In this document: positions 1 to 64,000 of the stretch, in pieces
How positions within the stretch are numbered: the stretch's first letter is position 1
Layout of the letters: each line of letters opens with the position of its first letter
NCBI GenBank assembly: GCA_023703575.1
Contig: CP097969.1
Span: forward strand, 1-64,000
Origin: SAR86 cluster bacterium
GTDB taxonomy: Bacteria > Pseudomonadota > Gammaproteobacteria > Magnimaribacterales > Magnimaribacteraceae
DNA: 64,000 nucleotides
Direction of reading: 5' to 3'
Program-made: the position numbers and the translations under genes
Notes under the pieces: model-generated
What the model saw: the letters and a program-made list of their open reading frames with translations, nothing else
What the model was told of the DNA's origin: nothing
Databases searched by the model: none

Positions 1-38
1 TAAGACAAGCAAAATAATTAAAACAATATATTAACAAG

Positions 39-76
39 TTATCCACAATAAAAATCTGTGTTTATACTGTGGATAA
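39..76. other. Pair of inverted DnaA boxes upstream of dnaA (origin or autoregulatory site)
   Basis: TTATCCACA at 39-47 and its inverse TGTGGATAA at 68-76 both match the consensus DnaA box exactly. They lie in an AT-rich stretch just upstream of dnaA. Paired boxes here are known either as part of oriC or as the site where DnaA represses its own gene. Only about 100 bases upstream of dnaA are visible, so the full origin (more boxes, an AT-rich unwinding element) cannot be judged. Confidence 0.8.
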
Positions 77-104
77 CTTTATCAATCTATATATAATCGA
101 ACTC

Positions 105-1475
105 ATGACCGAATTGCACTTTTGGGGAGAATGTAAGAAAACTTTAGAAAGAGATTTGCCTATCGAGGAGTATTCTACATGGATTGCACCACTAACTTTA
201 GAACAAAACAATGGTTCAAACCCGCTTTCTTACAGTGTTTTAGCTCCAAACAAGTTTATATCTGATTGGGTTGAAGATAATTATGGAATAACCATCAAAG
301 AAAGATTAAGCGCCATTACTAGCAAGAGTGACCTTAATCTTAATTTTGAAATCTTTGTTGACTACCACGACAAGCGCACCGATGAGGATCCAGAAAGTGA
401 TAGTGTTACACCTAAAATAACGACTAGATCGGCCAATTCTGAAGAGGCGCCTAAAAAAAGCAATTTAATTGACAGTTTCACTTTTGAAACATTTGTAGAG
501 GGTAAGTCAAACCACATCGCATTGGCTGCTTCCAGACAAATAGGCGATGGTCTTAAAAATTCATATAATCCTCTTTTTATATATGGCGGCGTGGGACTTG
601 GAAAAACTCATCTGATGCATGCAGTGGGAAATGAGATTTTGAAACAAGATCCAAAAAAGAAAATAGCTTATGTTCATTCAGAGAAGTTTGTGAGTGATAT
701 GGTAAAATCACTACAATTAGGAGCAATTAATGAATTTAAGCAACACTATAGGTCTTTAGATGCGCTATTGATTGATGACATTCAGTTTTTTGCAAAAAAG
801 GAGCAATCACAAGAAGAATTATTTCACACGTTCAATTCTTTACTGGAAAAGGGAAGTCAAATGATTCTAACTTGCGATAAGTATCCTAAAGAAATAGAAG
901 GATTAGAGGACAGACTAAAGTCGAGATTGGGATGGGGTTTGCCAGTCGTTATAGAGCCGCCTGAACTAGAAACAAGAGTTGCAATACTTTTAAGCAAAGC
1001 AAAGACTATGAACCATGAGCTCAATGAAGAATCTGCTTTTTTCATAGCCCAAAAAGTAAGATCGAATGTAAGGGAGCTAGAGGGAGCTCTAAAAAGAGTA
1101 ATTGCGAACTCGAACTTTACTGGAAGACAAATAAGTATTGACCTTATAAAAGACTCTTTAAAAGATCTTTTAGCTATTCAGGCAAGGCAAGTAAGTGTAG
1201 AAAATATTCAAAAGACAACTGCTGAGTATTACAACATTAAAATGAGTGATATCCTCTCTAAGAGACGAAGTAGATCAGTTGCAAGACCAAGACAGATGGC
1301 TATGTTTTTGGCAAAGGAACTTACAAACTATAGCTTGCCTGAAATAGGCGAGTCTTTTGGCGGAAGGGACCACACAACAGTGATACATGCTTGTAAAAAA
1401 ATAAATGAACTAAGGGCCACTAACTTGGATATAGAGGAAGATTACAGAAAGCTTTTACGGGTTTTAACTATATAA
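105..1475 (+). CDS. dnaA: Chromosomal replication initiator protein DnaA
   Basis: DnaA binds DnaA boxes at the origin and opens the duplex to load the helicase. The protein has the N-terminal DnaB-contact domain, a variable linker, an AAA+ domain with Walker [10 protein letters not shown] (about residues 161-169) and Walker [10 protein letters not shown] (about 220), and the C-terminal DNA-binding helix-turn-helix with signature [12 protein letters not shown] (about 418). The open frame begins at a GTG at 69, but that codon lies inside a DnaA box; the ATG at 105 gives the usual N-terminus [10 protein letters not shown] and a normal 456-residue length. No clear Shine-Dalgarno precedes it. It is first in the dnaA-dnaN-recF-gyrB set. 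Confidence 0.97.
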
Positions 1476-1482
1476 TATAACA

Positions 1483-2583
1483 ATGAAATTCATCACAGAA
1501 AAAGCACAAATAGTTGATTCTCTTCAAAATGCCGCAGCTGTAGCTGAGAGACGCCAAACAATACCTATTTTAGCAAATTTAAGGCTGAAAACAGTTAAAG
1601 GAAAATTAGAAGTAACTGCTACTGATTTAGAGATACAAATAAAAACTTATTCTGACTTAATTGAAATTCATGAGGAGGGCGAAACTACAGTCTCTGCAAG
1701 AAAAATGTCAGAATTATGTAGGTCATTGCCGGAAGGGGAAAATGTTAACTTTTCTCTATCAAATGGAAAACTGACCGTGAGTTCTAGTAATTTTCATGCT
1801 GATTTTGCAACAATTTCTTCAGATGATTTTCCTGAAATAGAGATCAATGAAGAGCAAACCCCAATTACTATCGAGTCCAGTGTTCTAAAAAGATTATTAT
1901 CTAAAACGTCATTTTCTATGGCTTCACAAGATGTTAGATATTATTTAAACGGTATGCTTTTAGAGATAGAGGGCAATAAGATAAATGGAGTTGCAACTGA
2001 TGGCCATAGATTGGCTTTTTCATCAGCAACAACTAATGATGCAGATTTAGATTTAAGAAATATTCTACCAAGAAAGGCAGTTCTTGAACTTTCTAAACTT
2101 CTTTCACCGAATGAGGGGACTGTAGAACTTCTAGTAGGCGCCTCCTATGTCGTTATACGTTCTGAAAACCTTAGCTTCTCGAGCAAATTAATAGATGGAA
2201 AATATCCAGACTACAATAAAGTTTTTCCAACAGGGGAGCCTCTGCCTTTAGAGATTAGCAAAGAAATCCTTCAATCCGCGCTCTCTAGAGCATCCGTTTT
2301 ATCAAATGAAAAGTACAGAGGTGTAAGATTCCAATTATCTGAGGATAAACTTAAACTTACAGCTAACAACCCAGAACAAGAATCAGCAGAAGAAGAAGTA
2401 GATGTTATCTATAAAGGTTCTGAACTAGAAGTTGGATTCAATATAGGATATCTGTTAGATGTTCTAAATTCTATAGACAGTGAAACTGTTTCTTTTGAGT
2501 TCTACGGTGAAGACTCTAGTTGCATTATCAAGGAACAAAATTCTGAAGATGACGTGTATGTCATTATGCCAATGAGGCTGTAA
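1483..2583 (+). CDS. dnaN: DNA polymerase III beta sliding clamp DnaN
   Basis: The beta clamp encircles DNA and tethers polymerase III and other partners. The 366 residues are the standard bacterial length and split into three similar clamp folds. Typical stretches include the N-terminal ERRQTIPILANL, the mid-protein ATDGHRLA and the C-terminal end YVIMPMRL, where the terminal residues form part of the partner-binding pocket. It starts 7 bases after the dnaA stop, and its stop codon shares one base with the recF start, so the genes are very probably co-transcribed. Confidence 0.97.
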   Translation: MKFITEKAQIVDSLQNAAAVAERRQTIPILANLRLKTVKGKLEVTATDLEIQIKTYSDLIEIHEEGETTVSARKMSELCRSLPEGENVNFSLSNGKLTVSSSNFHADFATISSDDFPEIEINEEQTPITIESSVLKRLLSKTSFSMASQDVRYYLNGMLLEIEGNKINGVATDGHRLAFSSATTNDADLDLRNILPRKAVLELSKLLSPNEGTVELLVGASYVVIRSENLSFSSKLIDGKYPDYNKVFPTGEPLPLEISKEILQSALSRASVLSNEKYRGVRFQLSEDKLKLTANNPEQESAEEEVDVIYKGSELEVGFNIGYLLDVLNSIDSETVSFEFYGEDSSCIIKEQNSEDDVYVIMPMRL

Positions 2584-3653
2584 TGCCTCTTCAGAGGCTA
2601 CACCTAAAGAACTTTAGGCTTTTTCACGATAAAACTTTAAACTTCTCTGATGGTATAAATCTAATATTAGGCGAGAATGGCTCAGGAAAAACAACAGTTT
2701 TGGAGTCATTAAATATATTATTAACTGGGAATTCTTTTCGAGCAAAGGAGACAAAAGAGTGTATTCATTCTGATAAAGAATTTTATAGTGTATCTGCAAA
2801 AGGTATATTTAAAGGCAAAGACCTTTCTCTTGTTGTTGAAAATAATCATAATAAAAGACTATTCTCAAAAAGAATGCTTGGAGGGCTGTCTATAAAAAAG
2901 GGTGAATTATATTTTTTGCAGGTTGTAATAGCTAAAAACCTTAAAATGATAGATGGTGAACCAGAAATAAGAAGGGAGTTTTTTAATGATCTTATGTTTC
3001 ACGTGAAACCTGAGATAAAAAAGTTGCACAATGCCTATCAACATGTCCTTAAACAAAGGAATAGGGCTCTAAAGAAAAGGCTCTCTACCTCAGAAGTTTC
3101 CTTGTGGGGTAAGAAGCTATCAGCATTAGGTTTAGAACTCAGCCTGGAGCAATATAATTTTTTTAAGATATTTAAAGAGCATACAATAGAATCAATGGAG
3201 AAAAATGTCTCTGATGGCTCTTTTAATTACCTTGATAAATTAAGTTTAAATTTTTCCAAAGGTTGGGAACGTTCAAAGAAACTAGAAGAATCTTTGTTTG
3301 AAAGTCTAGAGAGAGATAAGGCATTGGGTTATACATCTAAAGGGCCGCATAGAATGGACTACATATTTACTGTAGATAATAAAAAAGCTTCCTCAAATCT
3401 TTCACGAGGACAACTTAAGATACTGATTTTATTAGTTTTTTTATCAAGCACAAAGCTTTTGAAAGACTTAATAGATACTGAAACTCTTCTTATGATAGAT
3501 GATCTAGGGTCTGAACTAGATTTAAAAAACCTCACATCTATAGTTATGAAGATTCTTGAATCAGAGAATCAAATAATTTTAACAGGGATTGAGGGTGAAG
3601 AGATGCACAAATCCTTAAAAAAAATGACAAACTTTACACAGATTAATATCTAA
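2583..3653 (+). CDS. recF: DNA replication and repair protein RecF
   Basis: RecF is an ABC-type ATPase that, with RecO and RecR, loads RecA at gaps in damaged DNA. Visible motifs are Walker A GENGSGKTT (about residue 31), the ABC signature LSRGQLKIL (about 275) and Walker B LLMIDDLGSELD (about 308). The 356-residue length is normal. Its ATG overlaps the dnaN stop by one base, which suggests translational coupling. The position between dnaN and gyrB is the conserved gammaproteobacterial order. Confidence 0.95.
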   Translation: MPLQRLHLKNFRLFHDKTLNFSDGINLILGENGSGKTTVLESLNILLTGNSFRAKETKECIHSDKEFYSVSAKGIFKGKDLSLVVENNHNKRLFSKRMLGGLSIKKGELYFLQVVIAKNLKMIDGEPEIRREFFNDLMFHVKPEIKKLHNAYQHVLKQRNRALKKRLSTSEVSLWGKKLSALGLELSLEQYNFFKIFKEHTIESMEKNVSDGSFNYLDKLSLNFSKGWERSKKLEESLFESLERDKALGYTSKGPHRMDYIFTVDNKKASSNLSRGQLKILILLVFLSSTKLLKDLIDTETLLMIDDLGSELDLKNLTSIVMKILESENQIILTGIEGEEMHKSLKKMTNFTQINI

Positions 3654-3664
3654 TTATGTATTAA

Positions 3665-6154
<2,490 letters not shown>

Positions 6155-6160
6155 CTTGAT

Positions 6161-6856
6161 CTAAGAATTTAGTTTTTTTTCTACCCACTTTCTTACATCT
6201 TTTGCTGATTGCCTTGAATCTTCAACATAAAAAGGCTCTCCAATAGTTAACGTAATTTTTCCAGGCTTTTTGATGAATTTATGTGCTGGCCAGCAATCTC
6301 CAGAGTTATGACATAATGGCAACACCATTACGCCATTTCTTTTCGCCAATTCAAAGCTACTCCTTGCATATTTTCCAACCATACCAGCTTCTACCCTGGT
6401 TCCCTCTGGGAACAATAAAACATACATTCCATTTTGCAATCTATTTGAGCCTTCCTCCAGAGTTTGCAAGATAGCCTCCTTAGGTTTGTTTCTATTAATA
6501 GCAATCGGATTTAACATTTTCATAGCCCACCCCCAAAGAGGAATGTACAGCAATTCTTTTTTCAGTAAGGTGCACATGGGATGAAAAAGATATTGCATCG
6601 AGTAGGTTTCCCACTGACCTTGATGATTAGAAACAATGACACAAGGCTCAGCTGGTAAGTTCTCTTTTCCAATAACTTCTACTTTAATCCCGCAAGATAA
6701 ATGTAAAAACCAATTGGCAAACTTTGGCCACTGCGAAAAAAGTCTTAGTCTATTTTCCAGCCCTAAAAAAGGCCCGATCACACAGGCCAATAAGCTCGCT
6801 ATTATTCCTGAACTCAAATAGCCAAGGTAAAAAATAGTCGATCTAACAACAATCAC
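6161..6856 (-). CDS. plsC: 1-acyl-sn-glycerol-3-phosphate acyltransferase family protein (PlsC-like)
   Basis: PlsC-family enzymes add the second acyl chain to lysophosphatidate at the inner membrane. An N-terminal hydrophobic segment is followed by the catalytic block NHQGQWE (about residues 77-83) and the substrate motif FPEGTR. The usual HX4D is HX4E here, a variant I recall in some proteobacterial paralogues. The GTG start overlaps the gmhB stop by 4 bases, so the two are coupled. In Pseudomonas the same pair follows gyrB in reverse orientation. Whether this is the main PlsC or a paralogue cannot be told from the window. Confidence 0.88.
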   Translation of the reverse strand: MIVVRSTIFYLGYLSSGIIASLLACVIGPFLGLENRLRLFSQWPKFANWFLHLSCGIKVEVIGKENLPAEPCVIVSNHQGQWETYSMQYLFHPMCTLLKKELLYIPLWGWAMKMLNPIAINRNKPKEAILQTLEEGSNRLQNGMYVLLFPEGTRVEAGMVGKYARSSFELAKRNGVMVLPLCHNSGDCWPAHKFIKKPGKITLTIGEPFYVEDSRQSAKDVRKWVEKKLNS

Positions 6857-7401
6857 TTTTTAGAGTTTAAAATATATTCAGTAGCTTCAAGAAGGTCATT
6901 AAAACAATGCTCATCAGGCGGACTTATATCCGTTCCATACACCTTCTCTCCATAACCACCTGTTTTAATAAGCATAGGAACACAGCCATGTCTTCTCCCT
7001 GCCAAGATGTCCGAATCTTTATCACCTATAAAATGTTTTCCTTTGAGATCAACTTCAATAGTCTTCTCAATTTCTTCTAAGAGACCAGTCTCAGGTTTTC
7101 TACACTTACATTTAGTTTCAGGCGCATGAGGACAATAAGCGATGTGAGCAATTTTCCCTCCAGCTTCTTTGAGCAGATCCTCCATGTGGTTGTGAATTTT
7201 TAATAAATCAGCATCTGTAATAATTTTTTTCTCAATGCAAGCCTGATTAGTGGCAATCGCAACTTTAAAGCCATGTTTATTAAGAAGCGCAATAGCCTCC
7301 AAACTACCTTCAATAGGCTCAAAATCTTCCGGCTTAGTCACATAAGTCATGAGGTCAACATTAATGACCCCGTCCCTGTCTAAGACTACAACGTCATCCA
7401 T
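6853..7401 (-). CDS. gmhB: D-glycero-beta-D-manno-heptose-1,7-bisphosphate 7-phosphatase
   Basis: GmhB removes the 7-phosphate in ADP-heptose synthesis for the lipopolysaccharide inner core. It is a HAD phosphatase: the nucleophile motif DRDGVIN lies near residue 8, and the GmhB-type zinc loop is seen as CPHAPETKCKCRKP (about 94-107). GDKDSDILAG carries the acidic metal ligands near 142. The 182-residue length is normal. It lies between glyS and plsC, an order shared with Pseudomonas. Confidence 0.92.
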   Translation of the reverse strand: MDDVVVLDRDGVINVDLMTYVTKPEDFEPIEGSLEAIALLNKHGFKVAIATNQACIEKKIITDADLLKIHNHMEDLLKEAGGKIAHIAYCPHAPETKCKCRKPETGLLEEIEKTIEVDLKGKHFIGDKDSDILAGRRHGCVPMLIKTGGYGEKVYGTDISPPDEHCFNDLLEATEYILNSKK

Positions 7402-7407
7402 TAATCT

Positions 7408-8757
7408 CTAAATCTTATAAGTTTGCGCTAAAAAGGTTCTAACTTCGTCTATTTTCAATCTTGTTTGATCCATTGTATCTCTATCTCTTATAGTTACCGT
7501 ATTGTCTTCAAGAGTTTGAAAATCGACGGTGATACAGGCAGGTGTACCAATTTCGTCATGTTTTCTGTAGTTTTTGCCGATGTTACCAGTGTTTTCTAGA
7601 AGAACTCGTCCTTCAATTGTTCGCTGTAAGTCATTTTTTAGATCTACTGATGTCATTACTATCGAATTTTCATTTCTTTTTAGAGGAATAACAGCAATTT
7701 TTATAGGTGCAAGATGTGGTTTTAGAGATAAAACCGTTCTTTCTTTATTATTTTCAAGGCTCTCAACCTTATATGCTTCGTTGAGAATAGCTAAAAATCC
7801 TCTATCAACCCCAGCAGAAGGCTCAATTACATATGGAACCACCCATTGTTTAGTTTCTAGGTCTTGTATAGCAAGTTTTGCATTTGATTGAGTATTTTCT
7901 GCAACAGTTGCATCTATATTAAGGTCCTTTTGGCCTTTAGTATGGGATCCTAGATCAAAATCCGTCCTATTGGCTATTCCTTCCAGTTCCTCTAGACCAT
8001 GCGGAAAGTTATACATAATGTCCACAGTAGCTTTAGAGTAGTGTGCCAACTCATCATCGGGAACATGATATATCTCCAAGCTCTCCTTGCTTACCCCCTG
8101 ATCTTCCCACCACTGCAGCCTTAAATCAGTCCACTTTTTATGCCATTCCTCATCTTCACCTGGTTTTACAAAAAATTCGAGTTCCATCTGCTCAAATTCG
8201 CGTACTCTAAATATAAAGTTTCTTGGAGTTATCTCATTTCGAAATGCTTTACCCATTTGAGCTATCCCAAACGGAAGAGGGTGAGGGTTAGAATCTAGAA
8301 CATTTTTAAAATTCGTAAAGATATTTTGAGCTGTTTCAGGTCTTAAGTAGGCAAAGGAATTTCCATCTTCAATTGGCCCAACATTCGTTTTGAACATTAA
8401 GTTGAATTGCCTTGGCTCTGTTAAATCTTCTTTCTTACAATAATCTGGTACTTGATCTGCTCTGAATCTTTCACCACAAGATTTGCAATCGACCAAAGGA
8501 TCAGTAAACGTGTTTTCATGTCCAGAATATTTAAGGACAAGAGGGTTGGTTAAAATGGACGAGTCTATTCCTTCTATATCATCCCTTTCATATATCATGG
8601 ATTTCCACCAAGATTTTTTTAAATTATTTTTAAGTTCAACTCCTAAAGGTCCATAGTCATAAAGGCCTTGTAGACCTCCATAAATTTCATTGGATTGATA
8701 TATGAAACCTCGTCTTTTACATAAAGAGACTAAGTCTTCCATTGAGGCATTATTCAT
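7408..8757 (-). CDS. glyS: Glycyl-tRNA synthetase, single-chain alpha2 type
   Basis: The enzyme charges tRNA-Gly. This is the homodimeric class IIa form found in archaea, eukaryotes, Gram-positives and Bacteroidetes, not the alpha2beta2 GlyQ/GlyS form usual in gammaproteobacteria. Diagnostic stretches are [13 protein letters not shown] near the N-terminus, [12 protein letters not shown] (motif 2 region), [20 protein letters not shown] and [13 protein letters not shown] (motif 3 region), plus a C-terminal anticodon-binding domain. A CKSC pair near residue 90 may bind zinc. At 449 residues it is slightly short for the family. It sits exactly where Pseudomonas carries glyQ-glyS. Confidence 0.95.
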
Positions 8758-8786
8758 AATGTTAGTGAGTACTTACTATAGTTGAA

Positions 8787-9683
8787 TTATATATCATATA
8801 TGGAAGCTTTTTTTGTCCTCTTAAATTTCTTATACTCCCAAGCATATTGTCCAGGTAGTTTCATTATACATTTTTCAAACTCGTTATTCATTTTATCTAC
8901 CCCTTCTTTGTCATCTGATGAAAAATCAATTTTGTTATGGAAATGAATAATAAATCCTTTCCCTTTTTCTTTTCTTTCACAATACATAAAGTGCGCAGCG
9001 CATTCAGTTCTTTGTTGTAATTTTGGTAAAAGATTCATGGAATAGACTTCATTATTAAAAAATATTGAGCTTATTCCGGCACCTCTTTTTGGTACTTGAT
9101 CAGAAGCTACTGCTACCAATTTTTTATTATTTAAAGCTAATAGCATTTCTTTTATTCCACCTACATTTGTCTCTACCATTTTTACACCAGCGCTATTTCT
9201 TGAGTCAGTGATCACTTTATCCAAGTCTTTATTTTTTGGCGGAGTATAAGGAATCGTACAATCTGTATGCTGACCAAGAAAATTAATGATAATTTCTATA
9301 TTACCGATGTGGGGCGTAAAGAGAAGAACACCTTTACCTGATGATAAAGAATTTTCAATTTCAGAAAAATTTTCAACATTTATAAACTTCTTATTTTTTT
9401 TATAATCCTTCTTGCCCCAAACAAGCCCTGTTTCAAGAAAATTCATTATGCTGTGAAACAAGCTATCTTTTAATACTGAATTAATTTGCGAGGGCGTTTT
9501 GTTAGAAAAGACTAATTCAAGATTAGCCCTAGAGATTCTCTTATGCTTATTTGGAAATAAGTATAGTAAAAGGGCCAAAACCTTACCTGTATAAAATAGT
9601 ACTTTATAAGGAATTGCCTCTAAGCTTTTGATGATCAGTATGTACAGCAAATCGAGACGTGATAATTCACTTAATTCCTCCAA
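8787..9683 (-). CDS. Lipid A biosynthesis acyltransferase, LpxL/HtrB family
   Basis: Members transfer a secondary acyl chain to lipid A at the inner membrane. Visible are an N-terminal hydrophobic stretch, the block KRISRANLELVF, the catalytic HX4E in FTPHIGNIE, and ASDQVPKRGAG downstream. The start is unresolved. The frame is open up to an ATG at 9749, inside trkH; TTG codons at 9683 and 9650 give lengths of 298 and 287 residues, close to family size. I give 9683. A GGAGG at 9677-9681 lies just past the TTG at 9683 and too far from 9650. A lauroyltransferase-like gene lies in the same neighbourhood in Pseudomonas. Confidence 0.85.
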   Translation of the reverse strand: MEELSELSRLDLLYILIIKSLEAIPYKVLFYTGKVLALLLYLFPNKHKRISRANLELVFSNKTPSQINSVLKDSLFHSIMNFLETGLVWGKKDYKKNKKFINVENFSEIENSLSSGKGVLLFTPHIGNIEIIINFLGQHTDCTIPYTPPKNKDLDKVITDSRNSAGVKMVETNVGGIKEMLLALNNKKLVAVASDQVPKRGAGISSIFFNNEVYSMNLLPKLQQRTECAAHFMYCERKEKGKGFIIHFHNKIDFSSDDKEGVDKMNNEFEKCIMKLPGQYAWEYKKFKRTKKASIYDI

Positions 9684-11122
9684 AAAGCTGGAGTAAATAG
9701 CAAAAGCATTGTAAATATTTCTAATCTTCCCAATAACATCGCCATGCAAAGTACTACTTTGGAGGAATCTGATATATTCATATAATTCTCAGCAACAATG
9801 CCCAGTCCAGGACCTAAATTATTCAAAGTAGCTCCTACTGCTGAGAATGCGCTTAGAAAATCCATGTTTTGAGACAATAGAAACATTAATATAATTAGAA
9901 AAGTAGCCACATAGACCGCAAAAAATCCCCATACAGACTCTGAAACCCTTGGGTCTAATGATTTCTTGCCAAACTTTATTGTCACAACTGCATTAGGGTG
10001 TATTAGCTTGGTTATTTCGCTTGATCCCTGCCTTAAGAGTATAAGGGCTCTTATGACCTTTATTCCACCACCAGTAGAACCTGCACAAGCTCCTATAAAG
10101 GCTGCAATGAGAAGCATGATTGGAACAAATAAGGGCCAATTAGAATAGTTAGAAGTCAGAAAACCAGAAGTTGTTCCAATAGAGACTGCTTGAAACACAC
10201 TATCTACTATCATTTCATCATATATATTATTGCTATAGTAGAGGGTAAGATAAGTTATAAATGCTGTGCTAATTAATAGTGATAGATAGAGCTTTACTTC
10301 AGAGTCATAAAAATAGTGAAACAGCCTTTTTTTAGTCCATGCCAGGTAATGGAGAGCAAAATTTACTCCTGAAATAACCATAAACACAATCGCAGTCCAT
10401 CTTAGGCTGCTGCTCTCAAAATATGCAAAATTCTCATCATGTGTAGAAAAGCCTCCAATTGAGATGGTTGAAAAGGCATGACATATTGCGTCATACCAAC
10501 TCATGCCGAAATATTTATATAAAACTGAACATGATATTGTCATCAATACATAAACAAACCATAATGCCTTCGCTGTTTGAGTAATTCTGGGAGTAAGCTT
10601 CGCATCTTTAAGCGGTCCAGGAGTTTCAGCTTTGTATAGTTGCATACCTCCAACTCCCAATAAAGGAAGAACCGCAACAGCTAGGACAATAATGCCCATG
10701 CCTCCCAGCCACTGAAGTAAATGGCGGTAGAAAAGTAACGACCTTGGCATTTCATCTAAACCGACCAAAACTGTCGCCCCTGTTGTTGTTAAGCCTGATA
10801 TCGACTCAAAAAGTGAATCTACATATGAAACTCCTTCTAAATCCGCTAAAAAGAATGGAATTGATCCGAAAAACCCTAGTACAGTCCAGAAATAAATAGT
10901 TATAATAAAACCATCTTTTGTTCTTAGATCTCCATCCTTTTCTGAAGACAAGAAAAAAAGAAAACATCCAATAATAAAAGTTATAAAGCCTGTAAAACCA
11001 AAGTTATAGATAAATTCGTTCTCTTCCAAGAAGTAAGCGAGAAACGCCGGAAAAAAAAGAGCAACTCCGCTAAATAGCATCAAAAGCGCTCCTAAAATAC
11101 TAGTTGTGTATGGAAACTTCAT
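9671..11122 (-). CDS. trkH: Trk system potassium uptake protein TrkH
   Basis: TrkH is the membrane channel subunit of the Trk potassium importer. The 483 residues hold about ten hydrophobic helices and the four degenerate P-loops of the SKT family, for example SGLTTTGATVL, STISIGGFSTHD, SIGTTSGFLTSN and SAVGATLNNLGPGLG, each with its filter glycine. The C-terminus LLFTPAFWRN matches the family ending. It lies two bases downstream of trkA, so both subunits come from one operon. Confidence 0.95.
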   Translation of the reverse strand: MKFPYTTSILGALLMLFSGVALFFPAFLAYFLEENEFIYNFGFTGFITFIIGCFLFFLSSEKDGDLRTKDGFIITIYFWTVLGFFGSIPFFLADLEGVSYVDSLFESISGLTTTGATVLVGLDEMPRSLLFYRHLLQWLGGMGIIVLAVAVLPLLGVGGMQLYKAETPGPLKDAKLTPRITQTAKALWFVYVLMTISCSVLYKYFGMSWYDAICHAFSTISIGGFSTHDENFAYFESSSLRWTAIVFMVISGVNFALHYLAWTKKRLFHYFYDSEVKLYLSLLISTAFITYLTLYYSNNIYDEMIVDSVFQAVSIGTTSGFLTSNYSNWPLFVPIMLLIAAFIGACAGSTGGGIKVIRALILLRQGSSEITKLIHPNAVVTIKFGKKSLDPRVSESVWGFFAVYVATFLIILMFLLSQNMDFLSAFSAVGATLNNLGPGLGIVAENYMNISDSSKVVLCMAMLLGRLEIFTMLLLFTPAFWRN

Positions 11123-11124
11123 TT

Positions 11125-12492
11125 CTATAAAGGAGAGAATGTTTCCTTGACTTGTTTTATGACTGATTTGTCCGTTAAAAATACGATAACATGATCGTTC
11201 TCCCTTAAATGTACGTGATCATGAGCTATCTTTCCTTTACTATCTCTTATTAAAGCGCCAATTGTTGCTCCTTCTGGTAAGGAAATTTCTCCTAACTCTT
11301 TACCGATACTACTTTCCTTTCCAGAAGGCGATTCTTTAGCTATTGCTTCGATTGCTTCAGCTGCTCCTCGGCGTAATGAGTGTACCTTTACTACATCTTT
11401 TCCCTCAATTTCTGCAATAAAAGTTCCAATTGTTATTTGGGAGGGAGCAATAGCAATATCTATACCCTTATCTTGAACAAGATCGACATAAGCTGGATTG
11501 TTTATTAGCGCTACAACTTTGTGTGCTCCCATGTCTTTTGCTAGAAGACATGACATAACATTTGCTTCGTCGTCATTCGTTACAGCTGCAAATACGTCGG
11601 TCCCTTCAATATTTTCTTCATGAAGCAAATGCTTGTCGCAAACATTGCCCTCTAGCACTATAGTTTGTTCCAACTTTTCCGATAATCTTTTTGCTCTCTT
11701 GTGGTCAGAATCAATGATCTTTACTCTGTGATTTTTTTCAATTCTTTTCGCCAGTCTACTGCCTATCTTGCCTCCACCAGCTATTATGACATTTTTATAT
11801 GGATCCTCTTTTTTGCGCATTTCATTTACAACCTTTGATGCTTCACCTTTTTTTGATATGAAAAACACTTCATCTCCAGCACTTATAGTTGTTTGCCCTG
11901 TGGGCACAATTGATTGACCATCTCGAAAAATGGCAGCCACTCTTGAATCAACTTTTGGCATGTGTTTTTTTAGATCCCCAATTTCGTGTCCAATCATAGG
12001 GCCTCCATCTACGGCTTTTACGGCTACTAAATTTAGTTCACCTTGGCCAAATTCCATGACCTGTAAGGAGCCGGGAACTTCAATGAGACCTTCAATATGA
12101 TCAGTAATGAGTTGCTCTGGGCTTATGTGTATATCCACTGGAATTTGGCCTGATTCCATAGCCTCTTTAGTTTTGCCTTTTAGATATGAAATTTCTCTGA
12201 CTCTTGCAATGGTCTTTACGGAATCATTCAATACTTTAGATATCATGCAAGACACGAGATTGATCTCATCACTTCCTGTTACTGCGACAACCATGTCAGC
12301 TTCTTTAATTCCAGCTGTAACCTGAATGTTTGGGAAAGATGCACTGCCAAGGACTGTTTTTATATCTGCTTCTTCTTCTAATTTGTGCAGCTTGACAGGA
12401 TCATTGTCTACAATGGTGAGATCATTTTCCTGAGACAACAGATCAGCGAGAGTGCTACCTACAGCTCCGGCCCCCAAAATGACTATTTTCAC
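11125..12492 (-). CDS. trkA: Trk system potassium uptake regulatory protein TrkA
   Basis: TrkA is the cytoplasmic gating ring subunit of Trk. The protein contains two RCK (TrkA-N/TrkA-C) units in tandem: the first nucleotide-binding site is GAGAVGSTLA at the N-terminus, the second GGGKIGSRLA near residue 231, each followed by an acidic residue ending the second beta strand. The 455-residue length is standard. In Pseudomonas rsmB lies between trkA and fmt; here it is absent and a 58-base gap follows toward fmt. Confidence 0.95.
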   Translation of the reverse strand: MKIVILGAGAVGSTLADLLSQENDLTIVDNDPVKLHKLEEEADIKTVLGSASFPNIQVTAGIKEADMVVAVTGSDEINLVSCMISKVLNDSVKTIARVREISYLKGKTKEAMESGQIPVDIHISPEQLITDHIEGLIEVPGSLQVMEFGQGELNLVAVKAVDGGPMIGHEIGDLKKHMPKVDSRVAAIFRDGQSIVPTGQTTISAGDEVFFISKKGEASKVVNEMRKKEDPYKNVIIAGGGKIGSRLAKRIEKNHRVKIIDSDHKRAKRLSEKLEQTIVLEGNVCDKHLLHEENIEGTDVFAAVTNDDEANVMSCLLAKDMGAHKVVALINNPAYVDLVQDKGIDIAIAPSQITIGTFIAEIEGKDVVKVHSLRRGAAEAIEAIAKESPSGKESSIGKELGEISLPEGATIGALIRDSKGKIAHDHVHLRENDHVIVFLTDKSVIKQVKETFSPL

Positions 12493-12550
12493 TAGTTTAT
12501 ATTAGACAACTTTTGTTCGATTATAATCCTATTTTTTCAATAAAGAATAA

Positions 12551-13501
12551 TTATTGAATAGTAAGTTCGAAATTTCCATTTTTCTTAATCAGATCTAAGT
12601 ATCCAGCAATAAAATCTTTGCCCGAAACTTTATTTTTTCCCTCCATTTGTATCTGCTCAATCAATATTGAAGAAGCATCCTTACAAAATACAACTAACTT
12701 ATCGTCTTTCACGCTTATATATCCTGGATCATGTTTTATCCCTGATTCAATCCTCCTGGCCCTGTGTATCTTGACCCTTTTTCCTCCCAAAAAAGAATGA
12801 GTTCCATATTTGGAGCCTAAGGCGTTTATTTTTCTAATTATTTCTATTGAAGAATCCCCTTGCCAATCGATCTGTAAGAATTTCTTATCAATTTTAGGAG
12901 AAAATGTTGCTTTGTTTTCATCTTGAGCTTTATGCTTGATAGAGCCAGATTCGAGATTATCCAAAAAAGAAACTAAGTATTTTTCACTTAGTTGAATAAA
13001 CTTTTCTTCAACTGTATGAAGTGTATCGTATTCTTTAAGTGAACATTCATGCATTTCATAAACTGGACCTTCATCCAAACCTTCTGACATTTCCATGTAA
13101 CTTATCCCAATATTTTTGTCTCCTGACATAATTGCATGCTCCATTGGTGAGGCGCCTCTCCATCTTGGCAGAAGGGAGGCGTGAATATTTATGCAGCCAT
13201 ACTTGGGTAACTCTAATATTTTTTTTGGTACTAGCAGTCCATATGCAACTACTAATATAAGATCTGGAGTTATATTTTTTAAATCACTAAATACCTTGTC
13301 TATTCCAAGAGATTCAGGTTGATGGATACTTATGCCATTGTCTAAAGCGGTTTTCTTTACTGGACTAAAATTTATTTTTTTCCCTCGACCCGATTTCCTA
13401 TCTGGTTGTGTCAGAACACTCAAGACTTCATGCTCAGACTGCAAGACTATCTCTAAATGTCTGGCAGCAAATTCAGGAGTTCCTGCAAAAATAATTTTCA
13501 T
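12551..13501 (-). CDS. fmt: Methionyl-tRNA formyltransferase
   Basis: Fmt formylates initiator Met-tRNA using 10-formyltetrahydrofolate. The formyltransferase core shows the N-terminal MKIIFAGTPEFA, the folate-site block INIHASLLPRWRGASP (catalytic Asn and His) and GLDEGPVY with the catalytic Asp, followed by the C-terminal tRNA-binding domain. The 316-residue length is normal. It lies three bases downstream of def, the usual def-fmt pair. Confidence 0.95.
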   Translation of the reverse strand: MKIIFAGTPEFAARHLEIVLQSEHEVLSVLTQPDRKSGRGKKINFSPVKKTALDNGISIHQPESLGIDKVFSDLKNITPDLILVVAYGLLVPKKILELPKYGCINIHASLLPRWRGASPMEHAIMSGDKNIGISYMEMSEGLDEGPVYEMHECSLKEYDTLHTVEEKFIQLSEKYLVSFLDNLESGSIKHKAQDENKATFSPKIDKKFLQIDWQGDSSIEIIRKINALGSKYGTHSFLGGKRVKIHRARRIESGIKHDPGYISVKDDKLVVFCKDASSILIEQIQMEGKNKVSGKDFIAGYLDLIKKNGNFELTIQ

Positions 13502-13504
13502 GAG

Positions 13505-14008
13505 CTACAGTCCTTTAGCTTTTAAGAGCTTTTTTCTAATCATTTCTCTTTTGATGTTAGAGATAAAATCAACCATCATTTTTCCATCAAGGTGATCCAT
13601 TTCATGTTGAATCACTACTGCCAAAAGGTCATTTGCCAAAAGTAAATTATTCTTTCCATCAATGTCGAGATATGAAATTTCTACTGAACTGGGCCTTTTT
13701 AGCTCTTCGTAAAATCCTGGAACGGAAAGGCATCCTTCAGAAAATATTTTTTTATTCGGATCAATAATTTTTATTATTTCGGGATTTATTAATATCAATG
13801 GCTCGTCTTTAGACTCACTTATGTCCAAAACAATAACTCTTTTGTGAACATTGACCTGAGTAGCTGCTAAACCTATACCTGATCCTTGATACATAGTTTC
13901 TAGCATGTCTTGGGTAAGTTTCTTAATGGAATCGTCAACTACCTCTACAGTTTTAGCAACTGTACGTAGACGGGGGTCAGGGAAAATTAGTATTTTTAAT
14001 AATGCCAT
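13505..14008 (-). CDS. def: Peptide deformylase
   Basis: Def removes the formyl group from nascent proteins. All three signature motifs are present: GIGLAATQ (residues about 45-52), EGCLSVPG (about 90, metal-ligand Cys) and [10 protein letters not shown] (about 133, two metal-ligand His and the catalytic Glu). The 167-residue length is standard. It is divergent from purE across a gap of only 48 bases, so both promoters must overlap or lie close together. Confidence 0.96.
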
Positions 14009-14056
14009 TATTTAATTTCAATATATTAGTATACAATTTTTGTTTTGGAGAAAACT

Positions 14057-14551
14057 GTGACTGTAACCGTATCAATACTAATAGGGTCCGAATCAGACTT
14101 GGACTTAGCAAATAAATGTTCTGAAACTCTGGATTCACTTTCAATTTCAAATTCAATTCAAGTTCTTTCGGCTCATAGAACCCCATCTCTTCTTGAAACT
14201 CATATAAGAGAATGTGAAGCAGGCGGTACTAAAGTCTTTATTGCCATGGCCGGATTGGCAGCGCACCTAGCAGGTGCTGTAGCTTCTAAAACAGTTCTCC
14301 CTGTCATAGGAGTTCCAGGTGATGGGGGCCCCTTAAGCGGCATGGATGCTCTTTTATCCACCGTACAAATGCCAAAAGGTATTCCGGTAGCAACCGTAGC
14401 AATAGGTTCCGCTGGAGCAATTAATTCTGCCTATTTAGCTGCACAAATGTTGGGTATGGAGTCTGCTGAAATGAGAGCAGCATTGTTGAAAGTAAGAGAA
14501 GACGGCATACAAGCAATAAAAGCATCAAATAAAAAGCTAGAATCTTCTTAG
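14057..14551 (+). CDS. purE: N5-carboxyaminoimidazole ribonucleotide mutase PurE
   Basis: PurE converts N5-CAIR to CAIR in purine synthesis. Motifs include GSESDLDLA, SAHRTPSLL (substrate site), AMAGLAAHLAGAVAS and GVPGDGGPLSGMDALLS. The frame opens at a TTG at 14045, but TTGGAG at 14045-14050 is a good ribosome site placed 6 bases before the GTG at 14057, so I take that GTG; it gives 164 residues, the class I length. No purK is adjacent. tsaC follows 4 bases later. Confidence 0.95.
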   Translation: MTVTVSILIGSESDLDLANKCSETLDSLSISNSIQVLSAHRTPSLLETHIRECEAGGTKVFIAMAGLAAHLAGAVASKTVLPVIGVPGDGGPLSGMDALLSTVQMPKGIPVATVAIGSAGAINSAYLAAQMLGMESAEMRAALLKVREDGIQAIKASNKKLESS

Positions 14552-14555
14552 CAGG

Positions 14556-15089
14556 ATGAGCTCTCTTGGCTCTGTTCTTGAACACTTAGAGTGCGGAAAA
14601 ACGATTGCTTATCCAACAGAAGGAGTGTGGGGCTTGGGATGCGACCCTCAAAATCAGGATGCAATTGAAAATCTATTAAAACTTAAGGCGCGTTCTCACG
14701 AAAAGGGCTTAATTTTGATTGCTTCAAAATTTGAGCATTTCCTGAATTTTGCTTACGTAGAAGATTACAAAGATAAACTACTAACTAAATGGCCCGGACC
14801 CCATACTTGGTTAGTCCCATCAAAACCAAATTTGAGTCCTCTTATTAGGGGCAACAATGAGAAGGTTGCTTTAAGACTTAGCAATCATGAGATTGTATGT
14901 AATTTATGTGATGCTTTTGCTGGACCAGTTGTTTCAACTTCGGCTAATAAAGAAGGGCAACCCACTTTAAATGGACCACATGAGATTTTAGAATATTTTC
15001 CTGAAGTTAAAGTGCTAAATGGCAAATTAGGAGGCCTTGAAAAACCTTCTACCATTCAAGATGTCGTCACGGATATAATTCTCAGGTAG
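14556..15089 (+). CDS. tsaC: Threonylcarbamoyl-AMP synthase TsaC (YrdC/RimN family)
   Basis: TsaC makes threonylcarbamoyl-AMP for the universal t6A37 tRNA modification. The YrdC fold is recognised by AYPTEGVWGLGCDP near residue 18, the block LKLKARSHEKGLILIA and VVSTSANKEGQPT near 130. At 177 residues it is the short TsaC form without the Sua5 C-terminal domain. It lies between purE and aroE; the tsaC-aroE neighbourhood matches the Pseudomonas origin region, where hemF lies between. Confidence 0.93.
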   Translation: MSSLGSVLEHLECGKTIAYPTEGVWGLGCDPQNQDAIENLLKLKARSHEKGLILIASKFEHFLNFAYVEDYKDKLLTKWPGPHTWLVPSKPNLSPLIRGNNEKVALRLSNHEIVCNLCDAFAGPVVSTSANKEGQPTLNGPHEILEYFPEVKVLNGKLGGLEKPSTIQDVVTDIILR

Positions 15090-15091
15090 TT

Positions 15092-15907
15092 ATGACAGAA
15101 TTAAAAAAGTTTGCAGTAATAGGCAGTCCAATCGATCACTCCCTTTCTCCCAAGATACATTCAATTTTTGCAAAAGAATTAGGTATAGAAATTACTTACG
15201 AAGCAATAAATGTTGAACCGATGCATTTCGATTCCTCTGTTACTAGACTTTTTGAAGAGGGGTATGCAGGACTAAATGTTACTTTACCGTTAAAAGAATT
15301 AGCTTTTAAACTTGCCGATGAATTAAGTGATGAGTCTAATTTGTCCGGATCGGTCAATACCCTTTGGAAAGAAGATGGCATTATTCACGGTGATAGTACA
15401 GACGGAAAAGGCCTTATTAGAGACCTTCAAGAAAAGAAAATAAATCTCAAAAATAAGGAGATAGTCATTTTGGGAGCTGGTGGATCCGCAAAAGCGATTA
15501 TTCCAAGCTTGCTTAAGGAAGATCCACAAAGAATAAGCATCGGTAATAGAACGGTTTCAAAAGCTGAGGAACTCTTAGAGAGCTTTTCCTCTTTCAGAAA
15601 TAAAATGAATCTTTTTCAAATGACCGATAATTTAAATTTTAAGCCTGAAATTCTTATAAATAGTACTTCTGCGGGAATACAGAATCAAAGTCTTGAATTA
15701 CCTTCGGATATACTGACAAAAGACATGTGTATTTACGATCTTTCTTATTCTTTTGAAGACACACCTTTTCTAAAGTTAGCGAAGTCTAAGGGTATAGAAA
15801 ATTACCATGACGGAATAGGGATGTTAGTTCATCAAGCTGCACTAAGCTTTAAAATCTGGACCGGGCAAACGCCTATTTCCAGTATAAATAAAGCCGAGCT
15901 TTTATAG
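15092..15907 (+). CDS. aroE: Shikimate dehydrogenase (NADP+)
   Basis: AroE reduces 3-dehydroshikimate to shikimate in aromatic amino acid synthesis. The N-terminal substrate domain shows GSPIDHSLSPKIH and NVTLPLKELA (with the catalytic Lys). The NADP site is ILGAGGSAKAII, with GNRT after the second strand giving the Arg that favours NADP+. The 271-residue length is typical. It begins two bases after tsaC and ends a three-gene plus-strand run. Confidence 0.94.
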   Translation: MTELKKFAVIGSPIDHSLSPKIHSIFAKELGIEITYEAINVEPMHFDSSVTRLFEEGYAGLNVTLPLKELAFKLADELSDESNLSGSVNTLWKEDGIIHGDSTDGKGLIRDLQEKKINLKNKEIVILGAGGSAKAIIPSLLKEDPQRISIGNRTVSKAEELLESFSSFRNKMNLFQMTDNLNFKPEILINSTSAGIQNQSLELPSDILTKDMCIYDLSYSFEDTPFLKLAKSKGIENYHDGIGMLVHQAALSFKIWTGQTPISSINKAELL

Positions 15908-15952
15908 CATTTTTCTTGTTTATAAACTTTAAATAAGTTTAACTTTTAACTA

Positions 15953-15981
15953 TTGTTTGAGGTATCTGATTGGTTTAGAAT
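15953..15981 (+). promoter_or_regulatory. Candidate sigma70 promoter of the cytochrome oxidase locus
   Basis: TTGTTT (15953-15958) and TAGAAT (15976-15981) are separated by 17 bases in the 124-base gap between aroE and coxB. The predicted start lies about 45 bases before the coxB ATG. A short AT-rich inverted repeat (about 15923-15941) lies upstream. This is sequence matching only. Confidence 0.4.
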
Positions 15982-16031
15982 ACGCTCGCTGTTCGGTACG
16001 CCCACCTACAAAAATAAATATATAAAATTTA

Positions 16032-17180
16032 ATGGCTTATATTAGAAAAGTTTTCACAGGGTTTATCTTTGTATTACCTCTCATATTTTCATCGCTTATT
16101 TTTTCCGAAAGTTCAGATTACAACATGCCGATTGGTGTGACTGATGTTAGTGAGAGTATCTTTGGTCTCCACATGCTCATATTTTGGATATGCGTTGTTA
16201 TTGGAGTAATAGTTTTCTCGATAATGTTCTGGTCCTTATGGAAGTATAGAAAATCCAAAGGAGCAGTTGCTGCAGATTTTGACGATAATTTTTGGTTGGA
16301 AATAGGTTGGACTGTAGCTGCAACCCTAGTTCTTGTCTGGATGGCTGTTCCATCTACTCAGGTAATGGTTGAAGCGTATGATGATGCTGAAGGTGAAATA
16401 AACATACTTATAACGGGTCATCAGTGGAAATGGCATTATGAATACCTAGAAGATGAGGTCGGTTTTTTCAGCAACTTATCTACTAGCCAAGAGCAAATAG
16501 ATGGGGAAGTGCCAAAGGGAGAGTTTTACTTAAGAGAGGTTGATGAACCTTTAGTTATTCCAACAAATACGAGAGTTAGATTTTTAATTACTGGAAATGA
16601 TGTTATCCATTCATGGTGGGTACCTGACTTTGCAGTAAAACAGGACGCAATACCTGGTTTCATAAATACAGCTTGGACAAATGTACCCGAACCAGGAATT
16701 TTTAGAGGGGCCTGCACAGAACTCTGTGGTATTAAACATGCTTTCATGCCTGTTGTGGTAAGGGCTGTTGAAAGAGAAGAATTCGATGCATTTATAGCTG
16801 AGAAAGTGGCCTTAGCTGAAGAAGAAAGGATGCTTACCTCAAAGGTTTGGACTAAGGACGAGCTTATGGCAAGAGGTGAAAGTTTTTATGCCACAAATTG
16901 TGCAGCTTGCCATCAGGCCAATGGACAAGGTATACCGCCAGTATTTCCTTCTTTAGTGGGCAGCCAAATTACTATGTTTGACAGCAATAAACACATTGAA
17001 ATATTAATGGAAGGAGTGCAAGGGTCGGCAATGGCAGCCTTTGGGGAATCATATAGTGAAGTAGATATAGCCTCAGTTATAACTTACACAAGACAAGCTT
17101 GGTCTAATGGCGAAAAAGGAGATGGTGTTATTGTTACTCCACAAGATATCGTCGCATACAAAAATAGAATTGATTTATAA
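16032..17180 (+). CDS. coxB: Cytochrome c oxidase subunit II with fused cytochrome c domain (caa3 type)
   Basis: Subunit II accepts electrons for the oxidase. A signal peptide and two membrane helices precede the cupredoxin domain with the CuA site (HSWWVPDFAVKQDAIPG, then CTELCGIKHAFM near residue 227). A C-terminal class I cytochrome c domain follows, with the haem motif CAACH near 291 and a late Met. The 382-residue length and fused haem domain mark a caa3-type enzyme that takes electrons directly through its own haem c. coxA follows after 12 bases with a good AAGGA site. Confidence 0.96.
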   Translation: MAYIRKVFTGFIFVLPLIFSSLIFSESSDYNMPIGVTDVSESIFGLHMLIFWICVVIGVIVFSIMFWSLWKYRKSKGAVAADFDDNFWLEIGWTVAATLVLVWMAVPSTQVMVEAYDDAEGEINILITGHQWKWHYEYLEDEVGFFSNLSTSQEQIDGEVPKGEFYLREVDEPLVIPTNTRVRFLITGNDVIHSWWVPDFAVKQDAIPGFINTAWTNVPEPGIFRGACTELCGIKHAFMPVVVRAVEREEFDAFIAEKVALAEEERMLTSKVWTKDELMARGESFYATNCAACHQANGQGIPPVFPSLVGSQITMFDSNKHIEILMEGVQGSAMAAFGESYSEVDIASVITYTRQAWSNGEKGDGVIVTPQDIVAYKNRIDL

Positions 17181-17192
17181 AGGAAATAAATT

Positions 17193-18779
17193 ATGAGTAC
17201 AGTAGTAGAATCACACGACCACGGACATCACGGTCCGGCAAAAGGCCTTTCTAGATGGCTTTTTACAACAAATCATAAAGATATAGGTACTTTGTATTTA
17301 TGGTTTAGCTTTATCATGCTCTTTATTGGCGGTGCCATGGCAATGGTAATAAGAGCTGAGCTTTTTCAACCAGGACTGCAGATAGTTCAGCCTGAATTCT
17401 TTAATCAAATGACCACTAACCATGGTCTGATAATGGTTTTTGGCGTAATCATGCCAGCTTTTGTAGGACTTGCTAACTGGATGTTGCCTATGCAAATAGG
17501 AGCACCTGATATGGCTTTACCAAGATTAAACAATTTGAGTTTTTGGTTGTTGCCAATGGCTTTCGGTATATTAATTTCAACCTTGTTTATGCCTGAAGGT
17601 GGACCAAACTTTGGATGGACTTTCTATGCACCTCTTTCAACAACTTATGCTCCCTCTACCGTTAACTTTTTTATTTTTTCAGTTCACATAATGGGCGTGT
17701 CATCGATATTAGGCTCGATAAACATCATTACAACTATCTTCAATATGAGAGCGCCTGGAATGACTTTAATGAAAATGCCTCTTTTTGTTTGGAGCTGGTT
17801 AATAACAGCTTATTTGCTAATAGCGGTTATGCCAGTTTTAGCAGGTGTTGTAACCATGATGTTGATGGATATAAATTTTGGTACAAGTTTCTTTAATGCT
17901 GCCGGCGGTGGTGATCCAGTTTTATTTCAACATGTCTTTTGGTTCTTTGGTCATCCAGAAGTCTATATCATGATCTTACCAGCTTTTGGTATTGTTTCTC
18001 ATATCATTGAGACCTTCTCTAGAAAGCCAATTTTTGGATACTCTTCTATGGTATATGCCATGGCTTCAATAGCCATTTTATCTTTCGTTGTCTGGGCTCA
18101 CCATATGTTTACAGTCGGTATGCCTCTAGCAGGAGAGTTATTCTTCATGTACTCAACAATGCTAATTGCTATTCCTACCGGTGTGAAAGTTTTCAATTGG
18201 GTTGCAACAATGTTTAGAGGCTCAATTACATTTGAAACACCAATGTTATTCTCAATTGCTTTTGTGGCTTTATTTACAATTGGCGGATTCTCAGGATTAA
18301 TGCTTGCAATAGTACCTGCAGACTTCCAGTATCATGATACTTACTTTGTAGTAGCACACTTTCACTATGTTCTAGTGCCGGGCGCACTATTTGGAATAAT
18401 AGCAGCTGCATACTACTGGCTACCTAAGTGGACAGGAAATATGTACGACGAGACTCTTGGAAAATTACATTTTTGGCTAACATTTATATCTGTAAATGTT
18501 ACTTTCTTCCCAATGCATTTTGTTGGATTAGCTGGAATGCCTAGACGATATCCTGACTATGCACTGCAGTTTGCAGACTTCAATGCTTTAATAAGTGTTG
18601 GCGCCTTTATGTTTGGCTTAACTCAGCTTTTATTCTTATTTATTGTTATTAAAACAATCAGATCAGGTAAACAAGCCAAGCCTGAGGTTTGGGAAGGTGC
18701 AGGAGATTTAGGTCTGGAGTGGACGTTAAGCTCACCTCCTCCTTATCACTCTTTTACAGTTCAACCGCAAGTAAAATAG
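17193..18779 (+). CDS. coxA: Cytochrome c oxidase subunit I
   Basis: Subunit I holds haem a and the haem a3-CuB site where oxygen is reduced. About twelve helices are visible. Ligand regions include TTNHGLIMVFG (haem a), FFGHPEVYIMILP (CuB His and cross-linked Tyr), WAHHMFTVG (CuB His pair) and DTYFVVAHFHYVL (haems a3 and a). The GHPEV motif and the D-channel Asp/Asn in GAPDMALPRLNN place it in the A1 family of proton-pumping oxidases. The 528-residue length is normal. Confidence 0.97.
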   Translation: MSTVVESHDHGHHGPAKGLSRWLFTTNHKDIGTLYLWFSFIMLFIGGAMAMVIRAELFQPGLQIVQPEFFNQMTTNHGLIMVFGVIMPAFVGLANWMLPMQIGAPDMALPRLNNLSFWLLPMAFGILISTLFMPEGGPNFGWTFYAPLSTTYAPSTVNFFIFSVHIMGVSSILGSINIITTIFNMRAPGMTLMKMPLFVWSWLITAYLLIAVMPVLAGVVTMMLMDINFGTSFFNAAGGGDPVLFQHVFWFFGHPEVYIMILPAFGIVSHIIETFSRKPIFGYSSMVYAMASIAILSFVVWAHHMFTVGMPLAGELFFMYSTMLIAIPTGVKVFNWVATMFRGSITFETPMLFSIAFVALFTIGGFSGLMLAIVPADFQYHDTYFVVAHFHYVLVPGALFGIIAAAYYWLPKWTGNMYDETLGKLHFWLTFISVNVTFFPMHFVGLAGMPRRYPDYALQFADFNALISVGAFMFGLTQLLFLFIVIKTIRSGKQAKPEVWEGAGDLGLEWTLSSPPPYHSFTVQPQVK

Positions 18780-18780
18780 T

Positions 18781-19329
18781 TTGGAAGCAACAAAAACATT
18801 ACGTAATCTAATAGGTATCGTCGTAGGTATGTTTGCCTTCGGTTGGTTGCTCGTCCCCATGTATGACGTGTTTTGTGAGATTACTGGATTGAATGGAAAG
18901 GTAACTGGCCCGAGTTCTTTGAGTCAAGAATCACTTGCAATCACTGAACAGAGAGAACTCCTAGTTCAGTTTATGACACATAACAACGAATCTATGCCTT
19001 GGTTCTTTGATTCAGAAAAATCTCAGATGAGAGTCATCACTGGAAATCAATATGAAGCTACTTTTGTTTTCCACAACACAACCGCAAAAGAGATGGTTGG
19101 GCAGGTAATTCCGAGTGTTTCACCGGGTAGAGGCGCTGAGTATTTCCATAAAACTGAATGTTTTTGTTTTGAGAGACAAGTTTTAGCTGCAGGAGAAAGA
19201 ATCGAACTGCCTGTAAGGTTTATAATCGATCCTGCCCTGCCTGAAGAAATAGGATCTTTGAGCCTAGGCTACACACTATTTGATATAACAGACAGAGTGC
19301 AACCGGAAAAAGAAATAGCTAAATTATAA
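18781..19329 (+). CDS. ctaG: Cytochrome c oxidase assembly protein CtaG (Cox11 family, CuB insertion)
   Basis: Cox11/CtaG delivers copper to the CuB site of subunit I. A single N-terminal membrane helix is followed by VPMYDVFCEITGLNGK and, further on, the copper-binding CFCFERQVLAAGE (CxC) and the late block FIIDPALPEE. The TTG start one base past the coxA stop gives 182 residues, about the family length. Its place between coxA and coxC is the usual one. Confidence 0.94.
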   Translation: MEATKTLRNLIGIVVGMFAFGWLLVPMYDVFCEITGLNGKVTGPSSLSQESLAITEQRELLVQFMTHNNESMPWFFDSEKSQMRVITGNQYEATFVFHNTTAKEMVGQVIPSVSPGRGAEYFHKTECFCFERQVLAAGERIELPVRFIIDPALPEEIGSLSLGYTLFDITDRVQPEKEIAKL

Positions 19330-19341
19330 AAAGGGGAGATT

Positions 19342-20256
19342 ATGTCACAACAAGCTTATTACGTACCTGAATCTAGTAAATTACCTTTTGCGATGGCTAT
19401 AAGCCTACTTGTGTTTATCATCGGTGCAGCGAAGACAGTTATAGATGCCGGAACGGATTCCAACTCATACATGATACTGCTTCTTTCATTCGCAATGATA
19501 TGGGTAACAATGTATTTCTGGTTCAAACAGACGATTATAGAAAACCAAGCTGGGTTAAATAACCCTATGCTCAAGGATTCATATGTATATGGAATGGCTT
19601 GGTTTATTTTTTCAGAGGTAATGTTCTTCTTTGCTTTCTTTTTTGCTTTAGCTTACATAAGAAACTTTGCCGTTCCATGGTTGGGTGGCGAAGGAGAAAA
19701 GGGTCTAGCGAACATGTTATGGCCTGGATTTGAAGCAAGTTGGCCTTTGATGATAACTCCTGATCAGGCAGTATTTGCTGGCCCTGAAAAGGACATGTCT
19801 CTCGCCACTGCATATGCCTCTGGCGGCTTAGGAGGTGTTTTAGGGTGGTTACCATTATGGAATACAGTACTTTTGTTAACTTCAAGTCTGACAGTTCACA
19901 TAGCCCATTTAGGACTAAAGAACGGAAACAGGAAACAATTTAATCTTTGGCTTGGTGCAACTTTAGTACTTGGCTATGCTTTCGTAGTAGTACAGGGCAT
20001 TGAGTATTATGAGGCCTATACCCATTACGGTTTAACACTTAATACGGGTATTTATGGAACCACATTCTTCATGCTTACAGGCTTTCATGGTTTTCATGTA
20101 TGTCTCGGTGCAATAATTTTAACGATAATGCTTTTTAGGAGTTTAAAAGGACACTTTTCTTCTGATGATCATTTCGGTTTTGAGGCCGGGTCATGGTACT
20201 GGCACTTTGTAGACGTTGTTTGGGTTTGCTTAGTCGCTTTTGTATACGTAATGTAA
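19342..20256 (+). CDS. coxC: Cytochrome c oxidase subunit III
   Basis: Subunit III is the seven-helix accessory subunit that stabilises proton pumping. Recognisable stretches are MAWFIFSEVMFFFAFFFA, the block TGFHGFHVCLGAI with paired His, and the C-terminal WYWHFVDVVWVCLVAFVYV. The 304-residue length includes a loop between helices in the middle. A strong AGGGGAG site lies about 5 bases before the ATG. It faces the small DUF2909 gene across a 4-base gap. Confidence 0.96.
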   Translation: MSQQAYYVPESSKLPFAMAISLLVFIIGAAKTVIDAGTDSNSYMILLLSFAMIWVTMYFWFKQTIIENQAGLNNPMLKDSYVYGMAWFIFSEVMFFFAFFFALAYIRNFAVPWLGGEGEKGLANMLWPGFEASWPLMITPDQAVFAGPEKDMSLATAYASGGLGGVLGWLPLWNTVLLLTSSLTVHIAHLGLKNGNRKQFNLWLGATLVLGYAFVVVQGIEYYEAYTHYGLTLNTGIYGTTFFMLTGFHGFHVCLGAIILTIMLFRSLKGHFSSDDHFGFEAGSWYWHFVDVVWVCLVAFVYVM

Positions 20257-20260
20257 AACG

Positions 20261-20458
20261 TTAAACACCAGGTCCAATTTGCCCAGTTATAAAACCATAA
20301 ACTAGAGTTATAAATAGAACTACAGCAATAGAAACTCTGACGCCCAAGCTATGAACGGTTCTTTTGGAAGATCCTCCATCTTTTATTAGAAAGAAGGCAC
20401 CTCTGAATAGACTAATAAACATAGCTACGATTAGGAATAATATAAAGTATTTGATCAT
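20261..20458 (-). CDS. Small twin-helix membrane protein, DUF2909 family
   Basis: This 65-residue protein has two membrane helices joined by a polar turn (KDGGSSKRTVHS). The family is of unknown function and is characteristically encoded on the opposite strand between coxC and surf1 in gammaproteobacteria such as Pseudomonas, exactly as here. That conserved placement supports a real gene, possibly with a role in oxidase assembly. It is opposed to the rest of the locus, so it needs its own promoter in the 42 bases before surf1. Confidence 0.8.
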   Translation of the reverse strand: MIKYFILFLIVAMFISLFRGAFFLIKDGGSSKRTVHSLGVRVSIAVVLFITLVYGFITGQIGPGV

Positions 20459-20500
20459 CTGAAAGGACGTGAATTATACACTTAGGATGACGAAAAAAAT

Positions 20501-21193
20501 ATGAGTAAATTTAGTCCAGGAAAATTAATGACTGCATTTGTAGTATTTTTTTTCCCTATCTTAATCTACTTGGGTTCATGGCAAGTAATGAGAGGGCTAG
20601 AAAAAAAAGACATAGTTAATCAACATTATGAAAATAAATCTTTACCAGTTATCAGCGAAAAAGAAATGGCTACTTTAAATTCTGAAAACCTGATTTATCG
20701 AACGGTGAATCTTGAAGGAGAATATCAATCTGAGTCTTATATATTGGACAACAGACTATATAGGCAAGAAGCAGGTTATGAGATTTTTACTGCCTTTGAA
20801 ACATCCGAAAAGAATCTTTTTCTTATTAACAGAGGATGGGTTTCAAAAGAAGATTACGAGAATGGAACGGAGGAAGCTGAAGGAAAAGTCACTATTCAAG
20901 GAGTTCTTTCACCGTTCAAGAGATTTGGATTAAATTTGGTAGATCAAATATATCTAGATGGCTGGCCAAAGCTTGTTCAGCAGGTGGATTATGAAACAAC
21001 AAAAAATGATATAGGCAATTCAATAAATGAATCTGTGATTCAATTATCTGCGGCCTCAGCTGGGGCTTTTGAACCGATTTGGAAACCAGTTGATTTAAAA
21101 CCATCCAGGCATTTTGGATATGCACTGCAATGGTTTGGATTGGCATTAGTTTTAATTTGCTCATATTTTTACTATGGATATAAAAAGGATTAA
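20501..21193 (+). CDS. SURF1 family cytochrome oxidase assembly protein
   Basis: SURF1 proteins help place haem a into subunit I. The architecture is an N-terminal membrane helix (residues about 8-27, with LGSWQVMRGLEKK), a periplasmic domain with FLINRGWVS, and a C-terminal helix preceded by SRHFGYALQWFGLALVL, the family signature. The 230-residue length is standard. The next gene begins two bases after the stop. Confidence 0.93.
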   Translation: MSKFSPGKLMTAFVVFFFPILIYLGSWQVMRGLEKKDIVNQHYENKSLPVISEKEMATLNSENLIYRTVNLEGEYQSESYILDNRLYRQEAGYEIFTAFETSEKNLFLINRGWVSKEDYENGTEEAEGKVTIQGVLSPFKRFGLNLVDQIYLDGWPKLVQQVDYETTKNDIGNSINESVIQLSAASAGAFEPIWKPVDLKPSRHFGYALQWFGLALVLICSYFYYGYKKD

Positions 21194-21195
21194 GT

Positions 21196-21780
21196 ATGAT
21201 CATTAGTAAACAAAATTCCGGAAGAATAGTTGCATCCTTAATTTTTCTTACCCCTATAATTGTACTCTTTGCTAGTTCGGCTTTGTTCTATAGCGGTTAT
21301 TCTCCTCAAGGAACTGTCAATAAGGGGACATTGCTCGAGGACCCAATACAGCTAAGTGAGCTGAAGCTTGATATTGATTCTGGGCCTTTGAAAGATGAGT
21401 TCCCAGGAAAATGGTCAATCGTACAATTTGTTTCAGGGGACTGTTTAGGAAAATGCTGGGATACACTCTATTCTTCAAGACAAATCAATATAAGACTTGC
21501 GAAGAATAGCGATAGAGTGGTCAGATATTTAATAAATATCGGTACTAATAATTTGTCCAGCCAATCTATTGAAAAGATAACTGAGGAATACCCTTTACTC
21601 AATACTGGAACAATTCACCCAGAGCTATTGCCCTTATCCGTCTCGGAAAAATTACAAGACTCTCCTTATATCTTATTCGATCCTCTAGGGAATGGGATAC
21701 TCATTTATGACTCCACCTTACCTAGTGGCGAATTATTAGAAGATATTAAGAAAGTCCTTCAAAACTCAAAAATAGGATAA
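21196..21780 (+). CDS. Membrane-anchored SCO-like thioredoxin-fold protein of the cox locus
   Basis: An N-terminal membrane helix (about residues 10-30) is followed by a domain that resembles SCO or peroxiredoxin-like folds: WSIVQFVSGDCLGKCWDTL carries a CxxxC pair (about residues 81-85) at the place where SCO proteins bind copper. No clear distal His ligand is seen. Comparable genes lie between surf1 and ctaA in Pseudomonas-type cox loci. A role in copper or thiol chemistry for oxidase assembly is inferred, not shown. 194 residues. Confidence 0.7.
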   Translation: MIISKQNSGRIVASLIFLTPIIVLFASSALFYSGYSPQGTVNKGTLLEDPIQLSELKLDIDSGPLKDEFPGKWSIVQFVSGDCLGKCWDTLYSSRQINIRLAKNSDRVVRYLINIGTNNLSSQSIEKITEEYPLLNTGTIHPELLPLSVSEKLQDSPYILFDPLGNGILIYDSTLPSGELLEDIKKVLQNSKIG

Positions 21781-21782
21781 AA

Positions 21783-22760
21783 ATGGAACGAATTAAAACA
21801 CTTTCGCTTTGGTCGGGTATTCTCGGCTTTGTAGTCGTTGCGCTTGGTGCTTGGACTAGGCTTGCTGATGCTGGATTAGGATGTCCTGACTGGCCCGGTT
21901 GTTACGGTTTTGTAACAATCCCTGTCAGTCCTGAAGAGATTGACATTGCTAATGCCAAATTTCCAGACACTCCCTATGAGGTAGCTAAAGCCATTCCCGA
22001 GGTAGTCCATAGATATTTTGCAGCAGCACTGGGTTTCATGATTCTTTGTATTGCATTTCTAGCTTTTCGCTATAAAGATTTACCTTCGGATGTAAGAAAG
22101 CTAAGTTTCTTCTTAATCGCTTGGGTGATTATGCAAGGAACTTTTGGTTATTGGACAGTTAGCCTGAAGTTATGGCCACAAGTTGTAACGACACATCTTA
22201 TGTCAGGCTTCTTAACTACTGGACTTTTATGGTTGCTGTATTTCAAAACAAAGGATCGTTTACAAAACAGAGCAACATGGGATTTTAGTGCAACAACAAA
22301 GAAATTATTTAATGTCTCTATCGTATTAGTGGCAATTCAGATATTTTTAGGAGCCTGGACAAGCACAAATTATGCTTCTTATTCGTGCGTAGACTTCCCT
22401 TTATGTCAAGGACAGGTTCTGCCTGAATCAAATTTCAAAGAAGGATTTAATTTTTTTCAAAGCATTGGTCCAAATTATCTTGGAGGACAATTAGATCATG
22501 AGTCTAGGGTGGCCATTCATATTACGCATAGATTTGGAGCAGTTATAGTCACTGCTTTCCTCTTATTCTTGAGTTATCACCTATACGTAAGAAGGTTTGC
22601 TCTTCTTTCAGTTGGACTTATAAGCTTTTTGACTTTGCAAGTACTGCTTGGAATCTCAAATGTTATTTTTGCGTTGCCACTATTAATAGCTGTAGGTCAT
22701 AACCTAGGTGGGTTATTATTGATAACTTATCTGGGAGTCCTACGACTTAGAGAAACATAA
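21783..22760 (+). CDS. ctaA: Haem A synthase CtaA (COX15 family)
   Basis: CtaA oxidises the C8 methyl of haem O to make haem A. The polytopic protein has the family opening AWTRLADAGLGCPDWPGCYG (with a Cys pair), PEVVHRYFAA and, in the second half, AIHITHRFGAVIV, which supply haem-ligand His residues. The 325-residue length is normal. It starts 3 bases after the SCO-like gene and is followed by ctaB after 3 bases, so haem O and haem A synthesis are co-expressed. Confidence 0.95.
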   Translation: MERIKTLSLWSGILGFVVVALGAWTRLADAGLGCPDWPGCYGFVTIPVSPEEIDIANAKFPDTPYEVAKAIPEVVHRYFAAALGFMILCIAFLAFRYKDLPSDVRKLSFFLIAWVIMQGTFGYWTVSLKLWPQVVTTHLMSGFLTTGLLWLLYFKTKDRLQNRATWDFSATTKKLFNVSIVLVAIQIFLGAWTSTNYASYSCVDFPLCQGQVLPESNFKEGFNFFQSIGPNYLGGQLDHESRVAIHITHRFGAVIVTAFLLFLSYHLYVRRFALLSVGLISFLTLQVLLGISNVIFALPLLIAVGHNLGGLLLITYLGVLRLRET

Positions 22761-22763
22761 TTT

Positions 22764-23639
22764 ATGACGGGAGTTTTATCAAATTGGAGAGGATACCTAG
22801 AGCTTACTAAGCCAGGTGTACAAGCGCTTTTGTTCGTATCTTGTGCAAGTGGGATGCTCATAGGTTCCGATTTTAGACCTCCAATAGAAGTATTCTTTTT
22901 CGGATTGATCGGAATAAGCTTCTTGGCAGCATCCTCCGCTGTAATAAATCATTTTTTTGACAAGCAAATAGACTCAAAGATGATGAGAACCTCAGAGAGG
23001 CCTTTAGTCATGGGTGATATTACAGATAAGGCAGCCATAAGCTTTTCTGTCATTTTATATGTGGTTGGTGCATTCATGCTTTTGTATTTCACCAACTTCC
23101 TGACATGGATCTTAACAACTCTGACCTTTATATTTTATGGGTTTATTTATACAAAATATCTCAAATTTATGACAAGCCAAAATATTGTCATAGGAGGTCT
23201 TGCAGGGGCGATGCCGCCATTGCTTGGATGGACTGCAATTTCCAATACGATAGAACCAAACGCTTTATTGCTTGTTCTCATTATAATGGTTTGGACTCCT
23301 CCTCATTTTTGGGCTTTGGCTGTTTATAGAGTTGATGATTATGCTGATGCGGAGGTTCCTATGTTGCCTGTACAAAAAGGAGTTCCTTTCACAAAACAAC
23401 ATATACTTCTTTATACCGTACTTCTTATCGTCGCCACTATGCTTCCATATACTGTTCAGATGTTTGGTGAAATTTATTTGATTTCAGCACTTCTACTGGG
23501 ATTAATTTTTTTAGTTTATTCTTTAAGGCTATACAGAGACGATACTAATGCTCTTGCCATGCCTACCTTTGCTTATTCCATATTTTATTTAGCTGCTTTA
23601 TTCGCAGCGATGCTAATAGATCACTTTATCTACCTATGA
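22764..23639 (+). CDS. ctaB: Protohaem IX farnesyltransferase (haem O synthase)
   Basis: This UbiA-family membrane prenyltransferase adds farnesyl to haem B. The first Asp-rich region reads NHFFDKQIDSKMMRTSERP (about residues 67-85), keeping the catalytic acids and the MxRTxxRP tail. The conserved WTPPHFWALAVYR and VPMLPV stretches follow. The 291-residue length is typical. Its stop overlaps the sco start by 4 bases (ATGA type). Confidence 0.95.
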   Translation: MTGVLSNWRGYLELTKPGVQALLFVSCASGMLIGSDFRPPIEVFFFGLIGISFLAASSAVINHFFDKQIDSKMMRTSERPLVMGDITDKAAISFSVILYVVGAFMLLYFTNFLTWILTTLTFIFYGFIYTKYLKFMTSQNIVIGGLAGAMPPLLGWTAISNTIEPNALLLVLIIMVWTPPHFWALAVYRVDDYADAEVPMLPVQKGVPFTKQHILLYTVLLIVATMLPYTVQMFGEIYLISALLLGLIFLVYSLRLYRDDTNALAMPTFAYSIFYLAALFAAMLIDHFIYL

Positions 23640-24262
23640 GTAGAGGAATATTTATAACCGTTGCAAGCTGTCTTGGATTGATAGCATTAATATTGGCCTT
23701 ATTCTTGTCTAGATTTTATACACCAAGAGAGCTGACTCAGGACGAATACAAAATGCTGGGGGCATATTTTATAGATCCACCAAGACAACTTGCAGAATTT
23801 CAGTTAGTCGATGATGAGGGCGCAACTTTTCTGCCTGAACAATTTAAGAATAAATGGAATATTCTATTTTTTGGTTTTACTTATTGTCCTGATATTTGTC
23901 CTTTAACTATGAAACAAATGTCTGATGTGAAAGAATCATTAGGTGATAATGCGGAGAAAATAAGAATCTTTCTTGTCTCGGTTGATCCAGATAGGGATAA
24001 ACCTGAGAACTTAAGAGTTTATCTTGATAATTTTGATAATGACTTTATTGGCCTTACTGGCGAAATTGATCAGATTTATAGGTTTTCAACTCAAGTAAAT
24101 GCCCCTTTCTTTCCAGTAGTTAATAATCCTGAGCCTAACTACACAGTAGACCATTCAGGAAGCTTAGTCTTGATAAGTCCTGATGCTAAATATGCCGGTT
24201 TTTTTAGAGCTCCGCATGACACAGACAAGATAATAAAAGCTCTTGCTTCTGTCCTGAATTAA
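23636..24262 (+). CDS. SCO1/SenC copper chaperone for cytochrome oxidase
   Basis: SCO proteins deliver or reduce copper for the CuA site of subunit II. One N-terminal membrane anchor is followed by the thioredoxin-like domain with FFGFTYCPDICPLTMKQM (CxxxC at about residues 84-88) and the distal ligand His in NYTVDHSGSLVLI. The 208-residue length is usual. It is the last gene of the oxidase locus, overlaps ctaB by 4 bases, and differs from the more degenerate SCO-like protein upstream in keeping the full Cys-Cys-His set. Confidence 0.94.
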   Translation: MSRGIFITVASCLGLIALILALFLSRFYTPRELTQDEYKMLGAYFIDPPRQLAEFQLVDDEGATFLPEQFKNKWNILFFGFTYCPDICPLTMKQMSDVKESLGDNAEKIRIFLVSVDPDRDKPENLRVYLDNFDNDFIGLTGEIDQIYRFSTQVNAPFFPVVNNPEPNYTVDHSGSLVLISPDAKYAGFFRAPHDTDKIIKALASVLN

Positions 24263-24283
24263 ATTTATATTTCGAAATCTAAT

Positions 24284-24562
24284 ATGAACTTGAAGCAAAA
24301 ACTTGCACTTATCCTTGGATTATTTTTTGTAATCAGCTTATCAGCTGATCCAATTATCCATTCCTTCGTTGAAGATGAACATCATCATGAAGTTCATGAG
24401 TCCTCTGACTGCCAAGTTTGCGAGACAGAATCTTTCAAAGCATATGCTCTTAAGGTTATTGAAGAGTATGCTTTAATTACAAATATTTCTATCAACTCAG
24501 AAAAAGATCATGTTTCTCCTTTTTCTGCAGATTTTAGTGCGAGGGCACCACCAAACTCTTAA
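24284..24562 (+). CDS. Small secreted His/Cys protein upstream of the TonB receptor
   Basis: I do not recognise a named function. The 92 residues begin with a signal peptide (about 1-20, ending SLSA), then a His-rich stretch DEHHHEVHESSDCQVCETE with a CxxC pair (residues 43 and 46), and end ARAPPNS. The CxxC with an RAPP or RGPP tail recalls small DUF2946-like proteins found beside metal-related TonB receptors. It lies 43 bases before the receptor and 21 after sco. A periplasmic metal-binding accessory is a reasonable inference. Confidence 0.65.
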   Translation: MNLKQKLALILGLFFVISLSADPIIHSFVEDEHHHEVHESSDCQVCETESFKAYALKVIEEYALITNISINSEKDHVSPFSADFSARAPPNS

Positions 24563-24605
24563 GTTTATTTAAAAAATATTTTTTAATTTAAATTTAGGAG
24601 AAAAC

Positions 24606-26855
24606 ATGAAAGTTTCCTTTTATATGCTCATGGCGATGAGCTTAATAGTAACGCAAATAAATGCCGATGAACCGACACCTCTTGATACAGAGAAAGTAGA
24701 CGAAGTCGTAGTTACTTCTTCAATACTTAATACAAGCAGGATATTAAATCCTCTATATGTTATCGATGGCGATGAAATAAAAGATGACGCAACTACTTCA
24801 CTAGGTGAAGCAGTTGATAGTTACTTAGGTGTTTCAATTGCCGATTATGGTGCCGCAGTTGGTCAGCCTATCATAAGAGGTATGTCTGGACCTCGAGTGA
24901 AAATTCTAAAAAATGGAATGGTAAATAGAGATGTCTCAGGACTTGGTGTAGATCACTTAAATGATGTTGATTTACATGACATCGAACAAATTGAAATCAT
25001 CAAAGGACCATCCTCTTTACTTTATGCCAATGGAACCATTGGTGGAATTATCAATGTTGTAAACAATACCATTGCTAGGGAGGATTTTGATGGTCAAGAA
25101 GTTAATGCAGGATTGGAAACTCAATCCGCAAACGATGGTGATATTCAAGAGTTCAATTACAAAAATCTTCTAGGCGGATGGCTTAATTTTAGTCTGGGCT
25201 ATAAAAATACCGAATTAGGCAATTTTGATATACCTGATGGGGCTGTAGTTCACGAAGAAGAAGATCATGGTGATGATGATCACGATGAGCATGAAGAAGA
25301 AGCTCTTTCTTATGTTGAAAACTCTGATTTTGCTTCTGAAGCAAAGCAATTCGGTGTTTCAAGAACAGGAGAATGGGGATATTTCGGAATGAGTTATGAA
25401 AATTTAGAGAGCTTATATGGAATACCTTTTCACGGAGACGAGCACGGAGACGAGCACGGAGATGAGCACGGAGACGATGATCACGATGATGAGCACGGAG
25501 ACGATGATGATGAGCACGGAGATGAGCACGAAGGAGAGAGAATTTTCTCTACTACTGACCAAACGAGCTATAACTTAGCCGGCTTATACAATATTAATGG
25601 AGGTTTAATTAATTCTATAAGCTATAACTGGAGAGACACAGAGTACTCATTAACAGAAGCTCATGCAGAAGAAGAAGGTCATGATGATCATGAAGAAGAA
25701 GAGCATGAAGAACATGCACCAACTGTCTTTACAAATGATGCAACTGAATACGGCGCTATCTTTGATCTATCTTCAGACTCATTTACTCAAAAAGTAGCAT
25801 TAAATTTCGTTGATGAAGATTCCGCAATTGTTGGTGAAGAAGCTTTTATGAACCCTGCTAATAGTGAAGAGTTCACTATTGGTTATTTTGTCAGTACAGA
25901 CTTTGACCTATTTTATCTTGATGCAGGTTTTAGACTTGACCAAATAGAGAGGACTGGAAGTGTCACCGATGAAGATCATGGAGATATCGACTACTATAAG
26001 GTAGATGATGACACTAATAGTTTCGCTCTTACTCTCGGCAGAGATATAAGTGACAGTCTGGATATAAGCGTAGGTTTTGCTAGCGTTGAAAGATTGCCTT
26101 CAGTAATTGAGCTTTTCATGAATGGTCCACATATGGCAACTGGAAGACTTGAAACTGGTAATCCAAACCTTCAAAGCGAAACATCTGATAATATTGATAT
26201 AACATTAAACTTTGATAATGGTAATTTTTACGCATCAGCAAGTTACTACATAAATGACGTAGATAATTACATAACACTGCAAGACGAGCTCGATGATCAT
26301 GACGAACACGGAGATGACGACCATGGCGATGATGATCATGACGAACACGGAGATGACGACCATGGCGATGATGATCATGCAGCACATGCTAATTTGATTC
26401 ACGCTAATTACATTCAAGAAGACGCAGAATTCAAAGGTTATGAATTTGAGATCGGAACAACTGTGAGCTTAGGATCCGGTGATTTAACATTCTCTTTTGG
26501 AAGAGATGATGTCACTGCTGAATTTTCTGATGGACATAATGTACCTAGAATAAATCCCGCAAGAAATATCTATTCTTTGACTTATGTTGAAAACGATTGG
26601 GTTTTCAAAATGAGCTTGAAAGATGTTGATGAGCAAGACGAAATAGGTGAGGGAGAGACTGTTACTGAATCCTATCAATTGCTAAATGCCAGATTAACAA
26701 AAACCTATGATCTACCTGGTTCAGCTGAATTAAAAGTTTCTATCTTTGGTAGCAATTTGCAGGATGAGGTTGCAAGAAATCATTCATCATTTGTTAAGAA
26801 TGCAGTGCCTCTAGCTGGTAGAAATTATGGTGCTAAATTTAACTACAAATTTTAG
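24606..26855 (+). CDS. TonB-dependent receptor, ZnuD-like, with His/Asp-rich segments
   Basis: The protein has a signal peptide (to about residue 20, NADE), a TonB-box-like VDEVVVTSS, a plug domain (IIRGMSGPRVKILKNG; IEIIKGPSSLLYANGTIGG) and a 22-strand-type barrel ending in NYKF. Plug wording resembles the zinc receptor ZnuD. Four His/Asp/Glu-rich segments lie at about residues 215-235, 275-311, 351-372 and 560-596, probably extracellular loops that bind metal. A strong TAGGAGA site precedes the ATG and a strong terminator follows. Zinc or copper are the likely substrates; the sequence does not decide between them. Confidence 0.87.
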   Translation: MKVSFYMLMAMSLIVTQINADEPTPLDTEKVDEVVVTSSILNTSRILNPLYVIDGDEIKDDATTSLGEAVDSYLGVSIADYGAAVGQPIIRGMSGPRVKILKNGMVNRDVSGLGVDHLNDVDLHDIEQIEIIKGPSSLLYANGTIGGIINVVNNTIAREDFDGQEVNAGLETQSANDGDIQEFNYKNLLGGWLNFSLGYKNTELGNFDIPDGAVVHEEEDHGDDDHDEHEEEALSYVENSDFASEAKQFGVSRTGEWGYFGMSYENLESLYGIPFHGDEHGDEHGDEHGDDDHDDEHGDDDDEHGDEHEGERIFSTTDQTSYNLAGLYNINGGLINSISYNWRDTEYSLTEAHAEEEGHDDHEEEEHEEHAPTVFTNDATEYGAIFDLSSDSFTQKVALNFVDEDSAIVGEEAFMNPANSEEFTIGYFVSTDFDLFYLDAGFRLDQIERTGSVTDEDHGDIDYYKVDDDTNSFALTLGRDISDSLDISVGFASVERLPSVIELFMNGPHMATGRLETGNPNLQSETSDNIDITLNFDNGNFYASASYYINDVDNYITLQDELDDHDEHGDDDHGDDDHDEHGDDDHGDDDHAAHANLIHANYIQEDAEFKGYEFEIGTTVSLGSGDLTFSFGRDDVTAEFSDGHNVPRINPARNIYSLTYVENDWVFKMSLKDVDEQDEIGEGETVTESYQLLNARLTKTYDLPGSAELKVSIFGSNLQDEVARNHSSFVKNAVPLAGRNYGAKFNYKF
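25431..25540 (+). repeat. Degenerate CACGGAGACGAG-type repeats in the TonB receptor gene
   Basis: Imperfect 12-base units (CACGGAGACGAG and variants with GAT for GAC) run through this stretch and encode HGDE/HGDD repeats. All units are multiples of three, so copy change would lengthen or shorten the loop without a frameshift. Confidence 0.75.
26292..26379 (+). repeat. 39-base perfect tandem repeat in the TonB receptor gene
   Basis: Two identical 39-base units occupy 26292-26330 and 26331-26369, and 10 bases of a third follow. Each encodes 13 residues rich in Asp and His (DDHDEHGDDDHGD). The identity at nucleotide level points to a recent duplication. Confidence 0.9.
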
Positions 26856-26904
26856 TTAGAAGAGCTTTTACAAGGCTAGCTTTTTGTACTAGAGGCATTA
26901 CAGT

Positions 26905-26940
26905 AAAAAGGGTCAAGATACGAATCTTGACCCTTTTTTT
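26905..26940 (+). terminator. Rho-independent terminator after the TonB receptor
   Basis: A perfect 15-base-pair stem (26905-26919 with 26924-26938) closes a 4-base loop ACGA and is followed by more T residues. The upper part of the stem contains GGGTCAAGAT/ATCTTGACCC. Its A-rich left arm may also let it work in the minus direction. Confidence 0.92.
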
Positions 26941-26956
26941 AAAAAAATAATATAAT
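26927..26956 (+). promoter_or_regulatory. Candidate sigma70 promoter for the cupin gene, -35 inside the terminator
   Basis: TTGACC (26927-26932) and TATAAT (26951-26956) have an 18-base spacer. The -35 hexamer is part of the right arm of the preceding terminator hairpin. The predicted start lies about 20 bases before the ATG at 26986, and TAGGAGA (26974-26980) gives a good ribosome site. Confidence 0.55.
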
Positions 26957-26985
26957 GATTTAAAGGAATATTTTAGGAGAATACT

Positions 26986-27441
26986 ATGGAAAATTTAATT
27001 CAATTCAATGAGTCTGAAATAGACTGGAAACCTGCACCCGGACCAGATGGAGAACCCTTGGATCATGTGTCGCTGTCCTTTTTGAATGTAGATGAGAACG
27101 CCAAAATAGTTGATCTCTTATTTAAATTCTCTGCTAATGAAAAAATACAAATGCATAGACATTGTTCTAACTACAGTACTTTTACGGTTCAAGGCGAGTT
27201 AAAAACCTACTATCCTGACGGAAGCTTGAAAAGTGTTCGTCCTGCAGGAGTATTTAAGGCAGGCACTCCTGGAGAACCTCACACCGAAGGTGGCGGAGAT
27301 GAAGATGTGATTGTTTATTTCAGTCTACGTCCTTATACAACTACCGATCCAATATATGAACTTTTGGACGAAAATATGGAAGTTGTTCAGATGATGAATT
27401 TCGAGGCTTTGCAAGAACTAAATGAGGAATACTCAGCTTAA
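26986..27441 (+). CDS. Cupin-domain protein (ChrR / dihydroxyacetophenone-dioxygenase-like fold)
   Basis: The 151-residue protein is a single cupin barrel: metal-ligand-like MHRHCSNYSTFTVQGE (HxH with a following acidic residue) and the second motif GEPHTEGGGDEDVIVYFSL with a late His. Such cupins are dioxygenases or metal-dependent sensors; the substrate is unknown here. It stands alone on the plus strand, facing the DoxX gene 17 bases away, with its own promoter and an unusually good ribosome site. Confidence 0.75.
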   Translation: MENLIQFNESEIDWKPAPGPDGEPLDHVSLSFLNVDENAKIVDLLFKFSANEKIQMHRHCSNYSTFTVQGELKTYYPDGSLKSVRPAGVFKAGTPGEPHTEGGGDEDVIVYFSLRPYTTTDPIYELLDENMEVVQMMNFEALQELNEEYSA

Positions 27442-27458
27442 GCTACAATCTTAAAATT

Positions 27459-27902
27459 TTAGTTATTGCCCTTGATAGCGTAGAAAGTTCCTAATAGCAA
27501 AAGAAACAATTGCTCGCTGGCAAAGAGAACAGATCCTCTCTCTCCGAAGAATATTCCCCAATCCGAGTGGGCAATTAACAAAGCGAATATCATTATCACC
27601 CCTATTGCTCCACCAGATACTCTAGTTACTAGGTGGCCAAGCTGGACCATTGGTTTCGCCAAAATCCCGCCTACTATTATTCCCAATCCAGCCAATATTT
27701 CCCCCCATGCAACTAGGTAAGCAGCTGCCTCTGCCAGAGGAACTCCCTTAGAGTCTAGATAACCTATAAAACCATCAGAAATAGGTAATTTTCCATATCC
27801 ATGTAAAAAGAAAGCTATGCCAAGGCCTAGCCTTAAAAGCCAATCAGCAATGCCACTTAAAGGCGCTGCGATTCCGTCAAAAAAGTTATTTATTTTTTCC
27901 AT
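27459..27902 (-). CDS. DoxX family membrane protein
   Basis: 147 residues with four hydrophobic helices and the DoxX opening LLRLGLGIAFFLHGYGKL. Family members are small inner-membrane proteins linked to redox or thiol stress, mostly without a defined reaction. It is the last gene of a three-gene minus-strand run (ABM, saccharopine-dehydrogenase-like, DoxX), 28 bases after its neighbour. Confidence 0.82.
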   Translation of the reverse strand: MEKINNFFDGIAAPLSGIADWLLRLGLGIAFFLHGYGKLPISDGFIGYLDSKGVPLAEAAAYLVAWGEILAGLGIIVGGILAKPMVQLGHLVTRVSGGAIGVIMIFALLIAHSDWGIFFGERGSVLFASEQLFLLLLGTFYAIKGNN

Positions 27903-27930
27903 TTGTTTACTTTACATTCTATAAATTTAA

Positions 27931-29130
27931 TTACCAACTTCTAAATATATTTACCATTTCTGGTCCATTTGTATTTATATCTTCATCGAGATCCAGAGCA
28001 TCACTCATACCATTTAGTTCTTTAAAAAAATCATAAGGATTTATGGCTCCCTCAGGAGCAAAAACTCCTTTTTTTTGAATCTTTTCATCTATTAAAAGCT
28101 TTAAGCCACAAGCCAGGGGGATACCCGTAGCTTCACCCATACTTATCAGGCCGGAGGATTTGAATGTTGCCGTGCATGCTGCCTCTTGACCGTCTTTCTT
28201 TCCTGAGGCTACCGCATACAGAGGAGGAGGATCTTCAGAATTTGCGCCACTTAGATCAATCCCATTTTCCGTTCCCGCCTCCTCAAGTTCTTTCCTTTTA
28301 TCTGAAGATAGATTCTGGACGATACTTGCAGCTTTTTCTACAGAGATAATTTTCCAATCCACAAGTTTCATAATCCATTTGAGTAAACTGAAGCCACTAC
28401 CATGAGCTAAATTAATGCTATTTTTGATCGAGTCAAAGTGATGAGGAAAAGTAATTGCTTCTGGATGCCCAAAAATACGAGGTTTAAATTTATTAAAACC
28501 AGGTAAATCGACTTCAATCTCTTTCAATGGCTTGACCATCTTTGCCTCACCCTTATCTTGTATTCTGACCTTTCCAGTCATTTGCTGAACGGCATGAATC
28601 ATGGCGGCATTCAGTCCAGATTGGGATGATTCTTCCTCTGGCGCAGCACCATCCATAGTCCAGCCCGTATAAAGTGTCTCAGTTTCATCTAATTCTTGTA
28701 TCGCAGCAGCTCCAAGCATATTTGTAAGACCTGGACTAGCACCCATTCCAAGAATCGCTGTTATTGAGTTTCTTTCTGCCTTTTCGTGTAACGCAAGCAT
28801 TTCTAAGGTCGGCTCCCAGTCGTCATTTATATCAAGATAGTGGCAGGATTTATCAATAGCAGCTTCTAAAATCGGAGGTCCATATTTATAAAAGGGGCCT
28901 ACGGTATTTATAACCACATCTACTTTTTCCATTTGCGCTTTAAGTGCATTTGTATCCGTTACATCCAAACCAATACCTGAGACCTTTTCATTCATAGATG
29001 TTGCAAATGCTATTGCAGCATCGGCATTAATATCGGCAACAATTACCTCATTAACATTATCAAAATCCATAAGGGTTGCGACGGCAAATCTACCCATTCC
29101 GCCACTACCACCCAAAGCCAAGACTTTCAT
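27931..29130 (-). CDS. Saccharopine dehydrogenase-like NAD(P)-binding protein
   Basis: The N-terminal Rossmann fold starts MKVLALGGSGGMGRFAVATL, and the mid-part shows VDVVINTVGPFYKYG and SPGLTNMLGAAA, typical of the Sacchrp_dh_NADP family. The 399 residues are an ordinary length. Many relatives have no known substrate, and lysine metabolism should not be assumed. It follows the ABM gene by 9 bases and precedes DoxX. Confidence 0.82.
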   Translation of the reverse strand: MKVLALGGSGGMGRFAVATLMDFDNVNEVIVADINADAAIAFATSMNEKVSGIGLDVTDTNALKAQMEKVDVVINTVGPFYKYGPPILEAAIDKSCHYLDINDDWEPTLEMLALHEKAERNSITAILGMGASPGLTNMLGAAAIQELDETETLYTGWTMDGAAPEEESSQSGLNAAMIHAVQQMTGKVRIQDKGEAKMVKPLKEIEVDLPGFNKFKPRIFGHPEAITFPHHFDSIKNSINLAHGSGFSLLKWIMKLVDWKIISVEKAASIVQNLSSDKRKELEEAGTENGIDLSGANSEDPPPLYAVASGKKDGQEAACTATFKSSGLISMGEATGIPLACGLKLLIDEKIQKKGVFAPEGAINPYDFFKELNGMSDALDLDEDINTNGPEMVNIFRSW

Positions 29131-29139
29131 AGACAGGCT

Positions 29140-29433
29140 TTAGGTTGGAATAATGTCAAATATTCTAATTGAAGGAGCATCTTCACATAACGAAGCAACA
29201 GCATCTAGAGTTCCGTCTTCGGTTCTGAATTGTAGATATTTCTCATAATGTTGCTTAGAATCCCAGACTTCTGTAAAGATCCAATTTTTAGGATTTTCTG
29301 TATTGTAAGTTAAATCAATTCCCTGACATCCATCAAAGGCCCTCGTGACCTCAAATGCCTTTTTACATATCCCAGTAAATTTTTCTATTTCTCCATCTTT
29401 TAGAGTCCCTTCCAATATCACACTTACTGTCAT
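29140..29433 (-). CDS. Antibiotic biosynthesis monooxygenase (ABM) domain protein
   Basis: A 97-residue single ABM/dimeric alpha-beta barrel domain: VSVILEGTLKDGEIEKF, the GCQGIDLTYN strand and FTEVWDSKQHYEKYLQFR, the usual EvW.s.e....H pattern. Such proteins are cofactor-free monooxygenases or quinone and haem handlers; the substrate is unknown. It is the first gene of the run ending in DoxX. The 146 bases upstream toward csoR show no further gene. Confidence 0.8.
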   Translation of the reverse strand: MTVSVILEGTLKDGEIEKFTGICKKAFEVTRAFDGCQGIDLTYNTENPKNWIFTEVWDSKQHYEKYLQFRTEDGTLDAVASLCEDAPSIRIFDIIPT

Positions 29434-29579
29434 AGTTACCTCACTCCTTTAAACATCTTAATACATAAATATTAACAGACTAGTGTCTTAAATGCCTGAT
29501 GTCGAGGAAAGGTTAATGCTGCCCGTAATCCCCAATCCATATCCTGAGATACAATATTGTGGCAATTTAAGGGAAGTAA

Positions 29580-29846
29580 TTAAGTTTGCCTTTTTAGTGT
29601 TTTTAATATTTCTTCAACCTTATCATCAAAATCCTTTTCGTCACTTAATGCTTCTCTAACACATTCTTTCATGTGTTTTTTTAATATTCTTCCTTCAACA
29701 CCCGCAATAGCATTTCTAACTGCTTTGATTTGATTGAGTATATCAATGCAATATTTATCGTCATCAATCATGTTGGCAATTCCACGAATTTGCCCCTCAA
29801 TCCTGTTAAGACTAGGAATTTCTTCTTTATGGCATGGATTTTTCAT
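29580..29846 (-). CDS. csoR: Copper-sensing transcriptional repressor, CsoR family
   Basis: CsoR-family repressors release DNA when they bind Cu(I). This 88-residue protein is all helical with NRIEGQIRGI and YCIDILNQI. The Cu(I) ligands are Cys33, His58 and Cys62, with the same spacings (25 and 4) as in the Bacillus and Mycobacterium CsoR; second-shell Tyr32 and Glu78 also align. The frame is open further upstream, but the ATG at 29846 gives the family N-terminus and overlaps the MerT-like stop by 4 bases. It is the last gene of the operon and probably represses it through the palindrome at 31216-31232. Confidence 0.9.
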   Translation of the reverse strand: MKNPCHKEEIPSLNRIEGQIRGIANMIDDDKYCIDILNQIKAVRNAIAGVEGRILKKHMKECVREALSDEKDFDDKVEEILKTLKRQT

Positions 29847-30208
29847 ATGAATACAGGAATTATATAAGTAAATATCGTAGCAAAAACGAACAATACAACT
29901 GAAATGTAATAGACGTATCTTGATCGTTTTCTTGTTTGCATGCATAACCTTCCTAACTCGGGATCTGAGGGACAGGGCATATGATAGGTTTTATAGTTGG
30001 CATAACCGGCTATTATCACCATGACAAGTGCAAAAATAGTTATTTGTGTCTTGTATTGAGACAAGGTAATAAGAAAAGGTAAATACGTAAGTAGTGAAGC
30101 AAAAGAAGCGCCAGCACCTAAAGCAACAAACATTGCAGGTAGGGCGCAACATATCAGCGTTGATGAAGAAGCAAACAGTGATAGAAAGTTTACCGATCTA
30201 TCTTCCAT
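29843..30208 (-). CDS. MerT-like metal transport membrane protein
   Basis: 121 residues with three or four hydrophobic helices. The first carries a vicinal pair LICCALPAMFV (Cys20-Cys21), as in the mercuric transporter MerT, and the cytoplasmic loop has CPSDPELGRLC (Cys79, Cys89), a second Cys pair as in MerT. Neighbours are a MerP-like protein and a CsoR copper sensor, with no merA or merR, so copper is the likelier substrate than mercury. It overlaps both neighbours (1 base with the MerP-like stop, 4 with csoR). Confidence 0.8.
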   Translation of the reverse strand: MEDRSVNFLSLFASSSTLICCALPAMFVALGAGASFASLLTYLPFLITLSQYKTQITIFALVMVIIAGYANYKTYHMPCPSDPELGRLCMQTRKRSRYVYYISVVLFVFATIFTYIIPVFI

Positions 30209-30612
30209 TAATTTATATTAATAATTTTTAAGCCAGTAGCATTCTGGCCATTAGCTAGAATGTTTTGCTCTATTTCTTTATATTCAATAGCTTTATCTTT
30301 TGAGTAAGCAATTAAAACTTTTCCTTTGTTAAGGTCCACATCAATTTTTTTTACGTTTCTATCTTTCTCGAACGTCTTCTCTAGACCTTGGGCGCAAAAA
30401 TCACACACCATGCCAATTACACTAACTACCGCAATTTGGCAGTCTTCAAGATCTTTAATAAAGTTTTGGTACCTATCAGGATCTACATCAAGATCTGTTC
30501 CATCAATCAGTTCTCCGTGAACATGACCTTTATGGTCATGATTCATATCATCCGTAGCAGACAAAAAATGAGAAATCATAAAACTATAGACAATAATCAA
30601 AAATTTATTCAT
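30208..30612 (-). CDS. MerP-like periplasmic heavy-metal-associated (HMA) protein
   Basis: A signal peptide (about residues 1-19) precedes a His-rich stretch MNHDHKGHVHGE, a 25-residue acidic link, and an HMA domain with SVIGMVCDFCAQGLEKTF (Cys70, Cys73) and the usual VDLNKGKVLIAY strand. The GMxCxxC motif binds soft metals such as Cu(I) or Hg(II). It probably hands metal to or from the MerT-like protein encoded next, with which it shares one base. 134 residues, longer than MerP because of the His-rich lead. Confidence 0.82.
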   Translation of the reverse strand: MNKFLIIVYSFMISHFLSATDDMNHDHKGHVHGELIDGTDLDVDPDRYQNFIKDLEDCQIAVVSVIGMVCDFCAQGLEKTFEKDRNVKKIDVDLNKGKVLIAYSKDKAIEYKEIEQNILANGQNATGLKIININ

Positions 30613-30620
30613 ATCATTTC

Positions 30621-31223
30621 CTAAAATCTATAGATCAAAAGTGAGTCCCATTCAGTCTTGTCATTATATCCAAACTCAATTAAAAAATTTCCTTTGAAAA
30701 ATTTAAGTACGGGAAAAGTTGACCAATTCTTCAAAAGATCATTTTTTTTTGATTTCACCATAATCCAAGTATGAAAGTCTCCATAATCGCCCAAATAGGG
30801 TGCTAAACCAATTTGCAAGTATTGATCTTCAAAATCTATAATCTCATTCTCTACTTTTTTGTAACTAAAACCAACAAACCACCGTCTAGTTTCCCAATCT
30901 CCATGAAGACCGTAAAATTTATCCTCAATTCTTTTGGTGCTTACACCAGATTGAAAATATAGGTTTCTCTGAGAATATTCAGTGTTTTTTCTATTCAAAA
31001 GGTAAGTGAGTCTGAAATATGAATAGTTGGAGCTTAAAAAATCATCTTTTACAGCCTCTAAACCTAATGAGTACTTATAAGTTGGTGAATAGTGTAGATA
31101 TAGAGAATCACGCATGTTATCTGAGTGACTCATTAGTGTTGAGCCTCCTGAATAAGAGATGGGTCTTGCTACTGCTACACTGCTTACAGCAAGAATTAGA
31201 AATAGTAGCCTCTTTATACCCAC
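30621..31223 (-). CDS. Predicted outer-membrane or secreted protein, first gene of the copper operon
   Basis: No family recognised. The signal peptide ends AVA at about residue 19; the remainder alternates polar and aromatic residues as in small beta barrels and ends LLIYRF, with a terminal Phe as in outer-membrane proteins. The only start near the signal peptide is the GTG at 31221-31223, which lies inside the CsoR-type palindrome and only about 7 bases after a -10 element, so the mRNA may be leaderless. The MerP-like gene follows 8 bases after. 200 residues. Confidence 0.7.
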   Translation of the reverse strand: MGIKRLLFLILAVSSVAVARPISYSGGSTLMSHSDNMRDSLYLHYSPTYKYSLGLEAVKDDFLSSNYSYFRLTYLLNRKNTEYSQRNLYFQSGVSTKRIEDKFYGLHGDWETRRWFVGFSYKKVENEIIDFEDQYLQIGLAPYLGDYGDFHTWIMVKSKKNDLLKNWSTFPVLKFFKGNFLIEFGYNDKTEWDSLLIYRF

Positions 31224-31232
31224 GGGGGGTAT
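31216..31232. promoter_or_regulatory. CsoR-type operator palindrome
   Basis: ATACCCACGGGGGGTAT is an inverted repeat (ATACCC / GGGTAT) around a G-rich core. It differs very little from the B. subtilis copZA CsoR operator as I remember it (ATACCC, five bases, GGGTAT). It overlaps the -10 element and the GTG start of the first gene of an operon that itself encodes a CsoR, which supports autoregulation by copper. Confidence 0.8.
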
Positions 31233-31239
31233 TTTAGCA
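31231..31239 (-). promoter_or_regulatory. Extended -10 promoter of the copper operon
   Basis: On the minus strand the sequence is TGCTAAAAT, a TGN extension plus a TAAAAT hexamer. No strong -35 hexamer is seen. The predicted transcription start falls at or within a few bases of the GTG start codon at 31223. Confidence 0.5.
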
Positions 31240-31264
31240 TAAACAGCAAGGTTAAAAGCATTCT

Positions 31265-31291
31265 AAAAAAGGAGACGATACTTCCTTTTTT
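31265..31291 (-). terminator. Hairpin with T-run, possible start-proximal or bidirectional terminator
   Basis: AAAAAAGGA (31265-31273) pairs with TCCTTTTTT (31283-31291) across a 9-base loop. The A and T runs on both sides allow intrinsic termination in either direction. On the minus strand it lies after the typA stop (31322), so it probably ends the typA transcript before the copper operon promoter. Confidence 0.65.
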
Positions 31292-31321
31292 ATAGAAGGA
31301 ACCTTATTCTCATTTGTAAGA

Positions 31322-33106
31322 TTATCTTATATCTTTTTTCCTTAAGCGGATGGATGTTGGTGTAACTTCAACAAGCTCATCGTCCTCCACAAATTCTAAG
31401 GCTTGCTCTAAGGTGTGTTCAATATGAGGTGTAAGAATAAGGTTTTCATCCGTACCGGCAGCCCTGATGTTGGTTAGCTGTTTGGCTTTAGTAGGATTTA
31501 CTGGCAAGTCATTATCTCTTGAATGAAGGCCTACTATTTGACCTATGTAAACTTCGGTTCCATGACCAAGAAACATCCTGCCTCTCTCTTGCAAATTAAA
31601 TAGTGAATAAGCAAGCGTTTTGCCAGCCGCCATAGAGACCAGCACCCCATTCTGTCTTTTGGCCAATTCACCTTCCTTTGCTTTTCCATAATGATCAAAA
31701 ACACTAGTCATAATTCCTGTACCACTGGTCATTGTTAAAAAACTTGATCTAAAACCTATCATTCCCCTTGATGGTGCTAAGAACTCTAACTTAATTCTTC
31801 CTTTTCCATCAGGTTCCATGTTTTGCAAATCAGCTTTCCTTTGTCCCATTTCTTCCATTACAGCGCCTTGGTGCTGATCTTCTATATCAATTACTATTTG
31901 CTCATAAGGTTCATGTATTTCACCGTTCACTTCCTTTTGAATAACTTCTGGCTTGGAAACACCTAATTCATAATCTTCGCGTCGCATATTTTCTATCAAG
32001 ACTGATAGATGCAGTTCACCTCGTCCAGAAACTTTAAATTTATCTGGAGATTCGCCTTGTTCCACTCTTAAAGCGACATTATGAATTAACTCTTGTTCAA
32101 GTCGTTCTTTCAAGTTTCTTGAGGAAATATATTTCCCTTCTCTTCCTGCAAAAGGAGAATTATTTACTTGAAAGGTCATACTCACCGTAGGTTCGTCAAC
32201 ACTAAGAGGTGGCAAAGCCTCAATTTTTTCGGGGCTACATATAGTGTCAGAAATATTGAGTTTATCTATTCCTGTAATACAAATAATATCTCCTGCTTGC
32301 GCTTCAGGCACTTCAACTCTTTCAAGTCCGTTATAGCCCATAACTTGTAAAATTTTGCCTCTTCGCTCTGAATCATTGGAATCTATTACAGCAACCTGTT
32401 CGTTAGGTTTTATTTTCCCTCTTTTTATTCTGCCAATTCCAATCACACCGACGTAGCTGCTGTAATCAAGAGCACTAATCTGCATTTGAAAAGGGCCATC
32501 GTTGTTTACCTCTGGAGGATTGACCTTCTCTATAATAAGATCCATCAAAGGAGACATATCTTCAGACATCTTTTCTTCATCTAAGCCAGCAATCCCATTA
32601 AGGGCTGAGGCATAAATAACTGGAAAATCTAACTGATCATCATTGCCACCCAGTCTATCAAATAGATCAAATACTTGATCTAAGACCCAGTCTGGTCTGG
32701 CCCCCGGTCTGTCTAATTTATTTATAACTAAAATCGGGTTAAGCCCTTGGTCAAAAGCTTTCTGAGTCACAAATCGTGTCTGAGGCATTGGCCCATCCAC
32801 TGCGTCAACAAGTAGCAAAACAGAATCAACCATTGAAAGAACTCTTTCAACCTCACCCCCAAAATCAGCATGACCCGGAGTATCTACTATATTTATTCTG
32901 TGATCCTTCCACTCAATAGCAGTATTTTTTGCAAGAATAGTAATCCCCCTCTCTTTTTCTTGATCATCGGAATCCATAATTCTTTCAGAATCCATATTTT
33001 TTCTATCAAGAGTTCCTGACTGCTGAAGTAATTTGTCAACCAGGGTAGTTTTCCCATGATCTACGTGGGCAATAATAGCTACATTTCTGAGTTTTTTAGT
33101 CGACAT
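31322..33106 (-). CDS. typA: GTP-binding ribosome-associated protein TypA/BipA
   Basis: BipA is a translational GTPase that aids 50S assembly and stress growth. G motifs are AHVDHGKTTL (about residue 11), DTPGHADFGGEVER and NKLD. The elongation-factor G-like domains III and V and the BipA C-terminal domain follow, with the typical SRNLKERLEQELIHNVALRV and SRGMIGFRSSFLTMT. 594 residues, slightly shorter than the E. coli protein. Termination is probably at the hairpin 31265-31291. Confidence 0.95.
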   Translation of the reverse strand: MSTKKLRNVAIIAHVDHGKTTLVDKLLQQSGTLDRKNMDSERIMDSDDQEKERGITILAKNTAIEWKDHRINIVDTPGHADFGGEVERVLSMVDSVLLLVDAVDGPMPQTRFVTQKAFDQGLNPILVINKLDRPGARPDWVLDQVFDLFDRLGGNDDQLDFPVIYASALNGIAGLDEEKMSEDMSPLMDLIIEKVNPPEVNNDGPFQMQISALDYSSYVGVIGIGRIKRGKIKPNEQVAVIDSNDSERRGKILQVMGYNGLERVEVPEAQAGDIICITGIDKLNISDTICSPEKIEALPPLSVDEPTVSMTFQVNNSPFAGREGKYISSRNLKERLEQELIHNVALRVEQGESPDKFKVSGRGELHLSVLIENMRREDYELGVSKPEVIQKEVNGEIHEPYEQIVIDIEDQHQGAVMEEMGQRKADLQNMEPDGKGRIKLEFLAPSRGMIGFRSSFLTMTSGTGIMTSVFDHYGKAKEGELAKRQNGVLVSMAAGKTLAYSLFNLQERGRMFLGHGTEVYIGQIVGLHSRDNDLPVNPTKAKQLTNIRAAGTDENLILTPHIEHTLEQALEFVEDDELVEVTPTSIRLRKKDIR

Positions 33107-33152
33107 CGCTTTCGGAAAGCCGCGATTATAAGCTTTTATATAGAATCTTCTA

Positions 33153-33614
33153 TTAGTTTTTTGAGATCATTGAGTGACTCAAAGGCTCAGGACAGCAAAA
33201 TTTTAAAAGAGCCTCTTTTAGATCAAGATTATCAGCTTTTCTAAGCTTATCTAAAAATTCTTTTGCATGCTTATTACCCCTTTTTTCTGCAACTAAAAAA
33301 TACTCTAATGCAAGCTCAGGATCGGGATCGGTATTGATACCATCTACATAAAATATTGCTATATTAAATGGAGCTTTAGAATGGCCTTGCTCATTAGCAC
33401 GTTGGTACCAATACACTGCTTTTTCAACGTCTTTATTTATGCCTCTTCCAATTGAGTAATTTACGCCTGTGTTGTACTGGGAGACAGAAATTCCTTGAGT
33501 TGCAAGTGAAAGGTCATAAACAAAATCATCTTTATCACTTACTGCTATTAGCTGAAGACAAAAGAAAGCTAATAGAAAAAAAAATGTTTTTTTAGAGTGC
33601 CCTTTTTTTAACAA
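33153..33614 (-). CDS. Secreted Sel1-repeat protein
   Basis: After a Lys-rich lead and a hydrophobic signal segment (about residues 10-25), two Sel1-like repeats are visible: a unit with GRGINKDVEKAVYWYQRANEQGHSKA, written here only in outline (about residues 57-82), and a second with PELALEYFLVAEKRGNKHA. Such repeats mediate protein contacts; no target is evident. The start is a TTG without a clear ribosome site, so the first residues are uncertain. 153 residues, 6 bases after the oxidoreductase gene. Confidence 0.68.
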   Translation of the reverse strand: MLKKGHSKKTFFFLLAFFCLQLIAVSDKDDFVYDLSLATQGISVSQYNTGVNYSIGRGINKDVEKAVYWYQRANEQGHSKAPFNIAIFYVDGINTDPDPELALEYFLVAEKRGNKHAKEFLDKLRKADNLDLKEALLKFCCPEPLSHSMISKN

Positions 33615-33620
33615 AAGCCT

Positions 33621-34613
33621 TTATTCCATAGACACGACAACTTTTCCTAGAACTTTTCTATCTTCTAAAGTTTTTATAGCTGTTGCTGATTCATCAAGTG
33701 TATAGGTCTCAGTGACAAAGGGTTTAATTTTTCCCTCCGCATGAAGGTCAAATAGTTCTTTAAAGTTTTGTTGGTTCTCAGCATATTCTACTCCCGCAAA
33801 CTGACCCCAGAAAACACCAACTATTTGACACTCTTTTAACAAAGTAAGATTCAAAGGCATTTTTGGAATACCAGCTGTGAAACCTATAACAAGATATTTT
33901 CCATGTCTTGCAATCGCTCTCAATGCAGGCTCAGCATAATCCCCGCCTACAAGATCATAAATCATATCAACGCCACCACCAGTTACTTCTTTGATTTGAT
34001 CAGAGAATTTCTTTTGAAGATCTCTGTCCATTTCCCTTTCATAAATGATTCCTTCATCTGCACCTTCTTTTTTGCAGAGGTCAATTTTCTCTTGAGAAGA
34101 AGCTGCGGCAATAACTTTTGCTCCCATTGCTTTTGCAATATGAATTGCAGTAATACCAAGACCGCCACCAGCTCCAAGAACTAAAACTGACTGTCCAGCT
34201 TTAAGCTCACCTCTTTGTTTGAAAGCATGGTAAGTAGTTCCATAATTAAGTGGAAACCCAGCCGCCGTATTGAAGTCCATTGTTTCTGGTAAAGGCATCA
34301 ATTGTTGTTCGAGATAAACCCCTTTTTCTCGTAAACCTCCTGATCCTATGCTGCCCATTACTCTGTCTCCTTCCTTGTGCATGGTTACGCCTTCGCCAAC
34401 GGAAGATACAACACCTGAAATTTCACTTCCTGGGCTAAAGGGAAAAGGGGGTTTAAACTGGTACAAACCTTGAACTATAAGCACATCAGGAAAGCTTATT
34501 CCTGTTGCCTTAATGTCAACAACCACCTGTCCAGGGCCGGCAATCGGATCATCAATCTCTTCAACTTGATGTGAGTCCACTGGTCCGAACTCTTTACATA
34601 AAAATGCTTTCAT
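33621..34613 (-). CDS. NADPH:quinone oxidoreductase-like medium-chain dehydrogenase
   Basis: A zinc-free MDR protein of 330 residues. The GroES-like domain shows GPGQVVVDIKATGISFPDVL and GSEISGVVSSVGEGV; the Rossmann fold has LVLGAGGGLGITAIHIAKAM. No structural-zinc Cys cluster is present, as in the QOR group. Substrate could be a quinone or an enoyl compound. It stands between gshA and the Sel1 gene, 55 bases after gshA's start-proximal neighbour, with no operon partner that tells its role. Confidence 0.82.
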   Translation of the reverse strand: MKAFLCKEFGPVDSHQVEEIDDPIAGPGQVVVDIKATGISFPDVLIVQGLYQFKPPFPFSPGSEISGVVSSVGEGVTMHKEGDRVMGSIGSGGLREKGVYLEQQLMPLPETMDFNTAAGFPLNYGTTYHAFKQRGELKAGQSVLVLGAGGGLGITAIHIAKAMGAKVIAAASSQEKIDLCKKEGADEGIIYEREMDRDLQKKFSDQIKEVTGGGVDMIYDLVGGDYAEPALRAIARHGKYLVIGFTAGIPKMPLNLTLLKECQIVGVFWGQFAGVEYAENQQNFKELFDLHAEGKIKPFVTETYTLDESATAIKTLEDRKVLGKVVVSME

Positions 34614-34668
34614 AAAATGGTCCTTATTAAATATCTAGTTGATTAAATTAACGCTAAAATAAAAAACG

Positions 34669-36225
34669 TCAAGAAATCTTATTTAAAAAATCTTTTAAAT
34701 AATCTTCGAAGTTTTCTTGATTACTCTCTTCAATTTTTTTAGCTGCTTCAAGAGAATCCTGAGAGGTTGTCGTGAAAAAGTACTCATCATCTGTTGCAAG
34801 ACTATCCATATGTTCTTTATGAAGAAGTGACATCTTCATTCCGTATTCTTGTAAGGTCATATCATTGGTTTGGATCTCTTCTAACAAGGATCCACTTAAA
34901 GATTTATCAAGACTATTTATAACTTCTTTTTGATTAGAAAGAGTATCAGTCCACTTACTATCACCTTGAGATACTTCCTTACTCATGAATTCAGCGATGT
35001 CTTGCATTCCATCGAGTATTCTCACAGCCTCTTCTCTGATGCCTATTTTACCTTTAAGTGTTGTAATAGATGCCTCAGAACTTCTTCCTTCATTTACGAT
35101 TGTTTTGTGAGTCTTAAACAGTTCATTTGACTCAGATTCTGTTATATCTGGGCTATCGGAAAGTAAGCAAAACAATATTAATAGATCTAAGAAATATATT
35201 TGTTCTTCAGATATACCAACAAAGGCTTTTGGGTTGAGGTCTATGCATCTTAGTTCAAGATAATCTATTCCTTCATTATTTAAAACATTTATAGGCCTTT
35301 CTCCAGTTGGGCAAACTCTTTTTGGCCTAATCGTACTGTAATATTCATTTTCAATTTGAATAATAGAATCATTCAATTGAATTCTTTGGTTGTCCCTAAA
35401 CTCGCCAAGTTTTTTATAGTCTTCGTAGGGAGTTTTCAAAGCATTTTTTAGATCTAAGGTATATTGATCTATAGAGTTGTACGAAATGTTGAGGCTATCC
35501 TGAGCATGACTTATATAGCCTAGGTCTCCCATTCTTAAAGAAGTGGCATGAGGCTTGAAAAAATCTTCAGTATTAAGATCATCCATATTATGATTTCTAT
35601 TTTCTGCAAAAGACTTGTTTGCTATAGGAGAAGATCCAAATAATAGAAGATATAGCCAGCCATATCTTCGGAAGTTCCTTGCAATACCTAAATAAACCTC
35701 ATTTTTGAATTTTTTTAAATCAACGGAATTGATATCAGCAAAAATTTGCAAAAATTTATCTGAAAATGAGAAGTTATAATGAATTCCCGCTATAGCCTGC
35801 ATCATACTTCCATATCTATTAGACAAACCTCTTCTGTAAATGGTTTTCATCATACCTTGATTAGAAGTCCCGTAGTTTCCAATAGGTATATCGTCCTCAG
35901 AATCTATGAAACAAGGCATGCTTAGGGGCCAAAGGGATTCACCTTCTAGGTTTTGATTCACAAAAATATGTAAATCACTTAGAAATTTCAAACATTCTGA
36001 AGCACTATTGAAAGTCGGGGTAACTAATTCCAGCAAAGCTTCTGAAAAATCAGTTGTTATATAAGGGTTAGTTAAAGCTGATCCTAATCCTAATGGATGA
36101 GGGGTTTGAGAGATTTTTCCAGATGAGTCAACCCTAAGGCTCTCCCTCTCTATGCCCCTATTTATGAAATTGAGTTCTGAGGATACTTTTGATTTCTTTA
36201 TCTCATCTAAAGAAAATCTGATCAT
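34669..36225 (-). CDS. gshA: Glutamate-cysteine ligase
   Basis: GshA makes gamma-glutamylcysteine, the first step of glutathione synthesis. At 518 residues it has the length of the E. coli type. Typical stretches are GIERESLRVDSSGKISQTPHP at the N-terminus (shown here as RGIERESLRV), TDFSEALLELVTP, GIHYNFSF and YLELRCIDLNP. It begins 6 bases after pckA. gshB is not in the window. Confidence 0.94.
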   Translation of the reverse strand: MIRFSLDEIKKSKVSSELNFINRGIERESLRVDSSGKISQTPHPLGLGSALTNPYITTDFSEALLELVTPTFNSASECLKFLSDLHIFVNQNLEGESLWPLSMPCFIDSEDDIPIGNYGTSNQGMMKTIYRRGLSNRYGSMMQAIAGIHYNFSFSDKFLQIFADINSVDLKKFKNEVYLGIARNFRRYGWLYLLLFGSSPIANKSFAENRNHNMDDLNTEDFFKPHATSLRMGDLGYISHAQDSLNISYNSIDQYTLDLKNALKTPYEDYKKLGEFRDNQRIQLNDSIIQIENEYYSTIRPKRVCPTGERPINVLNNEGIDYLELRCIDLNPKAFVGISEEQIYFLDLLILFCLLSDSPDITESESNELFKTHKTIVNEGRSSEASITTLKGKIGIREEAVRILDGMQDIAEFMSKEVSQGDSKWTDTLSNQKEVINSLDKSLSGSLLEEIQTNDMTLQEYGMKMSLLHKEHMDSLATDDEYFFTTTSQDSLEAAKKIEESNQENFEDYLKDFLNKIS

Positions 36226-36231
36226 TTGATC

Positions 36232-37761
36232 TTACCTTGGTCCAGCGTCAACTATAGATTGTGATACGTCAAACTTCTTAAAGTTTTCTTTAAATTGATT
36301 TACTAGTTTACTTTCATATTCTGCATAAGATGATGGGTCTTTCCAATTTTTTATGGGATTGAGAAGCGTGCTATCCACTCCCTCAACACTCAATGGGACA
36401 TCTAGATTCATTCCTTCTATGGTTTCAGTATCAGCACCAATTAAATCACCTGATTGAATTGCAGAGATAATTGATCGAGTTACGGGTATATCGAACCGGT
36501 TACCTATTCCATACGGCCCCCCCGTCCATCCTGTATTGACTAAATATACTTTACTATCAAATTCTTCTATCCTTTTCATTAGAAGGTCAGCATAAACACC
36601 CGCGGCTCTAGGAAAAAAGGGAGCTCCGTAGCAAGTGGAGAAAGTGGTCTTGAACGCCTCTGTAGAACCTACTTCTGTTGATCCAATTGCAGCTGTATAC
36701 CCGCTTAAAAAGTGATAAGCAGCAGCCTCTTTGCTTAAGATTGAAACGGGAGGTATTACTCCAGATAAATCACAGGTAAGGAATATAACTGCATTAGGTT
36801 CTCCACCTGAATTTTCATCTGCTCTTTTTTCTATGTGTTCTCTTGGATAAACAACTCGAGTATTTTCGGTTAGGGATGAATCAGAAAAATCTGGATCTTT
36901 TGATTCCGTATCGATGACCACATTTTCCATTACGCTACCTCTTTTTATAGCATCCCAAATGACAGGTTCATTTTTTTTGGTGAGGTTAATGCATTTAGCG
37001 TAACAACCTCCTTCAAAATTGAATACTGTACCTGGCCCCCATCCATGTTCGTCATCACCGATTAAGTTCCTTTCTGGATCTGCTGAAAGAGTTGTTTTTC
37101 CGGTACCCGATAAACCAAAGAACAAGCAAACTTCTCCGTTAGATCCAACATTAGAAGCACAGTGCATCGGAAGAACATCCTTTTCAGGTAGTAAGAAATT
37201 TTGAACTGCAAACATAGATTTCTTCATTTCTCCTGCATAAGGCATTCCCGCCAACAAGACCTTCTTTCTTGTGAAGTCTAATAAAACGACGCCATCACTA
37301 TTGGTGCCATCTATTTCTGGATCGCATTCAAATAAAGGTGCACTCATAATCTCCCAGTTATCTTTACCTCCAGGGTTAAATTCTTGAGGCCTTATGAACA
37401 TTTGTTTACCAAAAAGATTATGCCATGCCCATTCCGTCCTGATTTTGACTGGTACATAGTAATCAGGATGCTCACCAACATGCAAAGAGCTAACAAATGT
37501 ATCTCTTTGGTTCATGTATTCCTCAACTTTATTCCAAATATTTATAAATGCTTCGCTATCGAATGGTTTGTTGACTTGTCCCCAATCAACAGAATTGATC
37601 GTTGTATCATCTTTAACTATAAATCTATCAAGCGGACTTCTTCCGGTTCTTTTACCAGTTTTTACAAGCAGCGCACCATTAGAAGCTATTTCTCCTTCAC
37701 CTCTTTCAAGGGCGGCATTAATAAGTTCTTCGACGGTTAGATTTTCGTGAATTGATGACAT
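36232..37761 (-). CDS. pckA: Phosphoenolpyruvate carboxykinase (ATP)
   Basis: PckA turns oxaloacetate into phosphoenolpyruvate for gluconeogenesis. Motifs: kinase-1a [14 protein letters not shown] near residue 218, the metal-binding GDDEHGWG, the block GRSPLDRF near the N-terminus, and [12 protein letters not shown] near the C-terminus. The 509-residue length is slightly under the E. coli enzyme. The presence of this enzyme fits growth on small organic acids or acyl-CoA products rather than sugars only. Confidence 0.95.
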
Positions 37762-37804
37762 TAAGAATCCTTTTTAAATAGCGGAGTATTATATAGATTA
37801 TATT

Positions 37805-38326
37805 TTAATTATGAGAATGAATTTCATTTACCTTTTTAAAGATAAATACACAGTAAATCAATAAAAAACTGAGTGAAATTAATACCCAACCAGGAATGCT
37901 GATACCCATAAAAGTCCATAAAATTTCAGCACAATTTCCATCACCTGTAAAAGCTAAGATTAATATTTCTAAAAAGGGTAATGTAGCAAAAAGGTACTCC
38001 ATATCGGGTGCGCAGCTCGGGACCAGATCTGCTGGAAGGCTTTGCAAGTAAAGCTGTCTAATTGAGAGTAATGCGCCACTAAGAATGGATATAAAAATTG
38101 AATAAAGGATAATTTTATAGGTCAAGATTTTCTTTGGGTTAATTATCATTCCAAAGGCGGCAAGGATACCAACTATAATCACAGAACCTCTTTGCATGTA
38201 ACAAAGTATGCAGGGCTTCAGTCCCAGATAATGCTCCATATATAAGGCTACTGCAATCATTCCTGCAGACGCCATTAAAAAAAGCAAGAATGTCCTTCTT
38301 GGATTTTTGGTAATTAGTTCTATCAA
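37805..38326 (-). CDS. dsbB: Disulfide bond formation protein DsbB
   Basis: DsbB reoxidises DsbA and passes electrons to quinone. Four helices are visible. The first periplasmic Cys pair is PCILCYMQR (CxxC); the second pair is in the later loop (PSCAPDM and GDGNCAEILW). The 173-residue length is normal. The TTG start overlaps the polA stop (TTGA), so translation is coupled. Its partner dsbA is at 43264, about 5 kb away. Confidence 0.93.
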   Translation of the reverse strand: MIELITKNPRRTFLLFLMASAGMIAVALYMEHYLGLKPCILCYMQRGSVIIVGILAAFGMIINPKKILTYKIILYSIFISILSGALLSIRQLYLQSLPADLVPSCAPDMEYLFATLPFLEILILAFTGDGNCAEILWTFMGISIPGWVLISLSFLLIYCVFIFKKVNEIHSHN

Positions 38327-41004
38327 TGCGCCTGATCCCAGTTATCTCCAATTCCAATATCTATTTCTAGTGGGACATCCAGATTTGCTGCTCCCATCAT
38401 AGAATCCGTTACTAGACTTACGATCTTATCTATTTCATCTTTTGGAGTGTCTAATATTAGTTCATCATGAACTTGAAGAATTAGTTTTGCCTTACTTTTT
38501 TGTGTTTTTATAGCCTTATGCATATTTATCATGGCTATTTTCATTATGTCTGCAGCAGTTCCTTGCACGGGTGCATTTATAGCTGCCCGTTCTGAAGCTT
38601 GTCGTCGCATTGCATTGGTTGCATTAATATCTCTTAGGTAAAGTCTTCTACCAAACAATGTTTCTACATAACCATTCTGACTGGCAAATTCTTTAGTTGA
38701 TTCCATATATTTCTTAACATCTGGGTATTTTTCAAAGTACATCGCCATATACTCGGCGGCTAAATTTCTAGAAATACCTAGCTGTTTTCCTAGACCAAAA
38801 GCAGATATCCCATAGATTAAACCAAAATTGATTGCTTTAGCATTTCTGCGAAGATCTGATGTTACGTCTTTGATACCGACATCAAATACTTCACTTGCGG
38901 TCTTGCTATGAACATCCTGTCCTTCTCGGAAGGCTTCTAGAAGTCCTTCATCTTTCGACATGTGAGCCATCACACGAAGCTCTATTTGAGAATAGTCAGC
39001 TGATATAAACTTATTACCTTTTGAGGGTTCAAAGGCCTGCCTGATTCGCCTTCCATCTTCTGTTCTTATTGGAATATTTTGTAAATTAGGATCTGATGAA
39101 GATAATCTCCCAGTTGTAGTTACAGCTTGATGAAATGATGTATGCACTTTACCGGTGGACAGAGATACCTGATTAGGTAGCTTATCGGTATAAGTTGATT
39201 TAAGTTTGCTTAATGTTCTGTGTTCCAAGAGAACCTTGGGCAATTCATATTCCTCAGCAAGTTCAGCAAGCACCTTTTCGTCTGTTGATGGTTGACCTCC
39301 GGGTGTTTTCTTTATGATTCTGTACTTTAATTTTTCAAAGAATATTTCTCTGAGTTGTTTAGTGGAGCCGAGATTGAATTCCTCACCTGCTATTTGATAA
39401 GCCTTTTCTTCTAACTTCTTTATTCTACCTTCTAGATCTTTAGATTGAGAGTTAAGAATCTTTGAATTTAATATAGCGCCGTTTTGTTCCATTTCGGATA
39501 ATACTTCTATCAAGGGAATCTCTATTTCATCATTGAGTTTATTTAGAGAGGTCTCGCCTTCTAATCTAGGATTTAATTCTTCGTACAGTCGCAGAGTTAT
39601 ATCTGCATCCTCTGCCGCATAATTTGTAGCTGCCTCAATAGGGACCTTATCGAAGGTAATTTGCTTTACACCTTTGCCAGCTACATCTTCAAAAGTAGAG
39701 GTTTTATAATTTAGATAATAGGAAGACAAAGCATCTAGATTATGTCTCGTCGCTGAAGCATCCAAAACATAGCTCATCATCATGGTGTCATTTTTTATCG
39801 AAGCAATATCAACTCCATACTTTGCTAAAACATTCTTATCAAACTTTATATTTTGACCTATGATCTTATTTGAAGAACTTTCAAGAAGAGGTCTTAACTC
39901 TTTAAGAACAATATCCAAAGCTAGTTGATCTACTGAATCATCGTCATGATTTAGTGGAATATAGTAAGCTTCACCTGCTTGATAACTTAAAGATATGCCA
40001 ACTAACTCAGTATCCATATAGTCTAACCCAGTTGTTTCAGTATCAAGAGCAATGGTTTTAGCCTTCGAAGCTTTTTTTATTAATTCTTTTAAGGATTTCT
40101 CAGTTGAGATACAAACATATGAAGAATTGACCTCTGTTTTAACGATTTTTTCAGGGACTTCTTGTAGCCAAGAATTAAATTCTAACTCTTTATAAACTTC
40201 AGAAAGTTGTTCTGCATCGGATTCTGAAACTGCTAGATCTTCTATAGTTATTTCTAAAGGTACATCTGTTTTTATTTTTACTAACTCGTGAGCCAGATCA
40301 AGGGTCTCTATAGAAGACCTAAGATTCTCTCCAACCTTACCGCCTATAGATTCAGCATTCTTTTTTATACCTTCAATATTCTTATATTCATTAAGCCATT
40401 TAACCGCAGTTTTTGGTCCAACCTTATCAACTCCAGGAACATTATCAGACTTATCCCCTATAAGTGCCAAGTAGTCAGTTATGAGCTCTGGTCCAACTCC
40501 AAATTTATTCATTACGCCATTTTCATCAAGCAATTCACCTGACATTGTGTTTACAACGCTCACATTGTCACAGACCAGTTGAGTCATATCTTTGTCACCG
40601 GTAGAAATCACAGTATTCAATTTTTTTTGTCTTGCTTGTTCGGCGAGTGTTCCAATAACATCATCAGCCTCCACACCCGGAATCATAATAAGCTTTATGC
40701 CCATCAACGAAATGATGCGATGAATTGGTTCAATTTGTTGGACTAAATCCTCCGGCATAGGAGGCCTATTTGCTTTGTATTCAGAGTACATGTCATGCCT
40801 AAAAGTTTTTCCTTTTGCATCAAACACCACTGCTAATGGACTATCAGGATGATCTATAAGCACTCTTTTTATCATGCTTATAACGCCCTTAATCGCACCA
40901 GTAGGTTGATTTTTACTTGTCGTTAGAGGTGGCAGTGCATGATAAGCTCGGTATAAATATGAAGAGCCGTCTACAAGGATTATTGGATCTTTCTCTTCAC
41001 TCAT
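38323..41004 (-). CDS. polA: DNA polymerase I
   Basis: Pol I fills gaps and removes RNA primers. All three modules are present in 893 residues: the 5'-3' exonuclease (LVDGSSYLYRAYHAL; GVEADDVIGTLA; GDKSDNVPGVDKVG), the 3'-5' exonuclease with Exo I ALDTETTGLDYM, and the polymerase with motif A SADYSQIELRVMAH, the O-helix RRNAKAINFGLIYG and motif C QVHDELILD. The start overlaps the FkbM gene by 8 bases. The proofreading acids are intact. Confidence 0.97.
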   Translation of the reverse strand: MSEEKDPIILVDGSSYLYRAYHALPPLTTSKNQPTGAIKGVISMIKRVLIDHPDSPLAVVFDAKGKTFRHDMYSEYKANRPPMPEDLVQQIEPIHRIISLMGIKLIMIPGVEADDVIGTLAEQARQKKLNTVISTGDKDMTQLVCDNVSVVNTMSGELLDENGVMNKFGVGPELITDYLALIGDKSDNVPGVDKVGPKTAVKWLNEYKNIEGIKKNAESIGGKVGENLRSSIETLDLAHELVKIKTDVPLEITIEDLAVSESDAEQLSEVYKELEFNSWLQEVPEKIVKTEVNSSYVCISTEKSLKELIKKASKAKTIALDTETTGLDYMDTELVGISLSYQAGEAYYIPLNHDDDSVDQLALDIVLKELRPLLESSSNKIIGQNIKFDKNVLAKYGVDIASIKNDTMMMSYVLDASATRHNLDALSSYYLNYKTSTFEDVAGKGVKQITFDKVPIEAATNYAAEDADITLRLYEELNPRLEGETSLNKLNDEIEIPLIEVLSEMEQNGAILNSKILNSQSKDLEGRIKKLEEKAYQIAGEEFNLGSTKQLREIFFEKLKYRIIKKTPGGQPSTDEKVLAELAEEYELPKVLLEHRTLSKLKSTYTDKLPNQVSLSTGKVHTSFHQAVTTTGRLSSSDPNLQNIPIRTEDGRRIRQAFEPSKGNKFISADYSQIELRVMAHMSKDEGLLEAFREGQDVHSKTASEVFDVGIKDVTSDLRRNAKAINFGLIYGISAFGLGKQLGISRNLAAEYMAMYFEKYPDVKKYMESTKEFASQNGYVETLFGRRLYLRDINATNAMRRQASERAAINAPVQGTAADIMKIAMINMHKAIKTQKSKAKLILQVHDELILDTPKDEIDKIVSLVTDSMMGAANLDVPLEIDIGIGDNWDQAH

Positions 41005-41653
41005 TAGAATATTTTCTCAAGTAAAGTCTGTTTCTTCTGGAGCCTTTATTTCTCCAACTTAATTCTTCTTCAAGTCCCGCCATAGAAAAGATATTTTCTA
41101 TCTTCTCAAGATTTTCATCAAGATTGATGCCTTCCATTTCAACTAGGATACTATTGATTTCAGACAAAATATTCGCAGCGCCTTCCAGTATTTCAAGTTC
41201 TTTGCCATCAACATCAAGTTTTATATGATTTGGGGAAGGAACTCCATCAATTCGATTAAGATCGTCTAGTTTAATTGCGATTACAGATTGGAATCCATTG
41301 ACGTCAAACTCTCCAAATTGATTCGAACTTGATCCGATACTATTGTGCGATGCGCCTGCACTCGTATCTTTCATGAATAGATTCAGTAAATTAGTTGTTT
41401 TACTTCCTGCAAAGCAAAGAGCTTGTATATATTCTTCTAATCCATTCAATCTTATATTGGCATTCAAAGTAGCATATGACTCTGCAGAGGGTTCTAGGGA
41501 TAAGACTTTATTTTTTTTTTCTAAAGCGGCATAAAGACTGAAAACGCCTATATTAGCCCCTATGTCCCATAAAACTTCTTGATCTTTTAATGTAGTTCTA
41601 ATCCACTCAAATGTTTCAGGCTCACTTCTATTGGATCCGGGATCTTGAGGCAC
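40997..41653 (-). CDS. FkbM-family methyltransferase (N-terminus uncertain)
   Basis: An SAM-dependent methyltransferase of the FkbM type: motif I LWDIGANIGVFSLYAAL, LEPSAESYATLNANI and IKLDVDGKELEILEGA. The GTG at 41653 is the first normal start and gives 218 residues. The same frame is open upstream to 41842 and reads on as sequence resembling the family N-terminal strand (ITDRGVLKFRIDSPGS), but without ATG, GTG or TTG. Either a rare start (an ATC at 41827 lies 7 bases after AAGGA) is used, or the 5' end has been lost. Substrate unknown. Confidence 0.78.
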   Translation of the reverse strand: MPQDPGSNRSEPETFEWIRTTLKDQEVLWDIGANIGVFSLYAALEKKNKVLSLEPSAESYATLNANIRLNGLEEYIQALCFAGSKTTNLLNLFMKDTSAGASHNSIGSSSNQFGEFDVNGFQSVIAIKLDDLNRIDGVPSPNHIKLDVDGKELEILEGAANILSEINSILVEMEGINLDENLEKIENIFSMAGLEEELSWRNKGSRRNRLYLRKYSNE

Positions 41654-41946
41654 TGATCCTGGTGAGTCAATTCTAAACTTCAGGACACCTCGATCGGTAA
41701 TAATTTCTTGAGTCTCCTTAAAGGACTCTACAAGTCTTGCATTGGTTTTTATTTTAGTTCTCTTGTTTGCGCCTAATGTTAGGAGGGAACTAAATTTCTT
41801 GACGATTTGTGATCTTGTTTTGCTGATATCAATTTCCTTTTTCTAATTTTACCTATAAAGAAGTTAAAAAAAAAATTAAAAAATTTGAACTTTAATAAAT
41901 TTTTCGTGTCTTAAAGATATTGGAATAATTAATCCTGACTTCCATA

Positions 41947-41983
41947 AAGCTTCGAGCAACCCCAAATGTTCGGAGCTTTTTTT
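41947..41983 (+). terminator. Plus-strand intrinsic terminator in the fkbM-engB gap
   Basis: A 12-base-pair stem with two G-T pairs (41947-41958 with 41967-41978) closes an 8-base loop ACCCCAAA and is followed by a run of T in the plus direction, touching the engB stop codon. No plus-strand protein gene precedes it. In the minus direction there is no T-run. The 328 bases 41654-41981 otherwise hold the upstream open frame of the FkbM gene and AT-rich sequence. Confidence 0.65.
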
Positions 41984-42581
41984 AATTCATCTCATTAATT
42001 TTTTCAAGAAGAAGGTTTATTCCTGTCTTCTTAGTTGCAGAAACTGGAATTATAAAATGTTTGGTTGATAATTTATTTAAGTCTTTAGTGGCTTTTGATA
42101 CAGTCTGGGCAATCTGACTCTTTGATAATTTATCTGCTTTATTTAGTAATAAGATCATCGGAAGATCTTTACTTTCGCACCAATCTATCAGGCTTTCATC
42201 ATCCTCTTTAAGTGGATGCCTTATATCCATTATGATGCATAGTGCACTGAGACATTTTCTGGTCATTAGATATCTTTCTATTTCTTGACCCCAAGAAGCC
42301 CTCATTTTTTTAGATACTTTTGCATATCCGTAACCAGGTAAATCTATAATCTTAAATTCAGAGTTTGATCTGATCTCAAAAACATTTATTGACTGAGTCC
42401 TGCCTGGTGTTTTACTAGTTTTTGCCAGTTTTTTATTATTGGTGAGTGCATTTAGTATGCTGGATTTCCCACAATTAGACCGTCCACAAAATGCAATTTC
42501 GGACCCTTGATCTGCTGGAAGATCTTCTGTATTGGGATAACTACCAATGAATTTTGCGTTATTAAAATATGTCTTATCCAT
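41982..42581 (-). CDS. engB: Ribosome biogenesis GTP-binding protein EngB (YihA)
   Basis: EngB is an essential GTPase for large ribosomal subunit assembly. The G motifs are clear: G1 GRSNCGKSSILNAL (about residue 33), G2 within TPGRTQSINVF, G3 DLPGYGYAKV and G4 LLNKADKLS. The 199-residue length is standard. It is divergent from the cytochrome c4 gene across 81 bases; the polA-engB-cc4-dsbA order is conserved with Pseudomonas. Confidence 0.95.
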   Translation of the reverse strand: MDKTYFNNAKFIGSYPNTEDLPADQGSEIAFCGRSNCGKSSILNALTNNKKLAKTSKTPGRTQSINVFEIRSNSEFKIIDLPGYGYAKVSKKMRASWGQEIERYLMTRKCLSALCIIMDIRHPLKEDDESLIDWCESKDLPMILLLNKADKLSKSQIAQTVSKATKDLNKLSTKHFIIPVSATKKTGINLLLEKINEMN

Positions 42582-42662
42582 AGGGGTTTTTAATTTAGTA
42601 TCGCCAGATTCCTTAGTATATAATGTCGGCGCGCCACATCATATTTAAAGATAAATCCTTAG

Positions 42663-43259
42663 ATGAGATTAAAAAATTTAATAATTACAACTACAGCAAT
42701 TCTGCTCTTTGGAGCTGGAGATCCTAATGCTGGAAAGGATAAAGTCGCAGTCTGTGCAGGTTGTCATGGACTAGATGGCAATAGCCTTGTAGGTATCTGG
42801 CCTTCTTTGGCAGGGCAGAATCAAAATTATCTTTTGAAGCAGCTTAGATTAGTAAAGACAGGCGAAAGAGAAATTGCTTCTATGATTGGACTATTGGATA
42901 ACCTAGACGATTCTGATCTTCAAGATATTGCCGCTTTTTATGAATCAAATGTTAACACGGTGGGTACGGTAGACGAGGATAAAGTAGAGCTAGGAAGAAA
43001 ATTATATTACGCAGGCAACCTTGAAAAAGGGGTCCCCGCTTGTTCAGCCTGTCATTCCCCTAAAGGTTTAGGAAATGCACCTGCTGCTTACCCTTTACTA
43101 AGTGGGCAGCAGCCCGAATATGTAGCCAAGGCGTTAAAAGATTACAGATCAGGAGCAAGAATTAATCAAGATCCTTCAAAAATTATGGCTGCGATTGCTT
43201 ATAAGTTAGATGATGATGAGATAGATGCATTATCTAGTTTTGTCCATGGTTTATACTAA
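42663..43259 (+). CDS. Dihaem cytochrome c4
   Basis: A periplasmic electron carrier of 198 residues. A signal peptide precedes two tandem class I cytochrome domains, with haem motifs CAGCH (about residue 31) and CSACH (about 124); each is followed by a Met ligand region (MIGLLDNL; MAAIAYKL). It probably feeds the caa3 oxidase encoded at 16032-20256. dsbA starts 5 bases later, giving a periplasmic redox pair in one transcript. Confidence 0.9.
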   Translation: MRLKNLIITTTAILLFGAGDPNAGKDKVAVCAGCHGLDGNSLVGIWPSLAGQNQNYLLKQLRLVKTGEREIASMIGLLDNLDDSDLQDIAAFYESNVNTVGTVDEDKVELGRKLYYAGNLEKGVPACSACHSPKGLGNAPAAYPLLSGQQPEYVAKALKDYRSGARINQDPSKIMAAIAYKLDDDEIDALSSFVHGLY

Positions 43260-43263
43260 TAAA

Positions 43264-43914
43264 ATGTTTCGTAACCAGTTTCTTCTTTTTTCCCTCTTAA
43301 TTGCTTTACTAAGTTGCTCTAATGATGATCAAGCAACTTACGAGTCTGGCAGTGGAGAGAGGTTTAAAGCAGGAGTGCACTATGAACTGTTAGATAATCC
43401 TACAAAAGTTCGGGATCCATCCAAAATAGAAGTAACAGAAGTATTCTGGTTTGGATGTAATCATTGCTATGCTCTCGAGCCCTACATAGCAAGATGGAAA
43501 AGAGAAATGCCTCTTGATGTAACTTTCATAAAATCTCCTGCCACTTGGAATGACATGTTGAAAACTCATGCAAGAATTTATTACACGGCTAAAGCTCTAG
43601 GCATTGAACAACAGTTTGTTCCAGCTGCCTTCAATACTATTCAGAATGAAGGAAGAATGCTTACAGGTAATACTGAGCTTGAGTATTACTTTAGAGGATT
43701 CGATGTGGAGAAAGATCGCTACAAAGCAGTTTCTACCTCTTTTGGGGTAAGGAACGCGGTTGATCAGGCAGATAAAAAAATGAAAGATTGGAAGGTTACT
43801 GGAGTGCCGTCACTTGTGGTAAATGGAAAGTATAAAGTCTCTGCATCCAGGTCTGTTCGTACGGATGAGTTGTTTGATGTTGTAGATTTTCTCATTGAAA
43901 AGGAAAGAAATTAA
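43264..43914 (+). CDS. dsbA: Thiol:disulfide interchange protein DsbA, predicted lipoprotein
   Basis: DsbA oxidises Cys pairs in periplasmic proteins. The thioredoxin/helical-insert fold shows EVFWFGCNHCYALEP with active site Cys65-Asn-His-Cys68 and the cis-Pro loop TGVPSLVV. The usual gammaproteobacterial active site is CPHC; Asn replaces Pro. The N-terminus has a lipobox-like LLSC (Cys18) followed by Ser, suggesting an outer-membrane-bound form. The frame opens at 43225 inside the cytochrome gene, but the ATG at 43264 restores a proper signal sequence. 216 residues. Confidence 0.9.
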   Translation: MFRNQFLLFSLLIALLSCSNDDQATYESGSGERFKAGVHYELLDNPTKVRDPSKIEVTEVFWFGCNHCYALEPYIARWKREMPLDVTFIKSPATWNDMLKTHARIYYTAKALGIEQQFVPAAFNTIQNEGRMLTGNTELEYYFRGFDVEKDRYKAVSTSFGVRNAVDQADKKMKDWKVTGVPSLVVNGKYKVSASRSVRTDELFDVVDFLIEKERN

Positions 43915-43931
43915 AATCTCTCCCCCTGAAA

Positions 43932-44753
43932 TTGAACAAATTCCCTATCTCTCCGCTCTTTATTCCTGCCAACAAACTTGATTGGATTGAGAAAACTTTT
44001 CAAAAAGGTACTGATAGCATCATTATAGATCTAGAGGACTCTATATCAGAGAATCAAAAAGATCAGGCAAGGGAAGATCTATATTCTCACCTTAAAAAAA
44101 ATAGTCATATCGGCGAGTTAATAATAAGAGTTAACCCAGTTGATGATAAGTTTGGTCAAGAGGATATAAAATTACTTTCAAGCACTGATCTTTCAGTGAG
44201 TGCCTTTATGCTTCCAAAAATTGAAGACTGCTCTTTGCTAGACAATCTGCCTGAGATCAACATTATTGCATTATTAGAAACCCCAAATGCAATAAATAAT
44301 ATCTCTCTAATAGCTAAAGATAAAAAAGTTAAAGGTTTGGCATTAGGTGGTGCTGATCTTAGTGCTAGCCTGGGTTCTACTATGGACTGGGACTCTCTTT
44401 TGCATGCAAGATCAAAAATAGTACTAGAATCAGCAATCAATAACCTATTTTCCATTGACAGTCCATTTATGGATATTGATAACCTGGATAAGTTGCAGGA
44501 AGAAAGCAAAAAATCCAAAGCACTAGGCTTTAATGGAAAAGCAGCCATACACCCCAATCAACTTGATGTTATCAAGAGTTCTTTTCTACCGGATGAGAGA
44601 GAAATATATGAGGCTAAGGAAATCATAAAAGCTTTTAAAAAATCTTCATCTGCTGTCATGGCTTTTAATGGCAGGATGATTGATCAACCTATAATATTAT
44701 CTATGGAAAAAAGATTAAGACTTGTAGGCATTGATCCAAAGAATATAGACTAA
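43932..44753 (+). CDS. CitE-like acyl-CoA lyase (HpcH/HpaI aldolase family)
   Basis: Family members cleave malyl-, beta-methylmalyl- or citramalyl-CoA. The metal and substrate residues are recognisable in PLFIPANKLDW, IIDLEDSI, LIIRVNP, ALLETPNAI and LALGGADLSASLG, and GKAAIHPNQL lies near residue 205. The start is a TTG without a good ribosome site. The MaoC hydratase follows 7 bases after, an association seen in C5-dicarboxylate (itaconate, mesaconate) pathways. 273 residues; the exact substrate is inferred. Confidence 0.8.
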   Translation: MNKFPISPLFIPANKLDWIEKTFQKGTDSIIIDLEDSISENQKDQAREDLYSHLKKNSHIGELIIRVNPVDDKFGQEDIKLLSSTDLSVSAFMLPKIEDCSLLDNLPEINIIALLETPNAINNISLIAKDKKVKGLALGGADLSASLGSTMDWDSLLHARSKIVLESAINNLFSIDSPFMDIDNLDKLQEESKKSKALGFNGKAAIHPNQLDVIKSSFLPDEREIYEAKEIIKAFKKSSSAVMAFNGRMIDQPIILSMEKRLRLVGIDPKNID

Positions 44754-44760
44754 AAATATT

Positions 44761-45279
44761 ATGGTAAAAAAAATGAAGGAAATATCACCAGGCCGCTATA
44801 GGGAATCGTTTGGTAGATATTATGAAGAATTTGTTGTTGGAGATATCTATGAGCATAGACCCGGTAGAACAATTACCCAATCAGATAATATTTGGTTTAC
44901 TCTTTTAACAATGAATCAACATCCTTTACACATTGATGATGAGTATGGAAAGGGTACAGAGTTTGGCAAGACCTTGGTAGTCAGTCCTTTTACAGTTGCT
45001 TTGATGGTAGGAATGAGCGTGAGTGATGTCAGTCAAAAAACAGTAGCTAACTTGGGCTGGACAGATATTAAAATGATTCATCCCCTTTATGTGGGCGATA
45101 CCCTTTATGCTGAATCTGAAGTTATTGAAAAAAGAGAGTCTAAATCAAGACCAGATGAAGGAATAGTTACTGTCAAAACAATTGGTAAGAACCAAGATGG
45201 AGTCGAAGTTGCTTCATTCATAAGATCAGCCCTTATTCCAAAAGATGGAAAAGCAGTTGAAGACAAAATTGACTACTAA
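44761..45279 (+). CDS. MaoC-like hydratase, mesaconyl/itaconyl-CoA hydratase-like
   Basis: A hot-dog fold hydratase of 172 residues. The catalytic region TLLTMNQHPLHIDDEYG carries the His and nearby acid, and GMSVSDVSQKTVANLGW plus YVGDTLYAESEVIEKRES are wording I associate with mesaconyl-CoA hydratases. With the CitE-like lyase it could interconvert an unsaturated C5 acyl-CoA, its hydrated form, and two smaller CoA or keto products. A hairpin with T-run (45287-45317) follows. Confidence 0.8.
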   Translation: MVKKMKEISPGRYRESFGRYYEEFVVGDIYEHRPGRTITQSDNIWFTLLTMNQHPLHIDDEYGKGTEFGKTLVVSPFTVALMVGMSVSDVSQKTVANLGWTDIKMIHPLYVGDTLYAESEVIEKRESKSRPDEGIVTVKTIGKNQDGVEVASFIRSALIPKDGKAVEDKIDY

Positions 45280-45286
45280 ATTTATA

Positions 45287-45317
45287 TTGAAAGACTCTCA
45301 TGTCTTTCTCAATTTTT
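45287..45317 (+). terminator. Weak intrinsic terminator after the MaoC gene
   Basis: TTGAAAGAC (45287-45295) pairs with GTCTTTCTCAA (45302-45312) with a two-base bulge and a 6-base loop, and TTTTT follows. The stem is short and AT-rich, so read-through to the next gene is possible. Confidence 0.5.
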
Positions 45318-45342
45318 GCGGAAATTTATAAAAAGAATTCCC

Positions 45343-45348
45343 TATAAT
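45343..45348 (+). promoter_or_regulatory. Consensus -10 element before the carotenoid oxygenase gene
   Basis: TATAAT at 45343-45348 is a perfect -10 hexamer in the 118-base gap. No -35 hexamer with good spacing is seen (TTGCGG at 45316-45321 is 21 bases away). The predicted start lies about 43 bases before the ATG. Confidence 0.4.
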
Positions 45349-45397
45349 AAAGTACTTTTTTTTGCTATAACTATCTTCAACTTACAGGGGAAAAGTT

Positions 45398-46747
45398 ATG
45401 GGAGATATTGCTAGTACAGAAAAAAAATTACATTGGCATCTTAAAGGTAATTGGGCACCTGTTGAAAAAGAGATAACTGAGTTTGAGCTTCAAGTAAAAG
45501 GTGAAATACCAAAAGATCTTTCAGGTTTGTTTGTAAGAAATGGTTTTAATCCTGTATCTGGATATAGCGATCATTGGTTTTTCGGGAATGGCATGCTTCA
45601 TGGAGTTTATCTTGAAAATGGTAGGGCGTCATACAGAAATAGATATGTTAGAACTCCTTATTACGAGAATGATCTAAATGTGATGTCATCATTTGGAGAC
45701 CTCGCCGCCTCTCCAGCAAATACACACATTGTTAATCATGCCGGTAAATTACTTGCTTTGGAGGAAACATCTTTACCTTGGGAGCTTAATAAAGATCTAG
45801 ACACTATAGGTGTAGAAGACTTCAACGGAAAGTTAGACACGGCTATGACAGCTCATCCAAGAGTATGTCCTGAAACAGGAGAGATGCTTTTCTTTGGTTA
45901 TTCTATGTTTAGTGAGCCTTATTTAAATTATTACAGAGTTAGTAAAGATGGTGCTTTAGTTCAATCCGAAGCCATAGAACTGCCTAGACCGGTAATGATG
46001 CATGATTGGAATATTACAAGAAACTACGTTGTTTTCATGGATCTGCCCATAGTTGCAGATATGGATTTAGCTGCCACGACAGGATCTCCATTCGGTTTTA
46101 GACCAGAATGTGGAGCACGATTAGGAGTTATGCCTAGAGCTGGTAATAATTCAGACGTTAGGTGGTTTGATATAGATCCTTGTTTCGTTTTCCACAGCTT
46201 CAATTCATTTGAGATAGACAATAAGATAGTTTTGTATGTATCTAGACAACAAGAAGCAATGGTTGGTGGTTTTAAAGATATTTATGGAGGCGAAACCACG
46301 GTTGCAAGATTATGGCGCTGGATAATAGATCTAGACGAAGGGACTGTATCGGAAGAACAATTAGATGATGGAGCATGTGATTTTCCAAGAATAAATGACG
46401 ATCGAATTGGTCTTTATTCTGAGTTTGGTTATTGTATGGAGTTAAAAACTGATGTAAAAGACCTTACCTTTGGTGAAAATTTATATAAATATCATCTTGA
46501 AACAGGAAAAAGGATTGATCACCATTTAGGTGACAATGTTGCAGGAGGAGAACCAGTGTTTGCTCGTAAACCTGGAGCTACCGAAGAAGACGAGGGCTGG
46601 ATACTTTCTTTGGTTCATGAAAGAGAAACTAGGAGATCCAAACTTATAATCATTGATGCGCAGTCGTTTGACCAACAACCGGTCGCGGAAGTTATAATTC
46701 CTCAAAGAGTTCCTTACGGTGCTCATGGAAGCTGGATTCAGAACTAA
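45398..46747 (+). CDS. Carotenoid oxygenase (RPE65/CCD/lignostilbene dioxygenase family)
   Basis: Non-haem iron enzymes of this family split a double bond in carotenoids, apocarotenoids or stilbenes. In 449 residues I see the N-terminal PKDLSGLFVRNGFNP and HWFFGNGMLHG and the four iron-ligand His regions: TAHPRVCPETGE, VMMHDWNITRNY, FVFHSFNSFE and the C-terminal PYGAHGSW. There is no signal peptide. An acyl-CoA synthetase follows 13 bases later, suggesting that a cleavage product is oxidised to an acid and activated. The substrate is not evident. Confidence 0.88.
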   Translation: MGDIASTEKKLHWHLKGNWAPVEKEITEFELQVKGEIPKDLSGLFVRNGFNPVSGYSDHWFFGNGMLHGVYLENGRASYRNRYVRTPYYENDLNVMSSFGDLAASPANTHIVNHAGKLLALEETSLPWELNKDLDTIGVEDFNGKLDTAMTAHPRVCPETGEMLFFGYSMFSEPYLNYYRVSKDGALVQSEAIELPRPVMMHDWNITRNYVVFMDLPIVADMDLAATTGSPFGFRPECGARLGVMPRAGNNSDVRWFDIDPCFVFHSFNSFEIDNKIVLYVSRQQEAMVGGFKDIYGGETTVARLWRWIIDLDEGTVSEEQLDDGACDFPRINDDRIGLYSEFGYCMELKTDVKDLTFGENLYKYHLETGKRIDHHLGDNVAGGEPVFARKPGATEEDEGWILSLVHERETRRSKLIIIDAQSFDQQPVAEVIIPQRVPYGAHGSWIQN

Positions 46748-46760
46748 TTAGGAGGTTATT

Positions 46761-48389
46761 TTGGAAGTACAATACGCATCCGTTTGGGAGAGAAATTCTG
46801 ATGTCATACCCGATAAAATTGCTCTCATCTGTGGAAATAATGAGGTCACATGGAAAGAATACGATGACAGGGCCGCAAGACTTGCTTCATTATTGTCTGA
46901 AGCAGGATTAGGAGATGATTCAAAGGTTGGACTTTATTTGCATAATTCCAATGAATATCTAGAGGCTCAGTACAGTGTTTTTAAAATTAAAGGTGTTCCA
47001 ATAAATGTGAACTATAGATATAAGGAAGAAGAGTTAGTTTATCTACTAGACAACTCAGATTCAGAGGCTGTTTTTTATCAAGGTTGCTATGCAGAACAAA
47101 TTAAGTCTATAAAAGACAAATTACCTAAAGTTAAACTTTATATACAAGTTGATGACGGAACTAATGAAGTTTTAAGTTTTGCAAAAGATTATGAGTCAAG
47201 CATTTCGACTTGTAATCCCATGGATAGGATAGAGCGCTCAAGTAGTAATATTTATATGCTCTATACAGGTGGAACGACTGGTATGCCAAAAGGTGTTATG
47301 TATGAGCACGAAGGCCATTTAACTGGCATGTTGAACACAGCTGGAGCTTGGGGACTGATCCCGGTTCAAGAAAAGATAGATATTGATTCTGTTGCGAAAG
47401 AAGTAAAGAAATTAGCCGACGAAGAAAGACTTCCAGTAAGCATACCAGCATGTCCATTGATGCACGGAACAGGTATGTGGTTAGGAGCAATCATTCCACA
47501 TCTTGTAGGTGGTACAGTGGTAACACTGCCTCAACTGGGATTTGATCCTGATAACTTATTGAAAGAGGTAGAACGAACAAATGCTAATAATGTTGTAATA
47601 GTTGGTGATGCCTTTGCAAAACCTATTATGGACGCTTTAGATAAAGCTGAAGCTGAAGGTAATCCTTATAATCTAGAATCAATAAATACAATAATATCAA
47701 GTGGAGTAATGTGGAGTTCCGAAGTTAAACAAGGACTTTTAAAGCACCATGACATGGTTCTAGTTGATGCAATGGGTTCTACTGAGGGAGGAATGGGATC
47801 CTCAAGAGCTTCGAGAGATAATCCTGCCGAAACTGCTAAGTTTGTTCTTAATCCAGGCGTTATTGTTATTACCGATGATGGTGAGATTGTTGAACCAGGA
47901 TCAGAAAAGATGGGAAAAATAGGCACAAGTGGATTGGTGCCACTGGGATACTTCAAGGACGAAAAAAAGTCTGCCGAGACTTTCAAGGAATTCCAAGGTA
48001 TTCGTTATAGCTTTCCAGGAGATTATGCAAAAGTTGAAGCTGATGGGACTATTACACTTCTCGGGCGTGGCAGTAATTGTATTAATACTGCTGGTGAGAA
48101 AGTTTATCCAGAGGAGGTTGAAGAGGCGATTAAGCGTCATGATGATATATATGATTGCCTTGTTGTGGGACTTCAGGATGATAGATTTGGTCAGAGAGTA
48201 GTTGCGCTAGCCTCCTTTCAGGAAGGAAAAGAAATTGGAGAGCAAGATCTCATCTCTTACACTCGAGAGCACTTAGCGGGTTATAAGCTTCCTAAACAAG
48301 TTTTATTTGTAGAAGAAGTTATGCGTGCACCAAATGGTAAAGCTAATTATAAGTGGGCAAAAGAAACAGCTGAAAGGGAATTAACATAG
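46761..48389 (+). CDS. Acyl-CoA synthetase (AMP-forming, ANL superfamily)
   Basis: The enzyme activates a carboxylic acid with ATP and CoA. Motifs: P-loop YTGGTTGMPKGVMYEH (about residue 171), DAMGSTEGGMGS (A5) and the hinge/A8 region GDYAKVEADGTITLLGRGS, with the C-terminal catalytic Lys in PNGKANYKWAK. AGGAGG (46750-46755) lies 5 bases before the TTG at 46761, so this start is well supported. 542 residues. Chain length or aromatic preference cannot be read from the sequence. Confidence 0.9.
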   Translation: MEVQYASVWERNSDVIPDKIALICGNNEVTWKEYDDRAARLASLLSEAGLGDDSKVGLYLHNSNEYLEAQYSVFKIKGVPINVNYRYKEEELVYLLDNSDSEAVFYQGCYAEQIKSIKDKLPKVKLYIQVDDGTNEVLSFAKDYESSISTCNPMDRIERSSSNIYMLYTGGTTGMPKGVMYEHEGHLTGMLNTAGAWGLIPVQEKIDIDSVAKEVKKLADEERLPVSIPACPLMHGTGMWLGAIIPHLVGGTVVTLPQLGFDPDNLLKEVERTNANNVVIVGDAFAKPIMDALDKAEAEGNPYNLESINTIISSGVMWSSEVKQGLLKHHDMVLVDAMGSTEGGMGSSRASRDNPAETAKFVLNPGVIVITDDGEIVEPGSEKMGKIGTSGLVPLGYFKDEKKSAETFKEFQGIRYSFPGDYAKVEADGTITLLGRGSNCINTAGEKVYPEEVEEAIKRHDDIYDCLVVGLQDDRFGQRVVALASFQEGKEIGEQDLISYTREHLAGYKLPKQVLFVEEVMRAPNGKANYKWAKETAERELT

Positions 48390-48399
48390 GAGAGTGTAA

Positions 48400-49059
48400 A
48401 TGGATGTGAGTGAAGCGGTAGATTCTAGGCTTTCTGTAAGAGAATTTTTGAAAAATCCTGTAGAGGATTCTTTGATAGCTGAGTTGTTAGAAAAGGCCTC
48501 TAGATCTGCTTCTGGAGGTAACTTACAGCCTTGGAAAGTCTACGTCATTAATAATGAAACTATGCAATCATTCCTTAAGTTTCAATCAGAATGGTCTGAA
48601 CCTGAGACTCCTGCTTATGCAATATATCCAGAAAAATTAAGTGAGCCGTATAGGACTTCACGTTTTGAGGTTGGTGAACAAATGTACTCCATACTTGGTA
48701 TAGAACGTGATGATAAGGAAGGTAGATTTAAGCAAATGCTTAAGAATTATGAGTTTTTTGGTGCTCCAGCGGCATTCTTTTGTTATGTAGATAGACAAAT
48801 GGGCACTCCACAATGGTCTGATCTGGGAATGTTTCTACAGACTTTTATGCTTCTTGCAATAGAAGCTGGACTTGATACTTGTGCACAAGAAGCTTGGTCA
48901 CTCAAACAAGAGAGTGTGACAGCTTTTGTAGAAGCACCACAAGAGGAAATGCTTTTTTGTGGTATGGCTATAGGTTACAGGGATACCAAAGCATCTATAA
49001 ACAAACTGAGAACAAATAGAAGACCAGTCGAAACTTGGGCTCACTTTCTTAAGAAGTAG
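48400..49059 (+). CDS. Nitroreductase family flavoprotein
   Basis: An FMN-binding oxidoreductase of 219 residues: DSRLSVREFLKNPV (phosphate-binding Arg/Ser), ASGGNLQPWKVYVIN and the late GMAIGYRD. Besides nitro compounds, such enzymes reduce quinones, enones and other unsaturated substrates. A good AGGAGAG site precedes the ATG, 10 bases after the acyl-CoA synthetase, which suggests one operon with it and the carotenoid oxygenase. It faces the amidohydrolase gene 4 bases away. Confidence 0.87.
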   Translation: MDVSEAVDSRLSVREFLKNPVEDSLIAELLEKASRSASGGNLQPWKVYVINNETMQSFLKFQSEWSEPETPAYAIYPEKLSEPYRTSRFEVGEQMYSILGIERDDKEGRFKQMLKNYEFFGAPAAFFCYVDRQMGTPQWSDLGMFLQTFMLLAIEAGLDTCAQEAWSLKQESVTAFVEAPQEEMLFCGMAIGYRDTKASINKLRTNRRPVETWAHFLKK

Positions 49060-49063
49060 TATC

Positions 49064-50704
49064 CTAGGCTGAATGTCTTAACACTTGACCTGCACGAGCA
49101 TTCGTAGGCTCTCCATCGAGAACATTAACTTGTCCATTGACGATCGTTGCTTTGAAGCCCTGTGACTTCTGTATATATCGCGGTGCATCACCCGGAAAGT
49201 CATTTACTAATACAGGTTGTAACTCACTCACCTCTTTAGGGCAAAATACATTTATGTCTGCCTTCATACCTATTTTTAAAGTGCCTCGATCCTTAAGACC
49301 AATCACCGCAGCTGGATCAGCTGTCATACGCTTGATAGCTTGAGGAAGGGTAAATACACCTGTTTTACGTACATAATGAGATAGTATGAAACTTGCCCAT
49401 CCCCCATCCATAATTTGAGATACATGTGCGCCGACATCACCAAGTCCAGGAATCAGGTTTTCGCTAGAGAAAAGATCTCCTTGCTCTTTAAGGTTGGTAC
49501 TAAACATGCGCCAGTTGAAAAGACCACGTCCTTGACTATCTTTTGTCAAACGTAAAAAAGTTTCAGCCCAGTGCTCAGAAGCAGATTTTGATAATTCGAT
49601 CAGATTCTGTGAGGAGTTATGATCGGGTGTATCTTCTAAGCCAAGAAAATAAACTTTTTGTAGAGGAATTTGACAAGATTTTGGTTCGCGAGCTTCTGCT
49701 ACTAATGCTTCACAAAAAGTCTCATCATTGATGGCTTTTAATCTACCATCAAAATCTTTTTCTCGTAGAATATCCCATGTTGGGCCTTGAATAGGCAGCC
49801 CAGCCTGAAGACCAAACATATAACCTGATCCACGTGTATGACTGGTACCGGTGATATTACGCCCCTCTGTATTCATTTCATCAAGATGCATTGCAGCCTT
49901 AGTTCCCGATCCTTCTTCTCCCGAACAACCATAGCTAAATAAAACTCTACTACCTTCTGTCTCAGCCACTGACTTCATTACTTCAGCATCTGCACCAACA
50001 AGCTGCATTAAGGCATCTCGAGGTCCTACAACCTTTGCAATTTCAACAAGTTCAGAACACTCTGCAAAGGTTCCTGGAATTGAACGTCCATCTGGAGCTT
50101 TGTGCGGTTCGTAACGATTAGTTGAAAATCCAACAGCACCATCTTCTATTGCCTTTTCTACAATATCAGCCATCTGCTGCTTTTCAGCATCAGTCGCTTG
50201 CTCATCAAAAGATCGATCACCCATAACGTAATAACGAACAGCACAATGACCAACGAGACCAGCAACATTCAGAGAAGGTTTAAGTTCTTCCAACATATCG
50301 AGGTATTGACCATAGTGCTCCCAATTCCACGGAAGTCCGGAGAGAATGGCTTGCTTAGGAATATCTTCTACCGTTTCCATCATACCAGCTAGAATTTCCG
50401 TATCTTCAGGCTTACAAGGAGCAAAAGTAAGTCCACAGTTGCCAATCAAAGCCGTAGTGACGCCGTGCCAGCAAATTGGGGTCATTTGAGGATCCCAGCC
50501 AATTTGGGCATCCAGGTGAGTATGGATATCAACAAAGCCAGGGGAAACTGTCATACCTTCAGCATCAATAATCTCAGCTGCCTCTCCATTTACCTCCCCA
50601 ATTTCAGTTATAAGTCCATCTTTGATTGCGATATCTCCAGAATAAGCATCCGAGCCAGTTCCATCTATGATATTTCCATTTTTTATTATTAGATCATGTT
50701 GCAT
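49064..50704 (-). CDS. N-acyl-D-amino-acid deacylase-like amidohydrolase
   Basis: An amidohydrolase-superfamily enzyme of 546 residues. The metal site starts PGFVDIHTHLDAQIGWDP, followed by ALIGNCGLTFAPC with the bridging-Cys position of D-aminoacylases, HTRGSGYMFG and, near the C-terminus, KRMTADPAAVIGLKDRGTLK. It could remove an acyl group from D-amino acids or act on related cyclic amides. It is a single gene, with tRNA-Arg about 100 bases upstream on the same strand. Confidence 0.83.
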   Translation of the reverse strand: MQHDLIIKNGNIIDGTGSDAYSGDIAIKDGLITEIGEVNGEAAEIIDAEGMTVSPGFVDIHTHLDAQIGWDPQMTPICWHGVTTALIGNCGLTFAPCKPEDTEILAGMMETVEDIPKQAILSGLPWNWEHYGQYLDMLEELKPSLNVAGLVGHCAVRYYVMGDRSFDEQATDAEKQQMADIVEKAIEDGAVGFSTNRYEPHKAPDGRSIPGTFAECSELVEIAKVVGPRDALMQLVGADAEVMKSVAETEGSRVLFSYGCSGEEGSGTKAAMHLDEMNTEGRNITGTSHTRGSGYMFGLQAGLPIQGPTWDILREKDFDGRLKAINDETFCEALVAEAREPKSCQIPLQKVYFLGLEDTPDHNSSQNLIELSKSASEHWAETFLRLTKDSQGRGLFNWRMFSTNLKEQGDLFSSENLIPGLGDVGAHVSQIMDGGWASFILSHYVRKTGVFTLPQAIKRMTADPAAVIGLKDRGTLKIGMKADINVFCPKEVSELQPVLVNDFPGDAPRYIQKSQGFKATIVNGQVNVLDGEPTNARAGQVLRHSA

Positions 50705-50805
50705 AATTTATCCCTCTAAAACATAGTATATACAAAGAAAGTAAACTCACTCCAGCAAAAAAAAAGTAAAAAACTAACTTTTTTAAACAGTTAATCATCA
50801 TTTAA

Positions 50806-50880
50806 TGGGCTAGACAGGATTTGAACCTGTGACCTTCTGCTCCGGAGGCAGACGCTCTATCCTAGCTGAGCTACTAGCCC
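50806..50880 (-). tRNA. tRNA-Arg, anticodon CCG
   Basis: The minus strand folds into a full cloverleaf: acceptor GGGCTAG/CTAGCCC with discriminator A, D arm GCTC/GAGC, anticodon stem TCTGC/GCAGA with loop CTCCGGA (anticodon CCG, reading CGG), and T arm ACAGG/CCTGT with TTCAAAT. The 3' CCA is not encoded, so it must be added after transcription. The flanks (50705-50805 and 50881-50967) hold no gene. Confidence 0.95.
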
Positions 50881-50931
50881 AGAATAGATTATATATCTAT
50901 CTCAATATCTATTTTATTAATACACCAGCCC

Positions 50932-50940
50932 TGATATTAT
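50932..50940 (+). promoter_or_regulatory. Extended -10 promoter before the glutaryl-CoA dehydrogenase gene
   Basis: TGATATTAT gives a TGN extension with a TATTAT hexamer, about 28 bases before the ATG at 50968. No good -35 is seen. GGAG at about 50959 serves as ribosome site. Confidence 0.4.
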
Positions 50941-50967
50941 GCCCCTTCTTTTAGTCGTGGAGTAAAT

Positions 50968-52149
50968 ATGGCAAGTAATTCTTGGCAATCAATTAATTGG
51001 AAGGATCCTTTTTTGCTTGAGCAGCAGCTGTCTGATGATCAAAGAATGGTGAGAGATACTGCTAATCAGTTCGCTCAAGAAAAACTTTTGCCAAGAGTAA
51101 GAGATGCTTTTAGAAGTGAGGAAACTGATCCTGGAATATTTAAAGAAATGGGCTCTGTAGGCTTATTAGGTTCAACTATACAAGGCTATGATTGCCCAGG
51201 TGTTGACTACATGAGTTATGGGCTAATTGCGAGGGAGGTAGAAAGAGTTGATTCTGGATATAGATCTATGATGAGTGTTCAATCCTCTTTAGTTATGTAT
51301 CCAATTTATGCTTTTGGCTCTGAAGTACAAAAAGAGAAATATTTACCATCCTTAGCCAAAGGTGAAAAGATTGGTTGCTTTGGTTTGACAGAACCAGACT
51401 ATGGATCAGATGCTGGCGGTTTAATAACAAGAGCAAAGAGTGTCGATGGTGGATACTCATTAACTGGTGCAAAAATGTGGATATCAAATAGTCCTATAGC
51501 AGACGTTTTTGTTGTTTGGGCTAAGGATGATGAGGGAAAAATAAAAGGATTTATTCTTGAAAAAGGGATGGAAGGACTTAGCGCCCCAAAGATAGAAGGA
51601 AAATTGGCATTAAGGGCCTCTGTTACCGGTCAGATAGTTATGGACGAAGTGTTTGTTGAAGAGAGTCAGATGCTTCCAAACATTGAAGGTCTCAAAGGAC
51701 CATTCAGTTGCTTAAATAATGCAAGATACGGAATTGCTTGGGGAGCTCTAGGTGCAGCCGAAACTTGCTGGCATACTGCTCGAGATTACGTAATGGATAG
51801 AAAACAATTTGATAGACCACTTGGCTCCAATCAAATTATCCAATTAAAGTTAGCTGATATGCAGACTGACATAAGTATTGGATTACAAGGATGCTATCGC
51901 GCAGGCCAACTAATGAATGACAACAACATCTCTCCAGAATTAATTTCACTTATAAAACGCAACTCAACCGGAAAAGCACTTGAGATAGCTAGAAAATCTA
52001 GAGATATGCTTGGAGGAAATGGAATATCAGATGAGTATCCAATTATGAGGCATATGGTAAATTTAGAAGTTGTAAATACTTACGAGGGAACTAGCGATAT
52101 TCACGCCTTGATTTTGGGACGAACACAAACAGATATACCTGCGTTTTAG
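50968..52149 (+). CDS. gcdH: Glutaryl-CoA dehydrogenase
   Basis: GcdH oxidises and decarboxylates glutaryl-CoA to crotonyl-CoA in lysine and aromatic breakdown. In this acyl-CoA dehydrogenase of 393 residues the group-specific residues are visible: [16 protein letters not shown] with the substrate-carboxylate Arg, [15 protein letters not shown], and the catalytic Glu in [16 protein letters not shown]. It stands alone between tRNA-Arg and the cupredoxin gene with its own extended -10 promoter. Confidence 0.92.
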
Positions 52150-52222
52150 TTCTATTTTTCAAGACTACCTAGTTTTATTGTTTTATAATGCAGCCCGCTC
52201 GATCTTCAGAAATCTATAATAT

Positions 52223-52810
52223 ATGAAAAATTCAAAATTCTTCTTGATACTAACAATCGGTTTTGTATTGAGCCTCAGTGCCTCGGAAGCGCAAAAAGCA
52301 ATTGAAATGAGGATTGCTCCTGTAGGATCTATTTGCCTAGAGGGACAGGATTGCGGCTCGGCTGCTCCTGCAGCGTCTCAAGCGATGGCCCCTGTAAATG
52401 ATTTACCCAAAATAGAGCTTTCTGAAGGATCTGAACATATTGTTAAAATGTTAAATTCAGGTGTTGATGGAACTATGGTTTTTGAACCTGCTGTGATCAA
52501 AGTCTCTGTAGGCGACACAATTCACTTTAAAGCTACTGATCTTTCTCATAATTCTGCTTCTATGCCTGGGATGATTCCATCTGGAGCTGATAGTTGGGCC
52601 GGCGCTCTGAGTCAGGATATTTCAGTAAAACTAGATAAAGAGGGAATCTATGTGTACCAGTGCGATCCTCACGTAATGATGGCTATGGTAGGTGTTATAC
52701 AAGTTGGTGAAGCTGTTAACATGGCAGAAGTGAAAGAGGCGGCTTCCAATCAAAAAGCAACCTTTATTATGAACGGAACGAGGCTAGATCAATATCTTTC
52801 TCAGCTTTAG
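52223..52810 (+). CDS. Pseudoazurin/plastocyanin-like cupredoxin with cytochrome c5-like lead
   Basis: A periplasmic type I copper protein. A signal peptide ends near ASEA. Residues about 28-45 read MRIAPVGSICLEGQDCG, which recalls the segment before the haem motif in cytochrome c5-type proteins, but no CxxCH follows. The cupredoxin domain (about 70-175) keeps the copper ligands: His in DLSHNSASMPGMI, Cys in YVYQCDPHVMMAM, then His and Met. 195 residues. Its stop shares 3 bases with that of the convergent HAD gene. Confidence 0.82.
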   Translation: MKNSKFFLILTIGFVLSLSASEAQKAIEMRIAPVGSICLEGQDCGSAAPAASQAMAPVNDLPKIELSEGSEHIVKMLNSGVDGTMVFEPAVIKVSVGDTIHFKATDLSHNSASMPGMIPSGADSWAGALSQDISVKLDKEGIYVYQCDPHVMMAMVGVIQVGEAVNMAEVKEAASNQKATFIMNGTRLDQYLSQL

Positions 52811-53499
52811 ATAGTTTTCAGCAGGGCAGGTAATTCTCTCCAATCAGAAAAGCTAGGTACCTGAATATCTAATTCTAACTCTCCTTCATTTTCATTGAAC
52901 CATACAGGCTTGCAGCCGAAATCATAACTAGCCTGCACATCATTGATTGGATGGTCTCCAATATGACATATTTCTCGTGCCTGCAGACCGGTCGCTTCTA
53001 GTGCTGCTTCAAACATTTCTGGATTGGGTTTATGAGTATTTAGCTCTGCCGGGGAAAGAATGTAGTCGAAATAATCTGATATCCCGATCATATCAAGATC
53101 AGCATTTCCATTTGTTATGACTCCTAGAGAATATTCATCTTTTAATATATCTAGAGTTGAGATCACATGATCATAGAAAGTTACATTATTTCGTCCCTTA
53201 AAAAATATTTTGAAAGCACCTTCAGCCATACTTTGCGATTCACCATCAGTATATCCAGATCTAATACTTGCATCATAGAATATTTTTTGTCTAAGCTCAG
53301 ATAGTCTATTGATTAGACTTGGATCAGTTCTTAGAAGTTTATCTCTTATTTCAATACTCGCTTCTCTGGTTAGGGAGTTTAGGACCCCTGGATAATTATC
53401 TTTAATCCAATTCCTAGAATTTTTTTCAGCCTCCATAATGGTCGGCATAAGAGGCCAAAAAGTATCATCTAGATCAAAAGATATTGATTTAATTGTCAT
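52807..53499 (-). CDS. HAD-family phosphatase, YigB-like
   Basis: A HAD hydrolase with nucleophile motif SFDLDDTFWPLMP, motif II VITNGNAD and motif III/IV HIGDHPINDVQASYDFG. Gene order after xerC is that of YigB, a riboflavin-pathway phosphatase, so that function is likely but inferred. The frame opens at 53538, but the ATG at 53499 preceded by GGAG is the natural start and overlaps the xerC end by 11 bases. 230 residues. Confidence 0.85.
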   Translation of the reverse strand: MTIKSISFDLDDTFWPLMPTIMEAEKNSRNWIKDNYPGVLNSLTREASIEIRDKLLRTDPSLINRLSELRQKIFYDASIRSGYTDGESQSMAEGAFKIFFKGRNNVTFYDHVISTLDILKDEYSLGVITNGNADLDMIGISDYFDYILSPAELNTHKPNPEMFEAALEATGLQAREICHIGDHPINDVQASYDFGCKPVWFNENEGELELDIQVPSFSDWRELPALLKTI

Positions 53500-54400
53500 T
53501 TTTAGCTCCTTTTTTTGCTCGTGGGTGGGCTTTGTCATAAATCTTTGAGAGATGTTGAAAGTCCAATTTTGTATATATTTGCGTAGTACCGATATCTGAA
53601 TGGCCGAGCATTTCTTGAACTGCTCTTAAGTCTCCACTTGATTCGAGTACATGACTTGCAAAAGAATGTCTTAACATATGAGGATTAATTCCTGGAAGGC
53701 CCCTTTTAAGGCATAATTTTTCAAGTCTAAGTTGAATAGACCTTGCAGAAATACGGCTTCCCTTATTATTTAGAAATATTGCATTTGTCTGAGTCTCTTT
53801 AGATTCCAACATTTCATTTCTATAAATAATCCAATCTCTTAATGACTGAACAGCTTTTGTTCCAACTGGAACAATACGAGTTTTATTTCCCTTTCCAGTT
53901 ACTACACATGTTCTCTCTTTAAGATCAAGGTCCTCAAGGTCCAATTTACAAATTTCTGATAAACGTAGTCCAGAAGAATATAAAAGCTCTGCGATGGCCT
54001 TATCTCTTATTTCTATCATTCCTTTAGGTTTAAAGTCCAATAGTCTTTGAACTAAATCAGCATCCATTGCCTTAGGCAGAAGCTGGGCTGATTTAGGTGA
54101 AACTATATTTTTTGCAGGATTCAACTTAATTTTTCCTTCGGCGAGTAAATATTCATAAAAAGTTCTACACGAAGACAATAATCTCTGAATACTCCTAGGG
54201 CTTAAACCCCTTCGCCTTTCATTATTGATAAAGGTTCTTATGTCATGTTCATTTACATTTTTCCAATCCTGTCTGTCATTGGTGGAAAGATATTGGGATA
54301 GTTTTTCTAAATCTCTTTGATAACCTTTAAGAGTGTGCGGTGAATATTGTTTTACCGATTCTAAGTAAGATAGAAAAACTTTTATTTCAGTACCAAGCAT
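53489..54400 (-). CDS. xerC: Site-specific tyrosine recombinase XerC
   Basis: XerC with XerD resolves chromosome dimers at dif. The N-terminal SAM-like domain shows YLESVKQYSPHTLKGYQRDL; the catalytic residues are in YSSGLRLSEIC (Arg), GKGNKTRIVP (Lys), MLRHSFASHVL (His, Arg), LGHSDIGTTQIYTKL (His, Tyr). The 303-residue length is standard. The context DUF484-xerC-yigB separates it from phage integrases and from XerD. Confidence 0.93.
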   Translation of the reverse strand: MLGTEIKVFLSYLESVKQYSPHTLKGYQRDLEKLSQYLSTNDRQDWKNVNEHDIRTFINNERRRGLSPRSIQRLLSSCRTFYEYLLAEGKIKLNPAKNIVSPKSAQLLPKAMDADLVQRLLDFKPKGMIEIRDKAIAELLYSSGLRLSEICKLDLEDLDLKERTCVVTGKGNKTRIVPVGTKAVQSLRDWIIYRNEMLESKETQTNAIFLNNKGSRISARSIQLRLEKLCLKRGLPGINPHMLRHSFASHVLESSGDLRAVQEMLGHSDIGTTQIYTKLDFQHLSKIYDKAHPRAKKGAKNDN

Positions 54401-55063
54401 TTAAAAATTGTTTCTATCGATAAGCTTGGATAGAGTTTCTGCTACAAATTCTAAAAATAATGAATCATTTTCCTTTGAATACATATCTTCATTTTTAGAA
54501 CCCAATGCAAGCATTCCAGGGCAATCAGTATTTTTGATGGGAACTAAAACACAATCTTTAATTTTTGTTTTTTTGTCAAAAATATAGTTTGATTCTTGTT
54601 TATCCAAGGGGCCGCAATATATATCTGAAGCATTATATTTTTTTCCAATTTGTTTATGCGCCCGTTTGGCATCAAGAATTCTACCTCTAGGTAAGTTAGG
54701 ATTTTCTTTAAAAAATAGAACTTTACAGGCATCTGCTTGAAATTTTTTTGAGAAAGAATTTTCCGTTGTTGCGATTACATCCGTTAAGTTTTTGCACACA
54801 ATTAAATCTAAGATGAGTTTTTTAGTTTTTTCGAAAATACCTTCATTAGCTTTTGCTATTTCAAGCAATTCAAGTAAGTTTCCGGAGGTCGATTCGTAGT
54901 TCTTTCTAAGAACTTCAACTTGTTTTTGAATCAAAGAAACTGCTCCTCCAGTTTTATGAACTATTTCTATTGAATCTAATATATGGGAATTGTTCGAAAG
55001 GAAGTCAGGGTTTAGGACCAGAAATTCTTCTACTTGCTTTGCATCAATGGATTTTTTTGGCAT
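54401..55063 (-). CDS. DUF484 (YigA) GAF-like protein
   Basis: A 220-residue protein of the DUF484 family, always next to xerC in gammaproteobacteria. The N-terminal VEEFLVLNPDFLSNNSHIL, a predicted coiled-coil helix (about residues 35-75) and a GAF-like C-terminal half are typical; no enzymatic motif is seen. Function unknown. It abuts xerC without a gap and shares one base with the dapF stop. Confidence 0.85.
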   Translation of the reverse strand: MPKKSIDAKQVEEFLVLNPDFLSNNSHILDSIEIVHKTGGAVSLIQKQVEVLRKNYESTSGNLLELLEIAKANEGIFEKTKKLILDLIVCKNLTDVIATTENSFSKKFQADACKVLFFKENPNLPRGRILDAKRAHKQIGKKYNASDIYCGPLDKQESNYIFDKKTKIKDCVLVPIKNTDCPGMLALGSKNEDMYSKENDSLFLEFVAETLSKLIDRNNF

Positions 55064-55854
55064 TAAATTTCGATTTCTATTTCTTCTAAAAAAGTTGCAG
55101 AACCTTCAGCATATATTTTCCTTGATCCTATCTTATAGTCTACCAAAATGCTTCCTTGTTTGAAGTTTACCTTTACCGGTGATGACATTGCTTTATTTGA
55201 TATGCCTATTACAGCAGCGGCGCAAGCCCCACTGCCACATGCCAAGGTCTCTCCAACACCTCTTTCGTAAACTTTTAGATTGATCTCATTATCATTAACT
55301 TTATTTGCTAAACCAAAGTTAACCCCATCCGGAAATAATTTATTAGTTTGTAGCTTTTCACCCATAACACTGAGATCTACTTTAGAGTCTCTATCTACAA
55401 ATGTTACTCCGTGTGGATTTCCAAGTTCTATACATTCTAGAAATAGCTCTCGCCCTTCAATATTCAATGTAACCTGATTGATTTCTTCTAAAATCTCAAA
55501 AGAAGCTGAAAACCTATCTTCACTCAATGACTCTAGGTACCAGATACCTCCATCAGTATTAACTTTAACTTTCTTTGAAGCACATAAAGAGTGATCTTCT
55601 AAAAATTTAGAAACACACCTTGCGCCATTGATGCAATTTGACGCAATAGAACCATCGTTGTTGTATATTTTTGCATCGAAATCATTTTTCGGTTCTTTTG
55701 GAGGCAATACCAATATCAGTTGATCAAAATCTATTTTGTGATTTTGATATATTTTAAGTACATCTTCTGAATTGATAGAAATATCATTTCTTAAAGAATC
55801 AATGATGGCAATGATATTCCCAAGCCCTGAGTAAATATATAAGTCTATTGGCAT
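55063..55854 (-). CDS. dapF: Diaminopimelate epimerase
   Basis: DapF converts LL- to meso-diaminopimelate for peptidoglycan and lysine. The two catalytic Cys are present: SNCINGARCVS (about residue 73) and LACGSGACAAAV (about 209), with ERGVGET before the second. The usual CGNGxR reads CINGAR here, with Ile for Gly. 263 residues. It lies 6 bases after lysA, the next enzyme in the pathway. Confidence 0.93.
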   Translation of the reverse strand: MPIDLYIYSGLGNIIAIIDSLRNDISINSEDVLKIYQNHKIDFDQLILVLPPKEPKNDFDAKIYNNDGSIASNCINGARCVSKFLEDHSLCASKKVKVNTDGGIWYLESLSEDRFSASFEILEEINQVTLNIEGRELFLECIELGNPHGVTFVDRDSKVDLSVMGEKLQTNKLFPDGVNFGLANKVNDNEINLKVYERGVGETLACGSGACAAAVIGISNKAMSSPVKVNFKQGSILVDYKIGSRKIYAEGSATFLEEIEIEI

Positions 55855-55860
55855 GACTGA

Positions 55861-57084
55861 TTATGATTCTAAAGCTATGAGATCTTCAAATGTTTCTTTT
55901 CTTCTTATGACTTCAATTTCATTGCCCGTGACAAGTAACTCCATAGGCTTAAGTCTAGAATTATAGTTTGAGCTCATAACAGAACCATAGGCACCTACAT
56001 CCATGAAAGCAACATAGTCATTTGGCAAAATTTTCAGATTCCGGCCTTTAGCAAGTATATCCCCAGTCTCACAAACTGGACCCGCTAAATCGTAAGTATC
56101 AGATGATATTTCTCTATTTTCTAATTCTTTTACCTCATGCCATGCGTCATATAACGAAGGCCTAATCAAATCATTCATACCTGCATCAATAATTGCAAAT
56201 TTTTTCCCACCTGCATTTTTTATGTATTCTATCCTTGTGACAAGAATTCCAGCAGAACCAATGATTGATCTACCAGGCTCTAGTATTATCTTATACTCCT
56301 TACCTGCTAATCTATTTTTTACTCCTGCCATTAAAATTCCTGGATCTCCTTCTTTTTCGTCTTTGTATTGGATACCAAGGCCACCACCAATATCTAAAAA
56401 TTTAATGGCATGACCATTTAATGAAAGATTATCTGCAATTTCACATATTACATCCAAGCTTTTCAGAATTAGATTTTCATCAGAAATCTGAGAGCCTATG
56501 TGACATGCGACAGAAGCTATATTTACGAGCTTATTATCTCTCGCTTCGTCTGATATTCTTTCAACTGCTTCACTATCTAAACCAAATTTTGAAGTTTTTG
56601 AACCCGTTTCAATGTATTTATGAGAGCCAATGGCTATATCGGGGTTAACTCTTAATGCACAATTTACAGATTTATTAAGTTGTTCAGAAATTTTTGCTAT
56701 TCTCTCAAACTCACCATATGACTCTATATTGATAGAGAGGATTTCGTTTTCTACCGCAAATTTTATTTCCTCATTTGACTTCGCTACGCCAGAAAACACA
56801 ATTTTATTCTTATCTGCACCTGCCTTTAGACATCGTTTGAGCTCATTTCCAGAAACAACATCAAATCCAGAGCCAAGTTCAGATAATAATTTTAGAATGT
56901 GAAGATTAGAATTCGCTTTTACTGCGTAACAAATCAGATCATTGCTGCCAACTTCATTTTGATACTTCCCAAAGTTACTTTTAAGTTGATCTGCAGAATA
57001 GATAAATATGGGAGAACCATATTCTCTTGCTAGATTAATAACAGGAATATTTTCAATCCAAAGTTGTCCTTTAATTTCTTTCAT
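55861..57084 (-). CDS. lysA: Diaminopimelate decarboxylase
   Basis: LysA makes lysine from meso-diaminopimelate. A PLP fold type III enzyme: the cofactor Lys lies in LICYAVKANSN (about residue 58), the glycine loop in LDIGGGLGIQY, ILEPGRSIIG, and the active-site Cys in GPVCETGDILAKG. The 407-residue length is typical. The lptM-like-lysA-dapF order resembles that of Pseudomonas. Its ATG lies inside the end of the small lipoprotein gene, suggesting coupling. Confidence 0.95.
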   Translation of the reverse strand: MKEIKGQLWIENIPVINLAREYGSPIFIYSADQLKSNFGKYQNEVGSNDLICYAVKANSNLHILKLLSELGSGFDVVSGNELKRCLKAGADKNKIVFSGVAKSNEEIKFAVENEILSINIESYGEFERIAKISEQLNKSVNCALRVNPDIAIGSHKYIETGSKTSKFGLDSEAVERISDEARDNKLVNIASVACHIGSQISDENLILKSLDVICEIADNLSLNGHAIKFLDIGGGLGIQYKDEKEGDPGILMAGVKNRLAGKEYKIILEPGRSIIGSAGILVTRIEYIKNAGGKKFAIIDAGMNDLIRPSLYDAWHEVKELENREISSDTYDLAGPVCETGDILAKGRNLKILPNDYVAFMDVGAYGSVMSSNYNSRLKPMELLVTGNEIEVIRRKETFEDLIALES

Positions 57085-57196
57085 AGTTTGAAAAAAAAGT
57101 TTCAGGATTGTCAGGTAACCTTAAAGGAACTTTATTGCCACAGGAAGACAAGTTAAAAATAAACAATAATAGTAAGATTCTCATGCAAATGTTCAT
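57071..57196 (-). CDS. lptM: Small LptM (YifL)-like lipoprotein
   Basis: A 41-codon gene. The product has a short hydrophobic signal with lipobox LSSC (Cys19) and then GNKVPLRLPDNPE, which matches the LptM/YifL pattern CGxKGPLxLP. LptM helps the LptD outer-membrane translocon mature. The start ATG overlaps the argH stop by 4 bases (ATGA) and its end overlaps the lysA start by 14. A second ATG at 57184 would give 37 residues. Position upstream of lysA/dapF matches relatives. Confidence 0.8.
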   Translation of the reverse strand: MNICMRILLLLFIFNLSSCGNKVPLRLPDNPETFFSNYERN

Positions 57197-58599
57197 GATT
57201 GCTTTCTGGTTAATTCTTTCTTGGCTTTTTTTATTTCTTTTTTAACTTGCGAGGGCGCCGTACCACCTACCTGTTTTCTGGATAAAATTGTTTTCTGAGG
57301 ATCCAGGTAATTTGCAACATCTTCATTTATTATTTTTGAAAATTTTTTTAAATCAGAAATTTCCAATTCAAAGATTTGAACCTTCTTCTTTTCTGCATGA
57401 GCAACAATCTTACCAACTATTTCATGTGCTTTTCTAAATGCAATACCTTTTTCAACCAGGTAGTCTGCTAAATCAGTTGCAGTTATTTGACCAGTAAAAC
57501 AATCACTTTTCATTTTTTCAATATTAGGCTGCATCCCGTCAACTATTAGTGATAGTAATTTAAGACTATCTTTGGTGAAATCAATACTAGTGAAAATGTA
57601 TTCCTTATCGTCTTGTAAATCTCTGTTATAAGTTAATGGAAGATTTTTCATCAATGACAGAAGCCCCATAAGATTAGCAATAGTTTTGGAGGCACCTCCT
57701 CTAATCAGTTCTGCCATATCAGGATTCTTTTTTTGAGGCATTATCGAAGAGCCTGTGCACACTTCGTCAGATAAATAGATATAACTATATTGGCTTGAAG
57801 ACCAGATTATTATCTCCTCACAAATTCTTGAAAGATGAATTCCTACTATTGATAAACAAGAGGCTAACTCGAGAACAAAGTCTCTGTCACTCACTGCATC
57901 CATTGAATTTCTACTTATCTCTCCAAAGCCCAGCTTCTTAGCAAGAAACTTTCTATCTATATTGAATCTTGTTCCAGATAACGCAGCTGAACCTAATGGC
58001 ATGACATCCATTCTTTTTTTTGCATCTTCTAACCTCGAATAATCTCTAGATAGCATTTCGAACCAGGCCATTAGGTGATGCCCAAAAGTCACAGGCTGTG
58101 CAATTTGAAGATGAGTTAGACCAGGCATCAAAGTATCGGTATTTTCGTCAGCTTTTTTTAATAAAGATTTTTGAAGTAAGATAGTTAAATTTAGGATCTC
58201 GTCTATTTGGTTCTTTAGAAATAGCCTTAAGTCTGTTGCTACTTGATCATTTCTAGATCTGCCCGTATGAATTTTTTTTGCGGCTGTACCAGCAATTTTT
58301 ACAAGCTTTGCCTCAATATTCATATGAACATCTTCTAGGCTTGAATCCCAATCAAATTTATCGCGCTTTATCTCATCTAAAATCTTATTGAGACCTTTTT
58401 TTATTTTTTTAAGTTCAGAGGAATTTATTAAATTTGCCACATTTAGTATCTCGGCATATGCAATTGAACCTTGGATATCGACTTCAAAGAGTCTTTTGTC
58501 TATATCGATAGATGTAGAAAATGACTGAGCGAGATCATCAGTCCCAGATTTAAATCTACCTCCCCATAGAGGATTTATTTCTTTTTCTTTTTTTGCCAT
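57193..58599 (-). CDS. argH: Argininosuccinate lyase
   Basis: ArgH releases arginine and fumarate from argininosuccinate. The superfamily signature is GSSIMPQKKNPDMAELIRG (about residue 277); HTGRSRNDQVATDLRLF and LPGLTHLQIAQPVTFGHH (here MPGLTHLQ) carry further active-site residues. The 468-residue length is normal. The N-terminus is Lys-rich. Its stop overlaps the LptM-like start. Confidence 0.95.
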   Translation of the reverse strand: MAKKEKEINPLWGGRFKSGTDDLAQSFSTSIDIDKRLFEVDIQGSIAYAEILNVANLINSSELKKIKKGLNKILDEIKRDKFDWDSSLEDVHMNIEAKLVKIAGTAAKKIHTGRSRNDQVATDLRLFLKNQIDEILNLTILLQKSLLKKADENTDTLMPGLTHLQIAQPVTFGHHLMAWFEMLSRDYSRLEDAKKRMDVMPLGSAALSGTRFNIDRKFLAKKLGFGEISRNSMDAVSDRDFVLELASCLSIVGIHLSRICEEIIIWSSSQYSYIYLSDEVCTGSSIMPQKKNPDMAELIRGGASKTIANLMGLLSLMKNLPLTYNRDLQDDKEYIFTSIDFTKDSLKLLSLIVDGMQPNIEKMKSDCFTGQITATDLADYLVEKGIAFRKAHEIVGKIVAHAEKKKVQIFELEISDLKKFSKIINEDVANYLDPQKTILSRKQVGGTAPSQVKKEIKKAKKELTRKQS

Positions 58600-58710
58600 A
58601 ACATTATTTTTTCAGTTTAATAACTGTGCATCACTAATATGTAATGCTTAGTATAAAGCGGAGAAAACTCCAAAACTAAACATTTCGAGTTTTAACTTTG
58701 AATTATCAGA

Positions 58711-60108
58711 TTAGTATTTATATATTTCTGACTTGAAAGGCCCCTCTTCGGGTACATTGATATATTCGGCTTGATCAGAAGATAGTTTCGTCATGACTCC
58801 GCCAAATCCTTCTACCATATAAGAAGCTACCTCTTCATCCAATTTCTTAGGCAATACTTCAACTCGGATAAGCTCTTGTTTCTTTTCTTCATCATTAATT
58901 TGAGCAAATTTCTTTTCGTATAAATACATTTGAGCAAGTACTTGATTTGCAAAAGAGCCATCCATGATCCTTGACGGGTGCCCTGTTGCATTGCCTAGGT
59001 TAACAAGTCGTCCTTCTGACAGAAGAATAATGTAGTCTTCGCTATCCATATCAGGCATTTCTCCAGCTTTAGTATCTCTAAAGATCTTATGAACTTGCGG
59101 TTTTACCTCTTCCCACTGCCATTCATCACGCATGTATTGTGTATCTATCTCAGTATCAAAATGACCTATATTGCAAACCACTGCTCCATTTTTCAAAGCT
59201 TTAAGCATATGTTTATCACAAACTTTGTAGTTACCAGTTGTTGTGACAATTAGATCAGTATCCTCCAATAAAGCTTTATTTATTGAATCTTCAGAGTCAT
59301 TATTAATTCCATCTATGTAAGGTGAAACAACCTCATAACCATCCATACAAGCTTGCATGGCACAAATTGGATCTATTTCAGTGACTCTAACCACCATCCC
59401 TTCTTGTTTAAGACTTTGTGCAGATCCTTTACCTACATCGCCATATCCAATTACCAGGGCTTTTCTACCAGCAAGAAACATATCTGTTCCTCTTTTTATA
59501 CCATCATTTAAGCTATGCCTTGTACCATATTTATTGTCAGCCTTTGATTTGGTTACTGAGTCATTCACATTGATTGCAGGTACTTTCAACTCGCCTTTGT
59601 CGATCATCTCATTAAGTCTTAAGACGCCAGTAGTTGTCTCCTCTGTAATGCCATGGATATTTTCAAGAATTTCAGGATATTTATTATGAGCCATAGAAGT
59701 CAGGTCACCTCCATCATCAAGAATCATGTTTGCATCCCAAGGCTTTCCATCAGACAAAATTGTTTGTTCTATACACCAGTTAAACTCCTCTTCGGTTTGA
59801 CCTTTCCAGGCAAATACTGGCACACCTGATTTAGCTATCGCTGCCGCCGCATGATCTTGAGTAGAAAAAATGTTACATCCAGACCATCTTACTTCTGCAC
59901 CCAGTGCGGTTAAGGTTTCTATCAAAACGGCCGTCTGTATAGTCATATGGATGCACCCAAGAATTTTAGCGCCCTTGAGAGGTTGCTCATTTCCATATCT
60001 TTCTCTTAATTTCATTAAGGCAGGCATCTCAGACTGGGCTATGACTATCTCTTTTCTTCCCCAATCTGCTAATTCCATATCAGCTACTTTATAATCTTTA
60101 TTACTCAT
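58711..60108 (-). CDS. ahcY: S-adenosylhomocysteinase
   Basis: AhcY splits S-adenosylhomocysteine into adenosine and homocysteine, closing the methylation cycle with MetK. Motifs: [17 protein letters not shown] (substrate Lys/Asp), the NAD site [16 protein letters not shown] (about residue 219) and the C-terminal [10 protein letters not shown] (with the NAD-contacting Lys and Tyr). 465 residues, as in bacteria with the mid-domain insert. It lies 5 bases after metK. The 111 bases downstream toward argH show no gene. Confidence 0.96.
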
Positions 60109-60113
60109 AATAT

Positions 60114-61271
60114 TTATCCTTTTAATGCTTCAACTTTATCTGTTTTTTCCCAAGTAAATGCAGCCTCTTCTCTTCCAAAGTGACCATAGGCTGCAGTGGA
60201 TTGGTAAATCGGTCTTTTAAGATCAAGCATATTGATTAATTGCATAGGCCTCAGATCAAAATGTTCTCTAATTAGGTCAGAAATTTTTTCTTCATCAATT
60301 TTACTTGTTCCAAATGTGTTAACACTAATAGAGGTTGGTTCAGCAACGCCGATTGCATACGATACCTGAATCTCACATCTATCAGCCAAGCCAGCAGCTA
60401 CGATGTTTTTTGCTACGTATCTTCCGGCATAAGCAGCAGATCTGTCTACTTTAGAAGGATCCTTTCCTGAAAAAGCGCCACCTCCGTGTCTGGCCATGCC
60501 TCCATAGGTATCAACGATTATTTTTCTTCCAGTGAGTCCACAGTCACCTACTGGACCACCTATTTCAAACCTTCCTGTAGGATTGATGAAATATTTTGTA
60601 TCTTCATTTAACCAATTAGAAGGAAGAATTGGTTTGATGATTTCTTCCATGACACCTTCTTTTAGATCTTCTTGAGAAACGTTAGGATCATGCTGTGTTG
60701 AGAATACAACAGCAGAAATAGATTGAGGTTTGCCATCTTCACCGTAAACGAAACTAACTTGGCTTTTAGCGTCTGGTCTTAGCCAGGATAATTTATTACT
60801 TTTTCTAATAAAGGCTTGTTGCTCAACAAGTCTATGTGAGTAAGTAATTGGAGCTGGCATTAATACTTCTGTTTCATTTGTAGCATATCCAAACATTAAG
60901 CCTTGATCTCCAGCACCTTGCTCTAAATCCTCACCCTCACCTTCATTAACACCCTGGGCAATATCCTGAGATTGCTTACCGATGGCATTAACTACTTCAC
61001 ATGTGTTTCCATCACATCCAACATCTATGCTGTCATAGCCTATATCAAGAATGACTTTTCTTGTCAGAGCTTCTAGGTCTGGTTCAGATCTGCTTGTTAT
61101 TTCTCCAGCGAGAACAACCAAGTTATCTTTGACTAAGGTTTCGCAGGCTACCCTTGATTCAGGATCATCTTTGAGCATTGCATCAAGAACAGCATCAGAA
61201 ATTTGATCTGCCATTTTATCTGGATGTCCTTCTGAAACAGATTCAGAAGTAAATATTTTATATTCAGACAT
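60114..61271 (-). CDS. metK: S-adenosylmethionine synthetase
   Basis: MetK makes SAM from methionine and ATP. Motifs: [19 protein letters not shown] (N-terminal), [13 protein letters not shown] and [19 protein letters not shown] (P-loop-like). The 385-residue length is normal. GGAG lies just before the ATG. On the minus strand a TAAAAT -10 (61298-61303) would give a leader of about 20 bases, too short for a riboswitch. It is divergent from tkt. Confidence 0.96.
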
Positions 61272-61399
61272 ATTGTCTCCATTTACAAGGAGCGAGTATT
61301 TTACACAAAACCATTTTTTTTACTGAAAAAAACTGTGTTTTTATTAGTATTTCTATATACATAAAAAAATATTTCAGCGACAATAAGTTGCCCAAAAAA

Positions 61400-63388
61400 A
61401 TGAGTAATATTTCAAGCTCCCAATCAGCAAATGCCCTTAGAATTTTGGCATTAGACTCTGTGAAACAGGCGAATTCTGGTCATTCCGGCATGCCTATGGG
61501 TATGGCAGATATCGCCGAAGTACTTTGGCAAAATCATTTAGTACATAATCCTACAAATCCTGACTGGTTTAATAGAGATAGATTTGTTTTGTCGAATGGT
61601 CACGGATCTATGCTTATATACGGACTTTTGCACCTTACAGGTTATGATATATCTATCCAGGATTTAAAAGATTTTAGACAGTTGCATTCAAAAACAGCAG
61701 GTCATCCGGAATTTGGAATAACTCCAGGCATAGAAACTACTACTGGTCCATTAGGACAAGGTATTTCTAATGCAGTAGGAATGGCCATAGCTGAAAAAAC
61801 TCTTGCATCTAAATTCAACACTGAAAAACATAAAATCATTGATCATATGACTTATGTATTTACTGGAGACGGTTGTTTAATGGAAGGTATATCTCATGAA
61901 GCTTGTTCTTTAGCTGGAACTCTCGGACTTGGAAACTTAGTAATTTTATATGACGATAATGATATTTCCATAGATGGAAATGTAGAAGGATGGTTCACAG
62001 AGGATATCCCAAGGAGGTTTGAATCCTATGGATGGGAAGTTATACCGAATATCGACGGACATAATTTCGAAGAAATAGATCAGGCTATCATTAAAGCAAA
62101 ATCTAATGATGAAAAGCCTACTCTGATATGTTGCAAGACGGTTATTGGAAAAGGATCGCCAAATATTTCAGGCACAGCGGCCGCACATGGAGCCATTTTA
62201 GACCCTGATGAGATTGATTTAACTAGAAAAGAATTAAATTGGCTCAGTGATCCTTTTGATATACCAAAAGAAGTGTATGAGGACTGGGACGCAAGAAATG
62301 CAGGAAATCAGAAAGAGGAAGACTGGAATAAAATATTTGAAGAATATGCTTCAGAAAATCCAGAATTATCTAGTGAATTAAAAAGGTTGATCGCAGGTGA
62401 TTTACCAGATCGAATCGAGAATAGTATCTATACTTTCATTGAAGAAGTTCAAAAGGATCTACCCAAGATGGCAACAAGAGTTTCTTCTCAAAAAGTCTTG
62501 AATATTCTGGGTCCTCTCATTCCAGAATTATTAGGCGGATCAGCAGACCTTACAGGCTCAAATAATACAAATTGGGATGGAACTAAAGAAATTAGAGCGA
62601 ATGATTTTTCTGGAAACTATATTAACTATGGCGTCAGAGAGTTCGGAATGACCGGTATTATGAATGGTTTAGTTTTGCATGGTGGTATAAAAGCCTACGG
62701 GGGAACTTTTTTAACATTCTTAGATTATGCTAGAAACGCAGTAAGAATGGCTGCTTTAATGAAGATACAGACAATACTTGTCTATTCTCATGATTCAATA
62801 GGAGTTGGAGAAGATGGCCCTACCCATCAACCTATTGAACATTTAACAAGCTTAAGGACTACTCCTAATCTAGAGACATGGAGGCCTTGCGATACTTCTG
62901 AAACAGCTATTTCTTGGCTAGCTGCTCTGGAAAATACTGATAAACCCACGGCACTAATACTGTCTAGACAAGGGCTTCCAAACTTCGAAAGAAGTAAAGA
63001 GCAAGTTGATTCTATTAAGAAAGGTGCCTACATAATTTGGGAGCCTGAAGTAGAACCTGAACTAATTTTCATCGCTACTGGTTCAGAAGTAGAGCTTGCA
63101 ATGTCAGTGGCCGAGGAAGTGAAAGACAGGACTTCAGTTAGAGTTGTTTCGATGCCCTGTACAGAAAGATTTGATTCTCAATCGGAAGATTACAAAGAAT
63201 CTATTCTTGGTAAAGGGATTAAAAGAGTTGCTATTGAGGCTTCACAATCTGACTGGTGGAGAAAATATGTTGGACTTGAAGGGGATGTTATAGGAATGGA
63301 TTCCTTCGGTGAATCAGCTCCAGGAAATATACTTTTTGAGCATTTTGGATTTACGAAAGAACAAATTATTTCAAAACTCGGTCTGTAG
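61400..63388 (+). CDS. tkt: Transketolase
   Basis: A thiamine diphosphate enzyme of the pentose phosphate pathway. Motifs: [20 protein letters not shown] (the usual GHPG reads GHSG), the ThDP site [13 protein letters not shown] (about residue 155) ending in [10 protein letters not shown], and [18 protein letters not shown] with the catalytic His. The frame opens at a TTG at 61388, but the ATG at 61400 gives the usual MSN start and 662 residues. No ribosome site is clear. The metK-tkt-pgk order is found in Pseudomonas, with epd missing here. Confidence 0.95.
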
Positions 63389-63390
63389 AA

Positions 63391-64000
63391 ATGCAATATA
63401 AAAGTCTTAACGAGGTAGACTTAAGCAACAAGACTGTTTTATTACGATCAGATCTTAATACTCCCATTGAAAATGGTTTAGTTACTAATAATGAACGGAT
63501 CCTCAGATCACTACCGACCCTAAATTTTATTATTGATGCTGGTGCTAGATTAGTAATCATGAGTCATTTAGGCAGGCCAGAAGAGAATGACAAATTTCAA
63601 GAGGAATTTTCTCTATTACCGGTCGTTAATGAAATAGAGAACTTATTAAATAAAAAAATTATGTTTTATAACTTAGGTGAGTTCGAAAAATTAGATAAAA
63701 TCCCAAAAATTTCAGTTATTGAAAATACTCGATTTTGTATTGGTGAGAAGTCTAATGATATAGATTTATCAAAGAGATTGGCCGGACTAGGAGATTTAAT
63801 TGTAATGGATGCATTTGCCACTTCACATAGAGCTCATGCCTCTACTGCAGGTGTAATAACTTTTTCTAATGATGCATGTGCAGGTTTATTGTTAGATGAG
63901 GAATTAAATGCTTTATCGAGAGTAAAAGAAAACTCGAAAAATTCAGTAGCAATTCTTGGCGGTGCAAAAATATCTACTAAACTTACTCTTATAGATTCCC
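63391..64000 (+). CDS. pgk: Phosphoglycerate kinase, 3' part beyond the window
   Basis: The first 203 residues of Pgk, a glycolytic kinase. N-terminal family blocks are visible: KTVLLRSDLNTPIENG (usually RxDxNVP), VIMSHLGRPEEN, ENTRFCIGEKSND, MDAFATSHRAHAST and LGGAKISTKL, which carry the phosphoglycerate-binding Arg, His and Lys residues. The ATG lies 2 bases after the tkt stop. The gene runs off the right edge. Confidence 0.93.
   Translation, partial: MQYKSLNEVDLSNKTVLLRSDLNTPIENGLVTNNERILRSLPTLNFIIDAGARLVIMSHLGRPEENDKFQEEFSLLPVVNEIENLLNKKIMFYNLGEFEKLDKIPKISVIENTRFCIGEKSNDIDLSKRLAGLGDLIVMDAFATSHRAHASTAGVITFSNDACAGLLLDEELNALSRVKENSKNSVAILGGAKISTKLTLIDS

Follow-up and report, generated by a model that had tools for sequence, protein, structure and literature searches.

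The window, as we call the whole analysed stretch of 64,000 nucleotides from a SAR86 cluster bacterium, carries a compact set of four minus-strand genes together with a putative operator and promoter element. In the direction of transcription, the features are the following:

31231..31236, minus strand: −10-like hexamer TAAAAT, ending 7 bases ahead of the first-gene start codon; a leaderless start is predicted
31216..31232, minus strand: CsoR box ATACCC-N5-GGGTAT (ATACCCCCCGTGGGTAT), with the GTG start codon of the first gene inside
30621..31223, minus strand: first gene (OMP), a 200-aa outer-membrane-type protein with a GTG start, a C-terminal Phe, an N terminus that looks like a signal peptide by eye, and no Pfam family
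30208..30612, minus strand: HMA gene, a His-rich protein with one HMA domain and the motif GMVCDFC, judged periplasmic from its signal-peptide-like start by eye
29843..30208, minus strand: MerT-like membrane protein, whose model puts Cys20-Cys21 in helix 1, Cys79 in the loop that follows helix 2, and Cys89 close to where helix 3 begins
29580..29846, minus strand: CsoR repressor with Tyr32-Cys33, His58, Cys62 and Glu79

Eight bases separate the first gene from the HMA gene, the HMA stop overlaps the MerT start as TAATG, and the MerT stop overlaps the CsoR start as ATGA. These coordinates and junctions bear out the first-pass annotation, which had described four touching or overlapping minus-strand genes, and the conservation of their order across genomes makes the arrangement more than chance. 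The HMA- and MerT-type parts named there were also recovered by Pfam. The HMA gene matched HMA (PF00403) with E 4.7e-7 and 30.5 bits against a cut-off of 24.8, the MerT-like gene matched MerT with E 3e-6 and 27.7 bits, under the curated 32.9, and the CsoR gene matched Trns_repr_metal (PF02583) with E 7e-28 and 97.3 bits against 22.8. Neither merA nor MerR belongs to the set, as had been claimed, and the next gene after the operon (29140-29433, minus strand) encodes an ABM-domain protein by Pfam. Also downstream, at 27459-27902 on the same strand, lies a gene for a DoxX family protein (Pfam). The source genome is a single contig of 1.59 Mb, 95% complete, in which PF02583 was matched once. Among the matches listed, the nearest named relatives are L030 and L031 (both titled SAR86), whose MerT proteins are 97 and 94% identical to that of the window.

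The first-pass annotation had proposed looking for the same four-gene set in relatives, and the set turned out to be conserved. In the order of the source genome, the HMA protein of the operon occurs in 16 of 61 genomes (source genome included), and 15 of these 16 carriers have all four genes in the same order; in the other one, G001, the locus ends after the HMA gene. A search for the CsoR family also returned 16 of the 61 genomes, namely the same 15 operon carriers and G022. Additionally, named genomes were scanned with a MerT alignment, which gave 164 stretches, and the best 80 of these were retained as the named loci. Profile search found all four genes in the same order and on the same strand in 77 of these best 80 of 164. 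Two of the exceptions, L053 and L070, start inside the operon, and the third, L089, is without CsoR.

The titles of the carriers among the best 80 of 164 include SAR86, SAR92/Porticoccaceae, OM182, K189A and an AqS3 bin, as well as the alphaproteobacterial PS1 clade, Rhodobiaceae and IMCC14465. When the sequences of each of the 77 operons were joined and a tree was built, the 7 rows labelled alphaproteobacterial needed 3 label changes, at least 2 of which are forced by well-supported branches; L056, titled Rhodobacteraceae, was scored as 'other', since we took it for a misbinned contig. These label changes point to a spread of the operon by horizontal transfer, to be read with the caveat that many of the genomes are MAGs and may include misbinned contigs. 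Searches of plasmid and phage collections gave no match to the first-gene protein.

In a sample of the class, the first-gene profile was found in 11 of 369 gammaproteobacterial genomes. Eight of these carriers lie outside the order: four have a CsoR, one locus is cut, and three (G103, G189 and G344) have an OMP-HMA-MerT trio with no CsoR beside it. In these three the controller differs, and maybe the metal does too. In G344 (L172:4156-9765), the trio is preceded by a Fur-family gene, by znuA and by a gene for a small Cys/His-rich protein of no Pfam family.

A protein cluster with a PepSY_TM member (one member checked, e.g. L035:3465-4205) lies within 6 kb of the operon in 22 of the best 80 of 164 named loci, and a cluster with a MerC member (one member checked, e.g. 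L046:3515-3910) in 8 of the same 80. In the window, positions 24606-26855 on the plus strand encode a TonB-dependent receptor with long His-rich loops that is ZnuD-like (224 bits against a cut-off of 950). The cluster of this receptor, of which one member was checked, turns up no more than 6 kb from the operon in 7 of the best 80 of 164, and L173 and L175 also have ZnuD-like receptors close to the first gene.

The CsoR was read at first pass as a copper-type repressor that keeps Cys33, His58 and Cys62 plus Tyr32 and Glu78 as its Cu(I) site. Four of these five residues withstood the alignment: Tyr32, Cys33, His58 and Cys62, together with Glu79 and His6, are identical in 79 of 79 rows (named loci, best 80 of 164). 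Glu78 is kept in only 35 of the same 79 rows, and the invariant Glu79 is therefore the better candidate for the second-shell Glu, as far as an alignment can tell. We take it to correspond to Glu81 of the M. tuberculosis CsoR. The family profile found copper-sensitive operon repressors as its best PDB matches (4adz, E 2e-22; 4m1p, E 2e-20), and FrmR far more weakly (E 2e-9). In the available text of a copper review, the Cu(I) ligands of CsoR are given as two Cys and one His (PMC7558416). The invariant Cys-His-Cys set with its Tyr, the copper-repressor matches and the form of the box agree with the copper-type assignment; copper sensing is thus well supported by the sequence of this protein, a predicted Cu(I) sensor. 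At one locus, L041:6360-6833, a decayed CsoR copy stands immediately before another CsoR that is intact and different, which looks like a replacement of the repressor.

The box at 31216-31232 is a perfect ATACCC-N5-GGGTAT and the sole match in the window to TACCC-N5-GGGTA at up to one mismatch. At the same laxity, matches appeared in 38 of 100 shuffles; a match of this kind within the window is not beyond chance, and the evidence for the box thus rests on its conservation. We searched 101 loci with the first gene, of which 78 were named (from the best 80 of 164) and 23 were others, some of the same species, and placed the search by a protein model of the first gene. TACCC-N5-GGGTA stood at the expected place in 96 of the 101 loci, with an in-frame start codon inside it in 84. 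Among the 78 named loci, 64 have the box with an in-frame start. In 7, from Porticoccaceae/SAR92, the box is shifted and an in-frame ATG stands at or just past its end, and in 5 loci of one clade the ATG is out of frame. Of the remaining two, L047 has a spacer one base shorter and L068 is masked. The out-of-frame ATG lies near 4972 in L091, L092, L095, L098 and L099, where the true start must be elsewhere.

Among the other 23 loci, 20 have the box, and the three misses (L025, L026 and L028) are precisely those loci of this group where no CsoR was seen beside an uncut MerT. Box and CsoR thus travel together, the exception being L089, which has the box with no CsoR beside it. The order relative without the operon, G022, carries the same box with the same MGI start on a DUF4396 gene that is followed by a CsoR (L138:5974-6700), an independent case that supports the link between box, start codon and CsoR. 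DUF4396 itself occurs in 28 of the 61 order genomes, all in the family of the source genome. One further perfect palindrome occurs in the source genome, at position 618797, but it falls within an open frame of 669 codons and no gene of the set was found in the surrounding 14 kb; we set it aside.

The promoter was tallied over 67 distinct rows, derived from 70 of 81 sequences that fitted a strict pattern. Of these rows, 61 have a −10 hexamer TAnnnT whose end lies seven bases ahead of the ATG, with a weak TTGAtA-like element 16 bases further upstream; ahead of the first gene in the window itself we found no good −35 element. With this −10 spacing, transcription is expected to begin on the start codon at its first base, and the mRNA is therefore probably leaderless, to judge from the sequences. 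A Shine-Dalgarno core was present upstream of 3 of 67 first genes, 55 of 66 HMA genes, 4 of 66 MerT genes and 24 of 66 CsoR genes. The low counts for MerT and CsoR may come from coupling to the preceding gene; scarcity before the first gene is thus a weak sign of a leaderless start, and the position of the −10 element is the stronger point.

Parts of this design have been described elsewhere. The available text on the csoR-cueA divergon of Bradyrhizobium liaoningense reports a box of the form TATACCC-N5-GGGTATA (TATACCCCTACCGGGTATA for csoR), a csoR mRNA whose start was mapped to the A of the ATG and which is hence leaderless, and a link to copper tolerance, all of which the SAR86 operon resembles; the divergon differs in that it includes a transport gene, cueA, which is also tied to zinc and cadmium, and in that its box overlaps −10 elements (PMC5057107). 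The nreAXY operon of Mesorhizobium is likewise described, in the accessible part of its report, with a CsoR/RcnR-family repressor, a single G/C-tract operator and a leaderless nreA mRNA mapped under that control (by 5'-RACE, done in A. fabrum), but it serves nickel and has its operator between −35 and −10 (PMC12724321). As far as these texts go, the operators of B. liaoningense csoR and of nreA lie upstream of the start codon, whereas the SAR86 box lies on it. Regulation through an operator placed directly on the start codon is unusually tight by design, and among the matches listed in our literature search, which left most subscription papers outside, no CsoR box in this position was described. 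The first-pass annotation had overlooked this operator, as well as the scarcity of P-type ATPases in carriers reported below.

The four cysteines of the MerT-like protein (Cys20, Cys21, Cys79 and Cys89) are kept in 80 of 80 rows (named loci, best 80 of 164). Its model, built from 49 hand-picked rows of the 80 (best 80 of 164), shows three long helices at a moderate pLDDT of 77.5, with Cys89 at the start of helix 3. In the HMA protein, Gly67, Met68, Cys70 and Cys73 (GMxCxxC) are kept in 79 of 79 rows of the named loci (best 80 of 164), row L015 having been left out of the alignment because its start is unsure. Against the MerP equivalog TIGR02052 the HMA protein scored 17.5 bits, far under 92.55, and the best PDB matches of its profile are copper ATPase and CopZ domains. 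In mercury operons, merT encodes a membrane protein of three helices that has vicinal Cys residues and a further Cys pair, merP encodes its periplasmic HMA partner, and MerT with MerP moves Hg(II) inward. The SAR86 set shares the MerT-type Cys pairs and the HMA partner, but has CsoR in place of MerR, an extra outer-membrane-type gene, and no merA among its four genes. The NCBIfam family NF045683 (MerT/CopZ fusion-like heavy metal transport selenoprotein) likewise combines MerT-type and HMA modules, but as one fused protein, whereas those of the SAR86 set are separate; it was matched weakly, with 12 and 19 bits against 375.

The product of the first gene belongs to no known family and is predicted to form an outer-membrane barrel of 12 strands. 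In Pfam and NCBIfam the window protein matched no family up to E 1, 57 members of the family gave weak matches to just five families, all unrelated (E 0.019 or worse), and the family profile found one unrelated chain only in the PDB (E 0.21). AlphaFold2, run on 57 sequences (the window protein and 56 of the 77 usable named rows from the best 80 of 164, with near-copies and the broken L076 left out), returned a 12-stranded barrel with a mean pLDDT of 91.6, in keeping with the outer-membrane-like character proposed at first pass. Foldseek found generic barrels, at best with E 3e-4, and VIA-align gave autotransporter domains up to Z 17.1, KdgM at 14.8 and PcoB (7pge) at 10.1 (rank 37). With generic fold matches and weak, scattered sequence matches, we claim no specific relative. 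Conserved His26, His89, His133, His177, Met137 and Met179 (numbering of the modelled protein), along with several acidic residues, are on the predicted lumen side, which was judged by alternate-position hydrophobicity and not by coordinates; strands 1, 7 and 10 and Met13 are unsure. This pattern, as modelled, fits a metal-lined barrel. PcoB/CopB is likewise an outer-membrane barrel of a copper-tolerance operon, according to the available parts of two studies (PMC9210255, PMC12509749), and overlaps the model in fold, but has no sequence link to the SAR86 barrel, and many other barrels score above 7pge.

The first-pass annotation had pointed out that no copper P-type ATPase is encoded here, and PF00122 was indeed not found in the source genome (95% complete). 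In the order it was found in 1 of 61 genomes, and 14 of 14 control genomes were matched. The sole match, in G032, presumably belongs to a CcoI-like protein, judging by its motifs, and its contig has a second COX1-family frame roughly 4.4 kb ahead of it. By comparison, PF00122 occurs in 313 of the 369 gammaproteobacterial genomes of the class sample. Ten of the 11 first-gene carriers in this sample are without PF00122 (Fisher p 3e-8, phylogeny ignored); in the remaining one, G189, the match is partial and scores 37 bits. Outside the order, 7 of 8 carriers are without it (Fisher p 6e-6, phylogeny ignored), and only 4 of these 8 have CsoR beside the genes. We also checked 50 named carriers drawn from the best 80 of 164 and given without completeness, of which 9 had SAR86 in their title and 41 did not; PF00122 was absent in 48 and present in 2, L082 (IMCC14465) and L108. 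We take the L082 protein to be CopA-like and that of L108 to be CcoI-like by their motifs. The class sample and the named carriers overlap, with an AqS3-type locus in both. P-type ATPases are thus rare in operon carriers. The cueA gene of the divergon discussed above encodes, we assume, just such an ATPase.

RND pumps of the CusA/CzcA type gave no match over the curated cut-off in any of the 61 order genomes (3 of 14 controls matched); weaker matches in 57 of the 61 are probably drug pumps. The COX1 family occurs in 58 of 61, and cells of the order thus probably use copper. As 44 of the 61 order genomes, many of them incomplete, have neither the operon HMA protein nor PF00122, the operon is an accessory trait and no required substitute for CopA. 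It may also be that the operon and the lack of P-type ATPases are both simply markers of marine streamlined genomes.

Taken together, these observations fit best with an operon for copper tolerance that responds to Cu(I) and exports it with no P-type ATPase involved, a reading to which we give about an even chance. The earlier view of a MerT/HMA set under a copper sensor stands, while the metal and the choice of export over uptake are our inference. The outward direction follows from the expectation that a CsoR operon is made at copper excess, and from the lack of P-type and CusA-type exporters. Apo-CsoR would sit on the box, over both the transcription start and the start codon of the first gene, and keep the operon off. 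Once Cu(I) fills the Cys-His-Cys site, CsoR would leave the box and a leaderless four-gene mRNA would be made. In the MerT-like protein, the second Cys pair could then hand Cu(I) on to the pair in helix 1, taking it across the inner membrane. In the periplasm, the HMA protein would take it up and hold it by its His-rich arm and CxxC, and the barrel would let it out through the outer membrane or park it at the periplasmic face. We infer this order of hand-over among MerT, HMA and barrel. Speaking against export, the MerT-like protein is a small three-helix protein without an obvious energy source, and the known MerT direction is inward. The whole scheme, i.e. export without a P-type ATPase or CusA-type pump, by an outward MerT, an HMA carrier and a new family of His/Met-lined barrels, spread horizontally among streamlined ocean bacteria and controlled by a repressor bound over the transcription start and the start codon together, is offered more tentatively, being somewhat less probable than the copper-tolerance reading by itself.

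The best-surviving alternative turns the direction around: the operon would acquire or deliver copper, with the barrel admitting it, the HMA protein capturing it and the MerT-like protein carrying it inward, e.g. for a terminal oxidase. The inward transport of Hg(II) by MerT and MerP agrees with this, and so do the ZnuD-like receptor at 24606-26855 and the presence of its cluster near the operon in 7 of the best 80 of 164. PcoB, the copper-linked barrel that reaches Z 10.1 to our model, is argued in the accessible part of one study to permit copper import (PMC9210255) and is treated as an efflux channel in that of another (PMC12509749). However, an operon under CsoR is expected to be expressed at high cytosolic Cu(I), the wrong time to import, and COX1 is present in 58 of 61 relatives against 16 of 61 for the operon. 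We regard import as rather improbable, and keep it as a serious rival because of the known direction of MerT and the conflicting roles of PcoB.

Less probable still is buffering of periplasmic copper, with the HMA protein and the barrel binding the metal, MerT recharging or sensing, and no net export. The His-rich HMA arm would suit such a store, as would the conserved His and Met residues of the barrel that are predicted to face the lumen, but the four MerT cysteines are invariant, including a pair that fits transfer across the membrane. We consider it unlikely, to a slightly greater degree, that the cargo, sensed by CsoR, is mercury or another soft metal (Ag, Hg). The resemblance of the MerT-like and HMA proteins to MerT and MerP and the MerC-member cluster near the operon in 8 of the best 80 of 164 would suggest it; yet no merA-like cluster was seen by eye among the 25 largest neighbour clusters listed, import of Hg without a reductase would presumably harm the cell, and the CsoR ligand set and box are of the copper type. 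Zinc or general divalent metal handling, suggested by the trio of L172 downstream of a Fur-family gene and znuA and by the ZnuD-like receptors of L173 and L175, is very improbable given the Cys-His-Cys CsoR with its box in the main group and the copper ATPase and CopZ domains that best match the HMA profile.

Descriptions of copper efflux in Gram-negative bacteria centre on P1B-type ATPases and RND pumps, and name Pco/Cop proteins in addition (PMC12509749). In the literature searched, which left most subscription papers outside, neither this gene set nor a MerT under copper control was described among the matches listed, and the accessible part of a copper review makes no mention of MerT (PMC7558416). 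SAR86 is an abundant ocean group, and the operon is found in a minority of it and in other marine lineages. If the operon exports copper, it would represent a new transport route, would show the MerT fold working in a new direction, and would provide a marker for marine copper tolerance.
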